From Porpolomopsis calyptriformis (Eukaryota > Basidiomycota > Agaricomycetes > Agaricales > Hygrophoraceae): 64,000 bases of DNA. The notes beneath the pieces were generated by a model, which was given only the letters and a program-made list of their open reading frames with translations, did no database searches and was not told where the DNA came from. The translations under genes and the position numbers were made by a program. Location of the stretch: assembly GCA_951640195.1 (NCBI GenBank), contig OX621176.1, positions 806,001 to 870,000 on the forward strand. The letters run 5' to 3'. Positions 1 to 64,000 of this stretch are shown one piece after another; the stretch's first letter is position 1, and the number at the start of each line of letters is the position of its first letter.

Positions 1-210
1 ATGGAACGATTGTGTAAGCAATGATTAAGTGTAAAAGATAAGATAAGAAAGATAAGAAGGAGTGACAAATGTCACACTTGTGACCGTGACTCGACCGGTC
101 GGGTAACGGTCACGTTGTGACAGCGTGACAATCGCAGCATCGAAAATGATAGTAAAGAGAACTGGCACACAGAAAGGAAATAATAACCAAAAAAGAGACT
201 TATCATAACA
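1..210 (-). repeat. Family A 3' LTR, partial
   Basis: Matches the end of the 5' LTR at 6214-6424 with a few substitutions and ends in the same TAACA. The purine-rich minus-strand tract directly beside it (211-221, read as ccaccctctca on the plus strand) is the expected polypurine tract. The other end lies outside the window, so no target-site duplication can be checked. Confidence 0.9.
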
Positions 211-319
211 CCACCCTCTCATTAGAATTGCATCCATGCAATGTTCAGAATAGACGTCGGAGATGTCTTGAGTAATCACGGAGGAGCCAACGGGGTGCAT
301 AACAGGGTTGAATTAGGGA

Positions 320-3300
320 CTAATACTCGTATCGTTTATGGATCTCGATGTCAAGAAGAGGGTTCACAATTTGGTAGGCACGGAGAGTTTGGCCTTGAGC
401 ATCAAGTCGAAGTACAGCCGTGACAGCATTGACTGGGGTTGACTCATGAACCCAAACTCTACGAACTTGAGGGGGGAGGATAGGGAGAAGGGCGGAGGCA
501 TCTTGCTTGAGATCAAGGAGGCGGTCAACAATGTCAGGAGACAATGGAACAATAGCATCGAGATTGTCATTAGATTGAGGTGGATAATAATCTTCGCCAG
601 GTGAATGAGTGACTGGGTTATAGAGCCTTGGATCAACTCCAGGGGAGTTATCAGTCTGGATCACTCTAATATTATTGGTAGGGGCTGGGCAATTTGGATT
701 CTCGATGTGGAATTTGCTGACTAGATCGAGGGCATTTTTGACATTTCGTTCAGGCTCCCAGGTGTCCTCTTCACGGGTGTATCCCTTCCAATGGACTAGG
801 TATTAGAGACGTCCTCTTCGTCGATGGGAGTCACGAATTTCTTCAACAATATACTCAGGTTCTCCTTCAATATCTAAAGGGAGCGGAGGGGGAGGTTTTT
901 TTTGGTTCGGGAATTTGGGGGGACGATATGGAGAAAGATATGATTCATTGAACACAGGGTGAAGGCCAGGCCAAGGGAGTTCAAGGTGGTAAGAGGAGTG
1001 ACCAACCCTCTCAACAATCTTGAAGGGTCCAAAACGTTTGTCATCAAGCTTCTTCATTGGACGATTAGTGCGAAGATTGGTTGAAGCAAGGTAAACTCGG
1101 TCTCCAGGTTGGTATTCAACAGCTTGACGGGCATGCCTATCATGGGTTTCTTTCATCCATTCATTCGCTTGGCGAAGGGCAGATTCAGCTTCACAGTGGA
1201 TGTTCTTCATACGAGTGGCAAACTCTTGAGCAGATTCATTCCTGACTTCCTTCTTGGAGCTATCTCCTTTCCAGGGGTGCCGACCATAGTTGAGGAAGAA
1301 TGGTGTTTGGTGAGTTGCAGCATGAATAGAGTTGTTGTATGAAAATTCAGCTAGCGCAAGCCATTCCTTCCAGTTGTCCTGACGGTGGTTGATAAAGATA
1401 CGGAGATACTGTTCAAGCGTCTGATTCATCCATTCAGTCTGACCGTCAGTTTGGGGATGGTAGGCAGTGGAGATGTTTTGGGAGGTTCCAAGAAGGCGAA
1501 AGAGGTTGGTCATATACTTTGATACAAATCTAGGGTCACGATCATGGATGATTCGTTTGGGGAGTCCATGGTCTCGGATAACACGGTCTCGAATGATTTT
1601 GGCAAAGCCTTCAGAATTGAGTTCAATATGGGTTGGTTCAAACTTGACAGCCTTTGTGAACCAGTCAACGATGGTAAGGACAGCGTTATAGCCTTGACAC
1701 TCTGGTATGGGGCCTACAAGGTTGACCGTAATCATTTCCCAAGGTTGCATTGGTGGTTCAGAGGGGTGGAGTAGGGTCTTGGTAGGGAGATGAGAGGCTT
1801 TGGTCCTTTGACAGGTTTTGCATCCAGCGACATAGGTTGCAACATCTCATTGAAGCGTGGGCCACCAGTAGTCTCGAAGGACACCTTCAGCAGTCTTGTA
1901 CTGGCCATAGTGTCCAGAGAGTGGGGTGTCATGATACTGAGAGATGATGTCGCCACGGAGGGTTTTGTCAATGGGGACATAAATCCAATTCTTGAAGGTA
2001 CAGACACCATCATTAGAGGTTTCCCAGTTTTGATCCCTTTCTGAAACAAGCATGATAGTCTTGTCCAGGTTGTTGCGAGCTCGGACAATTCGGGAATGGA
2101 AGTCGATAGGCTTAATATCGTGTTGGACTTGCCGTAGATTGAGTTTGTTTTCTTCTGGGACAGGGCCTAGGGGTTTGCAAGGGAGAGTGTCGAAAGGTGA
2201 GAAGAGATTATCTGTGAGTAAAATGGCATCATTATTGTCATCCATCCCCCTTTCAAATCCTGGTCGTCTCGACAGGATATCAGCCTTGGAGTTTGATTTC
2301 CCCGGGATGTGGTGAAGCGTGAAGTGATAATCTTGTAACTCTGTGAGCCAACGGGCCTGTCGTTTGTTGAGCTTTTGAGGCTTTTTGAAGTATTGGAGAT
2401 TAGCATGATCTGTCCAGATCTTGAAATCTTGCTTAGCCGATATTAAATGTTGGTAGAATTCCTGGAGCGCAATCATCACAGCAAGTAATTTGCGGTCATA
2501 GATCTGATAATTTCGTTCTGTAGGGGTGAGAGATTTCAAGATGAAGCCAATTGGTTTCCAAATGTTGTCCTGTTGTTGGGAGAGAACAGCACCTATGGCA
2601 TAGTCTGAAGCATCGGTCTCTACACGGAAAGGGTCCTGGTCATTGGCAATAGAGAGAATTGGAGAAGTGGTAATGAGAGTCTTGAGTTGGTCAAAAGCAT
2701 TCTGGCAGTCTTGAGTCCAGTCAAAAGGAACACTTCCAGTAAGGGTGTTAAGAGGTCGGGCAATTCCAGCAAAGTGGTGGATAAAACGTCGGTAGAAGTT
2801 ACAGAACCCGAGGAAGGACTGAACATCACGTTTGCATTGGGGGATTGGCCATTCAGAGATTCCCTTGACCTTGATCGGGTCCATCTTGACTTTTCCTTCA
2901 GAAATGATGACACCAAGGTACTCCACTTTATTCTGGTCAAAGTCACACTTCTCCGGCTTGAGGTAGAGCTTGTGTTTACGAAGAAGGGACATTACTTCAT
3001 AGACATGTTTGTGATGTGTATCAAGATCTCTGTCGAAGATGAGGATGTTGTCAATGTAGATTAGGACATGACCTTGGCAGATTTGGACATGGAAGATATC
3101 GTTCATCATATTTTGAAAGGTGGCAGGGGAATTTGTGAGACCGAAGAACATAACAAGGGGTTCGAAGTAACCGCGATTGGTATGAAAGGCTGCCTTGAAT
3201 TCATCCCCCTCCCTGATCCGGACATTGTTGTAGCCCCAGCGTATATCTAGCTTGGTGAAATAACGGGCATTCTGTAGTGTGTCGATCAATTCTGTGATTA

Positions 3301-4614
3301 AAGGGAGAGGATACTGGTTCTTGACAGTGATTTCATTAAGCTTGCGGTAGTCTTGTATAGGTTGGAGTCTTCCATCTTTTTTCTTGATGAAGAAGAAGGG
3401 GGAGGCAATAGGGGAGATGGAGGGTCGGATTCGTCCAGTCCGGAGGTTTTCATCAAGGAATTCATTGAGTTGAGCTCGTTCATCCACACTAAGTGGGTAG
3501 ATCTTGCAGTCAAGTACTTCTTCAGTTCCAGGTAGAAGTTCAATGGCATGATCCCAGGGACGATGAGGTGGAAGTTCATCAAACTCTTCCTTGGTGAATA
3601 CATCCTCAAACTCATGAAGGTAAGAAGGGACACTCTCTCTCCAGGAGGCAGTCTTGTCCTGAGCCTCATACGCTTTGATTGCGAGTTCTTGGGACTTGGT
3701 CGTGAGGAGGCAGATATTGATTGCAGGGGTAGGGTCCACCATGAGGATGTGATCTCCCTCCTCAAGAGTGAGAGCATTCAAGCTGCAAGAATCAATATGG
3801 GGGTTACAGTCAGAAGGGCATCTGTCAAAGATGAGGGTTCCTTTCTTCCAGTCCACTGAGGGGTTGTGAATCTTGAGCCAATCATGACCGAGGAAGATCT
3901 GTCCTTTGCCAAGGTTGGTAACACCAAAGTTGATTCGCTCCCAGTGGGTACCGACCCTGAGCTCAAGAGTGACCATTTCAGAGATCGGTCCTTCAGTATT
4001 AGGCTGGCCATCTGCATTTAACACAGGGATTGGACGTGCAAGCTTGACTGTGTGCAGGTCATGGTCATGGACATATTTCACATCGATACAAGAGCCTTCG
4101 CATCCACTATCAACCAGAGCAGTTGCTTGATGTTCAGCTCGATTGTCAAGAGTGACAATGGTGGTCTTGAGAACAAGTTGGGATCCTTTGGTGCCTCGAA
4201 CAAACACGTGGGGGTCCTTGAGTTCATTAATGGCACAGATGGCATTCTCGGGGGACAGCAGATTGATTTCATCAACAGTGTGTTGAGTCATCTCGCAGAA
4301 GCGTACAGGGTGAGACCATTGCTTGAGGATGGGGATTGCTTGATGGGGGTTACGTCTAAGAGTAGTAGCGACAGTAGTGGGTAACAAGGGGAGAGGATAG
4401 GGTAGGGTGTGTTCCAGGGTTTCTGCTTGTTGCAAGTTTGAATTCGGACTTGTTAGAGAAGGTGAAGAGATGCTGGCATTGGCATTTACTGTACATTACG
4501 TCATAGAGGGAGTAGAGAGGAAGTCCGAATCATTCTGCAAGCAACGCAAGAAAAGAGCATATTCAGTCAGATGAAGGAAACACGTCTTCACCGACCATCG
4601 TGAAAATCCTGGTC
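320..4614 (-). pseudogene. Family A pol: protease, RT, RNase H, integrase, chromodomain (3 stops)
   Basis: One reading frame runs from the gag frameshift site at 4621-4627 to a stop at 320-322 and is broken by TAA at 4496-4498, TGA at 1847-1849 and TAA at 803-805, each one C-to-T step from CAA or CGA. Order: protease with a DSG active site (near 4105-4110), RT with YIDN instead of YIDD (about 3046-3063), RNase H (ETDASDYAIGAVLSQ), an HHCC integrase zinc domain around the 1847 stop, the integrase core, and a chromodomain (EYIVEEI, then YLVHWKGYTREEDTWEP) straddling the 803 stop. The first integrase catalytic Asp is Asn (codon 1721-1723). The D of HDRDPRF and the E of TDGQTE remain. There is about 110 nt of tail after the chromodomain and no third ORF. 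Confidence 0.9.
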
Positions 4615-5475
4615 CTATTGGTTTAAAAGCCCATTCAGCTCACTAAGTTCATCATCATCCATCTCCATCATAAGTGCTCTAACATTGACCTTCACCTTCT
4701 CCTGGGGGCAGTCACGACGGAAGTGTCCAACTTCACCACAATTGAAGCAATGATTACTCTGTCACGTCTTGTCCAGATCCATTGGCACACCTCGACCACC
4801 ATGGATAATTCCAGAGGAGGTCTTAATATCTGGAGAGGTTTGGTTCTGAGCAGGAGGGCGGGGGGTAGGATGGAAGGTGGTAGGAGCCATAGGCTTTTGC
4901 AAGCGTTTATGGGATTGGAACTGTTCAAAGAGTCGTCCAATCATCATGACCTTGTCGCAGTAAGCTGGGTACGTGGTGGGGAGGGGAGGAGATGAGTAAA
5001 CCTGGCGAATAATAGCCTGGTGGGTGTTCTTTTCAAGGATGCGAATCTGCTCCTTATCAGAGTTTTCAAGACCAGCATCGTGAAAGAGAAGCTCGAGCTT
5101 GAGGATCCATTCATCAATTCGCTGGCGATCCTGTCGGCAGTGCTCAACTTCCTCACGAGCCCGCCGCTCAGTTACGCGATCCGCAAAGCTCGCAGTGAGG
5201 GCATCTCTAAAGGTACTCCAGGGTCCAAGGGGAACGGGGTCTCCTTCATCATTTACCACACTGAAGTATTCATCAACATAATGCTGAGCCCAGGTTGCCG
5301 CCGTCCCTTCCTTCATGTAGGAAAGGGTAACAAGAATACATTCCTCATCGCTAGTAACTTGTCGGCCATGGAGGTAGATAGTCACCTGCCACATCCAGTT
5401 TCTGAAATCCTTTGGGGCACCATCGAAGGTGGAGGGCTCGGCGAGTTTAATCTTATTGGGGGTAGTATCAGTCAT
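4615..5475 (-). pseudogene. Family A gag (capsid and CCHC nucleocapsid, 1 stop)
   Basis: Gag starts at ATG 5475 (MTDTTPNKIKLAEP) and has a retrotransposon capsid domain (FDGAPKDFRNWMWQ... LPTTYPAYCDKV), then a nucleocapsid knuckle CFNCGEVGHFRRDC, and ends at TAG 4615-4617. It packages the RNA and builds the virus-like particle. An in-frame TGA at 4762-4764 lies between capsid and knuckle, directly after MDLDKT; CGA to TGA explains it. The product would be about 286 residues, normal for Ty3/Gypsy gag. The slippery heptamer for pol sits two codons before the stop. Confidence 0.9.
4621..4627 (-). promoter_or_regulatory. Putative -1 ribosomal frameshift site T TTA AAC (family A)
   Basis: On the minus strand the gag codons CTT TTA AAC CAA TAG contain the heptamer TTTAAAC in the correct phase (X XXY YYZ), the same heptamer used by many viral -1 frameshift sites. 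Slipping back one base enters exactly the pol frame. I did not fold the downstream region for a pseudoknot. Confidence 0.7.
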
Positions 5476-6023
5476 TGGTGTAGGAAAGGTTGGGGGGGGG
5501 GGGTGTGTTGGGGTTCGCTGGGGGTGTCTTCAAATTCTATGTCGTCCAAGAGACTGTATCTAACCCTCAAGCTTGTTCCTGGTGGTGTCGTTGCAGATTG
5601 TCTCGGATGTGGACTTCCCTGATAAGGTCAGTACCACGTTGGCAAAAGATGCAGATTAATGAAGCAAGGAAGTGGGTGACTGGTTTAGGAGTATGTAGTG
5701 GCACGTGTGGGGATTGATCTAGAGCACTTCAGACACTAGCAAATCTGGATACAAGATCAACAGTTCAGCAGTGGAAGGCTGTGTGGAAGAAGGGGGGGCA
5801 GATAGGGATAGGGGTGTAAGGTGGGGCAGGATCAGTGGAGTAGTCCAGAGTAGTGGTCAACTTGAAACCAGTGGAGACGTCCGTTAGGGTCTTCCAAGTA
5901 GTTCCAAATGAAAGAGGATAGGACGTCCAAGGTTGTCTTCAACTAGTGAATAGTTGTGGAAGATGATAAGGAGCAGTTCCAAGGAAGTGCTGGAAGAAGT
6001 GAGGTTGAAGAGGTGAGTTAAGG
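5476..6023 (-). other. Family A 5' leader
   Basis: About 550 nt between primer site and gag ATG with no supported gene. It carries a poly-G run on the plus strand near 5490-5502. It is probably the packaging and leader region of the element RNA. Confidence 0.5.
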
Positions 6024-6034
6024 AGGTTGAACCA
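6024..6034 (-). promoter_or_regulatory. Self-primer binding site of family A
   Basis: Two bases after the 5' LTR the minus strand reads TGGTTCAACCT, the exact complement of AGGTTGAACCA inside the same LTR (6129-6139). That LTR copy begins 36 nt after the start of the TAAATATA box (6168-6175), where the RNA should begin. This is the arrangement of Tf1, which primes with the 5' end of its own RNA. I see no tRNA-like TGG site flush with the LTR. Confidence 0.75.
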
Positions 6035-6036
6035 GC

Positions 6037-6424
6037 TGTTAGGTGCGAAGCAGGACTCAGGTCTTCACTCTGGGAGGTCCAATGTGGGTCTTAGCCGATG
6101 CAAACAAGAAGTTGGCAAGTCCAAGTTGTGGTTCAACCTAGAGAAGTACAAGCAATTCTGAGCTGCCTATATTTACCCTAGCTGAGTCCGAAAATGTGAT
6201 TATGTAATCAATACATGGAACAATTGTGTAAGCAATGATTAAGTGTAAAAGATAAGATAAGAAAGATAAGAAGGAGTGACAAATGTCACACTTGTGACCG
6301 TGACTCGACCGGTTGGGTAACGGTCACGTTGTGACAGCGTGACAATCGCAGCATCGAAAATGATAGTAAAGAGAACTGGCACACAGAAAGGAAATAATAA
6401 CCAAAAAAGAGACTCATCGTAACA
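6037..6424 (-). repeat. Family A 5' LTR (388 bp)
   Basis: Bounded by TGTTAGG on the left and CGTAACA on the right. On the minus strand it carries a TATA-like box at 6168-6175 and an inferred RNA start near 6139. The left edge is inferred from the TG dinucleotide and from the primer site next to it, because the partner LTR is cut by the window. Confidence 0.8.
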
Positions 6425-8472
6425 ACCGCTCTCAACAAAACACAAGTAACTCATCAGAGTTACCCCCAAAAAAATGGGTGTGTAACAGCACCATCAATGT
6501 TGCGATACACTCCAGTCACCAGAGGTGTAAAGTCTGCAAAGATTATGTAATGCATGTTATCAAAGACAGCGTATATGAAGACACCTCATTGAAAGAGGCA
6601 TTTGAGGACTGCCGCAAGGCACACCAAGAGGAACTCGTCACAGAGATCTGAAACCTAACTGTCTCACTCAAGAAGGCTCAAGACGATGGTGACTACTATC
6701 GCACTTATTATGAACAAACTCAAGATGAGCTCTATCAAGCCAATCAGCTCATAGCCGAGCTAAATAAGTCTAATGATGCTAGCGAAGCCGAATCACTAGG
6801 AAAGCACAAGCGCTCCCGTACCGAGGGATCGCATTCGCAATTGTCAGAATACACAAGGGCAGCCAGCCCTGTGACCAAGACCCCCTCTGCCCACAACAAG
6901 GGCAAGGGAAAAGAAACCAACAAGGAGGCTCAATGAAGAGCCGATATGGAACATTTCAATCCGTACTTGGACAATGAGTTAGCAGGCTGTGGTCCAATGT
7001 TTGAAAACCTCAACAAGGAGGATAACGCATATATCAAGAGACACTTCCCTCAACTCATTCGAGAGAATGAGGAACTGAAGGCTTGCCTTCAACCCACCTT
7101 GTATGTCAAGTTCCCAAACCTCCCAGATCTGGGAGTGAATAATCAATCTGGCCCTAGTGGCGAGATGATCAAACAGTGCAAGAAGCACTTGACCATTACT
7201 GCTTGGCCCAGCATCCCTGCTGGGGCCCATTACTCACCCATTGACCAGACCATCCAGGTTGGCACAAGCGCTGAAGCAGCGTGATGAAATGAAGCAATGG
7301 GATTGCCCCCTCTGTGTGGAACTCAATCTGCAGATGACCACGGGTTCATTCAAGCCTAAGAATCAGGCAATAACGAGGCTCTCAAACTTGCGTGATCATT
7401 CGTCATGACAGCACAGGCGACTCCTTGAGAGAGCAGAATGGATGCTCAATGCGTTGTGTTAATCAATTGGAGAGTTCCCACCTGGGCTTTAGGTGATTCC
7501 ACTGATGCACCTGTACAGGTGCCGACTTCTTCTGTGCCAGGATGGATTAACCCATCTCAGCCAACCGCCATGAGCTCCCCGGAAGAGTGGGCTTGGTGGT
7601 TCTACATAAACCACTGTGCCGCGCACCCTGGAGTGCGCTTAGAACGAGATGGCAGCATTTTGCTGTGAAGCCTCTGCGGGATGCTTTTAGTTAGTTAACA
7701 CAAACCAAAGTCACCTAAGACCCATGCTCCCGCTGGATCATCAACAGACACTGACCAGATACAGTCGCAATACATCAGAGCAGTGGCCCTCCTGTTTGGA
7801 ATGCCTGGCCGCTATTGCTCACTTGTGATGGGATCGAACCTGTCCATTGTGGAACCCCCCAGAGAACCAGCCCAGTACTCTGGATCATCTAATGTCACAG
7901 AACAATCCCTTGTTCTGTTCTTCGCCGGACAAGGCGTGATGTTTGAACAGGCAGATGACACCTTTGTCTATGCCTTTTAATGGCTTGAGGACACCCTCCA
8001 GGGTAATGTCTTGGACTTATCCTCCCTTGAGACATACAGAGAGTCTGTACGTAATACATTAGCAAGGAATGGCATTCCTTCATCACTTCGTGATGGAAAT
8101 GATACATGGTTCCCAGATGGACATCCTCACTGACATCCCCAGTCTCGTATCTTGTCTAATAACGAGTCTGTTGCCCCATCCGTGGGCCTTATCACCCAAG
8201 ACACGTTTGATGTGTCTAACTTGTTCACTCGGCATGGACAAATCATGTACACGCTCACCGAGCATGGACTACCCCATGGCTGGGACTCGTCCCACACTTT
8301 GCGACGCCATTCATGGCGTGATTCACAAGACAGCACTGCACCACCAGGCAGCGTTAGTGAGCAAGTATCACTTGGCTCGCCGATCCCCAAACCTGAGCTA
8401 GCTTTGCTTCAGGAACGTATTGATAGTACGTCAGAGATACCTGATGTCCCAATGGACTATGGACAAATGTAG
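6425..8472 (+). pseudogene. Family D third ORF, 5'-truncated copy (D4)
   Basis: A single plus-strand frame runs from the A junction to TAG 8470-8472 with several in-frame stops (for example TGA in VTEI*NLTV, two adjacent near 7282, TGA after DGSILL, TAA after FVYAF). It contains the Cys/His cluster CNSTINVAIHSSHQRCKVC, a charged coiled-coil-like stretch (KEAFEDCRKAHQEEL... DELYQANQLIAELNKSND), a Ser/Lys-rich linker, and a C-terminal block with FYINHCAAHPGVRLERDG and YIRAVALLFGMPGRY. I do not recognise the family. It has no signal peptide or clear membrane segment, so it is not an obvious env. The same frame is retained in three copies, which argues that it is a genuine element gene. Confidence 0.75.
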
Positions 8473-8573
8473 TCATCACCGCAGTTGTATTACTACAGCA
8501 TTTATTTTCTGTTTCTCTTAGTTCTTTCTATGTAGTATATAGATTGTTTTATGTGTATTCTGCCTGGCTATCA

Positions 8574-8612
8574 GGCTTAACTTACCCCAGCAGTTAAGCC
8601 AAAGGGGGAGGA
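8574..8612 (+). other. Hairpin and polypurine tract of D4
   Basis: GGCTTAAC at 8574-8581 pairs perfectly with GTTAAGCC at 8593-8600. AAAGGGGGAGGA follows directly and ends at the LTR. The tract primes plus-strand DNA in LTR elements. The hairpin recurs beside the tract in D3 and D-minus. Confidence 0.75.
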
Positions 8613-8807
8613 TGTAACAGATATGTTACATACAGCCACCGCACTGTGTTTGTACATATTTGTACCAGATACCTTAAGTACCAGTTATGCTTAGGTAAAC
8701 AATAAGTTTACATCCCACTCCCGCTTATACCAGATTGCCCCAATACATTGGTTCTGTGCATATCCTGGTATTGAGCAAGGTGTGATAACTTATCCCCAAC
8801 CCTTACA
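8613..8807 (+). repeat. Family D 3' LTR (195 bp, D4)
   Basis: TGTAACAGATATG to CCCTTACA, the same length and sequence as the D LTRs at 38827-39021, 49188-49382 and 53803-53997. I see no strong TATA box in this LTR. Confidence 0.92.
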
Positions 8808-8980
8808 CTGACTTAGCTGCTGCATATTACTGTGCAACTGCAGAATGCATCATCACTGACCAATAATAGCAATATCCCCTCTAATCTACAAGGTAATGAA
8901 TGTAGGAGATAAGATAAGATTAGAATTAGTGATAAGATGAAATGAAATGAAAAAAAGGATGCATCGTAACACCATAGGTC
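8808..8980 (+). repeat. Truncated family H LTR remnant
   Basis: Matches the reverse complement of part of 34388-34752: shared cytosine-rich CTAATCTA, AGATAAGA and GATGCATC motifs and a terminal GTAACA. Its 5' part is missing at the D4 boundary. No coding sequence. Confidence 0.6.
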
Positions 8981-9208
8981 AATCTGATGAGGGAGGATGT
9001 AATGGATATGGCTGTTACAGGAGCAGTCATAAGGATGTGATCCTTATTTGTTGGTATTTGTACCAAAGAGTAGTACATAGCCAGTATTTACCCTTTTTTA
9101 GGTAGTTCTTTTTATATCTTGCCACTACTTATACCAGGTTTACACAACTCCAATAGATATTGGTTGTATTCAGCTGATTTGGAGTAAGGCAAGTCTTAGA
9201 ACCTTACA
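8981..9208 (+). repeat. Family C 3' end: polypurine tract and LTR (8998-9208)
   Basis: GGTCAATCTGATGAGGGAGGA followed by TGTAATGG... CCTTACA matches, in opposite orientation, the left end of the C element at 30391-30640. Only the 3' end of this copy remains. The H LTR remnant abuts it on the left. Confidence 0.75.
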
Positions 9209-9680
9209 ATGCTTATCCCAGTTACATTGCAATAATAGCTGGTAGACTAGTATCCTAGAGTTCCAGATGACAATCTGTAGTGGCTCTATCAACTACTGAA
9301 GCAGAATACATCACTATTATCCATGCTAGCCAGAGTGCAACCTTGATAGACAAGTTCATAACTGATATCTATCTCCTAATTTCCAAACCCATCACCTTAT
9401 ATACAGACAGTAGAGGAGGAGAAAGCCTTGCAAAGCATTCAGCCAACTTCACAAAGGTCTAACACTTACTTGTTAGATATTATGAGCTATATGATGCCAT
9501 ATGAAAGAAGGAATTTGAAATAATCCACATACCAGGTTCTGAAAATCCTGCAGATATATTCATAAAACCACTTACACACCCCACTTTGTCAAAACACCTC
9601 TCATTCCTCAGTATTGCAGTCAAGGGGGAGTGTGGTAGTAGACCAACTGATACTGTCTCTGTATGATTACACAATACCTT
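9209..9680 (+). pseudogene. Ty1/Copia 3' remnant: RNase H end of pol and start of LTR
   Basis: Translation gives SVVALSTTEAEYITIIHASQ... PITLYTDSRGGESLAKHS... IPGSENPADIFIKPL, the C-terminal RNase H signature of Ty1/Copia pol. Stops follow FTKV and YDAI and the D-N substrate motif is degraded. AAGGGGGAG at 9622-9630 is a polypurine tract, and a probable LTR starts TGTGGTAGTAG at 9631; its far end is unclear. This is the only Copia sequence I see in the window. Confidence 0.8.
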
Positions 9681-9987
9681 AGCATGTTGTACATGACACC
9701 ACTTGTATTATGCTTACTTCTCCATATGTAGTACATTTTCCACAGGTACTAGAATATACAGTGTGTTGTACATGACACCACTGAGTACTCTTTCCACAAT
9801 ACTGACAAGTGTCGGAGGTGTCTGACTCAGCATCACAACAACACTGCGTACAAGAGGGCCTTGTACGCAGTGTTGTGAAAAGATCTGCCTTAGGCATAGT
9901 GCTGCCAAGTCACGTGCAAGCTGCCGTAAGAATCACGTGAAGCCACTCTGCCTGCCAGCTGTTTACACCGAACACGTACCACAAGAA
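9681..9987. other. Copia LTR debris and upstream region of the SPF1-like gene
   Basis: No gene. TGTTGTACATGACACCACT occurs twice (about 9685 and 9764), and a 17-bp perfect inverted repeat lies at 9838-9876. The gene's own promoter must overlap this transposon-derived stretch or lie in its last hundred bases. No TATA box is evident. Confidence 0.5.
9838..9876. repeat. 17-bp perfect inverted repeat with 5-nt spacer
   Basis: ACAACACTGCGTACAAG at 9838-9854, spacer AGGGC, and its exact reverse complement at 9860-9876. It lies about 110 bp upstream of the likely start of the SPF1-like gene and could be a foldback scar or a hairpin element end. Confidence 0.8.
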
Positions 9988-12900
9988 ATGTCTGTATTCA
10001 ACCATCTCCTGCTAAATTCAACTGACATATTTTCCATAGGGTCCCTGTCACCGTCGATTCCCCCGAGATTCTCAGTGCCAGCCTGCATGTTGCCCTTCCC
10101 TGGTATACTCATGTATACACAATACCTTTTCTCGCTCTCTATCCTCTTCTAGCGTATTCCTACTTCCTCAAATACGATGAGTGGCTGCAAAGCGAAGAGT
10201 GGACATTCCTGGCCTGCGTTCTATTAGGCGCTGGGCATGCCCTTAGCTTTTTGGTCACTAAATGGAGCACCAGTGCTAACTCCTGGATTACTACGCGAAA
10301 AGTTTGTAGTTGAGCCTCATTTTATCTATCTCCCTCTTACCTGCGGTACATTCAAGGCTCGGGATCTTAAAGATGCCGACTGCATACGACTGGTCCCACA
10401 TGTTCATCGCGGGAAAGGAGAAATTGTTAGACTGAACAAACAGGACCCGATGGATCCAACATCATACACATTCAACTATCAACGGCACACCTACCTCATT
10501 TCTTCCGTTTCTCCAGTCAATTTTACGCGTCTCCCCTATCCTTGTTCGGCTCAACCACCCATCTCAACATTCTTCACTCCCCTCGGCTTGTTTTCCTCCC
10601 AACTCCCGAAATTGACCCTGCTCTATGGCAGGAACGAGTTTGATATACCAATCCCATCTTTTTCTGAGCTGTTTATCGAACACGCGACCGCACCTTTCTT
10701 TGTTTTTCAGGTATTCTGCGTTGCGTTGTGGTGCTTGGACGAATACTGGGTTTATAGCTTGTTCACTTTTTTCATGCTTATCATGTTTGAGTGTACAGTC
10801 GTCTGGCAGGCATGTTTTCTGACAATTTCTCAATGAGAATTTCGCAAACTAATGGTAGTCAAAATTCAGCGCGTTAGGACGCTAACCGAATTTCGCACAA
10901 TGTCGGTTACACCGTATCCCATCCAATGCTTCCGCGACCAGGGGTGGATCACGGTTCCAACAGATCAGCTTCTGCCCGGCGATGTTGTCTCCATCAGTGA
11001 GATCGATTCTCTCCAGGATTATTTTGCATCTTATGGCTCGCCTTACAGCGCGCCACCAGTTAGACGCTACGGTTCCAGCAGACATCCTATTAGTCGACGG
11101 TACGTGCATTGTGAACGAGGCCATGCTTTCGGGGGAATCCACTCCTTTACTAAAGGAATCTGTTCAATTGCTGGATGGGTCTGAATCCCTCGATGTCGAT
11201 GAAACTCATAAGAACGGGGTTTTGTTCAGTGGCACGAAGATTCTACAGTCAAGCATGAGCAGTTGAGTTAACGCCTGCTTGATGACATCTTCTCTCATTT
11301 CCATACATCTTTTTTCCAACTAGATCATTCTATGAAAACTCCCGATGGTGGCTGCCTCGGCGTAGTTCTGCGGACTGGCTTCGGTACCGCGCAAGGTCAA
11401 CTGGTCCGAACCATGATATTTTCCACAGAACGAGTTTCGGCAAATAATCTGGAATCCTTCCTTTTTATCGGTTTCCTTCTCATTTTTGCCATCGCTGCGA
11501 GTTGGTATGTTTGGGTAAAAGGTCCGTTGTGGCGTTCTATCCGTCTTATTGTTGACCCTCACCACATCCCTCCCCGACAGGCATAGAGAGAGGTTTGAAG
11601 AAATCAAAACTTCTCCTTGACTGCATCCTTATCATCACAAGTGTTGTTCCCCCGGAACTGCCCATGGAATTATCACTTGCAGTAAACGCCTCTCTGGTGG
11701 CCTTATCAAAATTTGGTATGTACCGGCTCACTATTTAACCACCACCCTAAACCTCCATTTCCTCCCAGCTATATTTTGCACAGAGCCATTCCGGATCCCA
11801 TCCGCTGGTCGTGTTGATGTGTGTTGTTTTGACAAGACTGGAACCATCACATGCGAAAACCTGGTTCTTGAGGGGATTGCTGGCTTAGAGTGAGTACCTA
11901 CAAGTCACTCACAAGACGGATCACACTGAATCACCACCGAAGTCATTCTAATATTCAGAAGTTGGTCAACGTAAAGGAATGTGGACGAGAGACGATACGC
12001 AGTCTTGCTGCCGCACATGCACTCGTACGACTAGATGATGGCACTATTATTGGTGATCCAATGGAGAAGACAACCTTAGAGTCTTTGGACTGGAAGCTTG
12101 CTGAAGGTGTGGACATGTTCAATGACAATGAAAGAACGGATTTCAACTCGTTCCTTTGTATAGGGGGTCATGTTTCCAGCGCTACCTCTCCCTCTCCTCA
12201 AACTCAGCTTACCATCCGCCGCCGCTTTCAATTCTCATCCGCTTTGAAACGAATGGCGACCGTGTCCACTCTCCCGGGGGGGAAAACCTTCGCATCAGTA
12301 AAGGGCGCCCCCGAGACCATCAAGACGATGTTAGCAAGAGTTCCAGAAGGTTACGACAATACCTACAAGTGGTTCACAAGGAAGGGGAGTCGTGTGTTGG
12401 CTCTTGGTGCGAAGGAAATGGACTCCATGAGTATGGAAAAAGTTCGTCAATATAAGATTTGTCCCGCCACTCAATCTGACTTGACTGGCAAGCATAGATA
12501 AACAAGCTCTCTCGTGAACAAGTTGAAAGCAACCTCACTTTTACCGGTTTCTTAGTTTTTCACTGTCCCCTCAAGGATGATGCTGTAGATTCCCTGAAGA
12601 TGCTCGCCGACTCTTCCCATCGGGTAGGTCGATTCAATCAACCCGTGTATACATATTTGAACCACTAAACTCCGGTCAAGTGTATCATGATTACCGGTGA
12701 TAATCCTCTTACAGCTATCCACGTTGCAAGGGAGGTGGAAATCGTCGACCGAGATGTACTCATACTTGACTCCATGGATAATTCCCCAGGGCATGCAGGT
12801 ATGAAGCGTTCATTACTTGGATTAATCCCTAGATATAATCTTTTAAAAACAGACCTTGCATGGCGAACTGTGGATGAAAGCAAGATTATTCCGGTTGACC

Positions 12901-14577
12901 TCTCCCAGCTACTGGATATCTCGCTGTTTGAGCAATATGACATTTGCGTGACAGGGGCTGCCATGAAGCTGTTTGAACCATCCCATCCAGCTTGGATTGA
13001 TCTTGTACAAAATACTTGGGTTTATGCTCGGGTTTCCCCTTCCCAGAAGGAGATCATCTTGACAACCTTGAAGACCATTGGTTATACGACCTTGATGGCT
13101 GGTGACGGTACAAATGACGTTGGGGCATTAAAGCAAGCTCATGTTGGCGTTGCGCTTCTAGACGGTACGCCGGAGGACCTTCAAAAGATTGCAGAGCATC
13201 AAAGGAACGAACGTATAAAGAAAGTGTACGAAAGCCAACTGAAGATCTCATCTCGATTCGGACAACCTCCTCCGCCCGTCCCTCCAGCAATTGCACACCT
13301 CTATCCTGAAGTTGTGGAAGCTCAGAAGAAGGCAGCTTCAGATATGCAAATTGCGCGACGGAAAAATCCCATGGAAAACGTATGATGTCCGCTTTTCTTG
13401 AGTGTTCAAACTTTGACAAGCCTTTATCCCCCCTAGTTTGATCTCACTTCAATAATAGATAAAATGGATAACGATGATACGGTTCCTAAGATCAAGCTGG
13501 GCGACGCTTCTTGCGCTGCGCCATTTTCGTCCAAGCTCTCTCACGTCGCGGCAAGTGAGGGTTCCTACAATGTCTTCTTCCCCCACCCCAAGCATTTACA
13601 TTCGCCTATAGTCACACATATAATTAGACAGGGACGTTGTACCCTCGTCGCCACGATACAAATGTACAAGATCCTTGCCCTCAACTGCTTAATCACGGCA
13701 TACAGTTTGAGTGTACAATACCTGGATGGTATCAAATTTGGTGATTATCAGATTACCATAACTGGAATGCTATTGTCCATTTGCTTCTTGTGCATCTCCC
13801 GAGCCAATGTAAGCTTGACTCCATCCTCTTGGGTTGCGATTCCTGAATTCATTTGCCATTTCTCAGCCAGTGCAAAAATTATCTAGGGAGCGGCCATTAA
13901 ACAACATCTTCAACCTCTACGTGCTTTTGTCGGTGCTTGGTCAGTTCGCACTCCACATTGCATCATTGGTGTATATTACCCAACTCTCACACGCATACGA
14001 AGAGTAAGATTTTGTTTTATACAAAGAAACTCACGGATCTAAAGTGTTCCTACAGACGTGGTCCTATCGATCTGGAGGCCAAATTTCAGCCAAATCTTCT
14101 CAATACTGCGATATACCTTCTGGGACTCTCTCAGCAGGTCTCCACGTTTACGATCAACTTTCAGGTATGCTCCTACCTCGAAACAGGCCCTTTGTCTCAA
14201 CCTTTGCTTAGGGTCGACCGTTTCGCGAAGATATCCGCGAAAATTCAATTTTGTGGTGGGCGCTTGTCGCCGCCAGTGGAGTTGCATTCTCCGGCGCCAC
14301 CGATTTCGTGCCCGAGTTGAATCGATGGTTGCAAATTGTTGAAATGACAAACACGGTTAGCTGCTGCAATGTTCAAGTTGGCGAATCCTGACGGATTTTC
14401 CTCTAGTTCAAAGTCAAACTAACAGGTGCCATGATTCTTGACTTTACGGGTTGCTGGCTGGTTGAAGTTGTCTGCAAACGGTATCTGGCAGATTTAGAGC
14501 CAAAAAAGATGATCACTCGCGGCCATGAACGCCGAGAGAGGCGGCGGCGGAGTGAAATGAAAAAAAAAAGTGGATGA
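9988..14577 (+). CDS. SPF1: P5A-type ATPase, SPF1/ATP13A1-like (intron-rich, apparently intact)
   Basis: ER transmembrane-helix dislocase of the P5A ATPase family, which removes mis-inserted tail-anchored and signal segments. Coding blocks: 10040-10301, 10357-10809, 10870-10996, 11049-11261, 11324-11521, 11581-11715, 11769-11889, 11943-12106, 12164-12441, 12498-12623, 12681-12798, 12853-13379, 13437-13554, 13612-13808, 13867-14003, 14056-14164, 14212-14355, 14407-14577. All join in frame, about 1,198 codons, normal for P5A. Visible motifs: LSGESTP (actuator), [13 protein letters not shown] (the P5A M4 signature), phosphorylated Asp in FDKTGT, KGAPE, MITGDN and [17 protein letters not shown]. 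The tail is Lys/Arg-rich. Intron 10810-10869 is GC-AG; the rest are GT-AG. The start is unresolved: the nearest upstream ATG (9988) joins in frame only if the acceptor is GAG at 10065-10067, which would drop a conserved-looking VDSPEI stretch. Confidence 0.93.
10810..10869 (+). other. GC-AG intron in the SPF1-like gene
   Basis: The exon ends TGGCAG before GCATGT and resumes CGCGTTAGG after ATTCAG. Only this junction keeps the conserved protein stretch [18 protein letters not shown] in frame. GC-AG introns are a known minority class. Confidence 0.75.
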
Positions 14578-14693
14578 TATTCATTAGCGTTACCAATGCA
14601 ATTTTGTCATAAGTACCTAGCATCCCAAAGTAATGATGAACACATGAACAAGGGTTCTGCCTTGCTTCGACTTGTGTTGTTGTAAAAATATAG
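14578..14693 (+). other. 3' flank of the SPF1-like gene
   Basis: The short gap between the stop codon and the Tc1/mariner target TA. AT-rich, no gene, presumably part of the 3' untranslated region. Confidence 0.5.
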
Positions 14694-14695
14694 TA

Positions 14696-15939
14696 CAGAG
14701 GGGTAACATAAGTTTTGACCAATCACATGATGCTAACAGGAACATTGATACCCTTTCTTTTACACGTAACCCAACAATCTGCTCCTCAACCATGCCAAAG
14801 CAAATTGGAGATGAAAACACAACCCCTGCACTACATGATGCCATGTTCCAAATGGCTAAACAAGGCTTCCCAACTTCAGCAATTGCCAAGACATTTACTC
14901 AGTCCAGTAGGACTGTTTGTTGAATCATTCAGAATTACCATTCTCGCAGTCACCACGATGATGCTCTGAGGTTAGGATGACCACAAAAGATCAATGAGAG
15001 ATCAACCTGATGCATAAAACAGTAATAGAAGGAGACAGGCACCATTCATTGAGAGATATAACAAACCTGACCATGTTTGTTCTCAAGGGCCCTGTGGCCC
15101 AACAAACAGTCTCCAGGTTCCTCAATTGTGACCTAGGGATGTCATCTTGTGTTGCACAAAAGAAACCTTTCCTCACAGCGGCTCATAGGAAGTGGAGATT
15201 GCACTGGGCTGAGAGTGCAAAGTTATGGGGTGCAGAAGAGTGGATGAGGATAATATGGACAGATGAATCTTCCATTGAGTTAGGAAAAAACACAAGGGTA
15301 TATCAAGTCTGGAGGTGCCAAGGTGAAGCTTTCAATGAGAACTGTGTTGTGCCAACCTTCAAGTCAGGTTGGAGCAGTATTATAGTGTAGTCATGTATCG
15401 CATATAACTACAAGGGCCCACTCATCATTTTACCTAAGAGAAGGAGGAAAGCAGTAGACTGTGTTGAGATTATACTTGCTGGACCACTCTGGGACACCTA
15501 CACCCACCTTTACAAGGAGTGCAGCACTGCAAAAGTGATGGAGGATAGCACTTCAGTTTATCGGGCCAAGGTTGCTAACATATGGTGTAACTTGCACTCA
15601 ATGGACAACATTCCCCATCCTTCCCAGTCCCCTGACATGAACCCAATTGAGAATGTATGGAAGCTACTCAAAGAGAGGGTCAATCAGCGGCCCCAAGTCC
15701 TAGCAAATGTCAAGAAGTTGGAGGAGGCACTTTTGGAGGAGTAGGTAAACATTGATGTTGAGTATATTAATCAGCTAATTGAAACTATACTAGATTGGGT
15801 ACAAGCCTTGTGAGAGGCAAAAGGAGGGCCAACAAAGTGGTAGATTAGAGATACCACATTGTTTTCAAGTAACAAAGTCATTGAGGTTGTTATATGTACA
15901 GTGTGATACAATGCAGTCAAAACTTATATCAGCCCTCTG
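14696..15939 (+). mobile_element. Tc1/mariner DNA transposon (1,244 bp, decayed)
   Basis: Flanked by TA at 14694-14695 and 15940-15941. The left end CAGAGGGGTAACATAAGT and the inverted right end (CAGAGGGCTGATATAAGT on the minus strand) form imperfect terminal inverted repeats. One degenerate transposase gene lies inside. Length and TA duplication are typical for the superfamily. Confidence 0.88.
14792..15843 (+). pseudogene. Tc1/mariner DDE transposase (broken)
   Basis: Begins MPKQIGDENTTPALHDAMFQMAKQG with a helix-turn-helix-like N-terminus (TSAIAKTFTQSSRTV), then a catalytic domain with IIWTDESSIELG (first D), VMEDSTSVYRA (second D) and SPDMNPIENVWK (final E), a DDE arrangement of the Tc1 type. 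It is broken by stops near 14921 and 14978, a frame change near 14990-15010, and stops at 15388-15390, 15742-15744 and 15811-15813. A reading of about 345 codons would be normal length. It cannot make active transposase. Confidence 0.88.
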
Positions 15940-15941
15940 TA

Positions 15942-16214
15942 CAGAGGGGTAATATACACTATGGGTGTAACTAGGGTTGATACTCAACATAAAGCAAGTT
16001 GAATTGTGACCTTTAACCTATGCTACATTGAAGTTTAGGTTGATACAATCAACCTATATAAAAGTGACTTATCAACCAAGTGAAACTACCCAATTGCAGG
16101 TTGACCTTTAGCCACAAAAAAAAAGTCATATGCCATAACTCATGTGCAAACACATCATGTAATCAGGAAAATGCAACACAATTTTATAATAAATGAGGCA
16201 CAACTGGTAACTAT
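15942..16214. other. No gene; possible second Tc1-type terminus
   Basis: The bases right after the Tc1 target TA read CAGAGGGGTAATATACAC, very like the left terminus of the element itself. The rest is AT-rich without a supported ORF, so this may be the end of a related non-autonomous element. Confidence 0.4.
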
Positions 16215-16660
16215 CTAATTAGAATAGACATGAGGTAGTGGAAGGATATAGATATTCCCTGCCATGTAGTACTCTGCAAAAACATAATATACTGCATCCA
16301 TGCTTATAACCTGTTCCAAGATGCTGCCAATGACATTTCCAAGGGCTTGACATGCAGTCTCCCTGCAACAACAAAAATAGTCAGCAAATGCCTTTATGCA
16401 ATGTACAGTGCTAGGATATACTGTCCTTCATATGCACCAGGGTTTCTACCTCTGACAACAACCCAGAAAGTGGTTTGCCAGCTGGAGAATAGCCAAGTAC
16501 CTGCAAGATGAGGCATAGGACTAGCAGCCTTATCCCCAGAGGTATGCCAAGGTGCTTCTCCTTCACTGCATATACCCCTGCATTCTCTGCATCTTGCAGT
16601 AAACAATATCCTACAACACAGGCATGTGGGAAACTAGTTGTTGTGGTGTGTGCTTGATCC
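16215..16660 (-). pseudogene. 3' exons of an unrecognised minus-strand gene split by family X
   Basis: On the minus strand an acceptor TATTGTAG at 16661-16668 opens an exon (16660-16422; DQAHTTTTSFPHACVVGYCLLQDAENAG... LVHMKD). An intron follows (16421-16363, GTATATCC to GTTGCAG), and the second exon continues in frame (RETACQALGNVIGSILEQVISMDAVYYVFAEYYMAG...) to TAG 16215-16217. The product is not one I recognise. The family X element sits exactly at the upstream splice donor (target duplication CTTAC, GTAAG on this strand), so the gene is physically interrupted; the matching upstream sequence is at 29706-30390. It could be a host gene or another transposon gene. Confidence 0.5.
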
Positions 16661-16714
16661 CTACAATACAAATATATCAGCACAATGTACTTAATGTTCA
16701 GCTGTGTAACTTAC

Positions 16715-16938
16715 TGTTAGGTCTGAAGTTTTGGAGTTGATATCAGAGATTGGAGATGCATAAACATAGGACTTAGTTGATATTCTGTCTACAGATACAG
16801 GAAAAAATGTGGTACTTATATACCTGCTAGATAATTATATCTAAGACATAATAACAATAGAGTGCATCATAAGTAAGAGACATGTGAAAAGTCTAGAGTG
16901 TGCAGAGTTGTCAGAGTTGTCAGAACTGGGATGTAACA
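16715..16938 (-). repeat. Family X 3' LTR (X1)
   Basis: TGTTAGGTCTG to GGATGTAACA, paired with 29477-29700 and with the X2 LTR at 37594-37816. The adjacent 16939-16956 (GTATCTCCCTCTTAAGGG) is the polypurine tract on the minus strand. Confidence 0.93.
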
Positions 16939-17106
16939 GTATCTCCCTCTTAAGGGCAAGCCCTCAAGACCACATACTGGACTTGACCATAATTGGTAAT
17001 AACTAAGAAATTGGAGTTTAGGAATGTGGCTGATTTCAGAGAATTGTCAGAGTTTGAAATTGGAACATATATAATGGGGTCCAGTTGATCACTCTTCTTT
17101 ATTAAC

Positions 17107-17269
17107 AATGCCCACTTGTGAAGAAATCCAAGCCTAACTCACACAGCTGCAAGTCCAGCTTGAAAACAAAGAACAATGAGAGCGCAAGGAAGCAGAGAAA
17201 CAAGTGGAGGAAATCCAGAGGGTGGAGGAAGAGTAGCAGTTGGCAAAGGAGTCACAGGCAGCTAGAAAG
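17107..17269 (+). pseudogene. Antisense ORF of X1, 5' part (coiled coil), split by family B
   Basis: Plus-strand reading from ATG 17107: MPTCEEIQA, then Lys/Glu/Gln-rich heptad-like sequence (QLQVQLENKEQ, ERKEAEKQVEEIQRVEEE, QLAKESQAARK), with stops that look like decayed Gln or Arg codons. It resumes after the B element at 23882 (AAKAAKKEAARRVKEV). It runs opposite to gag-pol and lies between the 3' LTR and the end of pol. The same sequence, uninterrupted, is at 37987-38270 in X2. Confidence 0.55.
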
Positions 17270-17595
17270 TGTCATGGATACTTTTTCCTTTTTTCTTTTA
17301 GTCATACTTGATTAGTCTTTGTTCTGTTTACCCTTCCGCTTTACCGCTTTATATATAGAGACTAGTCACATGTACCCTCTTTCTGACTCTTCACAAGTCA
17401 CATTCCGTTTTCCGCTTTGTAATCATCCACACAACTGACTCATGTTGACTCAGGTAGTTAGTATATAAAGCCTAACCTCTAGTCAGTAGGTTAAGTTTGA
17501 TTCCTAGTTAGCTCCCTCACTCTTTAGTCGAATTCCATTTCCTCATCAGCCCCTCCAATGCGAGAAGTAAAGCCTTCGACTACCAAATCATAACA
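17270..17595 (+). repeat. Family B 5' LTR (326 bp)
   Basis: TGTCATGG to ATAACA. Contains TATATAAA at 17462-17469 and, 31 nt later, the inferred RNA start at 17493 (AAGTTTGATTC). The element is bounded by the GAAAG duplication. Confidence 0.95.
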
Positions 17596-17596
17596 A

Positions 17597-17607
17597 GAAT
17601 TGAACTT
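17597..17607 (+). promoter_or_regulatory. Self-primer binding site of family B
   Basis: GAATTGAACTT starts one base after the LTR. The 3' LTR keeps AAGTTCGATTC at the RNA start, whose complement is GAATCGAACTT. The primer site has TG and the 5' LTR copy yields CA at the same central CG, so both can derive from one ancestral CpG and the pairing was probably perfect over 11 nt. Confidence 0.7.
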
Positions 17608-17770
17608 CCTTCTTGCACAACAAATCACTCTCACTCTGGATCCCATTGAAGACTTAACAAGGTCAATCTTTTCATCTGCGGATTCAGATACTCCCTTTCA
17701 ACCAATAGTATTCCAAACCCCTGCACAATCCATCATCCCTCTTTCCCCCTCATCATCATCACTAACCTCA

Positions 17771-19207
17771 ATGTCTCAAACATCTCAACAAGAGTATGAA
17801 GCCGAACAATCCATTCCCACACCTAGACCCAGCAACATTCCCCCCACCATTCAAGAAGAAGAAGAAGATGTCATCCTATTTAATATGGAACAAGAGCTCA
17901 GAGACCTAAGAGCACAAATCGACCAGTTGCGTGGTTGGTACTACAACGAAGTTGACGTCAATGATAAGCTTCGAAAGGAGCTGAAAACCCTCAAAGAAGG
18001 TCGATGAGAAGAATCCGAACCAGCCACCCCTCCCATTACACAATGACAATCTTTACTTTGGGGACCTGGGCTTTCCCCATCAAACCCTTTCGTTTACGCC
18101 CCAAGAAGAACTCAGTCTGTCCAACCCCCTTTCCAACCATCTTTTCCCACCAACCCTCAACCAACCACCCAAATGACTGCTCCCCCTGTACTCCCTGCCC
18201 CTACCAAAATTAAAATTGCCAATCTGACTGAATACGATGGAACCCCAGAGAAGCTAGAGGACTTCATTCACCAATGTCGACTTAACTTTGTGGTCAAGGA
18301 CTACAACGACAAACAGAAGATCATCTATATACTCTCCTATCTTGGTGACGGCAACCCGCGGGCTTGGGGACGGCTATTTACTGAAACGGTTGACAAAATG
18401 AGGAACTACGTGTGGAACTACGCAACATTTTTGGACGATTTTCGAGAAGCATTCGGAAGGATCAACCCAGCGGTGAAGGCACGGATCGAGCTGGAGAAAG
18501 TAAAGATGACAGGAACGATTGAAGATTACAACCTTCAGTTTATGCAACATGCAACAAGAACTGAGTACAATGAGGCCACCCTACTTCAGTTTTACAAAGC
18601 TGGGCTCCCCCAGCCGATCCAAACACGGATTTATTCAATGGACAACATGCCATCAACCTTGCTGGACTGGATGGCGAAAGTGGCCCAATTCGAAGAACAG
18701 TACTAGGAACAACGAGCCGAACAAGCATTGTGGTCAAGTCGAAATCAAAAAGGAAAGAAGTCCGAAGCCAAGTCAAATCCCCAAGGAAACCCTTCCCACT
18801 CCATCACCACCACTTCATCCCCGATCAAACAAGAATCAAGAGAAGCCTCTCTCAAAACAGCGAAATGAGACAACTCCTCCATTACCTGCTACAACTGTGG
18901 CAAAAAAGGACACTACGCCAATGAATGTCGAAGCCCATGCACTGAAGACGTTCCGGCACATCAAGAGACCTCAACTTCTACTTGAGGAAAAGGAGGAAAT
19001 CACAGTTGAGGCAAAGGACGAAATGTCCGAATGATCAATCGGGTCGATACAGAAGAATCGGAAGCGCGGATAGAGGAAGTACTGGAGGACAATGAGAAAG
19101 AGAAAAGAATGGCAAAGAACAACTTGAAGGATATGGGAATCGTGAATAGGGACAAGGAGAGACGGGCTGCACTAGCTCGAGTGTTAAAAGAGCAAAAGGA
19201 TTTTTAG
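17771..19207 (+). pseudogene. Family B gag (capsid, CCHC; 6 stops)
   Basis: Starts at ATG 17771 (MSQTSQQEYEAEQS), with a proline-rich acidic N-terminus, a coiled-coil-like LFNMEQELRDLRAQIDQLR, a capsid domain (LTEYDGTPEKLEDFIHQC... GDGNPRAWG), and knuckle CYNCGKKGHYANEC. It ends at TAG 19205-19207. In-frame stops are TGA 18005, 18044, 18866, 18983, 19007 and TAG 18704, all reachable by C-to-T from CGA or CAG. The frame is otherwise continuous for about 479 codons. Layout and position match the gag of family E at 58636. Confidence 0.88.
19198..19204 (+). promoter_or_regulatory. Putative -1 frameshift site G GAT TTT (family B)
   Basis: Gag ends AAG GAT TTT TAG. The heptamer GGATTTT is in the slippery phase directly before the stop, and the pol frame is exactly -1. 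GGAUUUA-type sites are used in mouse mammary tumour virus, so a GGA P-site is tolerated. Confidence 0.6.
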
Positions 19208-22200
19208 TCTGGCCAAGTGCTGAAAGCCCAAGCACTTTGGCTGTGTCCCATGTATGTGTACCACCATCTATGAAAAGTTTTCGTTTTCTTGGCACACTTG
19301 AACAGGGCGAAGGTGCTCTCGAATTTTATCTTTGGATTACAAGTGCCGACAATCTTCGACGAGTAGCTATCATAGCACTCATTGACTCTGGCACCTCAGG
19401 GAATTTTATTGACGAAGCATTCATTCGTCAAATGGAGATATCGACCTATCCGTTGGATGAGGTTATACTGGTACAAAACGCTGATGGTTCCGACAACCGA
19501 GGAGGTCCCATCACGCACGATACAGACCTGTTTATCGAGGCACCAGACTTATCTTTTCGAGAACGAATCCAGTTGGAGGTCACCAACCTAGGAAGAAAAC
19601 AACAGGTCATCCTCAGCTTCCCATGGCTCTTGCGACACAACCCCACCATCAACTGGACAAAAGGCACCTTAACCTTTGCATCTGGTGACACACTGTTCAG
19701 TAGTATGCAAGTCAGAGTGTTGCCCCCACAGGAAGAACTCTACATCTTTGATTTGAGTCTGAAACATGACTCCTTTATTCGCTTGGTTGGAGTTGACCAC
19801 TCCTGACCAGTTTCCATCGAGGAGGATATCAAATCCTTCATTCCCAGTCGTTATCATAATTTCTGGTGTGTTTTCCATACCGCAGAATTCGACAAACTCC
19901 CTCCTCAACATCCCTTTGATCATGCGATCAACCTCTATCCAAATACCAAATTTCAAGTCAGAAAACTCTACCCCCTTTCTCCCTACGAACAGGTGGAACT
20001 CAACAAGTTTATTGATGAAAATCTCTGAACAGGTCAGATACATCCATCGAAATCACCTCAAGCTGCCCCTTTCTCCTTTGCGAAAAAGGCCAAAGAGATC
20101 AATGCTAAAGGTCTCAGTGCTGGTCTACGTCCTATCCAAGACTATCGCTACATCAACTCAAAGACCATTCCTGATCGCTACCCCCTTCCCCTTTTGTCGG
20201 AAATCCTCCAAGTACTGAAGCTTGCTACTGCTTCTCTTTTCACCATTATCGATATTCAATGGGGATTTAACAACATACGACTCAAGGAAGGCAACGAATG
20301 GAAAGCGGCTTTCATTACCAATCGAGGACTCTTCGAACCGACTGTTATGTTCTTTGGACTACGGAATTCCCCAGCATCCTTTCAACGAATGATAGATGTT
20401 CTTTTCAAACCAGTCTTGGACTCTGGCTGTGTTCACATTTATATTGACAACATCCTCATCATGGGTGACACCCCTGAAGAAATTCACCACTGGACCGACG
20501 AAACCCTCAAACTCATGGAGAAAAACCAACTATCTGCCAAACCTGTTAAATGCTAAATGGAAAAGACCTCAGTTACCTATCTTGGTACAATCATCAGTAA
20601 AGGTCAACTCGCCATCAACCCGAAAAAGGTAGATGCCATCATCAATTGGCTGACGCCCCAAAAACTGCGAGACCTCCAATCTTTCCTTGGCACCACTAAT
20701 TTTTGGCATCGTTACATCAAGAGTTTCTCCTCAGTAGTTCATCCTCTCTGTGGCCTTTTATGGAAAGACCAACCTTGGGATTGGTCTCCCTTGTGTCAAA
20801 AAGCCTTTGAACAGCTCAAACACCTTGTCACCACAGCCCCTGTCCTTCTTACTCCCCAGCCAGACCTTTCTTATTTTTTGGAGACTGATGCCTCTGATTT
20901 TGGTATTGGCGCGGTCTTATCCCAGAAACACGACAATGGTTGGCACCCTGTCGGCTTTTTCTCAAAGTCCTTACTCCCTGCTGAGTATAACTATCCTACC
21001 TACGATCTGGAGATGCTTGCAATTGTCACTTCCCTCAAGTACTGGCGCTATCTTTTAGAAGGCGCAAGGGATACTGTGTTGATAAAAACAGACAATTTGG
21101 CACTCAAGTATTTCATGCAGAACAGATCCCTCTCCAGACGACAAGCACATTGGATGGAATTCTTAGGCAGATTTGATTTCAATATCGAGTATTCCCCTGG
21201 AGTCAAAAACAAAGCTGATGGACTCTCTCACTGACCCGATCACCGCCGAACAGATAAAGAAGAACTAGAAGGTCAGGCCCTTCTTCCTCCTGAATGTTTC
21301 ATCAATGCTATCATTTCCATGTCTGAACCCTCTTTCATGTCAAGACTTTGTTTCCCCAACTTCAATCAAATCCCAGAGGACATTCGCATCAAATTATCCA
21401 ATTCCTCTTCCGGCTACTCCTTCACTGATGGAATTGTGAGAGATGCAGGAGATCGCATTGTCGTGCCAGCAGACGTATCGCTATGCACAGAGATAATTCG
21501 ATTGACCCACTCCCTACCCCATGGAGGCCATCCCAGAATTGAGAAGACATGTGAGCTTGTATTGCGGAACTACACCTGGAGTAGTGCTGCCCCTGACATC
21601 TGTGTATTCGTATCATCTTGTCTGACCTGTCAACAAGTCAAGCTTTACCCCTCAAAGCCTGCAGGTCTTCTGGAACCCATTCCCCCTTCGTCTTGACCTT
21701 GGGAAGAAATCACCGCCAATCTGATCACAGAACTCCCCCAATCATCTGGTTATGATGCTGTTTTAGTTGTTGTCGATCGCTTTACCAAACGCGCTCACTT
21801 CATCCTGATGACTTCAAACATTTCAGCAGAAGGAGTTGCAAAACTCTTTAGGGACAATGTATGGAAACACCATGGCTGGCCAAAGAAGATCATAACCGAT
21901 TGAGGAACTCAATTCGCTTCCAAATTCACAAAAGCTCTCAACACTCATTTGGGAATCATCTCCAGTTTATCTACCGCTTATCATCCCCAAACCGATGGTC
22001 AAACGGAATGCACCAATCAAGAACTTGAATAATACCTTCGCTTATATACCAACTTTATGCAAGACGATTGGGCCAACTGGCTATCTCCAGCTGAATTCGC
22101 GTACAACAACTGACAACACTCCTCGATGAAACACACTCCCTTTTACCTTGATACTGGCCAACATCCCTTCATCCCATCCATCCCCACGACTTCTACCTCT

Positions 22201-22767
22201 AATCCTGCAGCAGACGCCTTCCACAATCACCTCACAGAAGCCTGTGAGAAAGCCGCGAAAGCCCTAGAAACCATGGCAGAAACCATAAAGCGCTTCGCAG
22301 ATTGCAAATGGAAAGATACCCAGTTCCAAATAGGTCAATTCGTTTATCTTGATACCCGTAACTTAAAAACAGGTCGTCCAACCCTCAAACTCAATGTCCG
22401 ATGCACTGGACCATTCAAAGTTCTAGAAAAAATCGGAAGAGTCTCCTATCGCCTGGCCCTCCCCTTATCATGGAAAATACACGACGTCTTTCATGTTTCA
22501 CTCCTAAGATCCACTAACATTAACTCCGATCTCCATCCAGAAGAAGTGGACGATAGTCTCTGCCCACCTCTGGATATCATTCAAGAAAAAGAAGAATACA
22601 AGGTCGAACAAATTCTCCAACATCACGGGTCTACCCGACGTCACACATATTTGGTCAAATGGGTCAGCTATCCCATTGAAGAAGCAACTTGGGAGCCAAA
22701 GAAGAACCTTTCTCATGTGAAAGAGCGAATTCTAGAATATGAATGATCAATTCAAACGGCGACTTAA
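19208..22767 (+). pseudogene. Family B pol (9 stops): protease, RT, RNase H, integrase, chromodomain
   Basis: One frame, -1 to gag, ending at TAA 22765-22767. Stops: TGA 19804, 20026, 21232, 21694, 21901, 22111, 22744 and TAA 20554, 22030. Domains in order: protease LIDSGTSGNFID; RT with FGLRNSPASFQRM and YIDN (20440-20451) in place of YIDD; RNase H LETDASDFGIGAVLSQ; integrase zinc domain (GGHPRIEKT... CLTC); core with first Asp changed to Asn (ITANLI, codon 21718-21720), then IITD and DGQTE; chromodomain EYKVEQIL... YLVKWVSYPIEEATWEP with all three cage aromatics (Y, W, Y). Both D-to-N codons sit at former CG steps. Confidence 0.92.
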
Positions 22768-22890
22768 CCACTCTTTCATGGTATCAACTCCCCTCTTTTG
22801 AACTTTTCACTTTCATCACCTTTTCCAAACTCCGACTCATCCTTATAACCTCTTTTGCCTCCATCTTTCCCCTCAAAAGTCAACATCGCT

Positions 22891-23550
22891 ATGCCCACTG
22901 AATGCTCTCACCAAACTGCTCGCAAGTCCACTGGTGGTCGTCCACCCTGTGCTCCCCATATGTCCACAGGAGGACAACCCCCTCATCGCGCTCCCCCTCC
23001 CCTTGCTTCTACCTCATCCGCTTATGGTGAAGCTGAGCTCACCGGACAACTCTGGCAACACAACCAACGCGCACGAAACCGGGACCTCGCCATATGGCCC
23101 GAAGAAATAGTCGCACCACCCATCCCACCCGAGCAGATCATTGAGTCGTTGAAAAAGGACATTGATTACTATAAGAGTGAGATCGTGAGGTTGAATGAAG
23201 AACTGTACGGTCAGTGGTTGAGTCTAGATGGAGAAAGAAGAACGAGCAGGTACTAGCAGGAACAGGCCAAGCATTGGGAAGCAAAACACGAGGAAATCAC
23301 AAAGGTACTTCCTCATCTTGATTCCCCCACTCCCCCTGTTTTCCCAGGTCCACTCATCGTTCCCCCCGGTTCGTTGTCAAACCCCATCACCATCCCCGAT
23401 GACGACATTACTTCCCTGGCCAATATTATTTCCCTGTCGACTGCCGTCTCTGACAAGGACTTATCTTAGTCCTTCCCCTCCTCCGCATCCATCAACACTC
23501 TCGAACGCCGCCTCGAATTTCAGGACGAAATTCCTTTTAGTGTGGGTGTA
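22891..23550 (+). pseudogene. Family B third ORF with histone H3 tail-like N-terminus (2 stops)
   Basis: ATG 22891 lies 123 nt after the end of pol. The protein begins MPTECSHQTARKSTGGRPP; QTARKSTGG is identical to H3 residues 5-13 (numbered without Met), which include K9, S10 and K9's ARKS context. A second STGGQPPHRAP follows at residues 25-35. After a Pro/Ser linker comes a helical, coiled-coil-like part (PEQIIESLKKDIDYYKSEIVRLNEELYGQW... EQAKHWEAKHEEITKVL). Stops are TAG at 23254-23256 and 23467-23469, both explainable as CAG to TAG; the frame then runs to the LTR, about 220 codons in all. There is no histone fold, signal peptide or membrane segment. The proposed function (chromatin mimic) is inference. 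Confidence 0.7.
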
Positions 23551-23876
23551 TGTCACAGATACTTTTTCCTTTTTTCTTTTAGTCATACTTGATTAGTCTT
23601 TGTTCCATTTACCCTTCCGCTTTACCGCTTTATATATAGAGACTAGTCACATGTACCCTCTTTCTGACTCTTCACTAGTCACATTCCGTTTTCCGCTTTG
23701 TAATCATCCATACAACTGACTCACGTTGACTCAGGTAGTTAGTATATAAAGCCTGACCTCTAGTCAGTAGGTTAAGTTCGATTCCTAGTTAGCTCCCTCA
23801 CTCTTTAGTCGAATTCCATTTCCTCATCAGCCCCTCCAACATGAGAAGTAAAGCCTTCGACTACCGAATCATAACA
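23551..23876 (+). repeat. Family B 3' LTR (326 bp)
   Basis: TGTCACAG to ATAACA, the same length as the 5' LTR, followed by the GAAAG target duplication. It keeps CG at several places where the 5' LTR has TG. Confidence 0.95.
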
Positions 23877-23881
23877 GAAAG

Positions 23882-24497
23882 GCAGCTAAGGCTGCAAAAA
23901 AGGAGGCAGCAAGGAGGGTGAAGGAGGTGGCTCAAGCACCAGAGCAGATAGAGACAGTGGAGGAGGTTGGATTAGGCTAAGAGGCCATGATCAGAAGGCT
24001 ATAAGTACTTTCTTTTTTATCCATTTTATTCTGGAGTTAACTGGAGTTTATTTAGAAGGACTCCATATGAGCCTTGCACCCACAAGGGGTTAGCAGAGGA
24101 ATGCATGTGGCTAACTGGACAGGGGAAGGCCCAGAGCTGCACCACCTGACAGCATGTGAAGGGGAAGTGTTGGGTTGGGGAAGAACCTATGAAGAGAAAA
24201 CGCACCTGGAGTGTCACAGAGGAACTGGAGCACAGAGAAAAAAGGCGATAAGGAAATGCAGAGTTAGCAGAGATGGAGAAATTGAGGGAGGAGTTACAGG
24301 GAGTTTGGGGGGAGATGAGGAAGATGAGGATAGAGATGAAGAGGATGAGGGAGTCTATGGATTGGACCAAGGAGTTATTGGATGGGGACTACAAGGATAG
24401 CAGAGAAAGCGAAGAAAGTTTGGAGGCATCAGAGGTGTCAGAGATGTCGGAGGAGATGCCCATAAGGGATGTAGAATTAGTTCCTTCAATGGAATAA
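23882..24497 (+). pseudogene. Antisense ORF of X1, 3' part: coiled coil and Cys cluster
   Basis: Continues the plus-strand reading split by B (AAKAAKKEAARRVKEVAQAPEQIE), then, after a possible intron at about 24005-24058 (ending TTTATTTAG), EPCTHKGLAEEC... SCTT-QHVKGKC, a basic stretch, a helical EMEKLREELQGVWGEMRKMRIEMKRM, an acidic Ser/Glu tail and VELVPSME before TAA at 24495-24497. X2 shows the intact six-Cys pattern. It runs convergent to gag-pol, whose stop is at 24544. Function unknown; the Cys spacing is reminiscent of fungal Zn2Cys6 clusters but longer. Confidence 0.55.
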
Positions 24498-24543
24498 TGA
24501 TTTTTTAGAATCAAAGAAAAAGAATAAATAAGAGTGAAAGAAT

Positions 24544-27500
24544 TCAATAGTCAGGTCTGGGTTTGTCTGGATAAGTGGAGTGGAACTCTGAGACAAGTTC
24601 TGAAGCGTGTCCTAGCTTAGTAGCAAGGATCCATAAGGATTCTTTATCAGTACCTTCATAGCCTTCCCAATGAACCAAATACAATAGTTTGCATAAACAA
24701 TGCCTATTATCAATTGTTGAGTCTAGGATTTCAGAGATCTCGAATTCCAGTTCACCATCTATGATTACTGGAGGAGGCAGAGGTTGTACTCAGTTAGGAA
24801 TTGTATCCAGTGAGGCTGGTTCCAACTGTGATACATAACAGACAGGATGGATAGCCTTCATGGAACTAGGTAAACAAAGAGTATAGGAATGGGTTCCAAC
24901 TTGGGCAATGACCTCAAAAGGACCTAAGTTTTTCTCTGAGAGTTTCTTGGAGGGTCTGGTGGTTTAGAAAAACTTGGCCTTTACAAAGGCTTGAGTTCCT
25001 ATTTCGAAATCAGGAGCTGGAATGCACTTTAAGTCAGCGTAATGCTAATAACACTTTTGAGCTTCAGAGATAGTATTTTAGAGTTCGGAGTGGAGTTTAT
25101 CCAAATCAACAGCTAGTTCTCTGGCTTGAATGGAAGTAAGATCATGTTCAGGGTGTACCAAAATATTTGGATGATAACCCTTGTTAGTAAAAAAAGGGGA
25201 TATTCCAGTAGTAGCATTCGGAGCATTGTTATATATGAATTCTAAAATAGCCAGGAGATGGGATCAGTTGTCCTGTTGATAGTTACAATACATCTGTAGG
25301 TATTGCTCCAAGGTTTGATTAACTCATTCAGTTTGTTTGTCACATTCCAGATAGTACCTGGAGGTAAAATGAAGATGCATGTCAAGGACTTTACCCAATG
25401 ACTGGAAAAAGTGGGAAACAAATTCTGAGCCTTGGTCACAGGTGACATGTGAAGGAACTCCATGTTTGGAGAACACATGGACAAGGAAAAGTTGAGTGAG
25501 TTGAGGAGCAGTGATGGTGTCAAAAGTTGGTATAAAAATGGCTTGTTTGGAGAATTGGTCAACAATGACAAGAATGGTGGAGAATCTATCAGAGTTAGGG
25601 AGTTGCTCGATGAAATCCATGGAGATGGAATTCCAAGGCTTCTCCAGAATTGGGAGTTGCTTGAGCAAACTGTAAGGTTGATGGCAAGGGACTTTGGACC
25701 TAGCGCACATAGTACAGAAGTTACAATAATCCTTTATAAAGGTCCAGAGTTCAGGCCAAGTGTATTCTTGTTGAATCAATTCAAGCGTTTTGTTTTGACC
25801 AAAATGACCAGCAATTAGATAATCATGTTTCATATGCAAAACTTCAAGTCATAAGTCATTTACATCAGGCACATAGATACGACCATCACAATGAAGGAAA
25901 CCAGAAGTGTCAATAGTCCATTGGAGATTGGAGTTGGGATTGGAGTTGGATTCGGCAACCTTCAGATGCTCCATAGCCACTGTATCATCATAGAGTGAAC
26001 TCCAAATTCCTGAATGGAGGGAGTCAACATCTATAATGAATGCAGCTTTTAGGACTGGATCAAATAAGGATAAAGCTTATAGGGATGAAGCCAGTTGCTC
26101 TGAGGTGAAAACCAGTCAGAGGTTCTGAGGATTAATACTGGCATAGTTGCTATCTCCCTCTTTAGGGTTAATGTTATATCAATGCATTAAAAAGTCTAGC
26201 TTTGCTCCAAGTTTTCCAGGATGGAAGTGAATGATGAGATTAAAGCCTGATAAAAATTCAGACCAATGAGCCTGACATCATGATAAGAGTTTGGTCATAG
26301 AGAAGTACACCAAATTCTTGTGATCGGTGACAACATCAACTGGGTCAGAAGAGCCTTCAAGGTAATGGTGCCAGTTGCAAAAACTATTGTGAATGGCTAA
26401 CAGCTCCTTGTCATGGATATCGTAATTCAACTCTGGCAGAGTTAAAGTCCGAGAATAAAATGCGATAGGATGTAATGATTCATCATCAGCGTAAGTTGAC
26501 AGAATGCCTGCTATGGCATAGTCAGAGGCATCCATTTCTACTATTAGATGTAATCCTGGAGTGAAGTTGATAAGAACAGGAGCAGAAGTGAAGGCCTGTT
26601 TCAAGGATTCAAATGCAAATTTGCATTGAGTATCAAAATTCCATGGAATGTTTTTCTAGGTCAGTCACATAAGCGGAGTTACCAATCCCAAGTAATTGTT
26701 AATAAAACGCCTATAGAAATTTCCAAAACCTAGAAATAATTGGACATCCTTGATTTTCTGTGGTTTTGGCCAATCCAAGATAATTTGAACCTTGGCAGGA
26801 TCCATGGTAATTCCATCAGGAGAAAGGATAAATCTGAGGTATTCAACTGTATCTTGATGAAAGAAACATTTCTCCAATTTTCTAAAAAGACTATTAAGTC
26901 AGAGTCTTCAGAGGACCTCACAGACATGTTTCCAGTGATCTTCAATATTGTCTGAGTAGATGAGGATATTATCAAGATATACTACAATGGAGACATCAGA
27001 GAGGTTGGAGAAAATTTCATTCATGAATCATTAAAATATTGATGGGGTGTTGCATAGACCTAAGGGCATAACCAAGAATTCAAAAGCACCATACTTGGTA
27101 TGAAAAGTGGTTTTCCATTCATCTCCTTCCGCGATCTGTACATTGAAGTATCCAATTTGCAGATCAATTTTAGTATAGATATGACCTTTGCTGGCATGGT
27201 CTAGGAGATTGGAAATGAGCAGAAGAGGGTAACAATCCTTCTTAGTGATTTTGGTAATACCTCAATAGTCCATGCATAATTGTAAGGAACCATCTTTCTT
27301 GTGGATGAAAATAATCAGAGTGCCACCTGGAGATCTGGAGGAATGTATCCAACCTTTTCTAAGGTGTTCATCCAAGAATATATGGAGAGCCTCTTGTTCC
27401 ACAACAGAAAGAGAATAGATGCATCCTAGTGGAGGTGTCGTACCTTCCTCTAGATCAATATGGTGATTGCTATAATGATGAGGAGGAAGACATTTAGATT

Positions 27501-28212
27501 TTCCTTCACTGAAAACATTAGTATAATCATGATATTCCAGAGGGACTTTAGCATAAAATGCAGAGTCTGGAGGAACATTGGAGATCTCGACAGAATGAGC
27601 TTTTGAAATATCAGCAGCTTGAAGAACAAATGATTGTGATCCTTCTTGTTTGTTAGCATATACAAATGCCACTGCCAAAATGATTGATATGGAAGGAAGA
27701 GGGGTTGGAGTCAGAGCTGGAGAGTCAAACAGAATTGCCTTGGAAGGCATAGGTGTTGACAACAAAGATGAATACATGGTGTCCCAAATGAAATACTGCT
27801 TGTAACCCAGTTAATCAATGGATTGTAGCAGGTAAGCTAGTTGAATCCAAGAACAGCAGAACAAGATGTATCCAATGGAGTGACTAAAAACTCAATATCT
27901 AGAGTTTCTCCAGACAGAAATTGAACAGGGAGGGTAACTCCCAAATCAATAGTTCTCCTTTGAGATCTATCAAATAATCGGAGTTGCTTCAGAGGAAGCA
28001 GAGATGTCTTGAGTTTGTTTTAATGAACAAAGTCCAAGTCCAAGAAACAATGTGTGGATCCTGAGTTGATAAGAGTTGGAATAGATAACAAACTGATAAA
28101 TAGAGTAATTAAAAGGAATCAGAGCAAGGAATGGAAGCATTGAGCTTTATGATAGGAGATGCAGGAATGGTTTCAATGCAGTCCACATTCCACATCTCAT
28201 GTGGACTACCTC
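24544..28212 (-). pseudogene. Family X pol (many stops): protease to chromodomain
   Basis: Same minus-strand frame as gag, ending at TGA 24544-24546. Visible parts: protease with NSGSTHCFLD (the catalytic D of DSG is Asn, near 28070), RT ([26 protein letters not shown] near 26965-26983, LGFGNFYRRFI), RNase H (VEMDASDYAIAGILS), integrase zinc domain (HMKHDYLIAGHFGQNKT... CNFCTMC), core with ISMDFIEQLP, CDQGSEF and CDKQTE, and chromodomain (EFEISEILDS... LLYLVHWEGYEGTD). At least a dozen stops, many as TGA or TAG. Most similar in style to basidiomycete chromoviruses with YLDD/YLDN RT. Confidence 0.88.
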
Positions 28213-29442
28213 CTATTTTTCTGGAGCGGCTGGAGAGGCACTTGGAATAGGAGTAGGGGATCCTTGAGTAATAGGTTCAGCAACAGTAGTGGCATATCCA
28301 GAAGTCTTCTTTGAAGCTGAAGAACCAGACTTCAGACATTCCTTTGCCATATGACCTGGGGATCCACCAAACATACACAAGTTATTATCCAAACAGTGTT
28401 TTTGTTTGGCTGGAGTAAGCTTTCCATCTTTTCTGAGCTTGTCGGAAAGATTAGGATGTTTCAGAGTTGAGGTAGCTGGAGCAGCTTTCATAGGAGTCTT
28501 TTTGGAAGCAGATGGTGCTGATGGAGTGGAAGATAGTTTGGGGCCATTTGACAGAGAAGGAGCTGGAGCACAACTGGAGTCCCGCTTAAGCTCTCCTTTA
28601 TGTTCCCAATACCTAGCATCAATCATTTGAGCTAACTCCTTCATAGCTACTAATGTGGCTGGTTTTCCAACTTGAGACATTTGATCCTTGATTTGATCTG
28701 GAAGACCACAGTAAAAGATATGCCATAGTGCTCTGACATCCTATTGGACTTGAACCGCAAGCCTATTGAAGTGTACAATATACTTAGTGATCCATTGATT
28801 GTTGAACATCTTCAAAGATTCTAATTCCACTTTGGCAGTTCCTACTGGATCCAAAGGTCCGAATTGGTCCTGTAACTCAGAGCAGAACTCCAAGAAGTCC
28901 AAAAGGAATAATGGGGGATTAGGAATAGTTTCCAAAAGGTAAGGTTTGAACAAAGACAATGCCATTCCCTTTAGAAATGACATAGCATAATTGACCTTAG
29001 CTTCATCAGAAGTAAACACAGAAGGCCTATCCTTGAAATTCAATTGAAGTTGAACTAAGAAAGGTCAGAGTTTCATCAGATCAGAGCCATTGAAAGGATC
29101 AGGCTCTTGGACTTTAGATTTTGCAGGTTTGGCTCCAGAAGAAGCTTGAGTGATGGTGGCAATGTTTTGAAAAGCCATAATCAATCTCTCTTCAGCTGTC
29201 TCCTGTTCCAAAGCTTCTTGGGCTTGCTGGACTGGAGGTGTTTCTTCAACCAAAGTTGATGTTTGACCTTGGATATTCCATGGAGTTATGGGTTGTAATG
29301 GATTTTCTTGATCATGAAAAGCAGCAGGGAGCCTTTCAGATATATGCGTAGTTGGAGACACAGTACTTGTTTTGGAGTTAGTCAGAGATAATCAACTTCT
29401 AGTTGAAAATCCCATGAAATGTTCAAGAGTATGTTGTGTCAT
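28213..29442 (-). pseudogene. Family X gag (stops; degenerate zinc knuckle)
   Basis: An ATG at 29442, 34 nt from the LTR, is in frame with the whole gag reading. Stops: TGA 29392-29394, TGA 29065-29067, TAG 28741-28743 and TAG 28213-28215; the last could be an authentic gag stop or a decayed Gln, because pol continues in the same frame. Capsid: EPDPFNGSDLMKL, FKDRPSVFTSDEAKVNYAMSFLKG. The knuckle reads CMFGGSPGHMAKEC, so the second Cys is Gly. Confidence 0.85.
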
Positions 29443-29463
29443 CATGAATAAAACCTGAGCTAG

Positions 29464-29474
29464 AGACAGAATAT
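29464..29474 (-). promoter_or_regulatory. Self-primer binding site of family X
   Basis: Two bases after the 5' LTR the minus strand reads ATATTCTGTCT, the exact complement of AGACAGAATAT inside the LTR (plus-strand 29542-29552), which begins 32 nt from the start of the TATATAAG box (29577-29584). Perfect over 11 nt despite the age of the element. Confidence 0.78.
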
Positions 29475-29476
29475 AC

Positions 29477-29700
29477 TGTTAGGTTCAAAGTTTCAGAGTT
29501 GATATCAGAGATCAAAGATGCGTAAATGTAGGACTTAGTTGATATTCTGTCTATAGATACAGGAAAAAATGTGGTACTTATATACCTGCTAGATAATTAT
29601 ATCTGAGACATGATGATGATAGAGTGCATTGTAAGTAAGAGACATGTGAAAAGTCTGGAGTGTTCAGAGTCATTGGAGTTGTTGGAACTGGGATGTAACA
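29477..29700 (-). repeat. Family X 5' LTR (X1)
   Basis: 224 bp, paired with 16715-16938, followed by the CTTAC duplication at 29701-29705. Carries the TATA box at 29577-29584 on the minus strand. Confidence 0.93.
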
Positions 29701-29705
29701 CTTAC

Positions 29706-30390
29706 TAACTATGAAACATGCCAAGTTGCTATCCACAAGTGACCACATAGGCAACAAAGCAGCTTTGAGATAACACAGCAACTGGTGGAGGGATTGGGTG
29801 TTGAGTGAGCCTAGGTTGTTGGTGTTCCTCAAAAGCTAATGAAGTTTTGTTAAACAGATCCTCATTGTTGAGAGATAATATTGATGTCTGTAGAGAAATG
29901 TCAGAGATGTCATCATTATCTTGAGCATTGTGCTGAAGAGGATCTTGCAAAAGGGGGTAAGTAGATTCACAAGTAGGGGAGTAGATGTACCTTGTTCTAC
30001 CATTGTTTCTAGTGAGAGCAAAGACAATAATGAAGGGAAGTAAAATAAAGTTCTTAATAATATGTAACAGATACTTAAACAAGGTCATTTAACTATCATG
30101 TTGCTGAAGAATGTAGCCTGTTCATCCTGGATGACATAAGAATAAGGACTATGAAATGAACTTACTGTGCATCCTCATACTGATTAATAGTGGGAGACAA
30201 TGGAGTACCTACTGTATTTTTGTTGACTAGTCATCCACTTCAAAAAAAATCATATCAGCACAGAAGTCCACAATAGTTTTTCACTCACTGACATGTCTCA
30301 TCTGGGAGTTAATGGTGCTAGGTGTCATCTTGGAGTGCATGGCATGAGCACTCCCTTAGATAGTGCAATCTTGCCTTAGCAGTAGTTGGG
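29706..30390 (-). pseudogene. Upstream part of the gene interrupted by X1 (unrecognised)
   Basis: Continuous with 16215-16660 once X1 is removed. On the minus strand one frame reads MTLFKYLLHIIKNFILLPFI (hydrophobic, possibly membrane or shadow), then CESTYPLLQDPLQHNAQDNDDISDISLQTSILSLNNEDLFNKTS, and stops at 29729. The frame leading to the splice donor is different, so at least one frame change or unseen intron exists. I do not recognise the product. Confidence 0.35.
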
Positions 30391-30602
30391 TGTAAGAGTT
30401 CAGACACTTGCCTTGCTTAAAGCCAGCTAAATATGACCAATATCAATTGGAGTTGTGTAGACCTGGTACAAGTGGTGGCAAGATGTAAAAAGAACTACCT
30501 AAATAAAGGTAAATACTGACTATGTACCACTCTTTGGTACAAATACCAACAAATAAGGATCACATCCTTATGACTACTCCTGTGATGGCTATATCTGTTA
30601 TA
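30391..30602 (-). repeat. Family C LTR (left)
   Basis: Pairs with 34193-34394 and, in reverse orientation, with 8998-9208. Right LTR lacks about 10 bases present here (GTGGCAAGAT). Confidence 0.85.
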
Positions 30603-30696
30603 TCCTCCCTTATCAGATTGACCCATGGGGTACAATCAACAAAAGACATCCTATGAATCAGTAGGAGAATTAAGAACAGAATTAAAGTTTGATTCT

Positions 30697-30740
30697 GAAA
30701 AATATATATATATATTTTTCATGATGCTCTTCTGCATCAT
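30697..30740. repeat. Two adjacent palindromes in family C
   Basis: A perfect 24-bp palindrome with a central AT run lies at 30697-30720, followed at once by ATGATGC-TCTTCT-GCATCAT (30721-30740), a perfect 7-bp stem with a 6-nt loop. Both lie just inside the 3' LTR of the element. Confidence 0.8.
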
Positions 30741-30859
30741 ATAATATTTTTTGTCATATAGCAAAGTGGAGCTGAGCTATACTCCATATACTCCCACACT
30801 GAATTAAATTCCAGGTGGTTAAGCCTTCCCCTCTAAAAGAAATTTCCAGAGGGAGAGCA

Positions 30860-32640
30860 TGTAGTTCTATATGCTTCCGTAACTGCCTTCTTCATCTGAA
30901 GGCTGATTCAAAGCATATGCTTCATCATTATCAATAGCAGACATATACTCATCTGCCTCATTATTGGCTTCAGCAGACCTATACTCATCTGCTTCGTCTT
31001 CATAGCCAGCAGACATGTATTCATCTGCTTCTTCAATATACACAGACTGTGTCTCATCTGTATCACTAGCACATGCTGAGTTATATTCCTCAGCACTCTA
31101 TGCATCATCACCATAGTCAGTGATTTGTTCATCTGACAGGGTATTGTTGATGATACCATCCTCTTTATTGTCTGAGGATATTTTTGTAATGAAAAAGATA
31201 CCTATGGTACCTCAAAGTGGTTGCACAGAGACATACTTGTCCCTTTTAACTGACTCAGCATTAGTGAACAGGTTTTCCTCATTATCACTATATGATGCTG
31301 ACATGGCACATACCCTCACTGTCTCTTGTGAGTAGCAACTTACTGCCTGCTCTAGTGCAGTTAGCAGTCTAGATGCATACTGCAATACTTCAGTTGTGGT
31401 TATAGCACAATCCCTAACAGTGGGCTGTAAACATACATCAGCAGTACTAGTCTGTACCGCATTCATGTCATCATCACTGTCATCAGCAATGGATGGGAGG
31501 AGCTGATTCACATCAACTCCTGCCTTATACAACTTGTACAGTTTGCATTTCCTCATCTATCTGGAGAGGGTGTTGTGCATTTTCATAATGGATCAGACTG
31601 ATCCATTTATTTTGCCTTAGTTAAGGGCTTGCCACATTGCATTGGCAATCAAGTTCTCTTCTGTTACTGACAGAGTTCTTTTATGAGGTTGAGCATCTTT
31701 ATGATGCTTTCCCCTCTGAGACAGGGTTGTTTTGTGGTCATTACTATATTCATAACCCCCATTACTACCTTGCTAGGACCATTTAGTCCTTGGCCAGTAG
31801 TATTTATATTGAGCATTGCGCTCACCCCTATGTAACCTCCCACTTGATTGTAGGTGGGTTGATTTGCATGTGTATTGTAACACATAGCTGAGGTTGAGGG
31901 CACAGGCTGCACCCTATTAGTAAGTTGATTGCTACGCATACTTGCATAGCTCTCAGCTTTGATGGGTTCAGCTATACCTGCTATTGGTTCAACCCTTTCA
32001 GGTAACTCTAACAGTATTGCTGCTGCAGCAATTCCTGCTATTGGTTCAACCCTTTCAGGTAACTCTAACAGTATTGCTACTACAGCAATTGTGTTGGTGA
32101 TAGCAAGAAGCACTTCATGCATTACTCTGTTTCCAGAAAGCGCAATTGCATTTACATCTTTGGAGACATCTTCAAGCATCCCATAACAATGGTTACACCT
32201 TTGGAGGTGTTCTTCCCCTTCTTGGAAAGTGTTACAGCTTGTCTGCCATTTCTCAAGATCAGAGCCATAAGGCTCATTTCACAGCTGGGATATACCAGGC
32301 ACCCAGTGTTCAATCAAATCTAATCCCATTTCTGGGTTCAGGTCCTGACCACACTGTCTAACAGATGGCCAACGGTATTCTCCACCTTGTAGATGAACAC
32401 TGTACCCCATAGGTACTTGGTCAGGTTTAGGCAACAAATGCACCCAGGAGTGCGTTACTTCCTGGGAAGTAACTGGTTGTCCAAACGTGTAAGACATTCG
32501 GGATGGGATTGAAGCAGGATCCATGTCTGGATCCTGCTGGTGGTACCACTGCCATTCAAATAGTGGCAGTGACACATCACAGTAGTAGGCATGACGTCCA
32601 AGGGATGCGCATTGTTAGTGGGATGTAGAGGGTTGAACAT
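30860..32640 (-). pseudogene. Unrecognised coding region of family C
   Basis: Minus-strand readings that look protein-like: MSLPLFEWQWYHQQDPDMDP... HSWVHLLPKPDQVPMGYSVH (32575-32279), KWQTSCNTFQEGEEHLQRCNHCYGMLEDVSKDVNAIALSG... (about 32270-31664), and an acidic MRKCKLYKLYKAGVDVNQLL (31556-31212). They lie in different frames, so introns or frame changes are likely. A 57-bp unit is repeated in frame (31977-32033 and 32034-32090). No retroviral domain is visible. This may be a captured gene or a very divergent gag. Confidence 0.4.
31977..32090 (-). repeat. 57-bp direct repeat, two copies
   Basis: CCTGCTATTGGTTCAAC... starts at 31977 and again at 32034 with very few differences. It encodes a repeated ILLELPERVEPIAGIA segment on the minus strand. 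Confidence 0.85.
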
Positions 32641-32659
32641 ACCTACTATGTATGTTTAC

Positions 32660-33223
32660 CTCTTCATCTACCTCCTCCCTCTCCAGCCATGCTTGATAGC
32701 AGTGATGCGAGTGCATCTGGCTGCTCTCTAGTTGAGGAGGTCACCTAGCTGATACCTCATGTCATTTGCAATATTGTCTATCATCATCAGTGTCGATGTT
32801 GGAGCCATTTGGCTTGTCTTGACATTGGTGACATTGTCTGTGGTTGCAGCAATAGGATCCAGAGCCATACAGCTCATTGTGAGGTTGGGGGTGGGAGCTA
32901 TATTGCTAATTATCTACTTCCAGGGACATCGGCTACTTCCTGGTCATTACATTCCACCTACAATGCCTTCCATTGTCATCTCTGTTGCTTCTGGAGTCAT
33001 TGGGCTTGTTGTGGCATCATCAACATCATAGTAGCAGTAAATGGAGCTGTGGGGCTCATTGCATGGTTGGATGCAGGAGCTATAGGGCTCGTGATCATCT
33101 ACATCCTCATCCTTATCCTCATCCTCATCCTTATTGGGCCACTTCCCCAAGGCTATGTCCTAGCTGTAGATGTCATATTGTACGTATGGGGGGCCATTGG
33201 GCTTGTGGACAGACCAAGGGATG
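32660..33223 (-). pseudogene. Acidic repeat-containing stretch of family C
   Basis: Minus-strand reading MGKWPNKDEDEDKDEDVDDHEPYSS... follows a run of ATCCTC repeats on the plus strand (about 33104-33133). It could be part of the C coding region between the B solo LTR and 32640. The hydrophobic plus-strand readings here look like shadows of the repeat. Unrecognised. Confidence 0.3.
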
Positions 33224-33591
33224 TGTTATGATTTGGTAGTCAAAGGTTTTACTTCTCACATTGGAGGGGCTAATAGGGAACAGAGATTTGACTAAAGAGT
33301 GGGGAGCTAACTAGGAATCGAACTTAATTTACTGACTAGAGGTCAGGCTTTATATACTAACTACCTGAATCACCATGAGTCAGTCGTAAGGACAATTACA
33401 AGGTGGAATTCAGAATATGACTAGTGAAGAGTCACGAAAAGAATAGTGAAAGCAGAATGTGACTCGTGAAGAGTTGGAAAAGGAATACATGTGATCAGTC
33501 TCTATATATAAAATGGTAAGGCAGAAGGGTAAGTGGAATAGAGACTAATCAAGTATGACTAAAAGAAAAAGAAAAAAGTACATCCGTGATA
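33224..33591 (-). repeat. Solo family B LTR inside family C
   Basis: Reverse complement of the B LTR (TGTTATGATTTGGTAGTC... CCGTGATA) flanked by GGATG at 33219-33223 and 33592-33596. At 368 bp it is about 42 bp longer than the LTRs at 17270 and 23551, because a GACT-GTGAAGAGT segment is duplicated (about 33418-33475). It is the scar of LTR-LTR recombination and shows family B was active after C inserted. Confidence 0.93.
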
Positions 33592-33596
33592 GGATG

Positions 33597-34192
33597 TAAG
33601 TCCCATCCATGTCATACTCCACATCATGTGGAGACTGGGCCCAACGTGGGCAGTGATGTGCCACCTTCTGTGCCTCATGCTGGCCTTGTTGGCCTCCATT
33701 GATGTCTCTGGGGACTTCATGCCTATGAGAAGGAGAGCCGTTGGGCTTTGTGAATGTAGGTGGTAGTTGTTGGAATCATCATTAGACAATGATGTGGCAC
33801 CTCACATGCCTCGTGGTGGCCTCAGATAGCCTTGGATTTGTCTCCATCAGCTCTACATTGATGTTGGAGGGAGCCCTGGGGCTCTGGGAGGTAAGCACTT
33901 GTGATATGCGAGTGCAACAGGGATGAATGTCGTTAATGATATGGCACATCTAGTGCCTTATCAACATCATTTCTGGCCCTGCTTCAGTGCAGGGACCTTC
34001 CTGAAGGTGGTCTGGGGCCACCTTGGTCTTGATAGCATAGTTTGTACATGCTGGTGGTAAATGTGAGGGGGACAGTGTCGGTGTTATTAGGATTGGTGTT
34101 GGTGGCTGTGCAGAAGTTAAATGACATTGTTATACAACATTGTTGGTGCTTGTTTTGGTAACCTAACAGACTATGTTGGGTATTCAAAAAAG
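33597..34192 (-). other. Family C leader and 5' coding debris
   Basis: Reading from the 5' LTR on the minus strand: CTTTTTTGAATACCC leader, then a short ATG reading MSFNFCTATNTNPNNTDTV... and, after stops, SPETSMEANKASMRHRRWH. No known domain. The leader start CTTTTTTG is shared with family D. Confidence 0.35.
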
Positions 34193-34394
34193 TGTAAGAG
34201 TTCAGACACTTGCCTTACTCAAAACTAGCTGAATATAACTAATATTGATTAGAGTTGCATAGACCTAGTACAAGCAGTAAAAAGAACTACCTAAATAAAG
34301 GTAAATACTGACTATGTACTACTCTTTGGTACAAATACCAACAAATAAGGATCACATCCTTATAACTGCTCCTATAATGGTCATATCTGTTATA
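34193..34394 (-). repeat. Family C LTR (right, 5')
   Basis: 202 bp, same orientation as 30391-30602. Its last seven bases (TGTTATA) double as the start of the H LTR. Confidence 0.82.
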
Positions 34395-34752
34395 GATGCT
34401 TCACTTTTTCATTGTCTTCATTGACTTTCCTTCTTATCTAATCTCCCCCCTATCTAATCATCAATCCTCATAGATTAGAGGTGATTATGCTATTGGTTGT
34501 TAAAGACATGCTCTGCAGCAGCTGTGCAAGGCTATGCAACTAGTTAGCATTTGTCAGCTGTTCCATAGATCATCTCTGTAGCAATCACTATCACAATTGA
34601 GACTCAGGTAGATATAAGTAGAGTACAGAATGCTTGTACTTCCCTAGTCTTGATTATCAACATTGTTTCCTCTATCTTATATAATAGACTCTTTACTGTC
34701 CCCAGCAAAGCTACCTGAGACTTTGACTGCTGACATAATAATATCTGTTACA
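34388..34752 (-). repeat. Family H LTR (365 bp)
   Basis: TGTTATAGATGCTTC to ATCTGTTACA, with a TATATAAGA-like box on the minus strand (about 34675-34685, read TCTTATATAAT). Homologous to the remnant at 8808-8980. No matching target duplication; the left end is fused to the C LTR. Confidence 0.6.
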
Positions 34753-37593
34753 TAGGGGTAATTGGGAGTCACACTTACATCACTTGGCACTAGGTGTGGG
34801 TTTGATGCAGTGCATGGGTTGATTTCAAGGGCATTCCACATGCTTACTAGATCCTAGGCAAGGATCTAGTAGCCTCTCGTACTCTCACCATCACCTGTAT
34901 GATTTTGGTTGTGGTTATTTCCTTATCATAGAGTTGCCTGATATCTGTGGGATTAGGAGTAGGTACTTCCTGGTGTGCACCTCACCTAAGGGTCAATCAA
35001 CAAGGCCTGATTCTCATGCTTCAGAAACAGCTGGTCCTGGAATCACAAACTTGGGATAACAGATAGCATGAATTTTATTTATATACAACTAGATTTATAT
35101 ACTGCATGGGTATGCTGCATCAGCAATGGTTGCCACCATCAAGGCCATTCCTTATCACATCTATAGTAAAAGCACATTCTCCGTGTTATATACATCTTGC
35201 AAAAATGGCACTTCAAGAATAAACCCTGAAAGAGGGCCTCAGATACAGTATGCCTGGACCTGTGATATCATTGAGTTTTAATAACAGTGCGAAGTCAGTC
35301 TCTTTGCATATTTCTGGAGTGAATGCTTGGATGGTTGTCAAACCCACAGCTGTGTTATAAATGAGAAAGCATCAGCTAAGGGAAATATCAGAGACTTACT
35401 ATCAAAAGATGGCAATACTGTAGGAGCATTGACTAGTGCTTTGACTGGCATAGTCACCAAGTCACCTGTTTGCTTAGTAAGACTTGAATAGAACCTGCAT
35501 AGACCTAACAAAATGAGAGTGATGCAGGGTTTGCAAGATTAGATTCAAGTCTTTGCCAATGCAATCTTCAAGGTCCTAGAGCTTATAGGCTGTAGCCAAC
35601 TACAATTTGGGTATAAAAGGCCCAGGTGGAACCATACTTGCTAGAGGGAATGAGGCAGCATTCAGGATGCCGTATCAGATAGGTGCTTACTTTGTAGTAG
35701 AAACTGCTTGACATGGAGTCCCCTTTGGTTGTAAAGTGTCTCAATACAGACTGTTCAAGCAACAATACTGTGAATCTATATCCATGATTATTGAGACAAA
35801 AATATGCACCCCAGTATTGGCATTAATCAGTTGCGCATGCAGCAACATACTGGCCTGTGAATCACCCTGTAAGTTGCTACAAAGATGGATGCTTCCATGT
35901 AGGCCATTTCATCTGGATCTGCTAGTGAAGCACACAAGCAGCAAGGGCTATAAAAATCATGCATGCATCAATATTCATAGAGACAAGAAGGCCTAACACA
36001 TTTGCCCATTTCGTCAATTGGCCTGTTGTATCAAGTTAGAATTACAGGCATACCATAGTAGCTATGCATCAAAGAAAGCTTCTCACTAGAACCATGTCTT
36101 CAGACTGTCCATATCTTGGTCATATTGAAGTACAGATGGACTTATGATACTGGTATTGACAGATTGGCAATAATGAACTCTGCGGTAGGCTTGGACATTC
36201 AGTGTTGGAGACTTGGGAGTCAATAGCTCCCTTAAAGAAAGCTTGGGTTCTAGCCAATGTCGAGGTGGATTCAGAGTTGTTGGTGCATCAACATTGCCCA
36301 GCTGGACTTGCATGAAACTTTGCATTTGTTCAGGCATAAAGTAAGCTAGAGTCAATTGGTTCATTATATATTCAAGCATAAGGGAGGATGGGTGACTGCA
36401 GGACTTGTAACCTCAGCTAGATGGAGTACAAATAAGAACAAGTACTCTAATTTGGCTTATCAATACTTGTCAAATTATGTTATACACAATATTTATGGTG
36501 TTTTTTAAGACTTGCTTGCCCATTCACCATTCGCACATCCTTATGAGTATTTTTGACCCAGCATTCAGTCTTGAGCTCTCTCCTGGGGTCCTGGCTGACC
36601 CAGTATTGGATGCACTTGGTTTGGAGCTCTTTCCTAAGATCTGGACTGACCCTACTGACTCCATTATTCCAGTTGATCTGAGCAACTTGCTGCCTACCAG
36701 TGTTAAGCTTTCTGTTAGTGTCAAGCCACCTGTCAGTGTCGAGCTTCATGTTCCAAGTCTAGGCACTAGTTTGCACTCAGCTGCCTAACAGTGTTGCTCC
36801 CACTTATCACCCTATTCTCATACACCACTGATATCAACACCCAATGACACACCACTATCTACCAGTTCTGACATCCCTCCAATAGTCACATCACAGCAGA
36901 CCAAGCAAAGTGACCTCAGTCCCAGAACCTGAGAAGTGATAGCACTTGCAAAAACACTTTATATAGCTAAATTAGTTGTAAATGGCCCTTCATGGCTAAT
37001 GAAGCATGAAAAAGATGAAAAGGCTTGTGGTGTTTATGCACAGGCTCAAAGCCAGCTTGGATTGGATTATATGTTCCAACCTTCATCTTGCAAATTAATA
37101 ATGTTATGTGTCATTACCTAGCTAATATCATTGATAAAAGTATTTTGGCTACAGTAAGGACCAGGTCTCCTTTATCTCAATAGGTTATTCACTGCCTTAT
37201 AGATTCAGAAAGCGTACAGCTCTATGATGAGCCATTTCAAAGCCACCTGCATTTATGTTTGTCACAAGGACTATTGAAGGTCATTAATGCAAACGGTGAA
37301 GAAGTTGACCCCCCAGCTGCAGTTGTAGCTTCTTGTGTTGCATACTTAACTAGGCCTGACCTCCAGTTTCTTTGCAAAAGCACAGACTCTCATGTAAGTC
37401 TATGACAACCACATTCAGAAAATTTCTTACATATCTATAGGGCCATTGATGAGGGTTTGACTACCCAGCAATCTATAAGGTTCTCAAATGGCTACTCTTC
37501 CAGTTGACTGGATGCATTGGGCTTTGGCACTTGAGGAAATTCATGGGGAAGTTTGCCTTGAATTCATTAGCATTCATTGGCTCTGGGGTAAGC
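34753..37593 (+). pseudogene. Decayed gene-like region with intron-like junctions (unrecognised)
   Basis: No known domain. The best-supported part is on the plus strand: 36477-37121 in one frame (FDPAFSLELSPGVLADPVLDALGLELF..., then IALAKTLYIAKLVVNGPSWLMKHEKDEKACGVYAQ), a stretch ending DLQFLCKSTDSH at about 37393, an intron-like GTAAGTCT to CTATAG gap (37394-37440), and DYPAIYKVLKWLLFQLTGCIGLWHLRKFMGKF up to a GTAAGC donor-like site where X2 is inserted. Two TGA triplets just after the acceptor look like CGA decay. The first 1.7 kb shows only short readings on either strand (for example minus 36379-36086). Confidence 0.35.
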
Positions 37594-38826
37594 TATTAGG
37601 TCTGAAGTTTCAGAGTTTATATTGGAGATCAGAGATGCGTAAACATAGGACTTGGTTGATATTCTGTCTACAGATACAGAAAGAATGTGGTACTTATATA
37701 CCTGCTAGATAATGATATCTGAGACATGATGATAATAGAGTGTATCATAAGTAAGAGACATGTGAAAAGTCTGGAGTGTTCAGAGTTGTTGGAGTTGTCA
37801 GAACTGGGATGTAACAGTATCTCCCTCTCAAGGGTGAGCCCTCAAGACTGCATACTGGACTTGACCATATTTGGTAATGACTAAGAAATTGGAGTTTAGG
37901 AATGTGGCAGAATCTTGGAGAATTGTTGGAGATTAAAATTGGAACATATATAATGGGGTCTGGTTAACCACTCTTCTTCATTAACAATACCCACTCACAA
38001 AGAGATCTAAGCCCAACTTGCACAGCTGCAAGTCTAGCTCAAAGATGAAGAATAATGAAAGTGTGGGGAAGCAGAGAAATGAGTGGAGGAAATTCGGAGG
38101 GCAGAGGAAGAGCAGTAGTTGGCAGAGGAGTGGTGGGCAGCCAAAAAGGCAGCTAAGGCTGTAAAAAAGGGGGCAGTAAGGAGGGCAAAGGAGGCAGCTT
38201 AAGCAACAGAGCAGATGGAGACAGTAGAGGAAGACAGATCAGGCCAAGAGGCCATGATTAGAAGGCCATAAGTGATTCTTTTCTATTCATTTTACTTGGT
38301 AGTTGACCAGAGTTTGTTTAGGAGGGCTCTGTGTGAGCCTTGCACCTGGAAGGGGTTAGTGGAGGAGTGCGTGTGGCTGACTAGACAGGGGAAGGCCTGG
38401 AGCTGCACTGCCTGCCAGCTTGTGAAGGGCAAGTGTTGGGTTGGGGAAGAACCTGTGAAAAGGAAACAGGCCCAGACTGCCACAGAGGAACTGGAGCATG
38501 GAGGAAAAAGGTGATGAGGGAATGCAGAGTCAGCAGAGATGGAGAAATTGAGGAGGAGTTACAAGGAGTTTGGGGGGAGATGAGGAAGATGAGGATAGAG
38601 ATGAAAAGGATGAGGGAGACCATGGAGAGGACAGAGGAGTTGTTAGATAGGGACTACAAGGATAGTGGAAAAAGTGAAGAAAGCTCAGAGGTGTTGGAGA
38701 TATTGGAGATGTCAGAGGAAGTACCCATAAGAGTTGTAGAGTTAGTCCCTTCAATAGAATAAATAACAATTTTTTGAATTAAAGAAGAAGAATTGAAAGT
38801 GAAAGAATTCAATAGAGGGGTCTGGG
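37594..38826 (-). mobile_element. X2: truncated second copy of family X
   Basis: 3' LTR at 37594-37816 (starts TATTAGG, a decayed TGTTAGG), polypurine tract, then the antisense-ORF region colinear with X1 16939-17269 plus 23877-24560, without the B insertion. It stops abruptly in GGTCTGGG at the D-minus LTR. It shows what the X1 region looked like before B inserted. Confidence 0.9.
37987..38762 (+). pseudogene. Antisense ORF of X2 with six-Cys cluster
   Basis: The start codon is decayed (ATA). The coiled-coil part has several stops. A possible intron (about 38272-38320, ending GTTTGTTTAG) precedes LCEPCTWKGLVEEC-VWLTRQGKAWSC-TACQLVKGKC. The pattern is C-x2-C-x8-C-x11-C-x2-C-x6-C, followed by KRKQAQTATEELEHG, a Met/Glu/Arg helical part and a tail ending in VELVPSIE before TAA. 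The readable strand is opposite to X gag-pol, as in X1. Confidence 0.55.
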
Positions 38827-39021
38827 TGTAAGGGTTGGGGATAAGTTATCACACTTTGCTCAATACCAGGATATGCACAGAACTAATGTATTGGGGCAAT
38901 CTAGTAAAAGCAGGAGTGGGATATAAACTTATTGTTTACCTAAGCATAACCAGTACTTAAGGTATCTGGTACAAATATGTACAAACACAGCACGGTGGCT
39001 GTATGTAACATATCTATTACA
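38827..39021 (-). repeat. Family D 3' LTR (D-minus)
   Basis: TGTAAGGGTTGGGG to ATCTATTACA, paired with 49188-49382. Followed by the polypurine tract at 39022-39033 and the GGCTTAAC/GTTAAGCC hairpin at 39034-39060. Confidence 0.93.
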
Positions 39022-39161
39022 TCCTCCCCCTTTGGCTTAACTGCCAGGGTAAGTTAAGCCTAATAGCCAGGCAGAATACATACAAAACAATCTATATATT
39101 ACATAGAAAGGACTAAGAGAAACAGAAAATAAATGCTGTAGTAATACAACTGCAGTGATGA

Positions 39162-41421
39162 CTACATTCATCCATAGTCCATTGGGACATCAGGTAGCTC
39201 TGACATACTATCAATATGTTCCTGAAGCGAAGCTAGCTCAGGTTTGGGGATCGGCAAGCCAAGTGATACTTGCTTGCTATCGCTGCCTGGTAGCGCAGCG
39301 CTGTCTTATGAATCGCGCCGTGAACAGCGTTGTGAAGTGTGGGATGAGTCCCAGCTATGAGGTGGTCCATGCTCAGTGAGCGTGTACGTGATTTGTCCAC
39401 ACTGAGTGAATGAGTTAGATGCATCAAACGCATCTTGGGTGATCAGGCCCGCGGATGGGGTGACAGACTTGTCATTGGATGAGATATGAGATGGGGGACA
39501 TTGGCAGGGATGTCCGTCTGGGAACCATGTGTCATTTCTGTCACGAAGTGACGACGGAATGCCATTCCTTGCTAATGTATTACACACAGACTCTCTGTAC
39601 ATCTCGAGGGAGGGTGTCCTTGAGCCATTGAAAGGCATAGACAAAGGCGTCATCCGCCTGTTCAAATGTAACACCTTGTCCAGCAAAGAATGGAACAAGG
39701 GATTGTTCCATAACATTAGGTGATCCAGAGTACCAGGCTAGTTCTCTGGGGGGTTCTGCAATGGACAGGTTCGATCCTGTCACAAGTGAGCGATAGCAGC
39801 CAGGCATTCCAAACAGGAGGGCTGCTGCTCTGATGTATTGCAACCGTATCTGGTCGGCGTCTGTCAATGATCCAGCAGGAGCATGGGTCTTGGGCGACTT
39901 TGGTTTATGTCAACTAACCAAAAGCATCCTGTGGAGGCTTCGTAGCAAAATGCTGCCATCTTGTTCCAAACGCACTCCAGGGTGGGTGGCACAGCAGTTT
40001 ATGTAAAACTAATGAGCCCACTCTTCCAGGGAGCTTGTGGCAGTTGGCTGAGAGAGGTTAATCCATCTAGGCACAGAAGAAGTCAGCACCTGTACAGGTG
40101 CATTGGTGGAATCACCTGAAGCCCAGGTGGGAACTCTCCAATTGATTAACGTGATGTGTTGAGCATCCGTTCTGCTCTCTTGAGGAGTCGCCTGTGCTGT
40201 TGTGATGAACGATCACACAAGTTTGAGAGCCTTGTTATTGCCTGATTCTTGGGCTTGAATGAACAGAGCATGCTATTGGCACACGTTGACTGGGTATCCA
40301 CGGTCATCCGCAGATCGAGTTCCACGCAGAGGGGGCAATCCCATTGCTTCATTTTGTCGTGCTGCTTCAATGCTTGTGCCAACCTGGATGGTCTGGTCAA
40401 TGGGTGAGTAATGGGCCCCAGTAGGGATGCTGGGCCAAGCAGTGATAGATGAGTGCTTCTTGCACTGTTTGATTATCTCACCACTAGGGCCAGATTGATT
40501 ATTCACTCCCGGATCTGGGAGGTTTAGGAACTCAACATACGAGTTGGGATGAAGGCAAGCCTTCAATTCCTCATTCTCTCAAATGAGTTGGGGGAAGCAT
40601 CTCTTGATGTATGCGTTATCCTCCTTGTTGAGGTTTTCAAACATCAGGCCACAGCCCACTAACTCATTGTCCAAGTATGGATTGAAGTGTTCCATATCAG
40701 CTCTTCATTGAGCCTCCTCGTCGGTTTCCTTTCCCTTGCCCTTGTCTTGGGCAGAGGAAGTCTTGGTCACAGGGCTGGCCGCCCTTGTGTATTCTGACAA
40801 TCGCAAATGTGATTCCTCAGTATGGGAGCACTTGCGCTTTCCTAGCGATTCAGCTTCGCTAGCATCATTAGACTTATTTAGCTCAGCTATAAGCTGATTG
40901 GCTTTATAGAGCTCATCTTGAGTTCATTCATAACAAGCACAATAGTAGTCACCATTATCTTGAGCCTTCTCAAGTGAGATGGTTAGGTTTTGGATCTCTG
41001 TGACGAGTTCCTCTTGGTGTACCTTGTGGCAGTCCTCAAATGCCTCTTTCAATGAGGCATCTTCATATACACTGTCTTCGATGACATGCATTACATAGTC
41101 TTTGCAGACTTTACACCTCTGGTGACTGGAGTGTATCGCGATGTTGATGGTGCTGTTACACACCCATGTTTTCAGGGGTAACTCTGACGAGTTACTTGTG
41201 TTTTGTTGAGAGCAGTGCTCTCTCTCCCCTTCAGAAGAGGGCCCACACCATGTCTGGCGTGGGGATCTGATGACTTCGTCGGGACCAGCTATTAGCTGAT
41301 CCCCATTGTCTTCCACTGTTTCCAGTGGTCTCGGGTCTACAGGGCAGGGGCTTGTTCTTACACTTGTGGGCATGTTGTTTTCATTCGACATTGTCATACA
41401 GGGTAGAAAAATTTCTACCAT
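39162..41421 (-). pseudogene. Family D third ORF (D-minus copy, about 750 codons)
   Basis: Minus strand, starting MTMSNENNMPTSVRTSPCP at ATG 41398 or at the ATG at 41421, in one frame to about 39610 and then, after one frame change, to TAG 39162-39164. Parts: Ser/Thr/Pro-rich N-terminus; CNSTINIAIHSSHQRCKVC (41157-41101), a possible C-H-H-C-C metal site; coiled-coil-like KEAFEDCHKVHQEELVTEIQNL... DELYKANQLIAELNK; a basic Ser-rich linker; MEHFNPYLDNEL; LITAWPSIPTGAHYSPIDQ; LINWRVPTWASGDS; FYINCCATHPGVRLEQDG; YIRAAALLFGMPGCYRSL. Stops are few and mostly TGA/TAG. It occupies the env position but has no env features. Not recognised. Confidence 0.72.
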
Positions 41422-41636
41422 TGTTTTTTGTTTATCGTGCTTTTATACAAGTTATACTTAGACTTGTAGCATCATTCTGGTGCCTCTAATTACCCCAATT
41501 GGGGTGAGTCCACCACTGGACCAGGTATGTCTGGTCCATTGATTGCCGATTAAGGCAATTATCAGTCGCACTCAGTTTAGTGTGCATACAAGGTGTGCTT
41601 GTTGGCATGCCTCAAGGCTCTGAGTGTGGTCGGCAT

Positions 41637-44600
41637 TCAGTGCCTCTTAACTGGCTGTCTTGGCAGTTGATGAGGGGTATCTACACCCATTAGGGTTAGA
41701 TACTTATCTAGAGCACTAAGCTCTTTACACAACAAGATGGGCTCCCATGTCGTGTCTCCGAGGTTCCAATGAACCTCCAGCTCAAGTTTTTGGTTGTTCC
41801 ACCTATAGCTAACTATTTTGTTAACTAACGATTCAGTTTGAAGTGGTTCACCGAAGTCATAAGCATTTACTGATGCTTGGTTAGGGAACAATGCATCATC
41901 ATTTGGATGGTGCAGATGCAGCAAATTTATATGAAAGCGTGGATGAATCCATCACTTCACGAGCTCGTCAGGGAGTTCCAACTCATAGTTGGATTCATTA
42001 GGAAAGGCCTGTATGACTTTGTACAGCCCAACGAACCTTGGCAGTAGTTTCCCTGCTCTACCTTGTGGTAGTTTAAGGTTCTTAGTCAATAGGTACACGA
42101 AGTCATTTACTTTTATCGATGGGTCTTCCCTTCTACACTGATTAGCATAGTGTCTTTGAAATATGTGATGTGCAATGATTGCGTCATGAGCAGCTGCCAG
42201 ATTCTGCAGTGCTTGTTGAGCAAATGCTTAGACACCTGGTAGTGTCTCAGCAGTATTTTCTACCTGCTTAATCATAGCAGGCATATATGCTCTGTTCAGC
42301 TCAAACGGGGCGAAGCCTGTAGCTTCACTGATGCTTGCATTAATTGTGAATTCAGTCATCGGGATCTTTGCGATCCAGTCTCATTGATCCGAGCTTATGG
42401 TCACTCAGAGGATTTGACCTATTGAACAATTAGCTCATTCAGTTGCGCCATCTGTTTGAGGATGGAAAGATATGGACATCAATAGTTTAGCTCCTAAGAG
42501 CCTATGAAGTTCGCTCCACCATTTGGAGGTAGATTTTGAGTCTCTGTCCAAGACTATACTTTCAGGAAGGCCATGAAGCCTTACTACTTCTTTTAAGTAG
42601 ATCCACGAAAGCTCTGATGCTTTCGTTTTGGTATTCACTGGAATTAGGTGGATCATTGATGTCATTCGACAGATGACTACCCATAGGTAATTGTACCTGT
42701 CAATTTCAGGAAACGGACCAATAAAGTCCATTCCGATTGATTGCCATGGTTTCGTGGGTATGGGTAATGAATGCAACAGTCCTGTTGGGTGCTGCATATT
42801 GTCTTTCAACATTTGACAAGTCTGACACAACTTGCAGAATTGTTTAACATGGCTAAATATTTTTGGCCACCAGTACCATCATCTTACGTAGTTGGCAGTA
42901 TGTTGTGGACCAAAATGGCCCACTATTGAGTGTGCTTGATCAATGATCAGGCCAAAAATTGATTCTTGTCCCATCTTTGTAGATGGGATACATAATACTT
43001 CCTCTCCCCCCAAATTCTTGGACCAAATCAGGCCTTCACAGACAGTGAATGCCTTATGGTGATCAGGGTTTTTGAGAACCTTGCTGAATAATGCGTCAGA
43101 TTTGTATCCTCTGCGAATCGCTACTGTCAGCAATTCATCACACTCTATATGAGCACGCAAGTTCTCTCCCCGTTTATGGGATTGGAATATCATTGGATTG
43201 TCCAGGGACGATCTTAATTTTTTCATCGGTTCCATTTCTGGAATCGGAACTAGCGTGAGCACTGCCGCTTGCGTGTCTCTATCTTCTTCTCTTTCGAGGA
43301 GACAATTGCTTTGGCGTCATTGAATATCTTCGACAACCTGGATAGCCTTCATTTCGATGGCTCTAGTATTAATTTTGTTTAGATGATCCCAAGGGAGATC
43401 ATCCTTTTCTGGGTCTAGACGTATATCTATGTCTATGTATTCGCTCATAGGATGAGCATCATACCATGTATCACTTTCATAATAATGTGATAATGCATCG
43501 GCAACTTTATTCAGTTGCCCTTTGATGTATGTTATGTCAAAGTCAAATCTTGACAGGTATTCCATCCAACAAGCTTGTCGGCTAGACAGGCGTCTTTGCA
43601 TCTTGAAAAACTCAAGAGCTTGATGGTCGGTCACAACGTGAACCTGATATCCTATCAGTTTGTCCTCCCATTTAAGAAGGGCTTCAAGTATCGCGATCAT
43701 TTCATGCTTGAACATACAATAATTCCATTAAGCATCCGTAAACTTTCGTGACATAAATCCTGCTGGTCTGCAGGTTTGCCAGGTAGGACCTTGTCCATAC
43801 ATTGCGCCAATGCCATGTATTAAGGCATTGCAGATGACCCATATAGGTTCATCTTTCTTGTGACGTATCAGCACTAGTATAGGTGTTGAGCAGCATATCT
43901 GCTTTATCATTTCAAAGCATTTATTATGGATTTGTCTCCACATGAATGGTTGCCTGTTCGCCATCATGGCTGCTAATGGCCCTGTATAACTTGAGATATC
44001 TGGCAGGAAGTGCGCCAGATATTGTATGAGTCCTATAAATTTCTGGACATCATTGTAATTGCGAGGTTGTCGCCAATCACGTATTCTCGCCATTTTATTG
44101 GCATCTACGTGTAGCCCTTTGTTGTCTATCTTATGACCTAGACAGGCAATTACATCAGCATACAGTTTGCACTTCTCCTCTTGGAGGTAGAACTTGTATT
44201 CTCATAGTTTACCAAACACGAGACCCAAGTGTTTTTCATGCTCCAAGATGGAAGCACTATAGACAAATAGATCATTGAGATAGGCATGCATGAATATGCC
44301 GATAAAGTCTCAAAAGATCATTGTCATTACCCGCTGGAATGTAGCGGGTGTGTTGCAGTCTCCTATCTGCATTGTATGGCTTGGCTATCTGATCAAAGAA
44401 GCCACTTGGGAAGATTGAGGCTGATATCCTGTCGAGGCAACCGGGTTTTGAGAGGGGGGTGAATGACATGTAAGTGCCATATATAGTTGCAAATGTGCTT
44501 TTATGCATGTCTTCAGGTACTGTCTGTACCTGCTCATAAGCATCTGATAGGTCAATTTTTGACCTTATTGTTCCGCCAGCCACATTATATCTGATCTGGT

Positions 44601-46003
44601 CTTGGTCTGGAAAGGGTGTAACGTCCTTCAAAGTATTGTCATTGCGTTTACGACAATCAATTGGTATCCATAGAGTGCCATTCTTTTTTGGAATGCACAG
44701 CATCGGAGCTGCTTGATTGGTTTGCACTGATTCCCACCATCCGGCGTGCGTATACTGTGCAATCTTTGCCATAAGCTAAGGCTTTAGCGAGTCTGGACAT
44801 CTTGGAAGGTAGTAATTGTACTTCTTATCTTTGTTGATAAGAGGTATGTGGTGATTGACACCACGTACTGGAGGCAATTCCTCAGGTACTCCATGCATAA
44901 TATCTTGGCATGATTCAATCCATTTGGCTCAAAGGTGAGGTCTGTCCTCATGTGTTAGGGACATTTCGGTCCTTTCGTTCAGTTGAACAATTTGAGCTAC
45001 ACTCAGTAGCATCTTTTCATTAGACCCAGTAGGGGTACTCTCTTTTATTTTCTTTGTGTTCACATCTGAACACCTTTTTCTTGAAAACTCCTTGACAAAC
45101 TCTTTTGGTTTGTCAGTTTCTATGACATCCTGTCCAGACATCTTCCCTGCAGAACCTTTTGGTTCTGCGTCTGCTAGCCATTCAGCAGACCCTTGTTCAG
45201 TTCATTGCAGCAATTGTCTGTGCATGATTTCATGATTTTCCTCCCCTTCAGTTAGAGTAGGAGTGGCTACTCTGCAGACCATTATCTGGTTCACGCTCGG
45301 CTCTAGCGTAATTTTGAATTCACGCATGAACCTGATGCCAATTATAGCATCAAATCTGTTGATATTTACGATATTGAAGTAGTATTTCTTTGCAATACTT
45401 TTGTACTGCACGGGACAGTAAGTACCATAGTTAATCCACGATCTGCTACCGCGGCATCCTAGTTGGATCGGAACAGGGTCCTTCAACTGATATATTTTCA
45501 AATTTGCAACTCTCACAAATTCTAGGCTAATGGCATCAGAGGTGCTGCCTGTATCGAACATTACAACAGCTACGAGGCCGTTTAATTCCATGCAAGCCAC
45601 TAAAGGCCTTACTGTCATGCTCAGCTTCACTGGGTGGTCCTGCTGTCTGCTGGATTTATAGACCCATGATTTGGGTTGAGTGTCCTCTTTGAACACTTGT
45701 TCGTCTTTAATAGATGCAATAAATTCACAAGTAGGGTTACTCATTTCTCGGATTGAACATATCTGTTTGTTGATGATGTTATTGTCATCTTCCTCTTGTG
45801 AGTACTCCTCATACTCATCATATTCTTGGAGGTGATACTCTTCACCTTGTGATGTATACTGTGATCCTTGTAAAGGATTGTCCTCTTCTTCCTTAACTAT
45901 AATTCTGTAGTTGTTTTGAGGCTTGTCTGCCTCTTGGTCATTCTCGTCGATAGCGTCTTCTGCTACCATTTTTAATGCATCCTCCCCCTCTTGGATAGCT
46001 GCC
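41637..46003 (-). pseudogene. Family D pol (D-minus): protease to chromodomain
   Basis: Continues in frame from gag. Protease VVMFDTGSTSDAIS (about 45560-45520), acidic linker before it; RT (APMLCIPKKNGTLWIPIDCRKRN, IRSKIDLSDAYEQV, then HAYLNDLFVYS, where YLDD would be expected), interrupted by a 94-bp foreign patch at 44375-44468 that shifts the frame; RNase H (MIAILEALLKWEDKL... HVVTDHQALEFFKMQRRLSSRQACW); integrase zinc domain (HSIVGHFGPQHTANY... CQTCQML), core SIGMDFIGPFPE, LDRDSKSTSKWW and HPQTDGATE; chromodomain (LVNKIVSYRWNNQKLELEVHWNLGDTTWEP) ending at 41637. Confidence 0.85.
44375..44468 (+). other. Foreign patch in D-minus RT, resembling family A pol
   Basis: Plus-strand EADILSRQPGFERGVND matches the RNase H/integrase linker of family A (KADILSRRPGFERGMDDN, minus strand 2240-2300) but lies in the opposite sense to the D reading frame. 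D normally continues from YGTYMS directly to QIGDCNTPATFQRV. Confidence 0.7.
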
Positions 46004-47470
46004 AATCAGGGCTTCCCAAAATTGGGACATTTCAGATCAGTCATATAGTAGCTAAATTTGCCACACGCGTAGCATTTCACACCAGACGATCCTGTCTGGT
46101 TCCTATTATGTGCCAGTGCCTGCGGTGTCAGTTTACTTCTAGAACTGCTAGGTCTATTTGGCAGTGGTCTGTAAGGCTGACGGTTGTCAGTCAGTCTATA
46201 CAGTTAGTATGGACCTCATTTGTTAGCGTACTTATTGTATACTGGCTTTGAATACAATGGCATCTCTTTATTTATCATCTGATTTGTAGGTGGCTGCATA
46301 TTCACGGTTGCTTTCAGCTGACTGGTTACTCCAGATGTTGCCTTGCGTTGCTCATCATAGTGATGCTTTATTCGAATGCTCTCTTTGACATGTCAAGCAA
46401 CTTTGAGGATCATCTCAAGTGACAAGGTTTCAGCGGTAACACCTTTCTGGACAACTGTGTTAGTTATCCTTGCAGGTAGACCCAATAATAATTGGGTTTT
46501 AAATGTATACAAGTCAGGCTCGTGTATCATACATCCTGTGTACCTCTCAAGGTCATAGAAAAATCCTGAGACACCACCTTCTGTGGTGTACTTTCTTGAA
46601 TAGAATTTCATCGTAGCATCCTGTATAGATGCTTCATGAATAAACTGGTTGTACAGTCCAGTTATAACCTCTTTAAATGTCCATCTGCATTTCTGCCTAG
46701 ACATGCTGTCAACATTGTTATTAAACCACTGTCTTGCTTTGTCCGCAAGATAAATAGCCATTAAAGCAATACGCTCTGGCTCAGTATTAGGTCCACCATA
46801 GTTGGACAATTTCAACCATCTCAAGAATGATTGAAGCCACCCATCGAATTTCTTGATATCCTCCTCACCGCTATACTCTTTTGGAGTAGGCAGTTTAGGT
46901 GATGAGGTTCGGAAACCAGATAGGTTTCCTTTCAGTGGTTTGCCCACTTGTTCATCAATTAATTTATGATATTTACAATGAATGTCTCTGAGGTAATCAG
47001 AGTGTCGATCTCTCCCCTCATATTTATGAGGTTTATGGCTATGACTTCTGTGTCATATTGTTGTTTTTGATGTCTGTTTAGACGTTCTCTTACTACTATG
47101 TCCAGTAGCATTGGAGGGTCGATTTCTCAACTGATCACTTCCAGTGTCTGTCGTTTTGCTACGATCGGACTCATTATCAGAAGATGATTCTTGATCTGGG
47201 TTGTCTGAATCACTGTCGTCTGACTGGTGATACTGCCTTCTATCTGAGGGTGGCCTGCAGTCTCATTTAGACCGCTCATTTTGTCCTTCTGCCCATAAAT
47301 CTATAGTTTCCCCAGAAGCATTGAAGGCAATACCTTGATCATCCAGGCCAGATCTTCCAGTTTCATGGATGTCGCCATTTCTCAACCTTTAGATGGCCAC
47401 TCTGTCCTTGAGTGTGAATGTGCCTGGTCTCAAGGCTGCTTCATTTTCTTGTTCGAATGACCTGTTCTGG

Positions 47471-48013
47471 TGTAGAAGGCGTGAGGGATCTTGAGGGAGA
47501 TTCCTCTCATTTGTCTAAGGGGTATCAGAACACATAGGAACTGATTCAGTAATCAGATGATGATGGACAGGGGTTTTAAGCTTATGAAGGCTTGATATAT
47601 TAGGTAAGAAGGGAAAGTATGTATTGGGGAAGGTATGTCTGTCTTTTTTAGTGATTATCTACTTGATATATATAGAGGAGGTGAATAAAGGAACTTTCTT
47701 TGTAGGTAAGTGTATAAAGGATAGTTCCTTTGTGAGAGTATGTGAGTGGAAATTAGGTAGATAGGCGAAAGGAAGATAGGAAAAGGTAGATAAGATAAGG
47801 AAAACAAAGAAAAGAGACTTTCTGATTGGTTTGAGGTGTTTCCAAAGGAGTTTGTGTTTTCAGAAGTGCTCCAGTTAGAGGTGGACATTTTCGGAATGTT
47901 TATCAGAAAGTCAGAAGGGTTGGGTTTTGGGATATGTGTATGTGGATTTGGTGAGGTTGAGCTTGTGTGTGATGGAAAGGTTTTCTGTTTGTAGGGAGGA
48001 TGGATCTCCTACA
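47471..48013 (-). repeat. Solo LTR, family G (543 bp)
   Basis: TGTAGAAGG to CTCCTACA, flanked by CTGG at 47467-47470 and 48014-48017; D2 has the empty site (GAACAACCAGAACAG at about 55502). A TATATATA box on the minus strand (about 47670-47680) fits an LTR promoter. No coding content is supported. Confidence 0.85.
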
Positions 48014-48389
48014 CTGGTCGTTCCTTTTCTTACTTCCATGTTGATGTTTATCAACTCAATCAGCCATGGCTCGCCGTCGCTGATAGACAGAACTTATCTC
48101 ATCTTCTTGTTGAGGACAGTGAAGCTCAGCTTCTGCTTGTTGCAGAAGTTTGTCTTCTTCATCCCTATCTGGACGAATAGTTGTATCCGTCTTATTTCGA
48201 CAGGTGTTGTTGCTATTCTTACACACTATAACCTTATTAAGGTCATTGGCAAGCTTCATGAATTCCTCACAACTAATTCCACCCGTTCTCATCTGAATGA
48301 GTACATTGACCCAATTAACTATGTTGGAGAGCATCTCGCTTGATGCCTCGCGATTCTGCGGGCGCTTTTCTTGTCATCTCTTATTACGG

Positions 48390-48610
48390 TGTAAGGTAGT
48401 CAAGGGGGGTGGGACTGCACAGCGAGGTCATGGTCCTGGGTATCGACAGTGAGGGTCTGTGATATGGTTCTGGGGGTGTAATCTCTCGTTCTCTGGTATA
48501 TTTTTTTTTGTTGGTGGCTACAGTGTTGAAGTATATATACTGTAAATACCTTGGTGTACCAGATAAGGAAATACTTTGTTTCGGCATGTAGAGTGTTCAA
48601 CACTCCTACA
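48390..48610 (-). repeat. Solo LTR, family F (221 bp, in D-minus)
   Basis: TGTAAGGTAGTC to CACTCCTACA, flanked by ACGG (48386-48389) and ACAG (48611-48614), a 4-bp duplication with one transition. The same LTR, reversed, is at 51320-51536, and D2 has an empty site near 55135. Confidence 0.88.
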
Positions 48611-49187
48611 ACAGGTGACAGTCGACATCTGACTGGGTGTGGGCGATGGGTCTTGTTGCTCATTTTGATCGTCTATTTCATTACGCTGTAATAGATTTAA
48701 CATTTGATGAATGTATACTTGTTCATTCAGTTTTCATGATGAAGAAGGGTTTGCTGTCCTTGTTTGACCCTCAGTGAGGGTGTGCATTAACATATCGAGC
48801 ATAGGGTCGATTGTCATACTTACACGCCGACTTGTTGTCGGCGATGAGTCCTCTCTTTCCATGAGTTGGGAGCTGCCATCATCTAAGTTGGCATGATGTC
48901 TTCATTCACTCTGGGGTGAATTTACAGCCGTGGCTGGCCATCTTTGGGTGTCGCTGAGGTCGTGACGTGGCATGCCTGAATCAGCGATGGCACTCATCTG
49001 CGCTGTTCCCAGGTCATCATTGTCAGGCAGTTTGCCTTGCAAGTTGCATGCCATTGAGGCCTGCGTGATTCGAGTCTTTGTGTGGGTCTTTGTCATTGAC
49101 GGAGGCCGTGTTGTCGACAGGGAAGCTTTTTCAATCAAATTTGATTTACACAGATATTCCACAATTTCTTGTGGATGTGTAAAAAAG

Positions 49188-49382
49188 TGTAAGGGTTGGG
49201 GATAAGTTATCACACTTTGCTTAATACCAGGATATGCACAGAACCAATGTATTGGGGCAATCTGGTATAAGCGGGAGTGAGATGTAAACTTATTGTTTAC
49301 CTAAGCATAACTGGTACTTAAGGTATCTGGTACAAATATGTACAAACACAGCATGGTGGCTGTATGTAACATATCTGTTACA
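49188..49382 (-). repeat. Family D 5' LTR (D-minus)
   Basis: TGTAAGGGTTGG to ATCTGTTACA, 195 bp. The leader on its left (minus strand CTTTTTTACACATCC) holds the same CCACAA-GAAA-TTGTGG hairpin as D2. Confidence 0.93.
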
Positions 49383-50940
49383 CCAGATGATCCAATGATA
49401 TTCTAATCCCATAAATGGGGAGAGAACTTGCGCGCTTGTATAGAGCATGATGAATCGCTAACTGTAGCAATTTGTGGAGGATACAAATCCAACGCATTAT
49501 TCAGCAAGGTTCTCGAAAATGCTGATCACCATAAGGCATTCACTGTCTGTGAAGGCCTGATTTAGTCCAAGAATTTTGGGGGAGAGGAAGTGCTATGTAT
49601 CCCATCAGCAAAGATGGGACAAGAATCAATTTTTGGCCTGATCATTGATCAAGCACACTCAATAGTGGGCCATTTTGGTCCACAACATACTGCCAACTAT
49701 GTAAGATGATGGTACTGGTTGCCTAAGATATTTAGCCATGTTAAACAATTCTGCAAGTCATGTCAGACTTGTTAAATGTCAAAAGATGATATGCAGTGCC
49801 CAACAGGACTGTTGCATTCATTACCCATACCCACGAAACTGTGGCAATCAATTGGAATGGACTTTATTAGTCTGTTTCCTGAAATTGATGGGTACAATTA
49901 CCTATAGGTAGTTATTTGTTGAATGACATCAATAATCCACCTGATACTGGTGAATACAAAAACCAAAGTGTCAGAGCTTTTGTAGATCTACTTAAAAGAA
50001 GTAGTAAGGCTTCACAGCCTTCCTGAAAGTATAGTCTCAGACAGAGACTCAAAATTTACCTCCAAATGGTGGAGCAAACTTCATAGGCTCTTAGGAGCTA
50101 AACTATTGATGTTTACATCTTTCCATCCTCAGATGGATAGTGCAACTGAATGAGCTAATCATTCAATAGGTCAAATCCTCTGAGCAACTGTAAGCTTAGA
50201 TCAATGAGACTGGATCGCAAAGATCCCTATAACCAAATTTGCGATTAATGCAAGTATCAGTGAAGCTACAGGCTTCACCCTGTTTGAACTGAATGGAGCT
50301 TATATACCTGCTATGATTAAGTAGGTAGAAAATACCGCTGAGACACTGCCAGGTGTCCAAGCATTTGCTCAACAAGTGCTGCAGAATCTGGTAGCTGCTC
50401 ACGATGCAATCATTGCACATCATGTATTTCAAAGCCACTACACTAATCAGCGTAGAAGGGAAGAACCATTGATAAAAGTAAATGACTTTGTGTATCTATT
50501 GACTAAGAACCTTAACCTACTGCAAGGTAGAGCAGGGAAACTACTGCCAAGGTTCATTGGGCTGTACAAAGTTGTATAGGCCTTTCCTAATGAATCCAAC
50601 TATGAGTTGGAACTCCCTGACAAGCTCAAATTCATCTGCGCTTTCATGTGAACTTGCTACATCTGCACTATCCAAACAATGATGCGTTATTTCCTAACAG
50701 AGCATCAGTAAATGCTTATGACTTTGGTGAACCACTTCAAACTGAATGGTTAGTTGACAAAATAGTCAGCTATAGGTGGGACAACCGAAAACTCAAGCTG
50801 GAGGTTCATTGGAACCTCAGAGACATGATATGGGAGCCCATCTCATCATGTAAAGAGCTTAGTGCTCTAGATAAGTATCTAACCCTAATGGGTGTAGATA
50901 CCACTCATCAACTGCTGAGATAGCCAGTTAAGAGGCACTG
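49383..50940 (+). pseudogene. Family D pol 3' part (D3): integrase and chromodomain
   Basis: Integrase zinc region (IIDQAHSIVGHFGPQHTANY... SCQTC), core with WQSIGMDFIS-like sequence and HPQMDSATE near 50140, then ...DFVYLLTKNLNLLQGRAGKLLPRFIGLYKVV and the chromodomain-like LVDKIVSYRWDNRKLKLEVHWNLRDMIWEP (50756-50845). Numerous stops and at least one frame change near 50640. Non-functional. Confidence 0.82.
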
Positions 50941-51180
50941 AATGCCAACTGCACTCAGAGCCTTGAGGGGTGCTGACAAGCACACCTTATATGTGCGCTA
51001 AACTGAGTGCAACCAATAATTGCCTTAATCAGTAATCAATGAACTGGACAAACCCAGTCTGGTAGTGGACTCACTGCAATTGGGGTAATTAGAGGCACCA
51101 GAATGATGCCACAAGTCTAAGCATGACTTGTATAAAAGCATGACAAACAAAAAACAATAGTAGAAATCTTTCTACCACAT

Positions 51181-53662
51181 ATGACAATGTCAAATGAAAA
51201 CAACACACCCACAAGCGTAGGAACAAGCCCCCGCCCCAAAAAACTGAGACCACTGGCAACGGTGGAGGACAACAGGGATCAGCTAATGGCTGGTCCCGAT
51301 GATGTCATCAGATCCCTGCTGTAGGAGTGTTGAACACTCTACATGCTGAAACAAAGTATTTCCTTATCTGGTACACAAAGGTATTTACAGTATATATACT
51401 TTGACACTGTAGCCACCCAAAAAGAATATACCAGAGAACAAGAGATTACACCCCCAGAATCATATCATAGATCCTCACTGTCCATACCCAGGACCACACC
51501 TCGCTGTGCAGTCCCACCCCCCTTGACTGCCTTATACTGCACCAGACACAGTGTGAGCCCTCTTCTGAAGGGGAGAGAGAGCACCACTCTCAACAAAACA
51601 CAAGTAACTTATCTGAGTTACCCCCAAAAATATGGGTGTGTAATAGCACCATCAATGTTGCGATACACTCTAGTCACTGGAAGTGTAAAGTCTGTAAAGC
51701 CTATGTAATACATGTCATTGAAGACAGCGTAAATGAAGACACCTCATTGAAAGAGGCATTCAATAGCTGCCGAAAGGCACACCAAGAGGAACTTGTCACC
51801 AAGATCCAAAACCTCACCATCTCACTTGAGAAGGCTCAAGACAATGGTGACTACTATCGCACTCATTATGAAAGAACTCAGGATGAGCTTAATAAAGCTA
51901 ATCAGCTTATAGCTGAGCTGAATAAATCTAATGACGCTAGCAAAGCCGAATCACTAGGCAAGTGCAAGTGCTCCCATACTGAGGGATTGCATTCGCAATC
52001 ATCAGAATACACAAGGGTAGCCAGCCCTGTGACTAAGACTTCCTCTCCTCAAGACAAGGGCAAGGAAAGGGAAACCAACAAGGAGGCTTGATGAAGAGCT
52101 GATATGGAACACTACAATCCATACTTGGATGACAAGTTAGCGGGCTGTAGCCTGATGTTCAAAAATCTTGACAAGGAGGATAACGCATACATCAAGAGGC
52201 ACTTCCCCCAACTCATTTGAGAGAACAAGGAACTGAAGGCTCACCTTCAACCTAACTTGTATGTCAAGTTCCCTAACCTCCCAGATCTGGGAGAGAATAA
52301 TCAATCTGGCCCTAGTGGTGAGATGATCAAATAGCACAAGAAGCGCTCAACTATCACTGCTTGGCCCAGCATCCCTGCTGGGGCCCACTACTCACCCGTT
52401 GACCAGACTGTCTGGGTTGGCACAAGCACTGAAACAGTGCAACAAAATGAAACATTGGGATTACCCCCTCCATGTGGAACTCAATCTGCAGATGACCGCA
52501 GATACCCAGTCAACATGCACCAATGGCACGCTCTATTCATACAAGCCTAAGAATTGGGCAATAATAAGGCTCTCAACCTTGCACAATCATTTATCACAAC
52601 AGCGCAGGCGACCCCTTGAGAGAGCAGAATAGACACTCAATGCATCACGTTAATCAATTGGAGAGTTCCCACCTGGGCTTCAGGTGACTCCACTGATGCA
52701 CCTGTACAGGTGCCAACTTCTTCTGTGCCTGGGCAGATTAACCCATCTCAGCCAACTGCCATCAGCTCTCCAGAAGAGTGGGCTCATTGGTTTTACATAA
52801 ACTGCCATGCCGTGCACCCTAGAGTGCACTTGGAATGAGATGGCAGCATTTCGCTGTGAAGCCTCTGTGGGATGCTTCTGGTTAGTCAATACAAACCAAA
52901 GTCACCTAAGACCCATGCTCCCACTAGATCATCAACAGATGCTGACTAGATATGGTTGCAATACATCAGAGCAGTAGCCCTCTTGTTTGGAATGCCTAGC
53001 TGCTATCAATCACTTGTGATGGGATTGAACCTTTCCATTGCAGAACCCCCCAGAGAACCAGTCCAGTACTCTGGATCATCTAATGTCACGGAACAATCCC
53101 TCATTCTGTTCTTCACCAGACAAGGCATTACATTTGAACAGGTGATGATACCTTTGTATATGCCTTTCAATGGCTCAAGGACACCCTCTAGGGTAATGTC
53201 TCGGACTTATCCACCCTCGAGACATACAGAGAGTCTGTGCATAATACCCTTGAAAGGAATGGCATCCCACCATCACTTCATGATGGAAATGATATATGGT
53301 TCCCTGACTGATGTCCCTGCTGATGTCCCCCATCTCATATCTCATCCACTGACAAGTCTGTCACCCTATCTGTGGGCCTTATCACCCAAGATGCATTTAA
53401 CACATCTAATTCATTCACTCAGTGTGGACAAACCACATACACACTCGCTGAGCATGGACTACCCCATGGCTGGGACTCATCCTGCACTTCGTGATGCTGT
53501 TCTCAGCGTGATTCGCAAGACAGCACTGCACTGCCAGGCAGTGATAGCAAGCAAGTATCACTTGGCTCGCTGATCCCTGAACCTGAGCCAGCTTTGCTTC
53601 TGGAACATATTGATAGCATGTCAGAGATACCTGACATCCTGATGGACTATGGATGAATGTAG
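51181..53662 (+). pseudogene. Family D third ORF (D3 copy, interrupted by F LTR)
   Basis: Starts MTMSNENNTPTSVG at ATG 51181 and ends TAG 53660-53662, colinear with D-minus 41398-39162. Keeps CNSTINVAIHSSHWKCKVC, the coiled-coil stretch (KEAFNSCRKAHQEELVTKIQNL... DELNKANQLIAELNK) and the C-terminal block. The F LTR splits it after the first 46 codons; several stops and a frame change near 53143 follow. It supports the same gene model as D4 and D-minus. Confidence 0.7.
51320..51536 (+). repeat. Solo LTR, family F (217 bp, in D3)
   Basis: TGTAGGAGTGTTGAAC to CCTTATA (decayed CA end), flanked by CTGC at 51316-51319 and 51537-51540. D-minus has the empty site in the third ORF. Contains TATATATA near 51391. 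Confidence 0.88.
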
Positions 53663-53763
53663 TCTTCACCACAGTTGTATTACTACAGCATTAGTTTTCT
53701 GTTTCTCTTAGTTCTTTCTATGTATTATATAGATTGTTTTATGTGTACTCTGCCTGGCTCTCA

Positions 53764-53802
53764 GGCTTAACTTACCCCAGCAGTTAAGCCAAAGGGGGAG
53801 GA
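53764..53802 (+). other. Hairpin and polypurine tract of D3
   Basis: GGCTTAAC at 53764-53771 pairs with GTTAAGCC at 53783-53790, followed by AAAGGGGGAGGA up to the LTR, identical to D4. Confidence 0.75.
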
Positions 53803-53997
53803 TGTAACAGATATGTTACCTACAGCCACCATGCTGTGTTTGTACTTATTTGTACTGGATACCTTAAGTACCAGTTATGCTTAGGTAAACAATAAGTTTA
53901 CATCCCACTCCTGCTTATACCAGATTGCCCTAATACATTAGTTCTGTGTATATCCTAGTATTGAGCAAAGTGTGATAACTTATCCCTAACCCTTACA
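53803..53997 (+). repeat. Family D 3' LTR (D3)
   Basis: TGTAACAGATATG to CCCTTACA, 195 bp, following the polypurine tract AAAGGGGGAGGA. Flank CTGAG. Confidence 0.92.
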
Positions 53998-54365
53998 CTG
54001 AGGCTAAGCTTAGGTGGCAAGTTGTTGGTTAATATTTTAAATCTCTGCTACCTGTTGCATGTTAACAGCTTGAAGGGCAGCCATTTCTCTCCACAAGTTA
54101 TTCATAACTATGAGAATGTCATTGAGGTTGGGAGCAGGGGGATTAGCATGAGAACCCATTGGTGGTAGTGAAGGTGTAGTTAAAGGTGAAGAAGGTAGAG
54201 TAGGTTGTTGGAATGGGAAGGGTTGATACCTAATAGAAGGGCGAGTGATGGGACACTGTGACTGGGCAGCGGCGAGTAATCAAGTTGTTTCACTTTGAGT
54301 TCTTCCTAAAGCTTGTGAGGTACTTGGTAGAGGGGCAGCTTGACTAGCTTCCTCAGTTAGATCTG
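53998..54365 (-). pseudogene. Fragment of another gag between D3 and D2
   Basis: Minus-strand reading PPMGSHANPPAPNLND, then DILIVMNNLWREMAALQAV, then NMQQVAEILTNNLPPK (about 54180-54010), preceded by a Pro/Ser-rich stretch. This is typical of the N-terminus of basidiomycete retroelement gag, but no capsid or knuckle is present. Its boundaries coincide with the two D LTRs. Confidence 0.4.
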
Positions 54366-54561
54366 TGTAACAGATATGTTACATACAGCCACTATGCTGT
54401 GTTTGTACGGATTTGTACTGGATACCTTAAGTACTGGTTACGCTTAGGTAAACAATAAGTTTTACATCCCACTCCCGCTTATACTAGATTACCCCAATAC
54501 ATTGGTTCTGTGCATATCCTGGTATTGAGCAAAGTGTGATAACTTATCCCCAATCCTTACA
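54366..54561 (+). repeat. Family D 5' LTR (D2, 196 bp)
   Basis: TGTAACAGATATG to ATCCTTACA; one T longer than the other D LTRs. No strong TATA box. Followed by CTTTTTTGCACATCC. Confidence 0.92.
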
Positions 54562-54574
54562 CTTTTTTGCACAT

Positions 54575-54590
54575 CCACAAGAAATTGTGG
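54575..54590 (+). other. Leader hairpin of family D (CCACAA-GAAA-TTGTGG)
   Basis: Perfect 6-bp stem with a GAAA loop, 13 nt after the 5' LTR, conserved in D-minus (about 49156-49175). GAAA is a stable GNRA tetraloop in RNA. It could belong to priming or packaging; I found no tRNA-like or self-complementary primer site for D. Confidence 0.6.
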
Positions 54591-54694
54591 AATATCTGTG
54601 TAAATCAACTTTGACTGAAAAAGCTTCCCTGTCGATGACACGGCCTCCGTCAATGACGAAGACCCACACGAAGACTTGAATTACACGGGCCTCA

Positions 54695-57600
54695 ATGGCG
54701 TGCAACTTGCAAGGCAAACCGCCTGACGACAATGACCTGGGAATGGCGCAGATGAGCACCATTGCTGATTCCGGCGTGCCACGTCACGACCTCAGCGACA
54801 CTCAAAGACGGCCAGCATCGGCCGTAAATTCACCCCAGAGTGAACAAAGACATCGTGCCAACTTAAATGATGGCAGTTCCCAACTTATGGAAAGAGAGGA
54901 GTTGTTGCCGACGACAAGTCGGCGTGTAAGTATGACAATCGACCCAACGCTCGATACGTTAATACACACCCTCACTGAGGGTCAAATGAGGACAGGAGTC
55001 CCTTCCTCGTCACGAAACCTGAATGAACGAGAATACGTTCATCAAATGTTAAATCTATTACAGCGTGATGAAATAGATGATCAATATGAGCGACGAGACC
55101 CGTCGCCCACACCCAGTCAGATGTCAACTGTGACACGTACTAAGAGACGAAAAGAAAAGCGCCCACAGAACCGCGAGGCACCAAGTGAGACACTCTCAGA
55201 CGTAGTTGATAGGGTCAATGCACTTGTTCAGATGAGAACGGGCGGAATTAGTCGTGATGAATTCATGAGGCTAGCCAACGACCTTAACAAGGTTATGGTG
55301 CGTAAGAATAGCGACAACACCCGTCGAAATAAGACGGATACAACCATTCATCCAGATAGGGACGAAGAAGACGAACTTCTGCAACAAGCAGAAGCTGAGC
55401 TTCACCGTCCTCGACAAGAAGACGAGGTGAGTTCCGTCTATCAGAGATGGCAAGCCGCGGCTGATTGAGTTGATAAACATCGACATGGAAGTAAGAAAAG
55501 GAACAACCAGAACAGATCATTCGAACAAGAAAATGAAGCAGCCTTGAGACCGGTAACATTCACACTCAAGGATAGAGTGGCCATCCAAAAGTTGAGAAAT
55601 GGCGACATCTGTGAAACCGGAAGATCCGGCCTGGACGATCAAGGCATCGCCTTCGACGCTTCTGGAGAAACCATAGATTTATGGGCAGAAGGACAAAATG
55701 AGTGGTCCAAACGAGACCGCAGGCCGCCCTCAGATAGAAGGCGGTATCACCAGTCAGACGACGGTGATTCAGACAACCCAGATCAAGGATCGTCTTCTGA
55801 TGATGAGTCTGATCGTAGCGAAACGACGGACACTGGAAGTGACCAGTCAAGGAATCGACCATCCGATGCTACCGGACATGGTAGTAAGAGAACGTCTAAA
55901 CAGACATCAAAAACAACAAAACAACACAGAAGTCATAGCCGTAAACCTCATAGATATGAGGGGAAAGATCAACGCTCTGATTACCTCAGAGATATTCATC
56001 GTAAATATCATAAATTAATTGATGAACAAGTGGGCAAACCACTGAAAGGAAACCTATCCAGTCTCCAAACCTCATCTCCTAAACTGCTCACTCCAAAAGA
56101 GTATAGCAGTGAGGAGGACATCGAGAAATTCGATGGGTGGCTTCAATCATTCTTGAGATGGTTGAAATTGTCCAACTACGCTGGACCTAATGCTGAGCCA
56201 GAGCGTATCGCTTTAACGGCTATTTATCTTGCAGACAAAGCAAGACAATGGTTCAACGACAATGTCGACAGTGTGTCTAGGCAGAAACACTGATGGACAT
56301 TTAAAGAGGTCATCACCGGACTGTACAACCAGTTCATTCATGAGGCATCCATACAGGATGCTACGACGAAATTCTATTCGAGAAAGTACACCACAGAAGG
56401 TGGTGTCTCAGGATTCTTCTACGACCTTGAGAGGTATGCAGGTCATATGATACACGAGCCTGACTCATATACATTTAAAACCCAATTGCTATTGGGTCTA
56501 CCTGCAAGGATAACCGACGCAGTTGTCCAGAAAGGCGTTACCGCTGAAACCTCATCACTTGAGACGATCCTCAAAGTTGCTCGACATGTTGAAGAGAGCA
56601 TTCGAATAAAGCATCGCTACGATGAGCGACGCAAGGCGACATCTGGAGTAACCAGTCAGCCGAAAGCAACCACGAATATGCGGCTGCCAACAAATCAGAC
56701 GCCGTCATACTCGAAGCCAGCGTACAATAAGTACACTAACAAAAGAGGTCCATACTGACCGTATAGACCAACTGACAACCGTCAGCCTTACAGACTACCG
56801 CCAAATAGACCTAGCGGTTCTGGAAGTAAACCGATGCTGCAGGCGCCGGCACATAATAGGAACCAGATGGGATCATCTGGTGTGAAATGCTATGCATGTG
56901 GCAAATTTGGCCATTATGCAACTGATCTGAAATGTCCCAATTTTGGGAAGCCCTGAATGGCAGCAATCCAAGAAGGGGAGGATGCATTCAAAACAGTAGC
57001 AGAAGACGCTATCGACGAGAACAACCAAGAGGCAGACGAGCCTCACCACAACTACAGAATCGTAGTTGAGGAAGAAGAGGACAATCCTTTACAAGGATCA
57101 CAGTATACATCACAAGGTGAAGAGTATCACCTCCAAGAATATGATGAGTATGAGGAGTACTCACAAGAGGAAGACGACAATAACATCGTCAATGAACAGA
57201 TATGTTCAATCCGAGAAATGAGTAACCATACTCGTGAATTGATAGTGTCTATAAACGACGAACAAGTGTTCAAAGAGGACACTCAACCCAAACCATGGAT
57301 TCGTAAGTCCAGCAGACAGCAGGACCGCCCAGCAAAACTGAGCACGAAAGTAAGGCCTTTAGTGGCTCACATGGAATTAAACGGCCTCGTAGCCATTGTA
57401 ATGTTCGATACAGGTAGCACTTCTGATGCCATTAGCCCAGAATTTGTGAGAGTCACAAATTTGAAGATATATCAGTTGAAGGACCCTGTTCCAATCCAAC
57501 TAGGATGCTGCAGTAGCAGATCACAGATTAACTATGGTACTTACTGTCCTGTGCGATACGAAAGTATCACTAAGAAATACTATTTCGATATTGTAAATAT

Positions 57601-58096
57601 CAACAGATTCGATGCTATAATCAGCATCGGATTCATGCGTGAATTCGAAATTATGCTAGAGCCTAGCACGAACCAAATAATGGTCCGCAGGGTAGCCGCT
57701 CCCGCTCTAACTGAAGGGGAGGAAAATGATGAAATCGTGCACAGACAATCACTGCGACAAACTGAACAAAGGTCTGCTGAATGACTAGCAGACGCAGAAC
57801 CGAAAGGTTCTGCAGGGAAGACGTCCAGACAGGACGTCATAGAAACAGACAAACCAAAAGAGTTTGTCGAGGAGTTTTCAAGAAAAAGGTGTTCAGATGC
57901 GAACACAAAGAAAATAAAAGAGAGTACCCCACTGGGTCTAATGAAAAGATGCTACTGAGTGTAGCTCAAATTGTTCAACCAAACGAAAGGACTGAAACGT
58001 CCCTAACAAACGAGGACAGACCTCGCCTTCGAGCCAAATGGATCGAAGCATGCCAAGATATCATGCACGGAGTACCCGAGGAATTACCTCCGGTAC
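54695..58096 (+). pseudogene. Family D gag-protease (D2; 5 stops, one frame change)
   Basis: One frame from ATG 54695 (MACNLQGKPPDDNDLG) through capsid (KFDGWLQSFLRWLKLSNYAG... LLLGLPARITDAV), knuckle CYACGKFGHYATDLKC, acidic linker, and protease (VIMF-like VAIVMFDTGSTSDAIS, then INRFDAIISIGFMREF), so gag and pro are fused without frameshifting. Stops: TGA 55466, 56291, 56756, 56954 and 57782. A missing T near 57930 relative to D-minus shifts the frame just before the E insertion. The N-terminal 600 codons have unusual Arg/Asp/Gln-rich, low-complexity composition. Confidence 0.88.
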
Positions 58097-58455
58097 TGTC
58101 AGAGATATATTTTTTCTTTTTCCTTTGCTTGTCTATCTCTATTTACATCAGACAGTTTACATTAATAACCGCTTAGCCACCCAAGCTCCGCTTAGTAATA
58201 GAAGGTGACCAAGCCATATCTATATTTAGTCTACCATCACTCTCCTTATCTACATGACTCATCCATAGTCGTTATGACTCACACATAGTCAGCATGACTC
58301 ATACTTGGCTAGTATATAAAGCTAGCAGTAGATAGACTTAGGATAAGTCTGTTTCTTTCGTTAACACCCCAATCAGTAGTCTTCCAACCCTTTAAAACCC
58401 TACACCCAGAGCCTGAAGTAAAACCTTGCGATCAACCCTAGACTGCCGTCTAACA
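58097..58455 (+). repeat. Family E 5' LTR (359 bp)
   Basis: TGTCAGAGATAT to TCTAACA. TATATAAA at 58313-58320, inferred RNA start at 58345 (AAGTCTGTTTCT). The partner LTR is outside the window; the boundaries rest on the D2 junction and on similarity of layout to family B. Confidence 0.88.
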
Positions 58456-58467
58456 AGAAACAGACTT
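58456..58467 (+). promoter_or_regulatory. Self-primer binding site of family E
   Basis: AGAAACAGACTT, flush with the LTR, is the exact complement of AAGTCTGTTTCT at 58345-58356, which starts 32 nt after the start of the TATA box. Perfect over 12 nt. Confidence 0.8.
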
Positions 58468-58635
58468 CCTTCTTGCTCACTCCACGCTATACAACCCCTA
58501 CTCTGTCTGGCCAGCGCTGAAGGTCCTCACCCACAAGATCAATTTCACCACCCAGACATTAACATCGATTAGGCTTGCTCTCTCCCCTTGTATTCCCGTC
58601 AAGCCCCCCAATATCCAACTGCCACCGTTCCACCA

Positions 58636-60048
58636 ATGGTTTTGACTCGTTCATCATCCACTATCCCTCATCCTGCTATTCCTCCCTCCCAGGAAGGCTC
58701 TCTCCCTCCTGTCCCAGCTCCCTCCTATGACGAGACGGTTGACCCTGCCCAAGAAGAAGAAGAAGAAGGACAAGCGGATCCCTCTCACTCAAAAGGGAAA
58801 GGTCGAGCTGAGGACAATGATGAGGATGAAGAAGAAGATCCACATGTAGCCTTCGAGATTATGAAGCAGGATTATCAACAATTGCTGCAGGTCCAACAAG
58901 ACCAAGCGCAAGCGAGTCACAGAATCGAACAACAACTTCAAGTATTGATGGCCAACCTCATAGGCCCCCAACCTGTCCCTGCCCCTCTTGGGCCATTTCC
59001 CCAACCCTTCCAAGCACCCCCAGTATTCCCACAACCTGTTCCTACCCCTGCCCCTGTCCCTGCCCCTGCCCCTGCCCCCGCCAAGATCAAGATGAACCCT
59101 CCTGATGAATTCTCTGGTGATCCCACCAAGCTCTGCAACTTCCTGCATCAAGTGAAGTTGAATCATTTGGGACGACCAGGAATCTCAGAGGCCAACAAGA
59201 TTATCTATGCCTTGTCGTTTATGATCAGAGGAAATGCAGAACCATGGGCTGAGCATCAAGTGGACGCTTACACAACGTTGAACTGGGTTGGTGCCGATTG
59301 GGCTGTCTTGGAACAAGCCCTCACCCGAGACTTTGGAGACTTGGACCCCAAGTAAACTGCTCAACTGAAGATCAAGGACGTCAAGCAGTTTAACAAGAGC
59401 GCAGAGGAGTACAACATCAATTTCAATCGATGGGCCCATGATACTGGATACGGACAAGAAGCTTCGGTGACTTTATATAAAGATGGACTCAACCCCTCCC
59501 TTTTGCAACAGATCTACCTCTCAGATCGTCAACCCACCACCCTCTTTGAATGGCAGTCTCGTGCTGCAGAACTTGACAGACGACATCGAGAATTCCTGGC
59601 TAGAACATCTTCTAAGCCCCAGACTCGTAACACTCGCATCACCAACACCCCCTACCGACAAGGACCACCTGCTAGTCCCTCCACCTATTCCAACCCTGCT
59701 GCCCCCAGAATCAAACAAGAAGAAAAGCCTGCTTCACTAGGAGCAATTCCCAAAGGAGCATGTTTCAACTGTGGACGATTTGGGCACTTTGCCAGTTCTT
59801 GTCCCAATGCTCCTAGGATGAGTACTTCTGGTTCTGGAAGCCGCTCCTTCACCCCAGCAGCTAGAGGTCATGGAGGAAAGAAACCTAGTCGAGGGAGAAA
59901 TGTTCGAGTTCTGGAGACCTCAGCCTCGATTGAGGAGGTCAACTCCAATGAAGATTCTCGTCAAGACTTCGAGAAGTGTGGTATCGTCAACTGGGAGCCT
60001 AAGAGGAAAGAAGAGCTGAAGAGAGCTTTGGAGAAACAGGGTTTTTGA
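58636..60048 (+). pseudogene. Family E gag (1 stop)
   Basis: ATG 58636 (MVLTRSSSTIPHPAIPP), acidic Pro-rich N-terminus, coiled-coil-like KQDYQQLLQVQQDQAQASHRI, a PAP-rich low-complexity linker (59040-59085), capsid (NPPDEFSGDPTKLCNFLHQV... GNAEPWAEHQ), knuckle CFNCGRFGHFASSC, end at TGA 60046-60048. A single TAA at 59353-59355 (CAA to TAA) breaks it. About 470 codons. Confidence 0.9.
60039..60045 (+). promoter_or_regulatory. Putative -1 frameshift site G GGT TTT (family E)
   Basis: Gag ends CAG GGT TTT TGA. GGGTTTT is a classical X XXY YYZ heptamer in the right phase, directly before the stop, and the pol frame is exactly -1 (TTG AAC AGT CCG). Confidence 0.7.
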
Positions 60049-63000
60049 ACAGTCCGGACAATAGCTCGTGTGTTGCGGACTCCTTTTCTATGTGTACCAC
60101 TACCCCTATGCAATCTATTTCCCAAATTCTTGGTGCACTTGATTCAAGCAAAGAAGCTTTAACCATCCCCCTTTGGTTGGAAACCACAGACACTGGTAGA
60201 CGAATTGCCGCCAGTGCATTGATAGACTCTGGCGCCTCTGGATGCTTTATAAACTGGAATTTCATGCAGGAGCGCGATATCCCTTTTTATTGATTGGAAG
60301 GACCAATCCCCATGCGGAATGCAGATGGGACAGACAACCGAGGAGGTCCCATCGAATATGCTGTAGACCTGTGGATGGAGACGCCGGATTTTCCTAGGGA
60401 ACGAACCCATTTGGAAGTGACAAATTTAGGAGATATGATACAGGTTATCCTCGGCTACCCGTGGCTCAAACGTAACGATCCCCTGGTTGACTGGAAGGCT
60501 GGAACACTGACTTCACGTCAGACTGTGGCCCCAACCAAGACTTCTCAGGCTGGAGTGATAGTGTCACAAGTAGGCTCTACATTGAATGGCGACTCCTATG
60601 CCAAGATTATCAGATTGGTCTCACTGGGAGATCATGCAAGACCCACTACCGTGGAGGAAGATATGAAAAAGTATGTGCCGAAGAAATACTGGAGGCACTG
60701 GAAGGTGTTTATGAAGACTACCTTCGATGAACTTCCCCCACGATGACCAGAATTTGACCATGCGATCGATCTCGAACCTACCTTTAGACCCAAGATCGGA
60801 AAGGTGTACAAACTCACTGAGTACGAACAGGGAAAGCTGAATGAATTCCTAGAGGAACAACTTGCAAGTGGATGAATATGACGATCAAACTCCAAACAAG
60901 CTGCCTCCTTCTTCTTTGCTGCCAAAGGTGAAGAAGTTAATGCCCAAGGACAAGATGCTGGACTACGTCCAATCCAAGACTATCACTATCTGAATGCTCA
61001 CACAATCCCAGACACCTATCCCTTACCTCTCATCTCTGAGATTATTCAACAGACCAAGTTATCAGAAGCGGAACTGTTCACAGTCATGGATATCCGATGG
61101 GGCTTTAACAATATTCGTATCAAAGAAGGAGACGAATGGAAAGGAGCCTTCAACACTCGACGAGGGCTGTTCGAGCCCACCGTTATGTTCTTTGGAATGC
61201 GAAACTCGCCTGCCTCATTTCAATGAATGATTGATGTTCTCTTCAAAGAGGTCATCGATTCCAAACAGGTCCACATCTATATTGACGATATCTTGATCAT
61301 GGGAAAGGACCTTACTGAACTCACCTATTGGACAGAACGAACTCTGGAGATCATGGAGAAGAATCAATTGTCCTGCAAACCCGTCAAGTGCCAGTTCGAG
61401 AAAAAGGAAGTGATTTATCTGGGGATGATGATCTCTAAAGGCCACATTGCCATTAACCCCAAGAAGGTTGAGGCGATCAGAACCTGGCCTATCCCCCAGA
61501 AGAAACGAGATCTCCAATCCTTCCTTGGCACTGCCAACTTTTGGTGAAGGTTTATCAAGGATTACTCCCTGATTGCTCGTCCTCTTAATGAGCTCCTATG
61601 AAAGGATCAAGAATGGATTTGGACTCCTAGGCAACAACGTGCTTTTGATACCCTCAAGAATGCACTTACCTCTGCTCCTGTTTTAAGGACCCCAAAGCCA
61701 AATCTTCCTTACCTTCTGGAGACGGATGCTTCTGGTGTTGCACTGGGTGCAGTCTTAACCCAGAAAGAGAATGACGAAGAAGATTGGCACCCCATTGGTT
61801 TCTGCTCCAAGACCCTCCTCCCAGCTGAACGAAATTACCCCACCCATGACCAAGAGCTTTTAGCCATCATATCTACCTTGAATGAATGGAGATACCTCCT
61901 GCAAGGGACACGGCAACCCATTATGATCAAGACTGACAACCAGTCCCTCCAATACTTCATGACCAGTCATCAGCTCTCCAGACGCCAGGCTAGATGGTCT
62001 GAGTTTTTAGCTCGCTTTTGGTTCAGAATCAGCTACCAGCCTAGAATCAAGAATAAGGCTGATGGACTCTCCAAATGTCCAGATCATTACCCGGAGTCTT
62101 ATGAGGAGGTGGAGGACAAGGTCCTTCTGCTAAAAGAACTTTTTGTCAATGCGCTTTTCATCAATGTGATTATCAGTTTATCATCCCCCAACTTTTTATC
62201 CAAGCTTTGCTTTCATTCCCCCCTACCCCTCGAGATCATGGCCAAAATTGAAGATCCCTCTTCCGGATACACCCACGTAGATGGCATTGTGCGCAATGCT
62301 GGAGATCGTATAGTTGTGCCAAAGGACGTATCTTTGCGCACAGAAATTATTCGATTGACCCACGACACACCCACTGGTGGCCATCCCGGCATTGAGAAGA
62401 TGAAGGAACTGCTCCTCCGTAATTATACATGGGAAGGTGCCCCACAAGATATCACCAATTACGTGAAGTCCTGCCTTGCTTGTCAACAGACCAAGGTTTA
62501 TCCACAGAAACCCACTGGACTTCTCCAACCATTACCCCCTCCTACTAAACCGTGGCAACAGATCACTGCTGATCTAATCATGGAACTCCCTAATTCAAAA
62601 GGATTTGATGCTATTCTAGTTGTGGTGGACAGATTCACCAAACGGGCTCACTTCATCCCAACAACTGGAAACTTGTCTGCTAAAGGAACTGCTGCGCTGT
62701 TTCAAGAACATGTCTGGAAGCACCATGGATGGCCAGAGAAGATCATTACTGATCGAGGAACCCAGTTCTCATCAAAATTCGCTACGTCATTGAATGAACT
62801 CCTAGGAACCACTTCTGGGCTTTCTACCACCTATCACCCCCAAACAGACGGACAAACCGAACAAACCAATCAAGAGTTAGAGCAGTACGTACGGCTCTAC
62901 ACTAACTTCATGCAAGACGATTGGAAAGATTGGTTAGCTCCAGTGGAGTTCGCTTATAACAACCGAGAACATTCCTCCACTCATCAATCCCCCTTCTGGC

Positions 63001-63626
63001 TTGAATATGGCCGACACCCTCACACCCCCTTATCAGTTCCAACCCAAACCTCAAATCCCGATGCCAACGAGTTTTACGTGCAGCTCACTAGGGCTAGAGA
63101 GAACGCTGAAGAGTCTCTCCAAAAGACCGCTAACTCAATGAAGCTCTATGCCAATCGAAAACGTCAAAAGGAACCCACATTTTACGAAGGACAAAGGGTC
63201 TGGCTTGATGCCAAGAATTTGAAAACTGGCTGGCCCGTGAAGAAACTGGATGTCCGCCAGCTCGGACCTTTTATAATCCTAAAACAAGTATCACCTGTGG
63301 CTTACCGACTAAAGCTACCGCTGTCATGGAGGATTCATCCCGTGTTTCACGTTTCACTACTCAAGGCTCTAGAAGAGAATCTCGATCTCCACCCCCCGAT
63401 TGGAGAAGATGACAATCTCTGACCACCTCCAGATGTGATCGAAGGAGAGCCTGAGTATGAAGTGGAATGTATTCTCAATCACACCCCAGGAAAACAGAAC
63501 CAACAATACCTAATCAAGTGGAAAGGCTACCCGATAGAGGCAGCCACCTGGGAACCACAATGGAACCTCAAGCATGCAAAAGATGTCTTAATGAATTATG
63601 AAAAGTCTATTCAAGCGGTGATTTAA
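60046..63626 (+). pseudogene. Family E pol (8 stops): protease to chromodomain
   Basis: One frame, -1 to gag, ending TAA 63624-63626. Stops, all TGA: 60291, 60744, 60873, 60879, 61224, 61545, 61599, 63420. Protease LIDSGASGCFIN; RT FGMRNSPASFQ and YIDDILIM (61278-61301) intact; RNase H LETDASGVALGAVLTQ; integrase zinc domain (GGHPGIEKM... CLACQQ); core with ITADLIMELP, IITDRGTQF and DGQTEQTNQELEQ, triad intact; chromodomain EYEVECIL... YLIKWKGYPIEAATWEP with Y, W and Y cage residues. RNase H to the end of integrase is open without a stop from 61602 to 63419. Confidence 0.93.
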
Positions 63627-63740
63627 CTCTCTTTTACGAATACTACCGACATCACGATCGTTGAATCTCCTTTTCTCCTTTTCAATCTCCAACAATTATA
63701 AGGACTTCCCCTTTCCAACAATCATCAAAAGAAGCACGAA

Positions 63741-64000
63741 ATGCCCCGTGAAGTTCGTTACGCCCGCAAGTCGACTGGGAGGTGTCCACCCCGAGGGAAC
63801 CCCACCGCTTCCACCTCCAACCTCCCCCCCGATTCTTCTTCCTCCTCTTCCTCGTCCGACAGTGTCTTGGTTACCTGATGGTTCAAGAAGCCAAAACGAT
63901 GTACCGATACTATCAACAAGCCGGGACGAAACCGTAACTACCGAGGGCTCCCCTTTGCCAAGGTCGAGCACCTATCTGGGTGCCCCGAAACCTACGTCCC
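63741..64000 (+). pseudogene. Family E third ORF with H3 tail-like N-terminus (partial, 1 stop)
   Basis: ATG 63741, 114 nt after pol. It begins MPREVRYARKSTGRCPPRG. Aligned from the Met, ARKSTG falls on exactly the same residues as in histone H3 (MARTKQTARKSTGGKAPRK), with R3, P17 and R18 also matching. A Ser-rich linker follows. A TGA at 63876-63878 (CGA decay) interrupts it, then WFKKPKRCTDTINKPGRNRNYRGLPF continues past the window end. Position and N-terminus match the family B third ORF. There is no histone fold in the visible part. Confidence 0.65.

Follow-up and report, generated by a model that had tools for sequence, protein, structure and literature searches.

We have found that an LTR retrotransposon family of the basidiomycete Porpolomopsis calyptriformis encodes, downstream of pol, a protein (ORF3) whose N-terminus reproduces the tail of histone H3 around lysine 9. 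The H3-tail-like sequence in this family, designated family B, exceeds chance and is under purifying selection, as judged in one genome from copies related by descent; a similar tail is present in a second family with an integrase chromodomain, family A. We consider it most likely, with some confidence, that ORF3 of families A and B carries a selected mimic of H3K9 that would be methylated by the host and read by a chromodomain, either that of the integrase or that of HP1.

The family B element and its ORF3

The window (the whole 64,000-nt stretch of contig OX621176.1 that was analysed) contains a Ty3/gypsy chromovirus of family B at 17270-23876. The element has LTRs with a target site duplication, Ty3-type gag and RNase H, and a chromodomain with cage positions. 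Its features are as follows.

17265-17269, plus strand: 5′ copy of the target site duplication, GAAAG, 5 bp (GAAAG again at 23877-23881)
17270-17595, plus strand: 5′ LTR, TG...CA, 326 bp
18173-18706, plus strand: gag capsid ORF (Pfam Ty3_capsid, 9.9e-9)
20557-21234, plus strand: RNase H part of pol (Pfam RT_RNaseH_2, 2e-35; RT_RNaseH, 1.6e-32)
22126-22746, plus strand: C-terminal part of the integrase with chromodomain (Pfam Chromo, 5.9e-12; SH3_Tf2-1, 7.7e-19)
22891-23256, plus strand: ORF3, 121 aa in the window copy, from ATG at 22891 to a TAG stop
22912-22938, plus strand: QTARKSTGG, H3K9-like nonamer (lysine codon at 22924-22926)
22963-22974, plus strand: second STGG motif, less conserved (STER in copy L090)
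23551-23876, plus strand: 3′ LTR
23877-23881, plus strand: 3′ copy of the target site duplication

The two LTRs are identical at 288 of the 300 bases compared, and 11 of the 12 differences are transitions. The pol of this copy is broken across several frames, the final pol ORF stopping at 22746. The first-pass annotation had reported an integrase chromodomain with three aromatic cage residues, and this reading holds: the chromodomain, at about 22597-22740, is intact in the window copy and has Y, W and Y at the cage positions, which were placed by means of what we take to be the cage-forming residues of HP1. Its PDB matches include Oxpecker, HP1, SUV39H1 and Clr4. On the opposite strand, at 25324-27777 (minus), we recognized by reading the relics of another gypsy-type element.

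ORF3 opens downstream of pol with MPTECSHQTARKSTGGRPP and reads MPTECSHQTARKSTGGRPPCAPHMSTGGQPPHR from its ATG at 22891. The nonamer QTARKSTGG is, as had been claimed for the ORF after pol, identical to H3 residues 5-13, and the second STGGxPP motif that had been described is present as well, starting at 22963. The extent previously given to the ORF, 22891..23550, has to be corrected, since the TAG at 23254-23256 ends the frame and 23550 is simply the base adjoining the 3′ LTR. Intact family B copies elsewhere encode an ORF3 of 192 aa. In these copies the match to H3 widens to R-x-x-QTARKSTGG-x-x-PR, corresponding to H3 residues 2-17; the first of the outer arginines is kept in 28 and the last in 31 of 40 intact copies, the other copies having mostly H or C. 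The body behind the tail is coiled-coil-like, and a search for a histone fold in one intact ORF3 yielded no Pfam family above the cut-off, only SlyX at E 0.16. A TATAA sequence lies 30-80 bases 5′ of the ORF3 start in 38 of the 40 intact copies (22811-22861 in the window) and is followed by a pyrimidine-rich run; thus ORF3 perhaps has a putative promoter of its own. Spliced expression of ORF3 was considered as well and was rejected, as there is no conserved AG 5′ of its ATG.

One genome (33.5 Mb, 17 contigs), which includes the window, was searched for further copies. A DNA search with the 660-bp stretch gave 102 candidate copies; among the best 40, which were scored, 34 have exact QTARKSTGG and six have the arginine before the lysine changed, to H (four) or to C (two). 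In a search of the whole genome with a back-translated pattern QTARKSTGG is encoded at 70 places, compared with 0 for the pattern read backwards; three of the 70 are H3 genes and 67 lie within ORF3 matches of a translated search. The translated search, made with the family B protein, gave 133 matching places, some of which are parts of single copies. By our own count 21 of these hit the coiled-coil-like part alone (28-33% identity) and two are family A, with E above 1. The first 45 residues of an intact ORF3 resemble the host H3 tail with z 7.2, a score reached by 0 of 2000 shuffles; hence the earlier statement that identity over the nonamer is unlikely to be due to chance is borne out by both the genome count and the shuffles. 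Against the PDB the first 60 residues gave a best E of only 0.02, although H3-type chains account for all 60 that were listed out of 128.

The motif is frequently altered in 17 family B copies that are older or more distantly related. By reading, the changes are mostly of the C-to-T type (R to H or C, A to T, G to S); the lysine is lost in one of these copies, and the motif is disrupted in one and falls outside the matched region in one. Protein searches and a scan of viral contigs returned no relative elsewhere; fungal sequence may be scarce in the collections searched, and the result does not count as evidence of absence.

Constraint on the tail and its distribution among families

From 88 ORF3 stretches we dropped five in which the match did not start from residue 1 and 19 duplicate ORFs. 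Among the remaining 64, the 40 whose ORF runs uninterrupted for 185-215 aa make the intact distinct set. For the 742 pairs, out of 780, in which pS reaches 0.12 or more, pN/pS is 0.06 for the nonamer and 0.21 for the whole ORF. Ranked among 184 nine-codon segments with CpG changes included, the nonamer is sixth lowest in pN and 16th in pN/pS. When CpG-type transitions are set aside and all pairs are used, it ranks first of the 184 for fewest nonsynonymous differences, at 0.0071 per codon per pair where the mean is 0.0811; its synonymous differences, 0.166 against a mean of 0.146, are slightly above average. The lysine is present in all 40 intact copies (codon AAG in 27, AAA in 13), and the S and T that follow are invariant. 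The arginine before the lysine is retained in 33 of the 40, the exceptions being of CpG type, and residues 1-78 hold no further lysine in 37 of the 40. As the copies share descent, these figures measure constraint and are not to be counted as independent trials.

Family A is represented in the window by the following features.

61878-63422, plus strand: pol fragment with integrase
63423-63626, plus strand: chromodomain frame, after a TGA in the window copy (Pfam Chromo, 9.8e-16)
63741-63878, plus strand: start of ORF3, MPREVRYARKSTGRCPPRG..., with an early stop in the window copy

The chromodomain of family A has Y/W/Y at the cage positions. In other copies ORF3 opens with MPREVRYARKSTGRRPPRG; some of these read on, one being open for at least 202 aa. 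A DNA search gave 116 candidates, of which the best 40 were scored and 23 of these 40, the window copy among them, were inspected; 22 of the 23 are readable, copy L133 being left out as misplaced. ARKSTG is kept in 16 of the 22, and in the other six the arginine is changed to C or H, once together with a change of the alanine to T. The lysine is residue 10 counting Met, at the same distance from Met as in H3. An ARKSTG-type pattern occurs at 122 places in the genome, compared with six for the reversed control. By our own count, made from the sequence ending alone, family A accounts for 41 of the first 100 places listed, family B for 56 and H3 genes for three. Over the first 45 residues the similarity of A to B has z 7.0 (0 of 2000 shuffles) and that of A to H3 z 5.4 (2 of 2000). 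The ORF3s of A and B gave no convincing alignment beyond the N-terminus; their pairwise E is about 1e-6, though the genome-wide search with B reaches A only at E above 1. The unusually good preservation of the H3K9-like stretch suggests that the elements of families A and B imitate the host's own silencing mark.

Three further families lack the tail. In family C, a gypsy family represented at C1:521541-523000, no chromodomain precedes the stop of the integrase. The body of the family C ORF3 is homologous to that of family B (E 1e-10), and there is no tail: the first 45 residues compare with H3 at z −0.6. The similarity of A to C over the same length, z 3.2 (19 of 2000 shuffles), was unexpected and comes from the stretch behind the motif. 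The contrast in the tail between C and families A and B may perhaps reflect a single event.

Family D, known from two copies, has both a chromodomain and an ORF3, the latter starting with MPATRSTRSPSPQ in copy L113 and having no H3 motif (first 45 residues against H3, z 1.2, 255 of 2000 shuffles). ARKTST occurs in one family D copy in a frame other than that of ORF3, and we take it as chance. Integrase identity is 64% for A-D, 49% for A-B and 48% for B-D, so that D is closest to A; by these identities the tail may have been lost in D or exchanged between A and B. Family D argues against a general rule that chromodomain elements encode their own ligand.

In family E, where a chromodomain is present, no H3-like ORF was found within 1.2 kb downstream in six stretches; behind the chromodomain most of them have an open frame, about 100-160 codons long and unlike ORF3. 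The two family D and the six family E stretches come from a survey in which 150 of 718 candidate chromodomain matches were scored and ~1.2 kb downstream of 10 of the 150 was read; of the other two stretches, also classified by reading, one is unassigned and one belongs to a host remodeller gene. ARKST is present in none of the 10 in any frame of that strand, and the idea that all chromodomain elements have the tail was rejected.

At C1:518200-523200 part of an element related to family B lies inside a chromodomain-less gypsy element (copies L111, L090, L110 and L089). The fragment consists of the integrase end, the tailed ORF3 and the first 94 bases of the LTR, and it is flanked by a 708-aa frame and the integrase of the chromodomain-less element. 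The nested ORF3 is followed, after about 1.4 kb, by a second one. The same pairing is found on C4, C5, C9, C11 and C12, and the composite therefore seems to have multiplied.

A proposed methylated H3K9 mimic and its alternatives

Both tailed families have a chromodomain with cage positions, and family C, which has no chromodomain, has a related ORF3 without the tail. The chromodomain reportedly binds methylated H3K9 in MAGGY-like chromoviruses. In the mechanism that we propose, ORF3 of families A and B would be a separate protein with a free N-terminus that mimics H3 around lysine 9, the tail being pared down to a single modifiable lysine. A host H3K9 methyltransferase of the Clr4/DIM-5 type would methylate this lysine, and the methylated tail would then be bound by a chromodomain, either that of the element's own integrase or that of an HP1-like host protein. 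If it is the integrase's own, ORF3 could dock on the integration complex, or could block the chromodomain until chromatin is met. The Pre-SET domain typical of H3K9 methyltransferases has one match in the genome, at C14:899559-899870, about 30 kb past the end of the window. A search of the genome for the chromo shadow domain of HP1 gave no match, a result that carries no weight because no control matched either.

The residues around the lysine that are common to A, B and H3 are A7-G12. A chromodomain holds about Q5-S10 of H3; T11 and G12 are conserved yet lie beyond this hold, and this points to a writer in addition to a reader. Clr4 has a preference for R at −1, S at +1 and T at +2 (PMC7700585), and SUV39H2 reads R8, S10, T11 and G12, with T6, A7, G13 and K14 also important (PMC8303541). 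Family B retains the residues read by SUV39H2 and Clr4, save K14. The fit of A7-G12 to this read-out, the cage positions and the Pre-SET match together make a methylated H3K9 mimic the reading that we judge most likely. The first-pass annotation had pointed in the same direction, proposing a self-encoded peptide that the host could methylate and that the integrase or HP1 could bind. Its sequence part stands: the motif is real, beyond chance, present in many copies, constrained, found in a second family and accompanied by a caged chromodomain. The tail, its constraint within one genome and its recurrence are thus observed, while methylation and binding are what we infer. That the tail would serve as a methyl-lysine lock, methylated by the host and read by the element's own integrase chromodomain so that host silencing assembles or releases the integration complex, is a tentative proposal to which we give a minor share of belief.

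About equally tentative is a decoy or capture device, in which the tail would act on host factors alone with the integrase chromodomain uninvolved, as a sponge for the methyltransferase or HP1 or by bringing particles to heterochromatin. The conserved block spans the writer footprint, including T11-G12, as such a device would have it, and the tail is kept in the ORF3 (L090/L111) that is nested in another element, where a frame-shifted chromodomain region precedes it; these nested copies, however, may be mere hitch-hikers, and both tailed families have a chromodomain of their own.

The host also has a CENP-A-like gene at C1:1282166-1282605 (L054), in which, on a predicted exon structure, the frame just upstream of the histone fold contains TARKSSGGRAPR. 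This is itself an H3K9-like motif. A tail that mimics another chromatin protein, such as this centromeric H3, or that serves a reader of acetylated or unmodified tails, is in our view improbable. Although TARKSSGGRAPR and ORF3 both have arginine at the K14 position, Q5 and T11 of family B agree with H3 and not with the CENP-A-like tail; at the DNA level the latter has 14-17 mismatches and the H3 genes 9-15 (36 bases, 12 haplotypes).

The nonamer is matched by the tail of three host H3 genes. In the one at C2:3412000-3415000 (L056) a 25-nt exon encodes just QTARKSTGG (Q5-G13), with the last codon split, and in the two on C5 the first intron is at the corresponding place after GG, the splice sites being predicted in each case. 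Between H3 gene b and one haplotype of family B, 1 of 26 bases is different; given the codon use of ORF3, the probability of coming this close to any one of the three H3 genes is 0.011, a figure to be read in light of the 19 haplotypes examined. These facts would suit the capture of a piece of an H3 gene that is kept for a reason other than a reader, for instance because a basic tail binds nucleic acid or promotes nuclear import. We think this slightly less probable still than mimicry of a centromeric H3, since the likeness goes beyond the exon borders (R2, P16, R17), at least 9 of 36 bases separate the tail from the nearest H3 gene (12 haplotypes), and a basic tail would tolerate exchange of K and R, yet K is found in 40 of 40 copies with the next S and T invariant. 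Exon capture as the origin of the tail is suggested by the Q5-G13 exon, but the similarity past the exon borders and the weak 36-base match are points against it. The tail may have arisen by capture followed by change or by slow convergence, two routes that the sequences do not tell apart.

Coincidence in a low-complexity N-terminus is strongly disfavoured: the N-termini of the A, B and D ORF3s are indeed rich in R/S/T/G/P, but shuffles reach the H3 score in 0 of 2000 cases for B and 2 of 2000 for A, the constraint coincides exactly with the nonamer, and the genome count is 70 against 0.

Relation to known systems

Compared with the H3 tail, family B is identical at residues 5-13 and in many intact copies also has R2, P16 and R17, and family A has A7-G12 together with R2, P16 and R17, its lysine standing at the same distance from Met. 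The differences are that the K4 and K14 positions of ORF3 are not lysine, that no histone fold was found, and that the body in family B is coiled-coil-like.

Viral histone mimics, as described in PMC10208167, include influenza A NS1 (ARSK), SARS-CoV-2 ORF8 (ARKS) and the HDV antigen. They share with ORF3 a short H3-tail-like motif with a modifiable lysine. ORF3 differs from what is described there in having nine such residues near the N-terminus, in belonging to an LTR retrotransposon, and in that the integrase of the same element has a chromodomain with cage positions of the H3K9me type. The basidiomycete chromovirus clades MarY1, Laccy1, Laccy2, Tcn2, Puccy1 and Puccy2 are likewise Ty3/gypsy elements with an integrase chromodomain, and the available portion of the paper that describes them makes no mention of an H3-like tail (PMC2864245).

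In another retrotransposon system a self-encoded segment replaces the histone tail at the element's own chromodomain. That segment acts in cis and there is no aromatic cage, whereas ORF3 is a separate H3K9-like protein and the cage positions are kept. LTR elements of bdelloid rotifers resemble ours in having a family-specific ORF3 after pol and modular exchange; their ORF3s are env-like, transmembrane, esterase or exonuclease proteins, and the word 'histone' is absent from the portion of text available (PMC5408684). The open-access literature that we searched yielded no histone-tail mimic in a retrotransposon.

Histone mimicry has been described for viruses, and families A and B are a candidate case in retrotransposons. 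If the tail does act as a lock read by the element's own integrase, the silencing activity of the host would itself assemble or release the integration complex.
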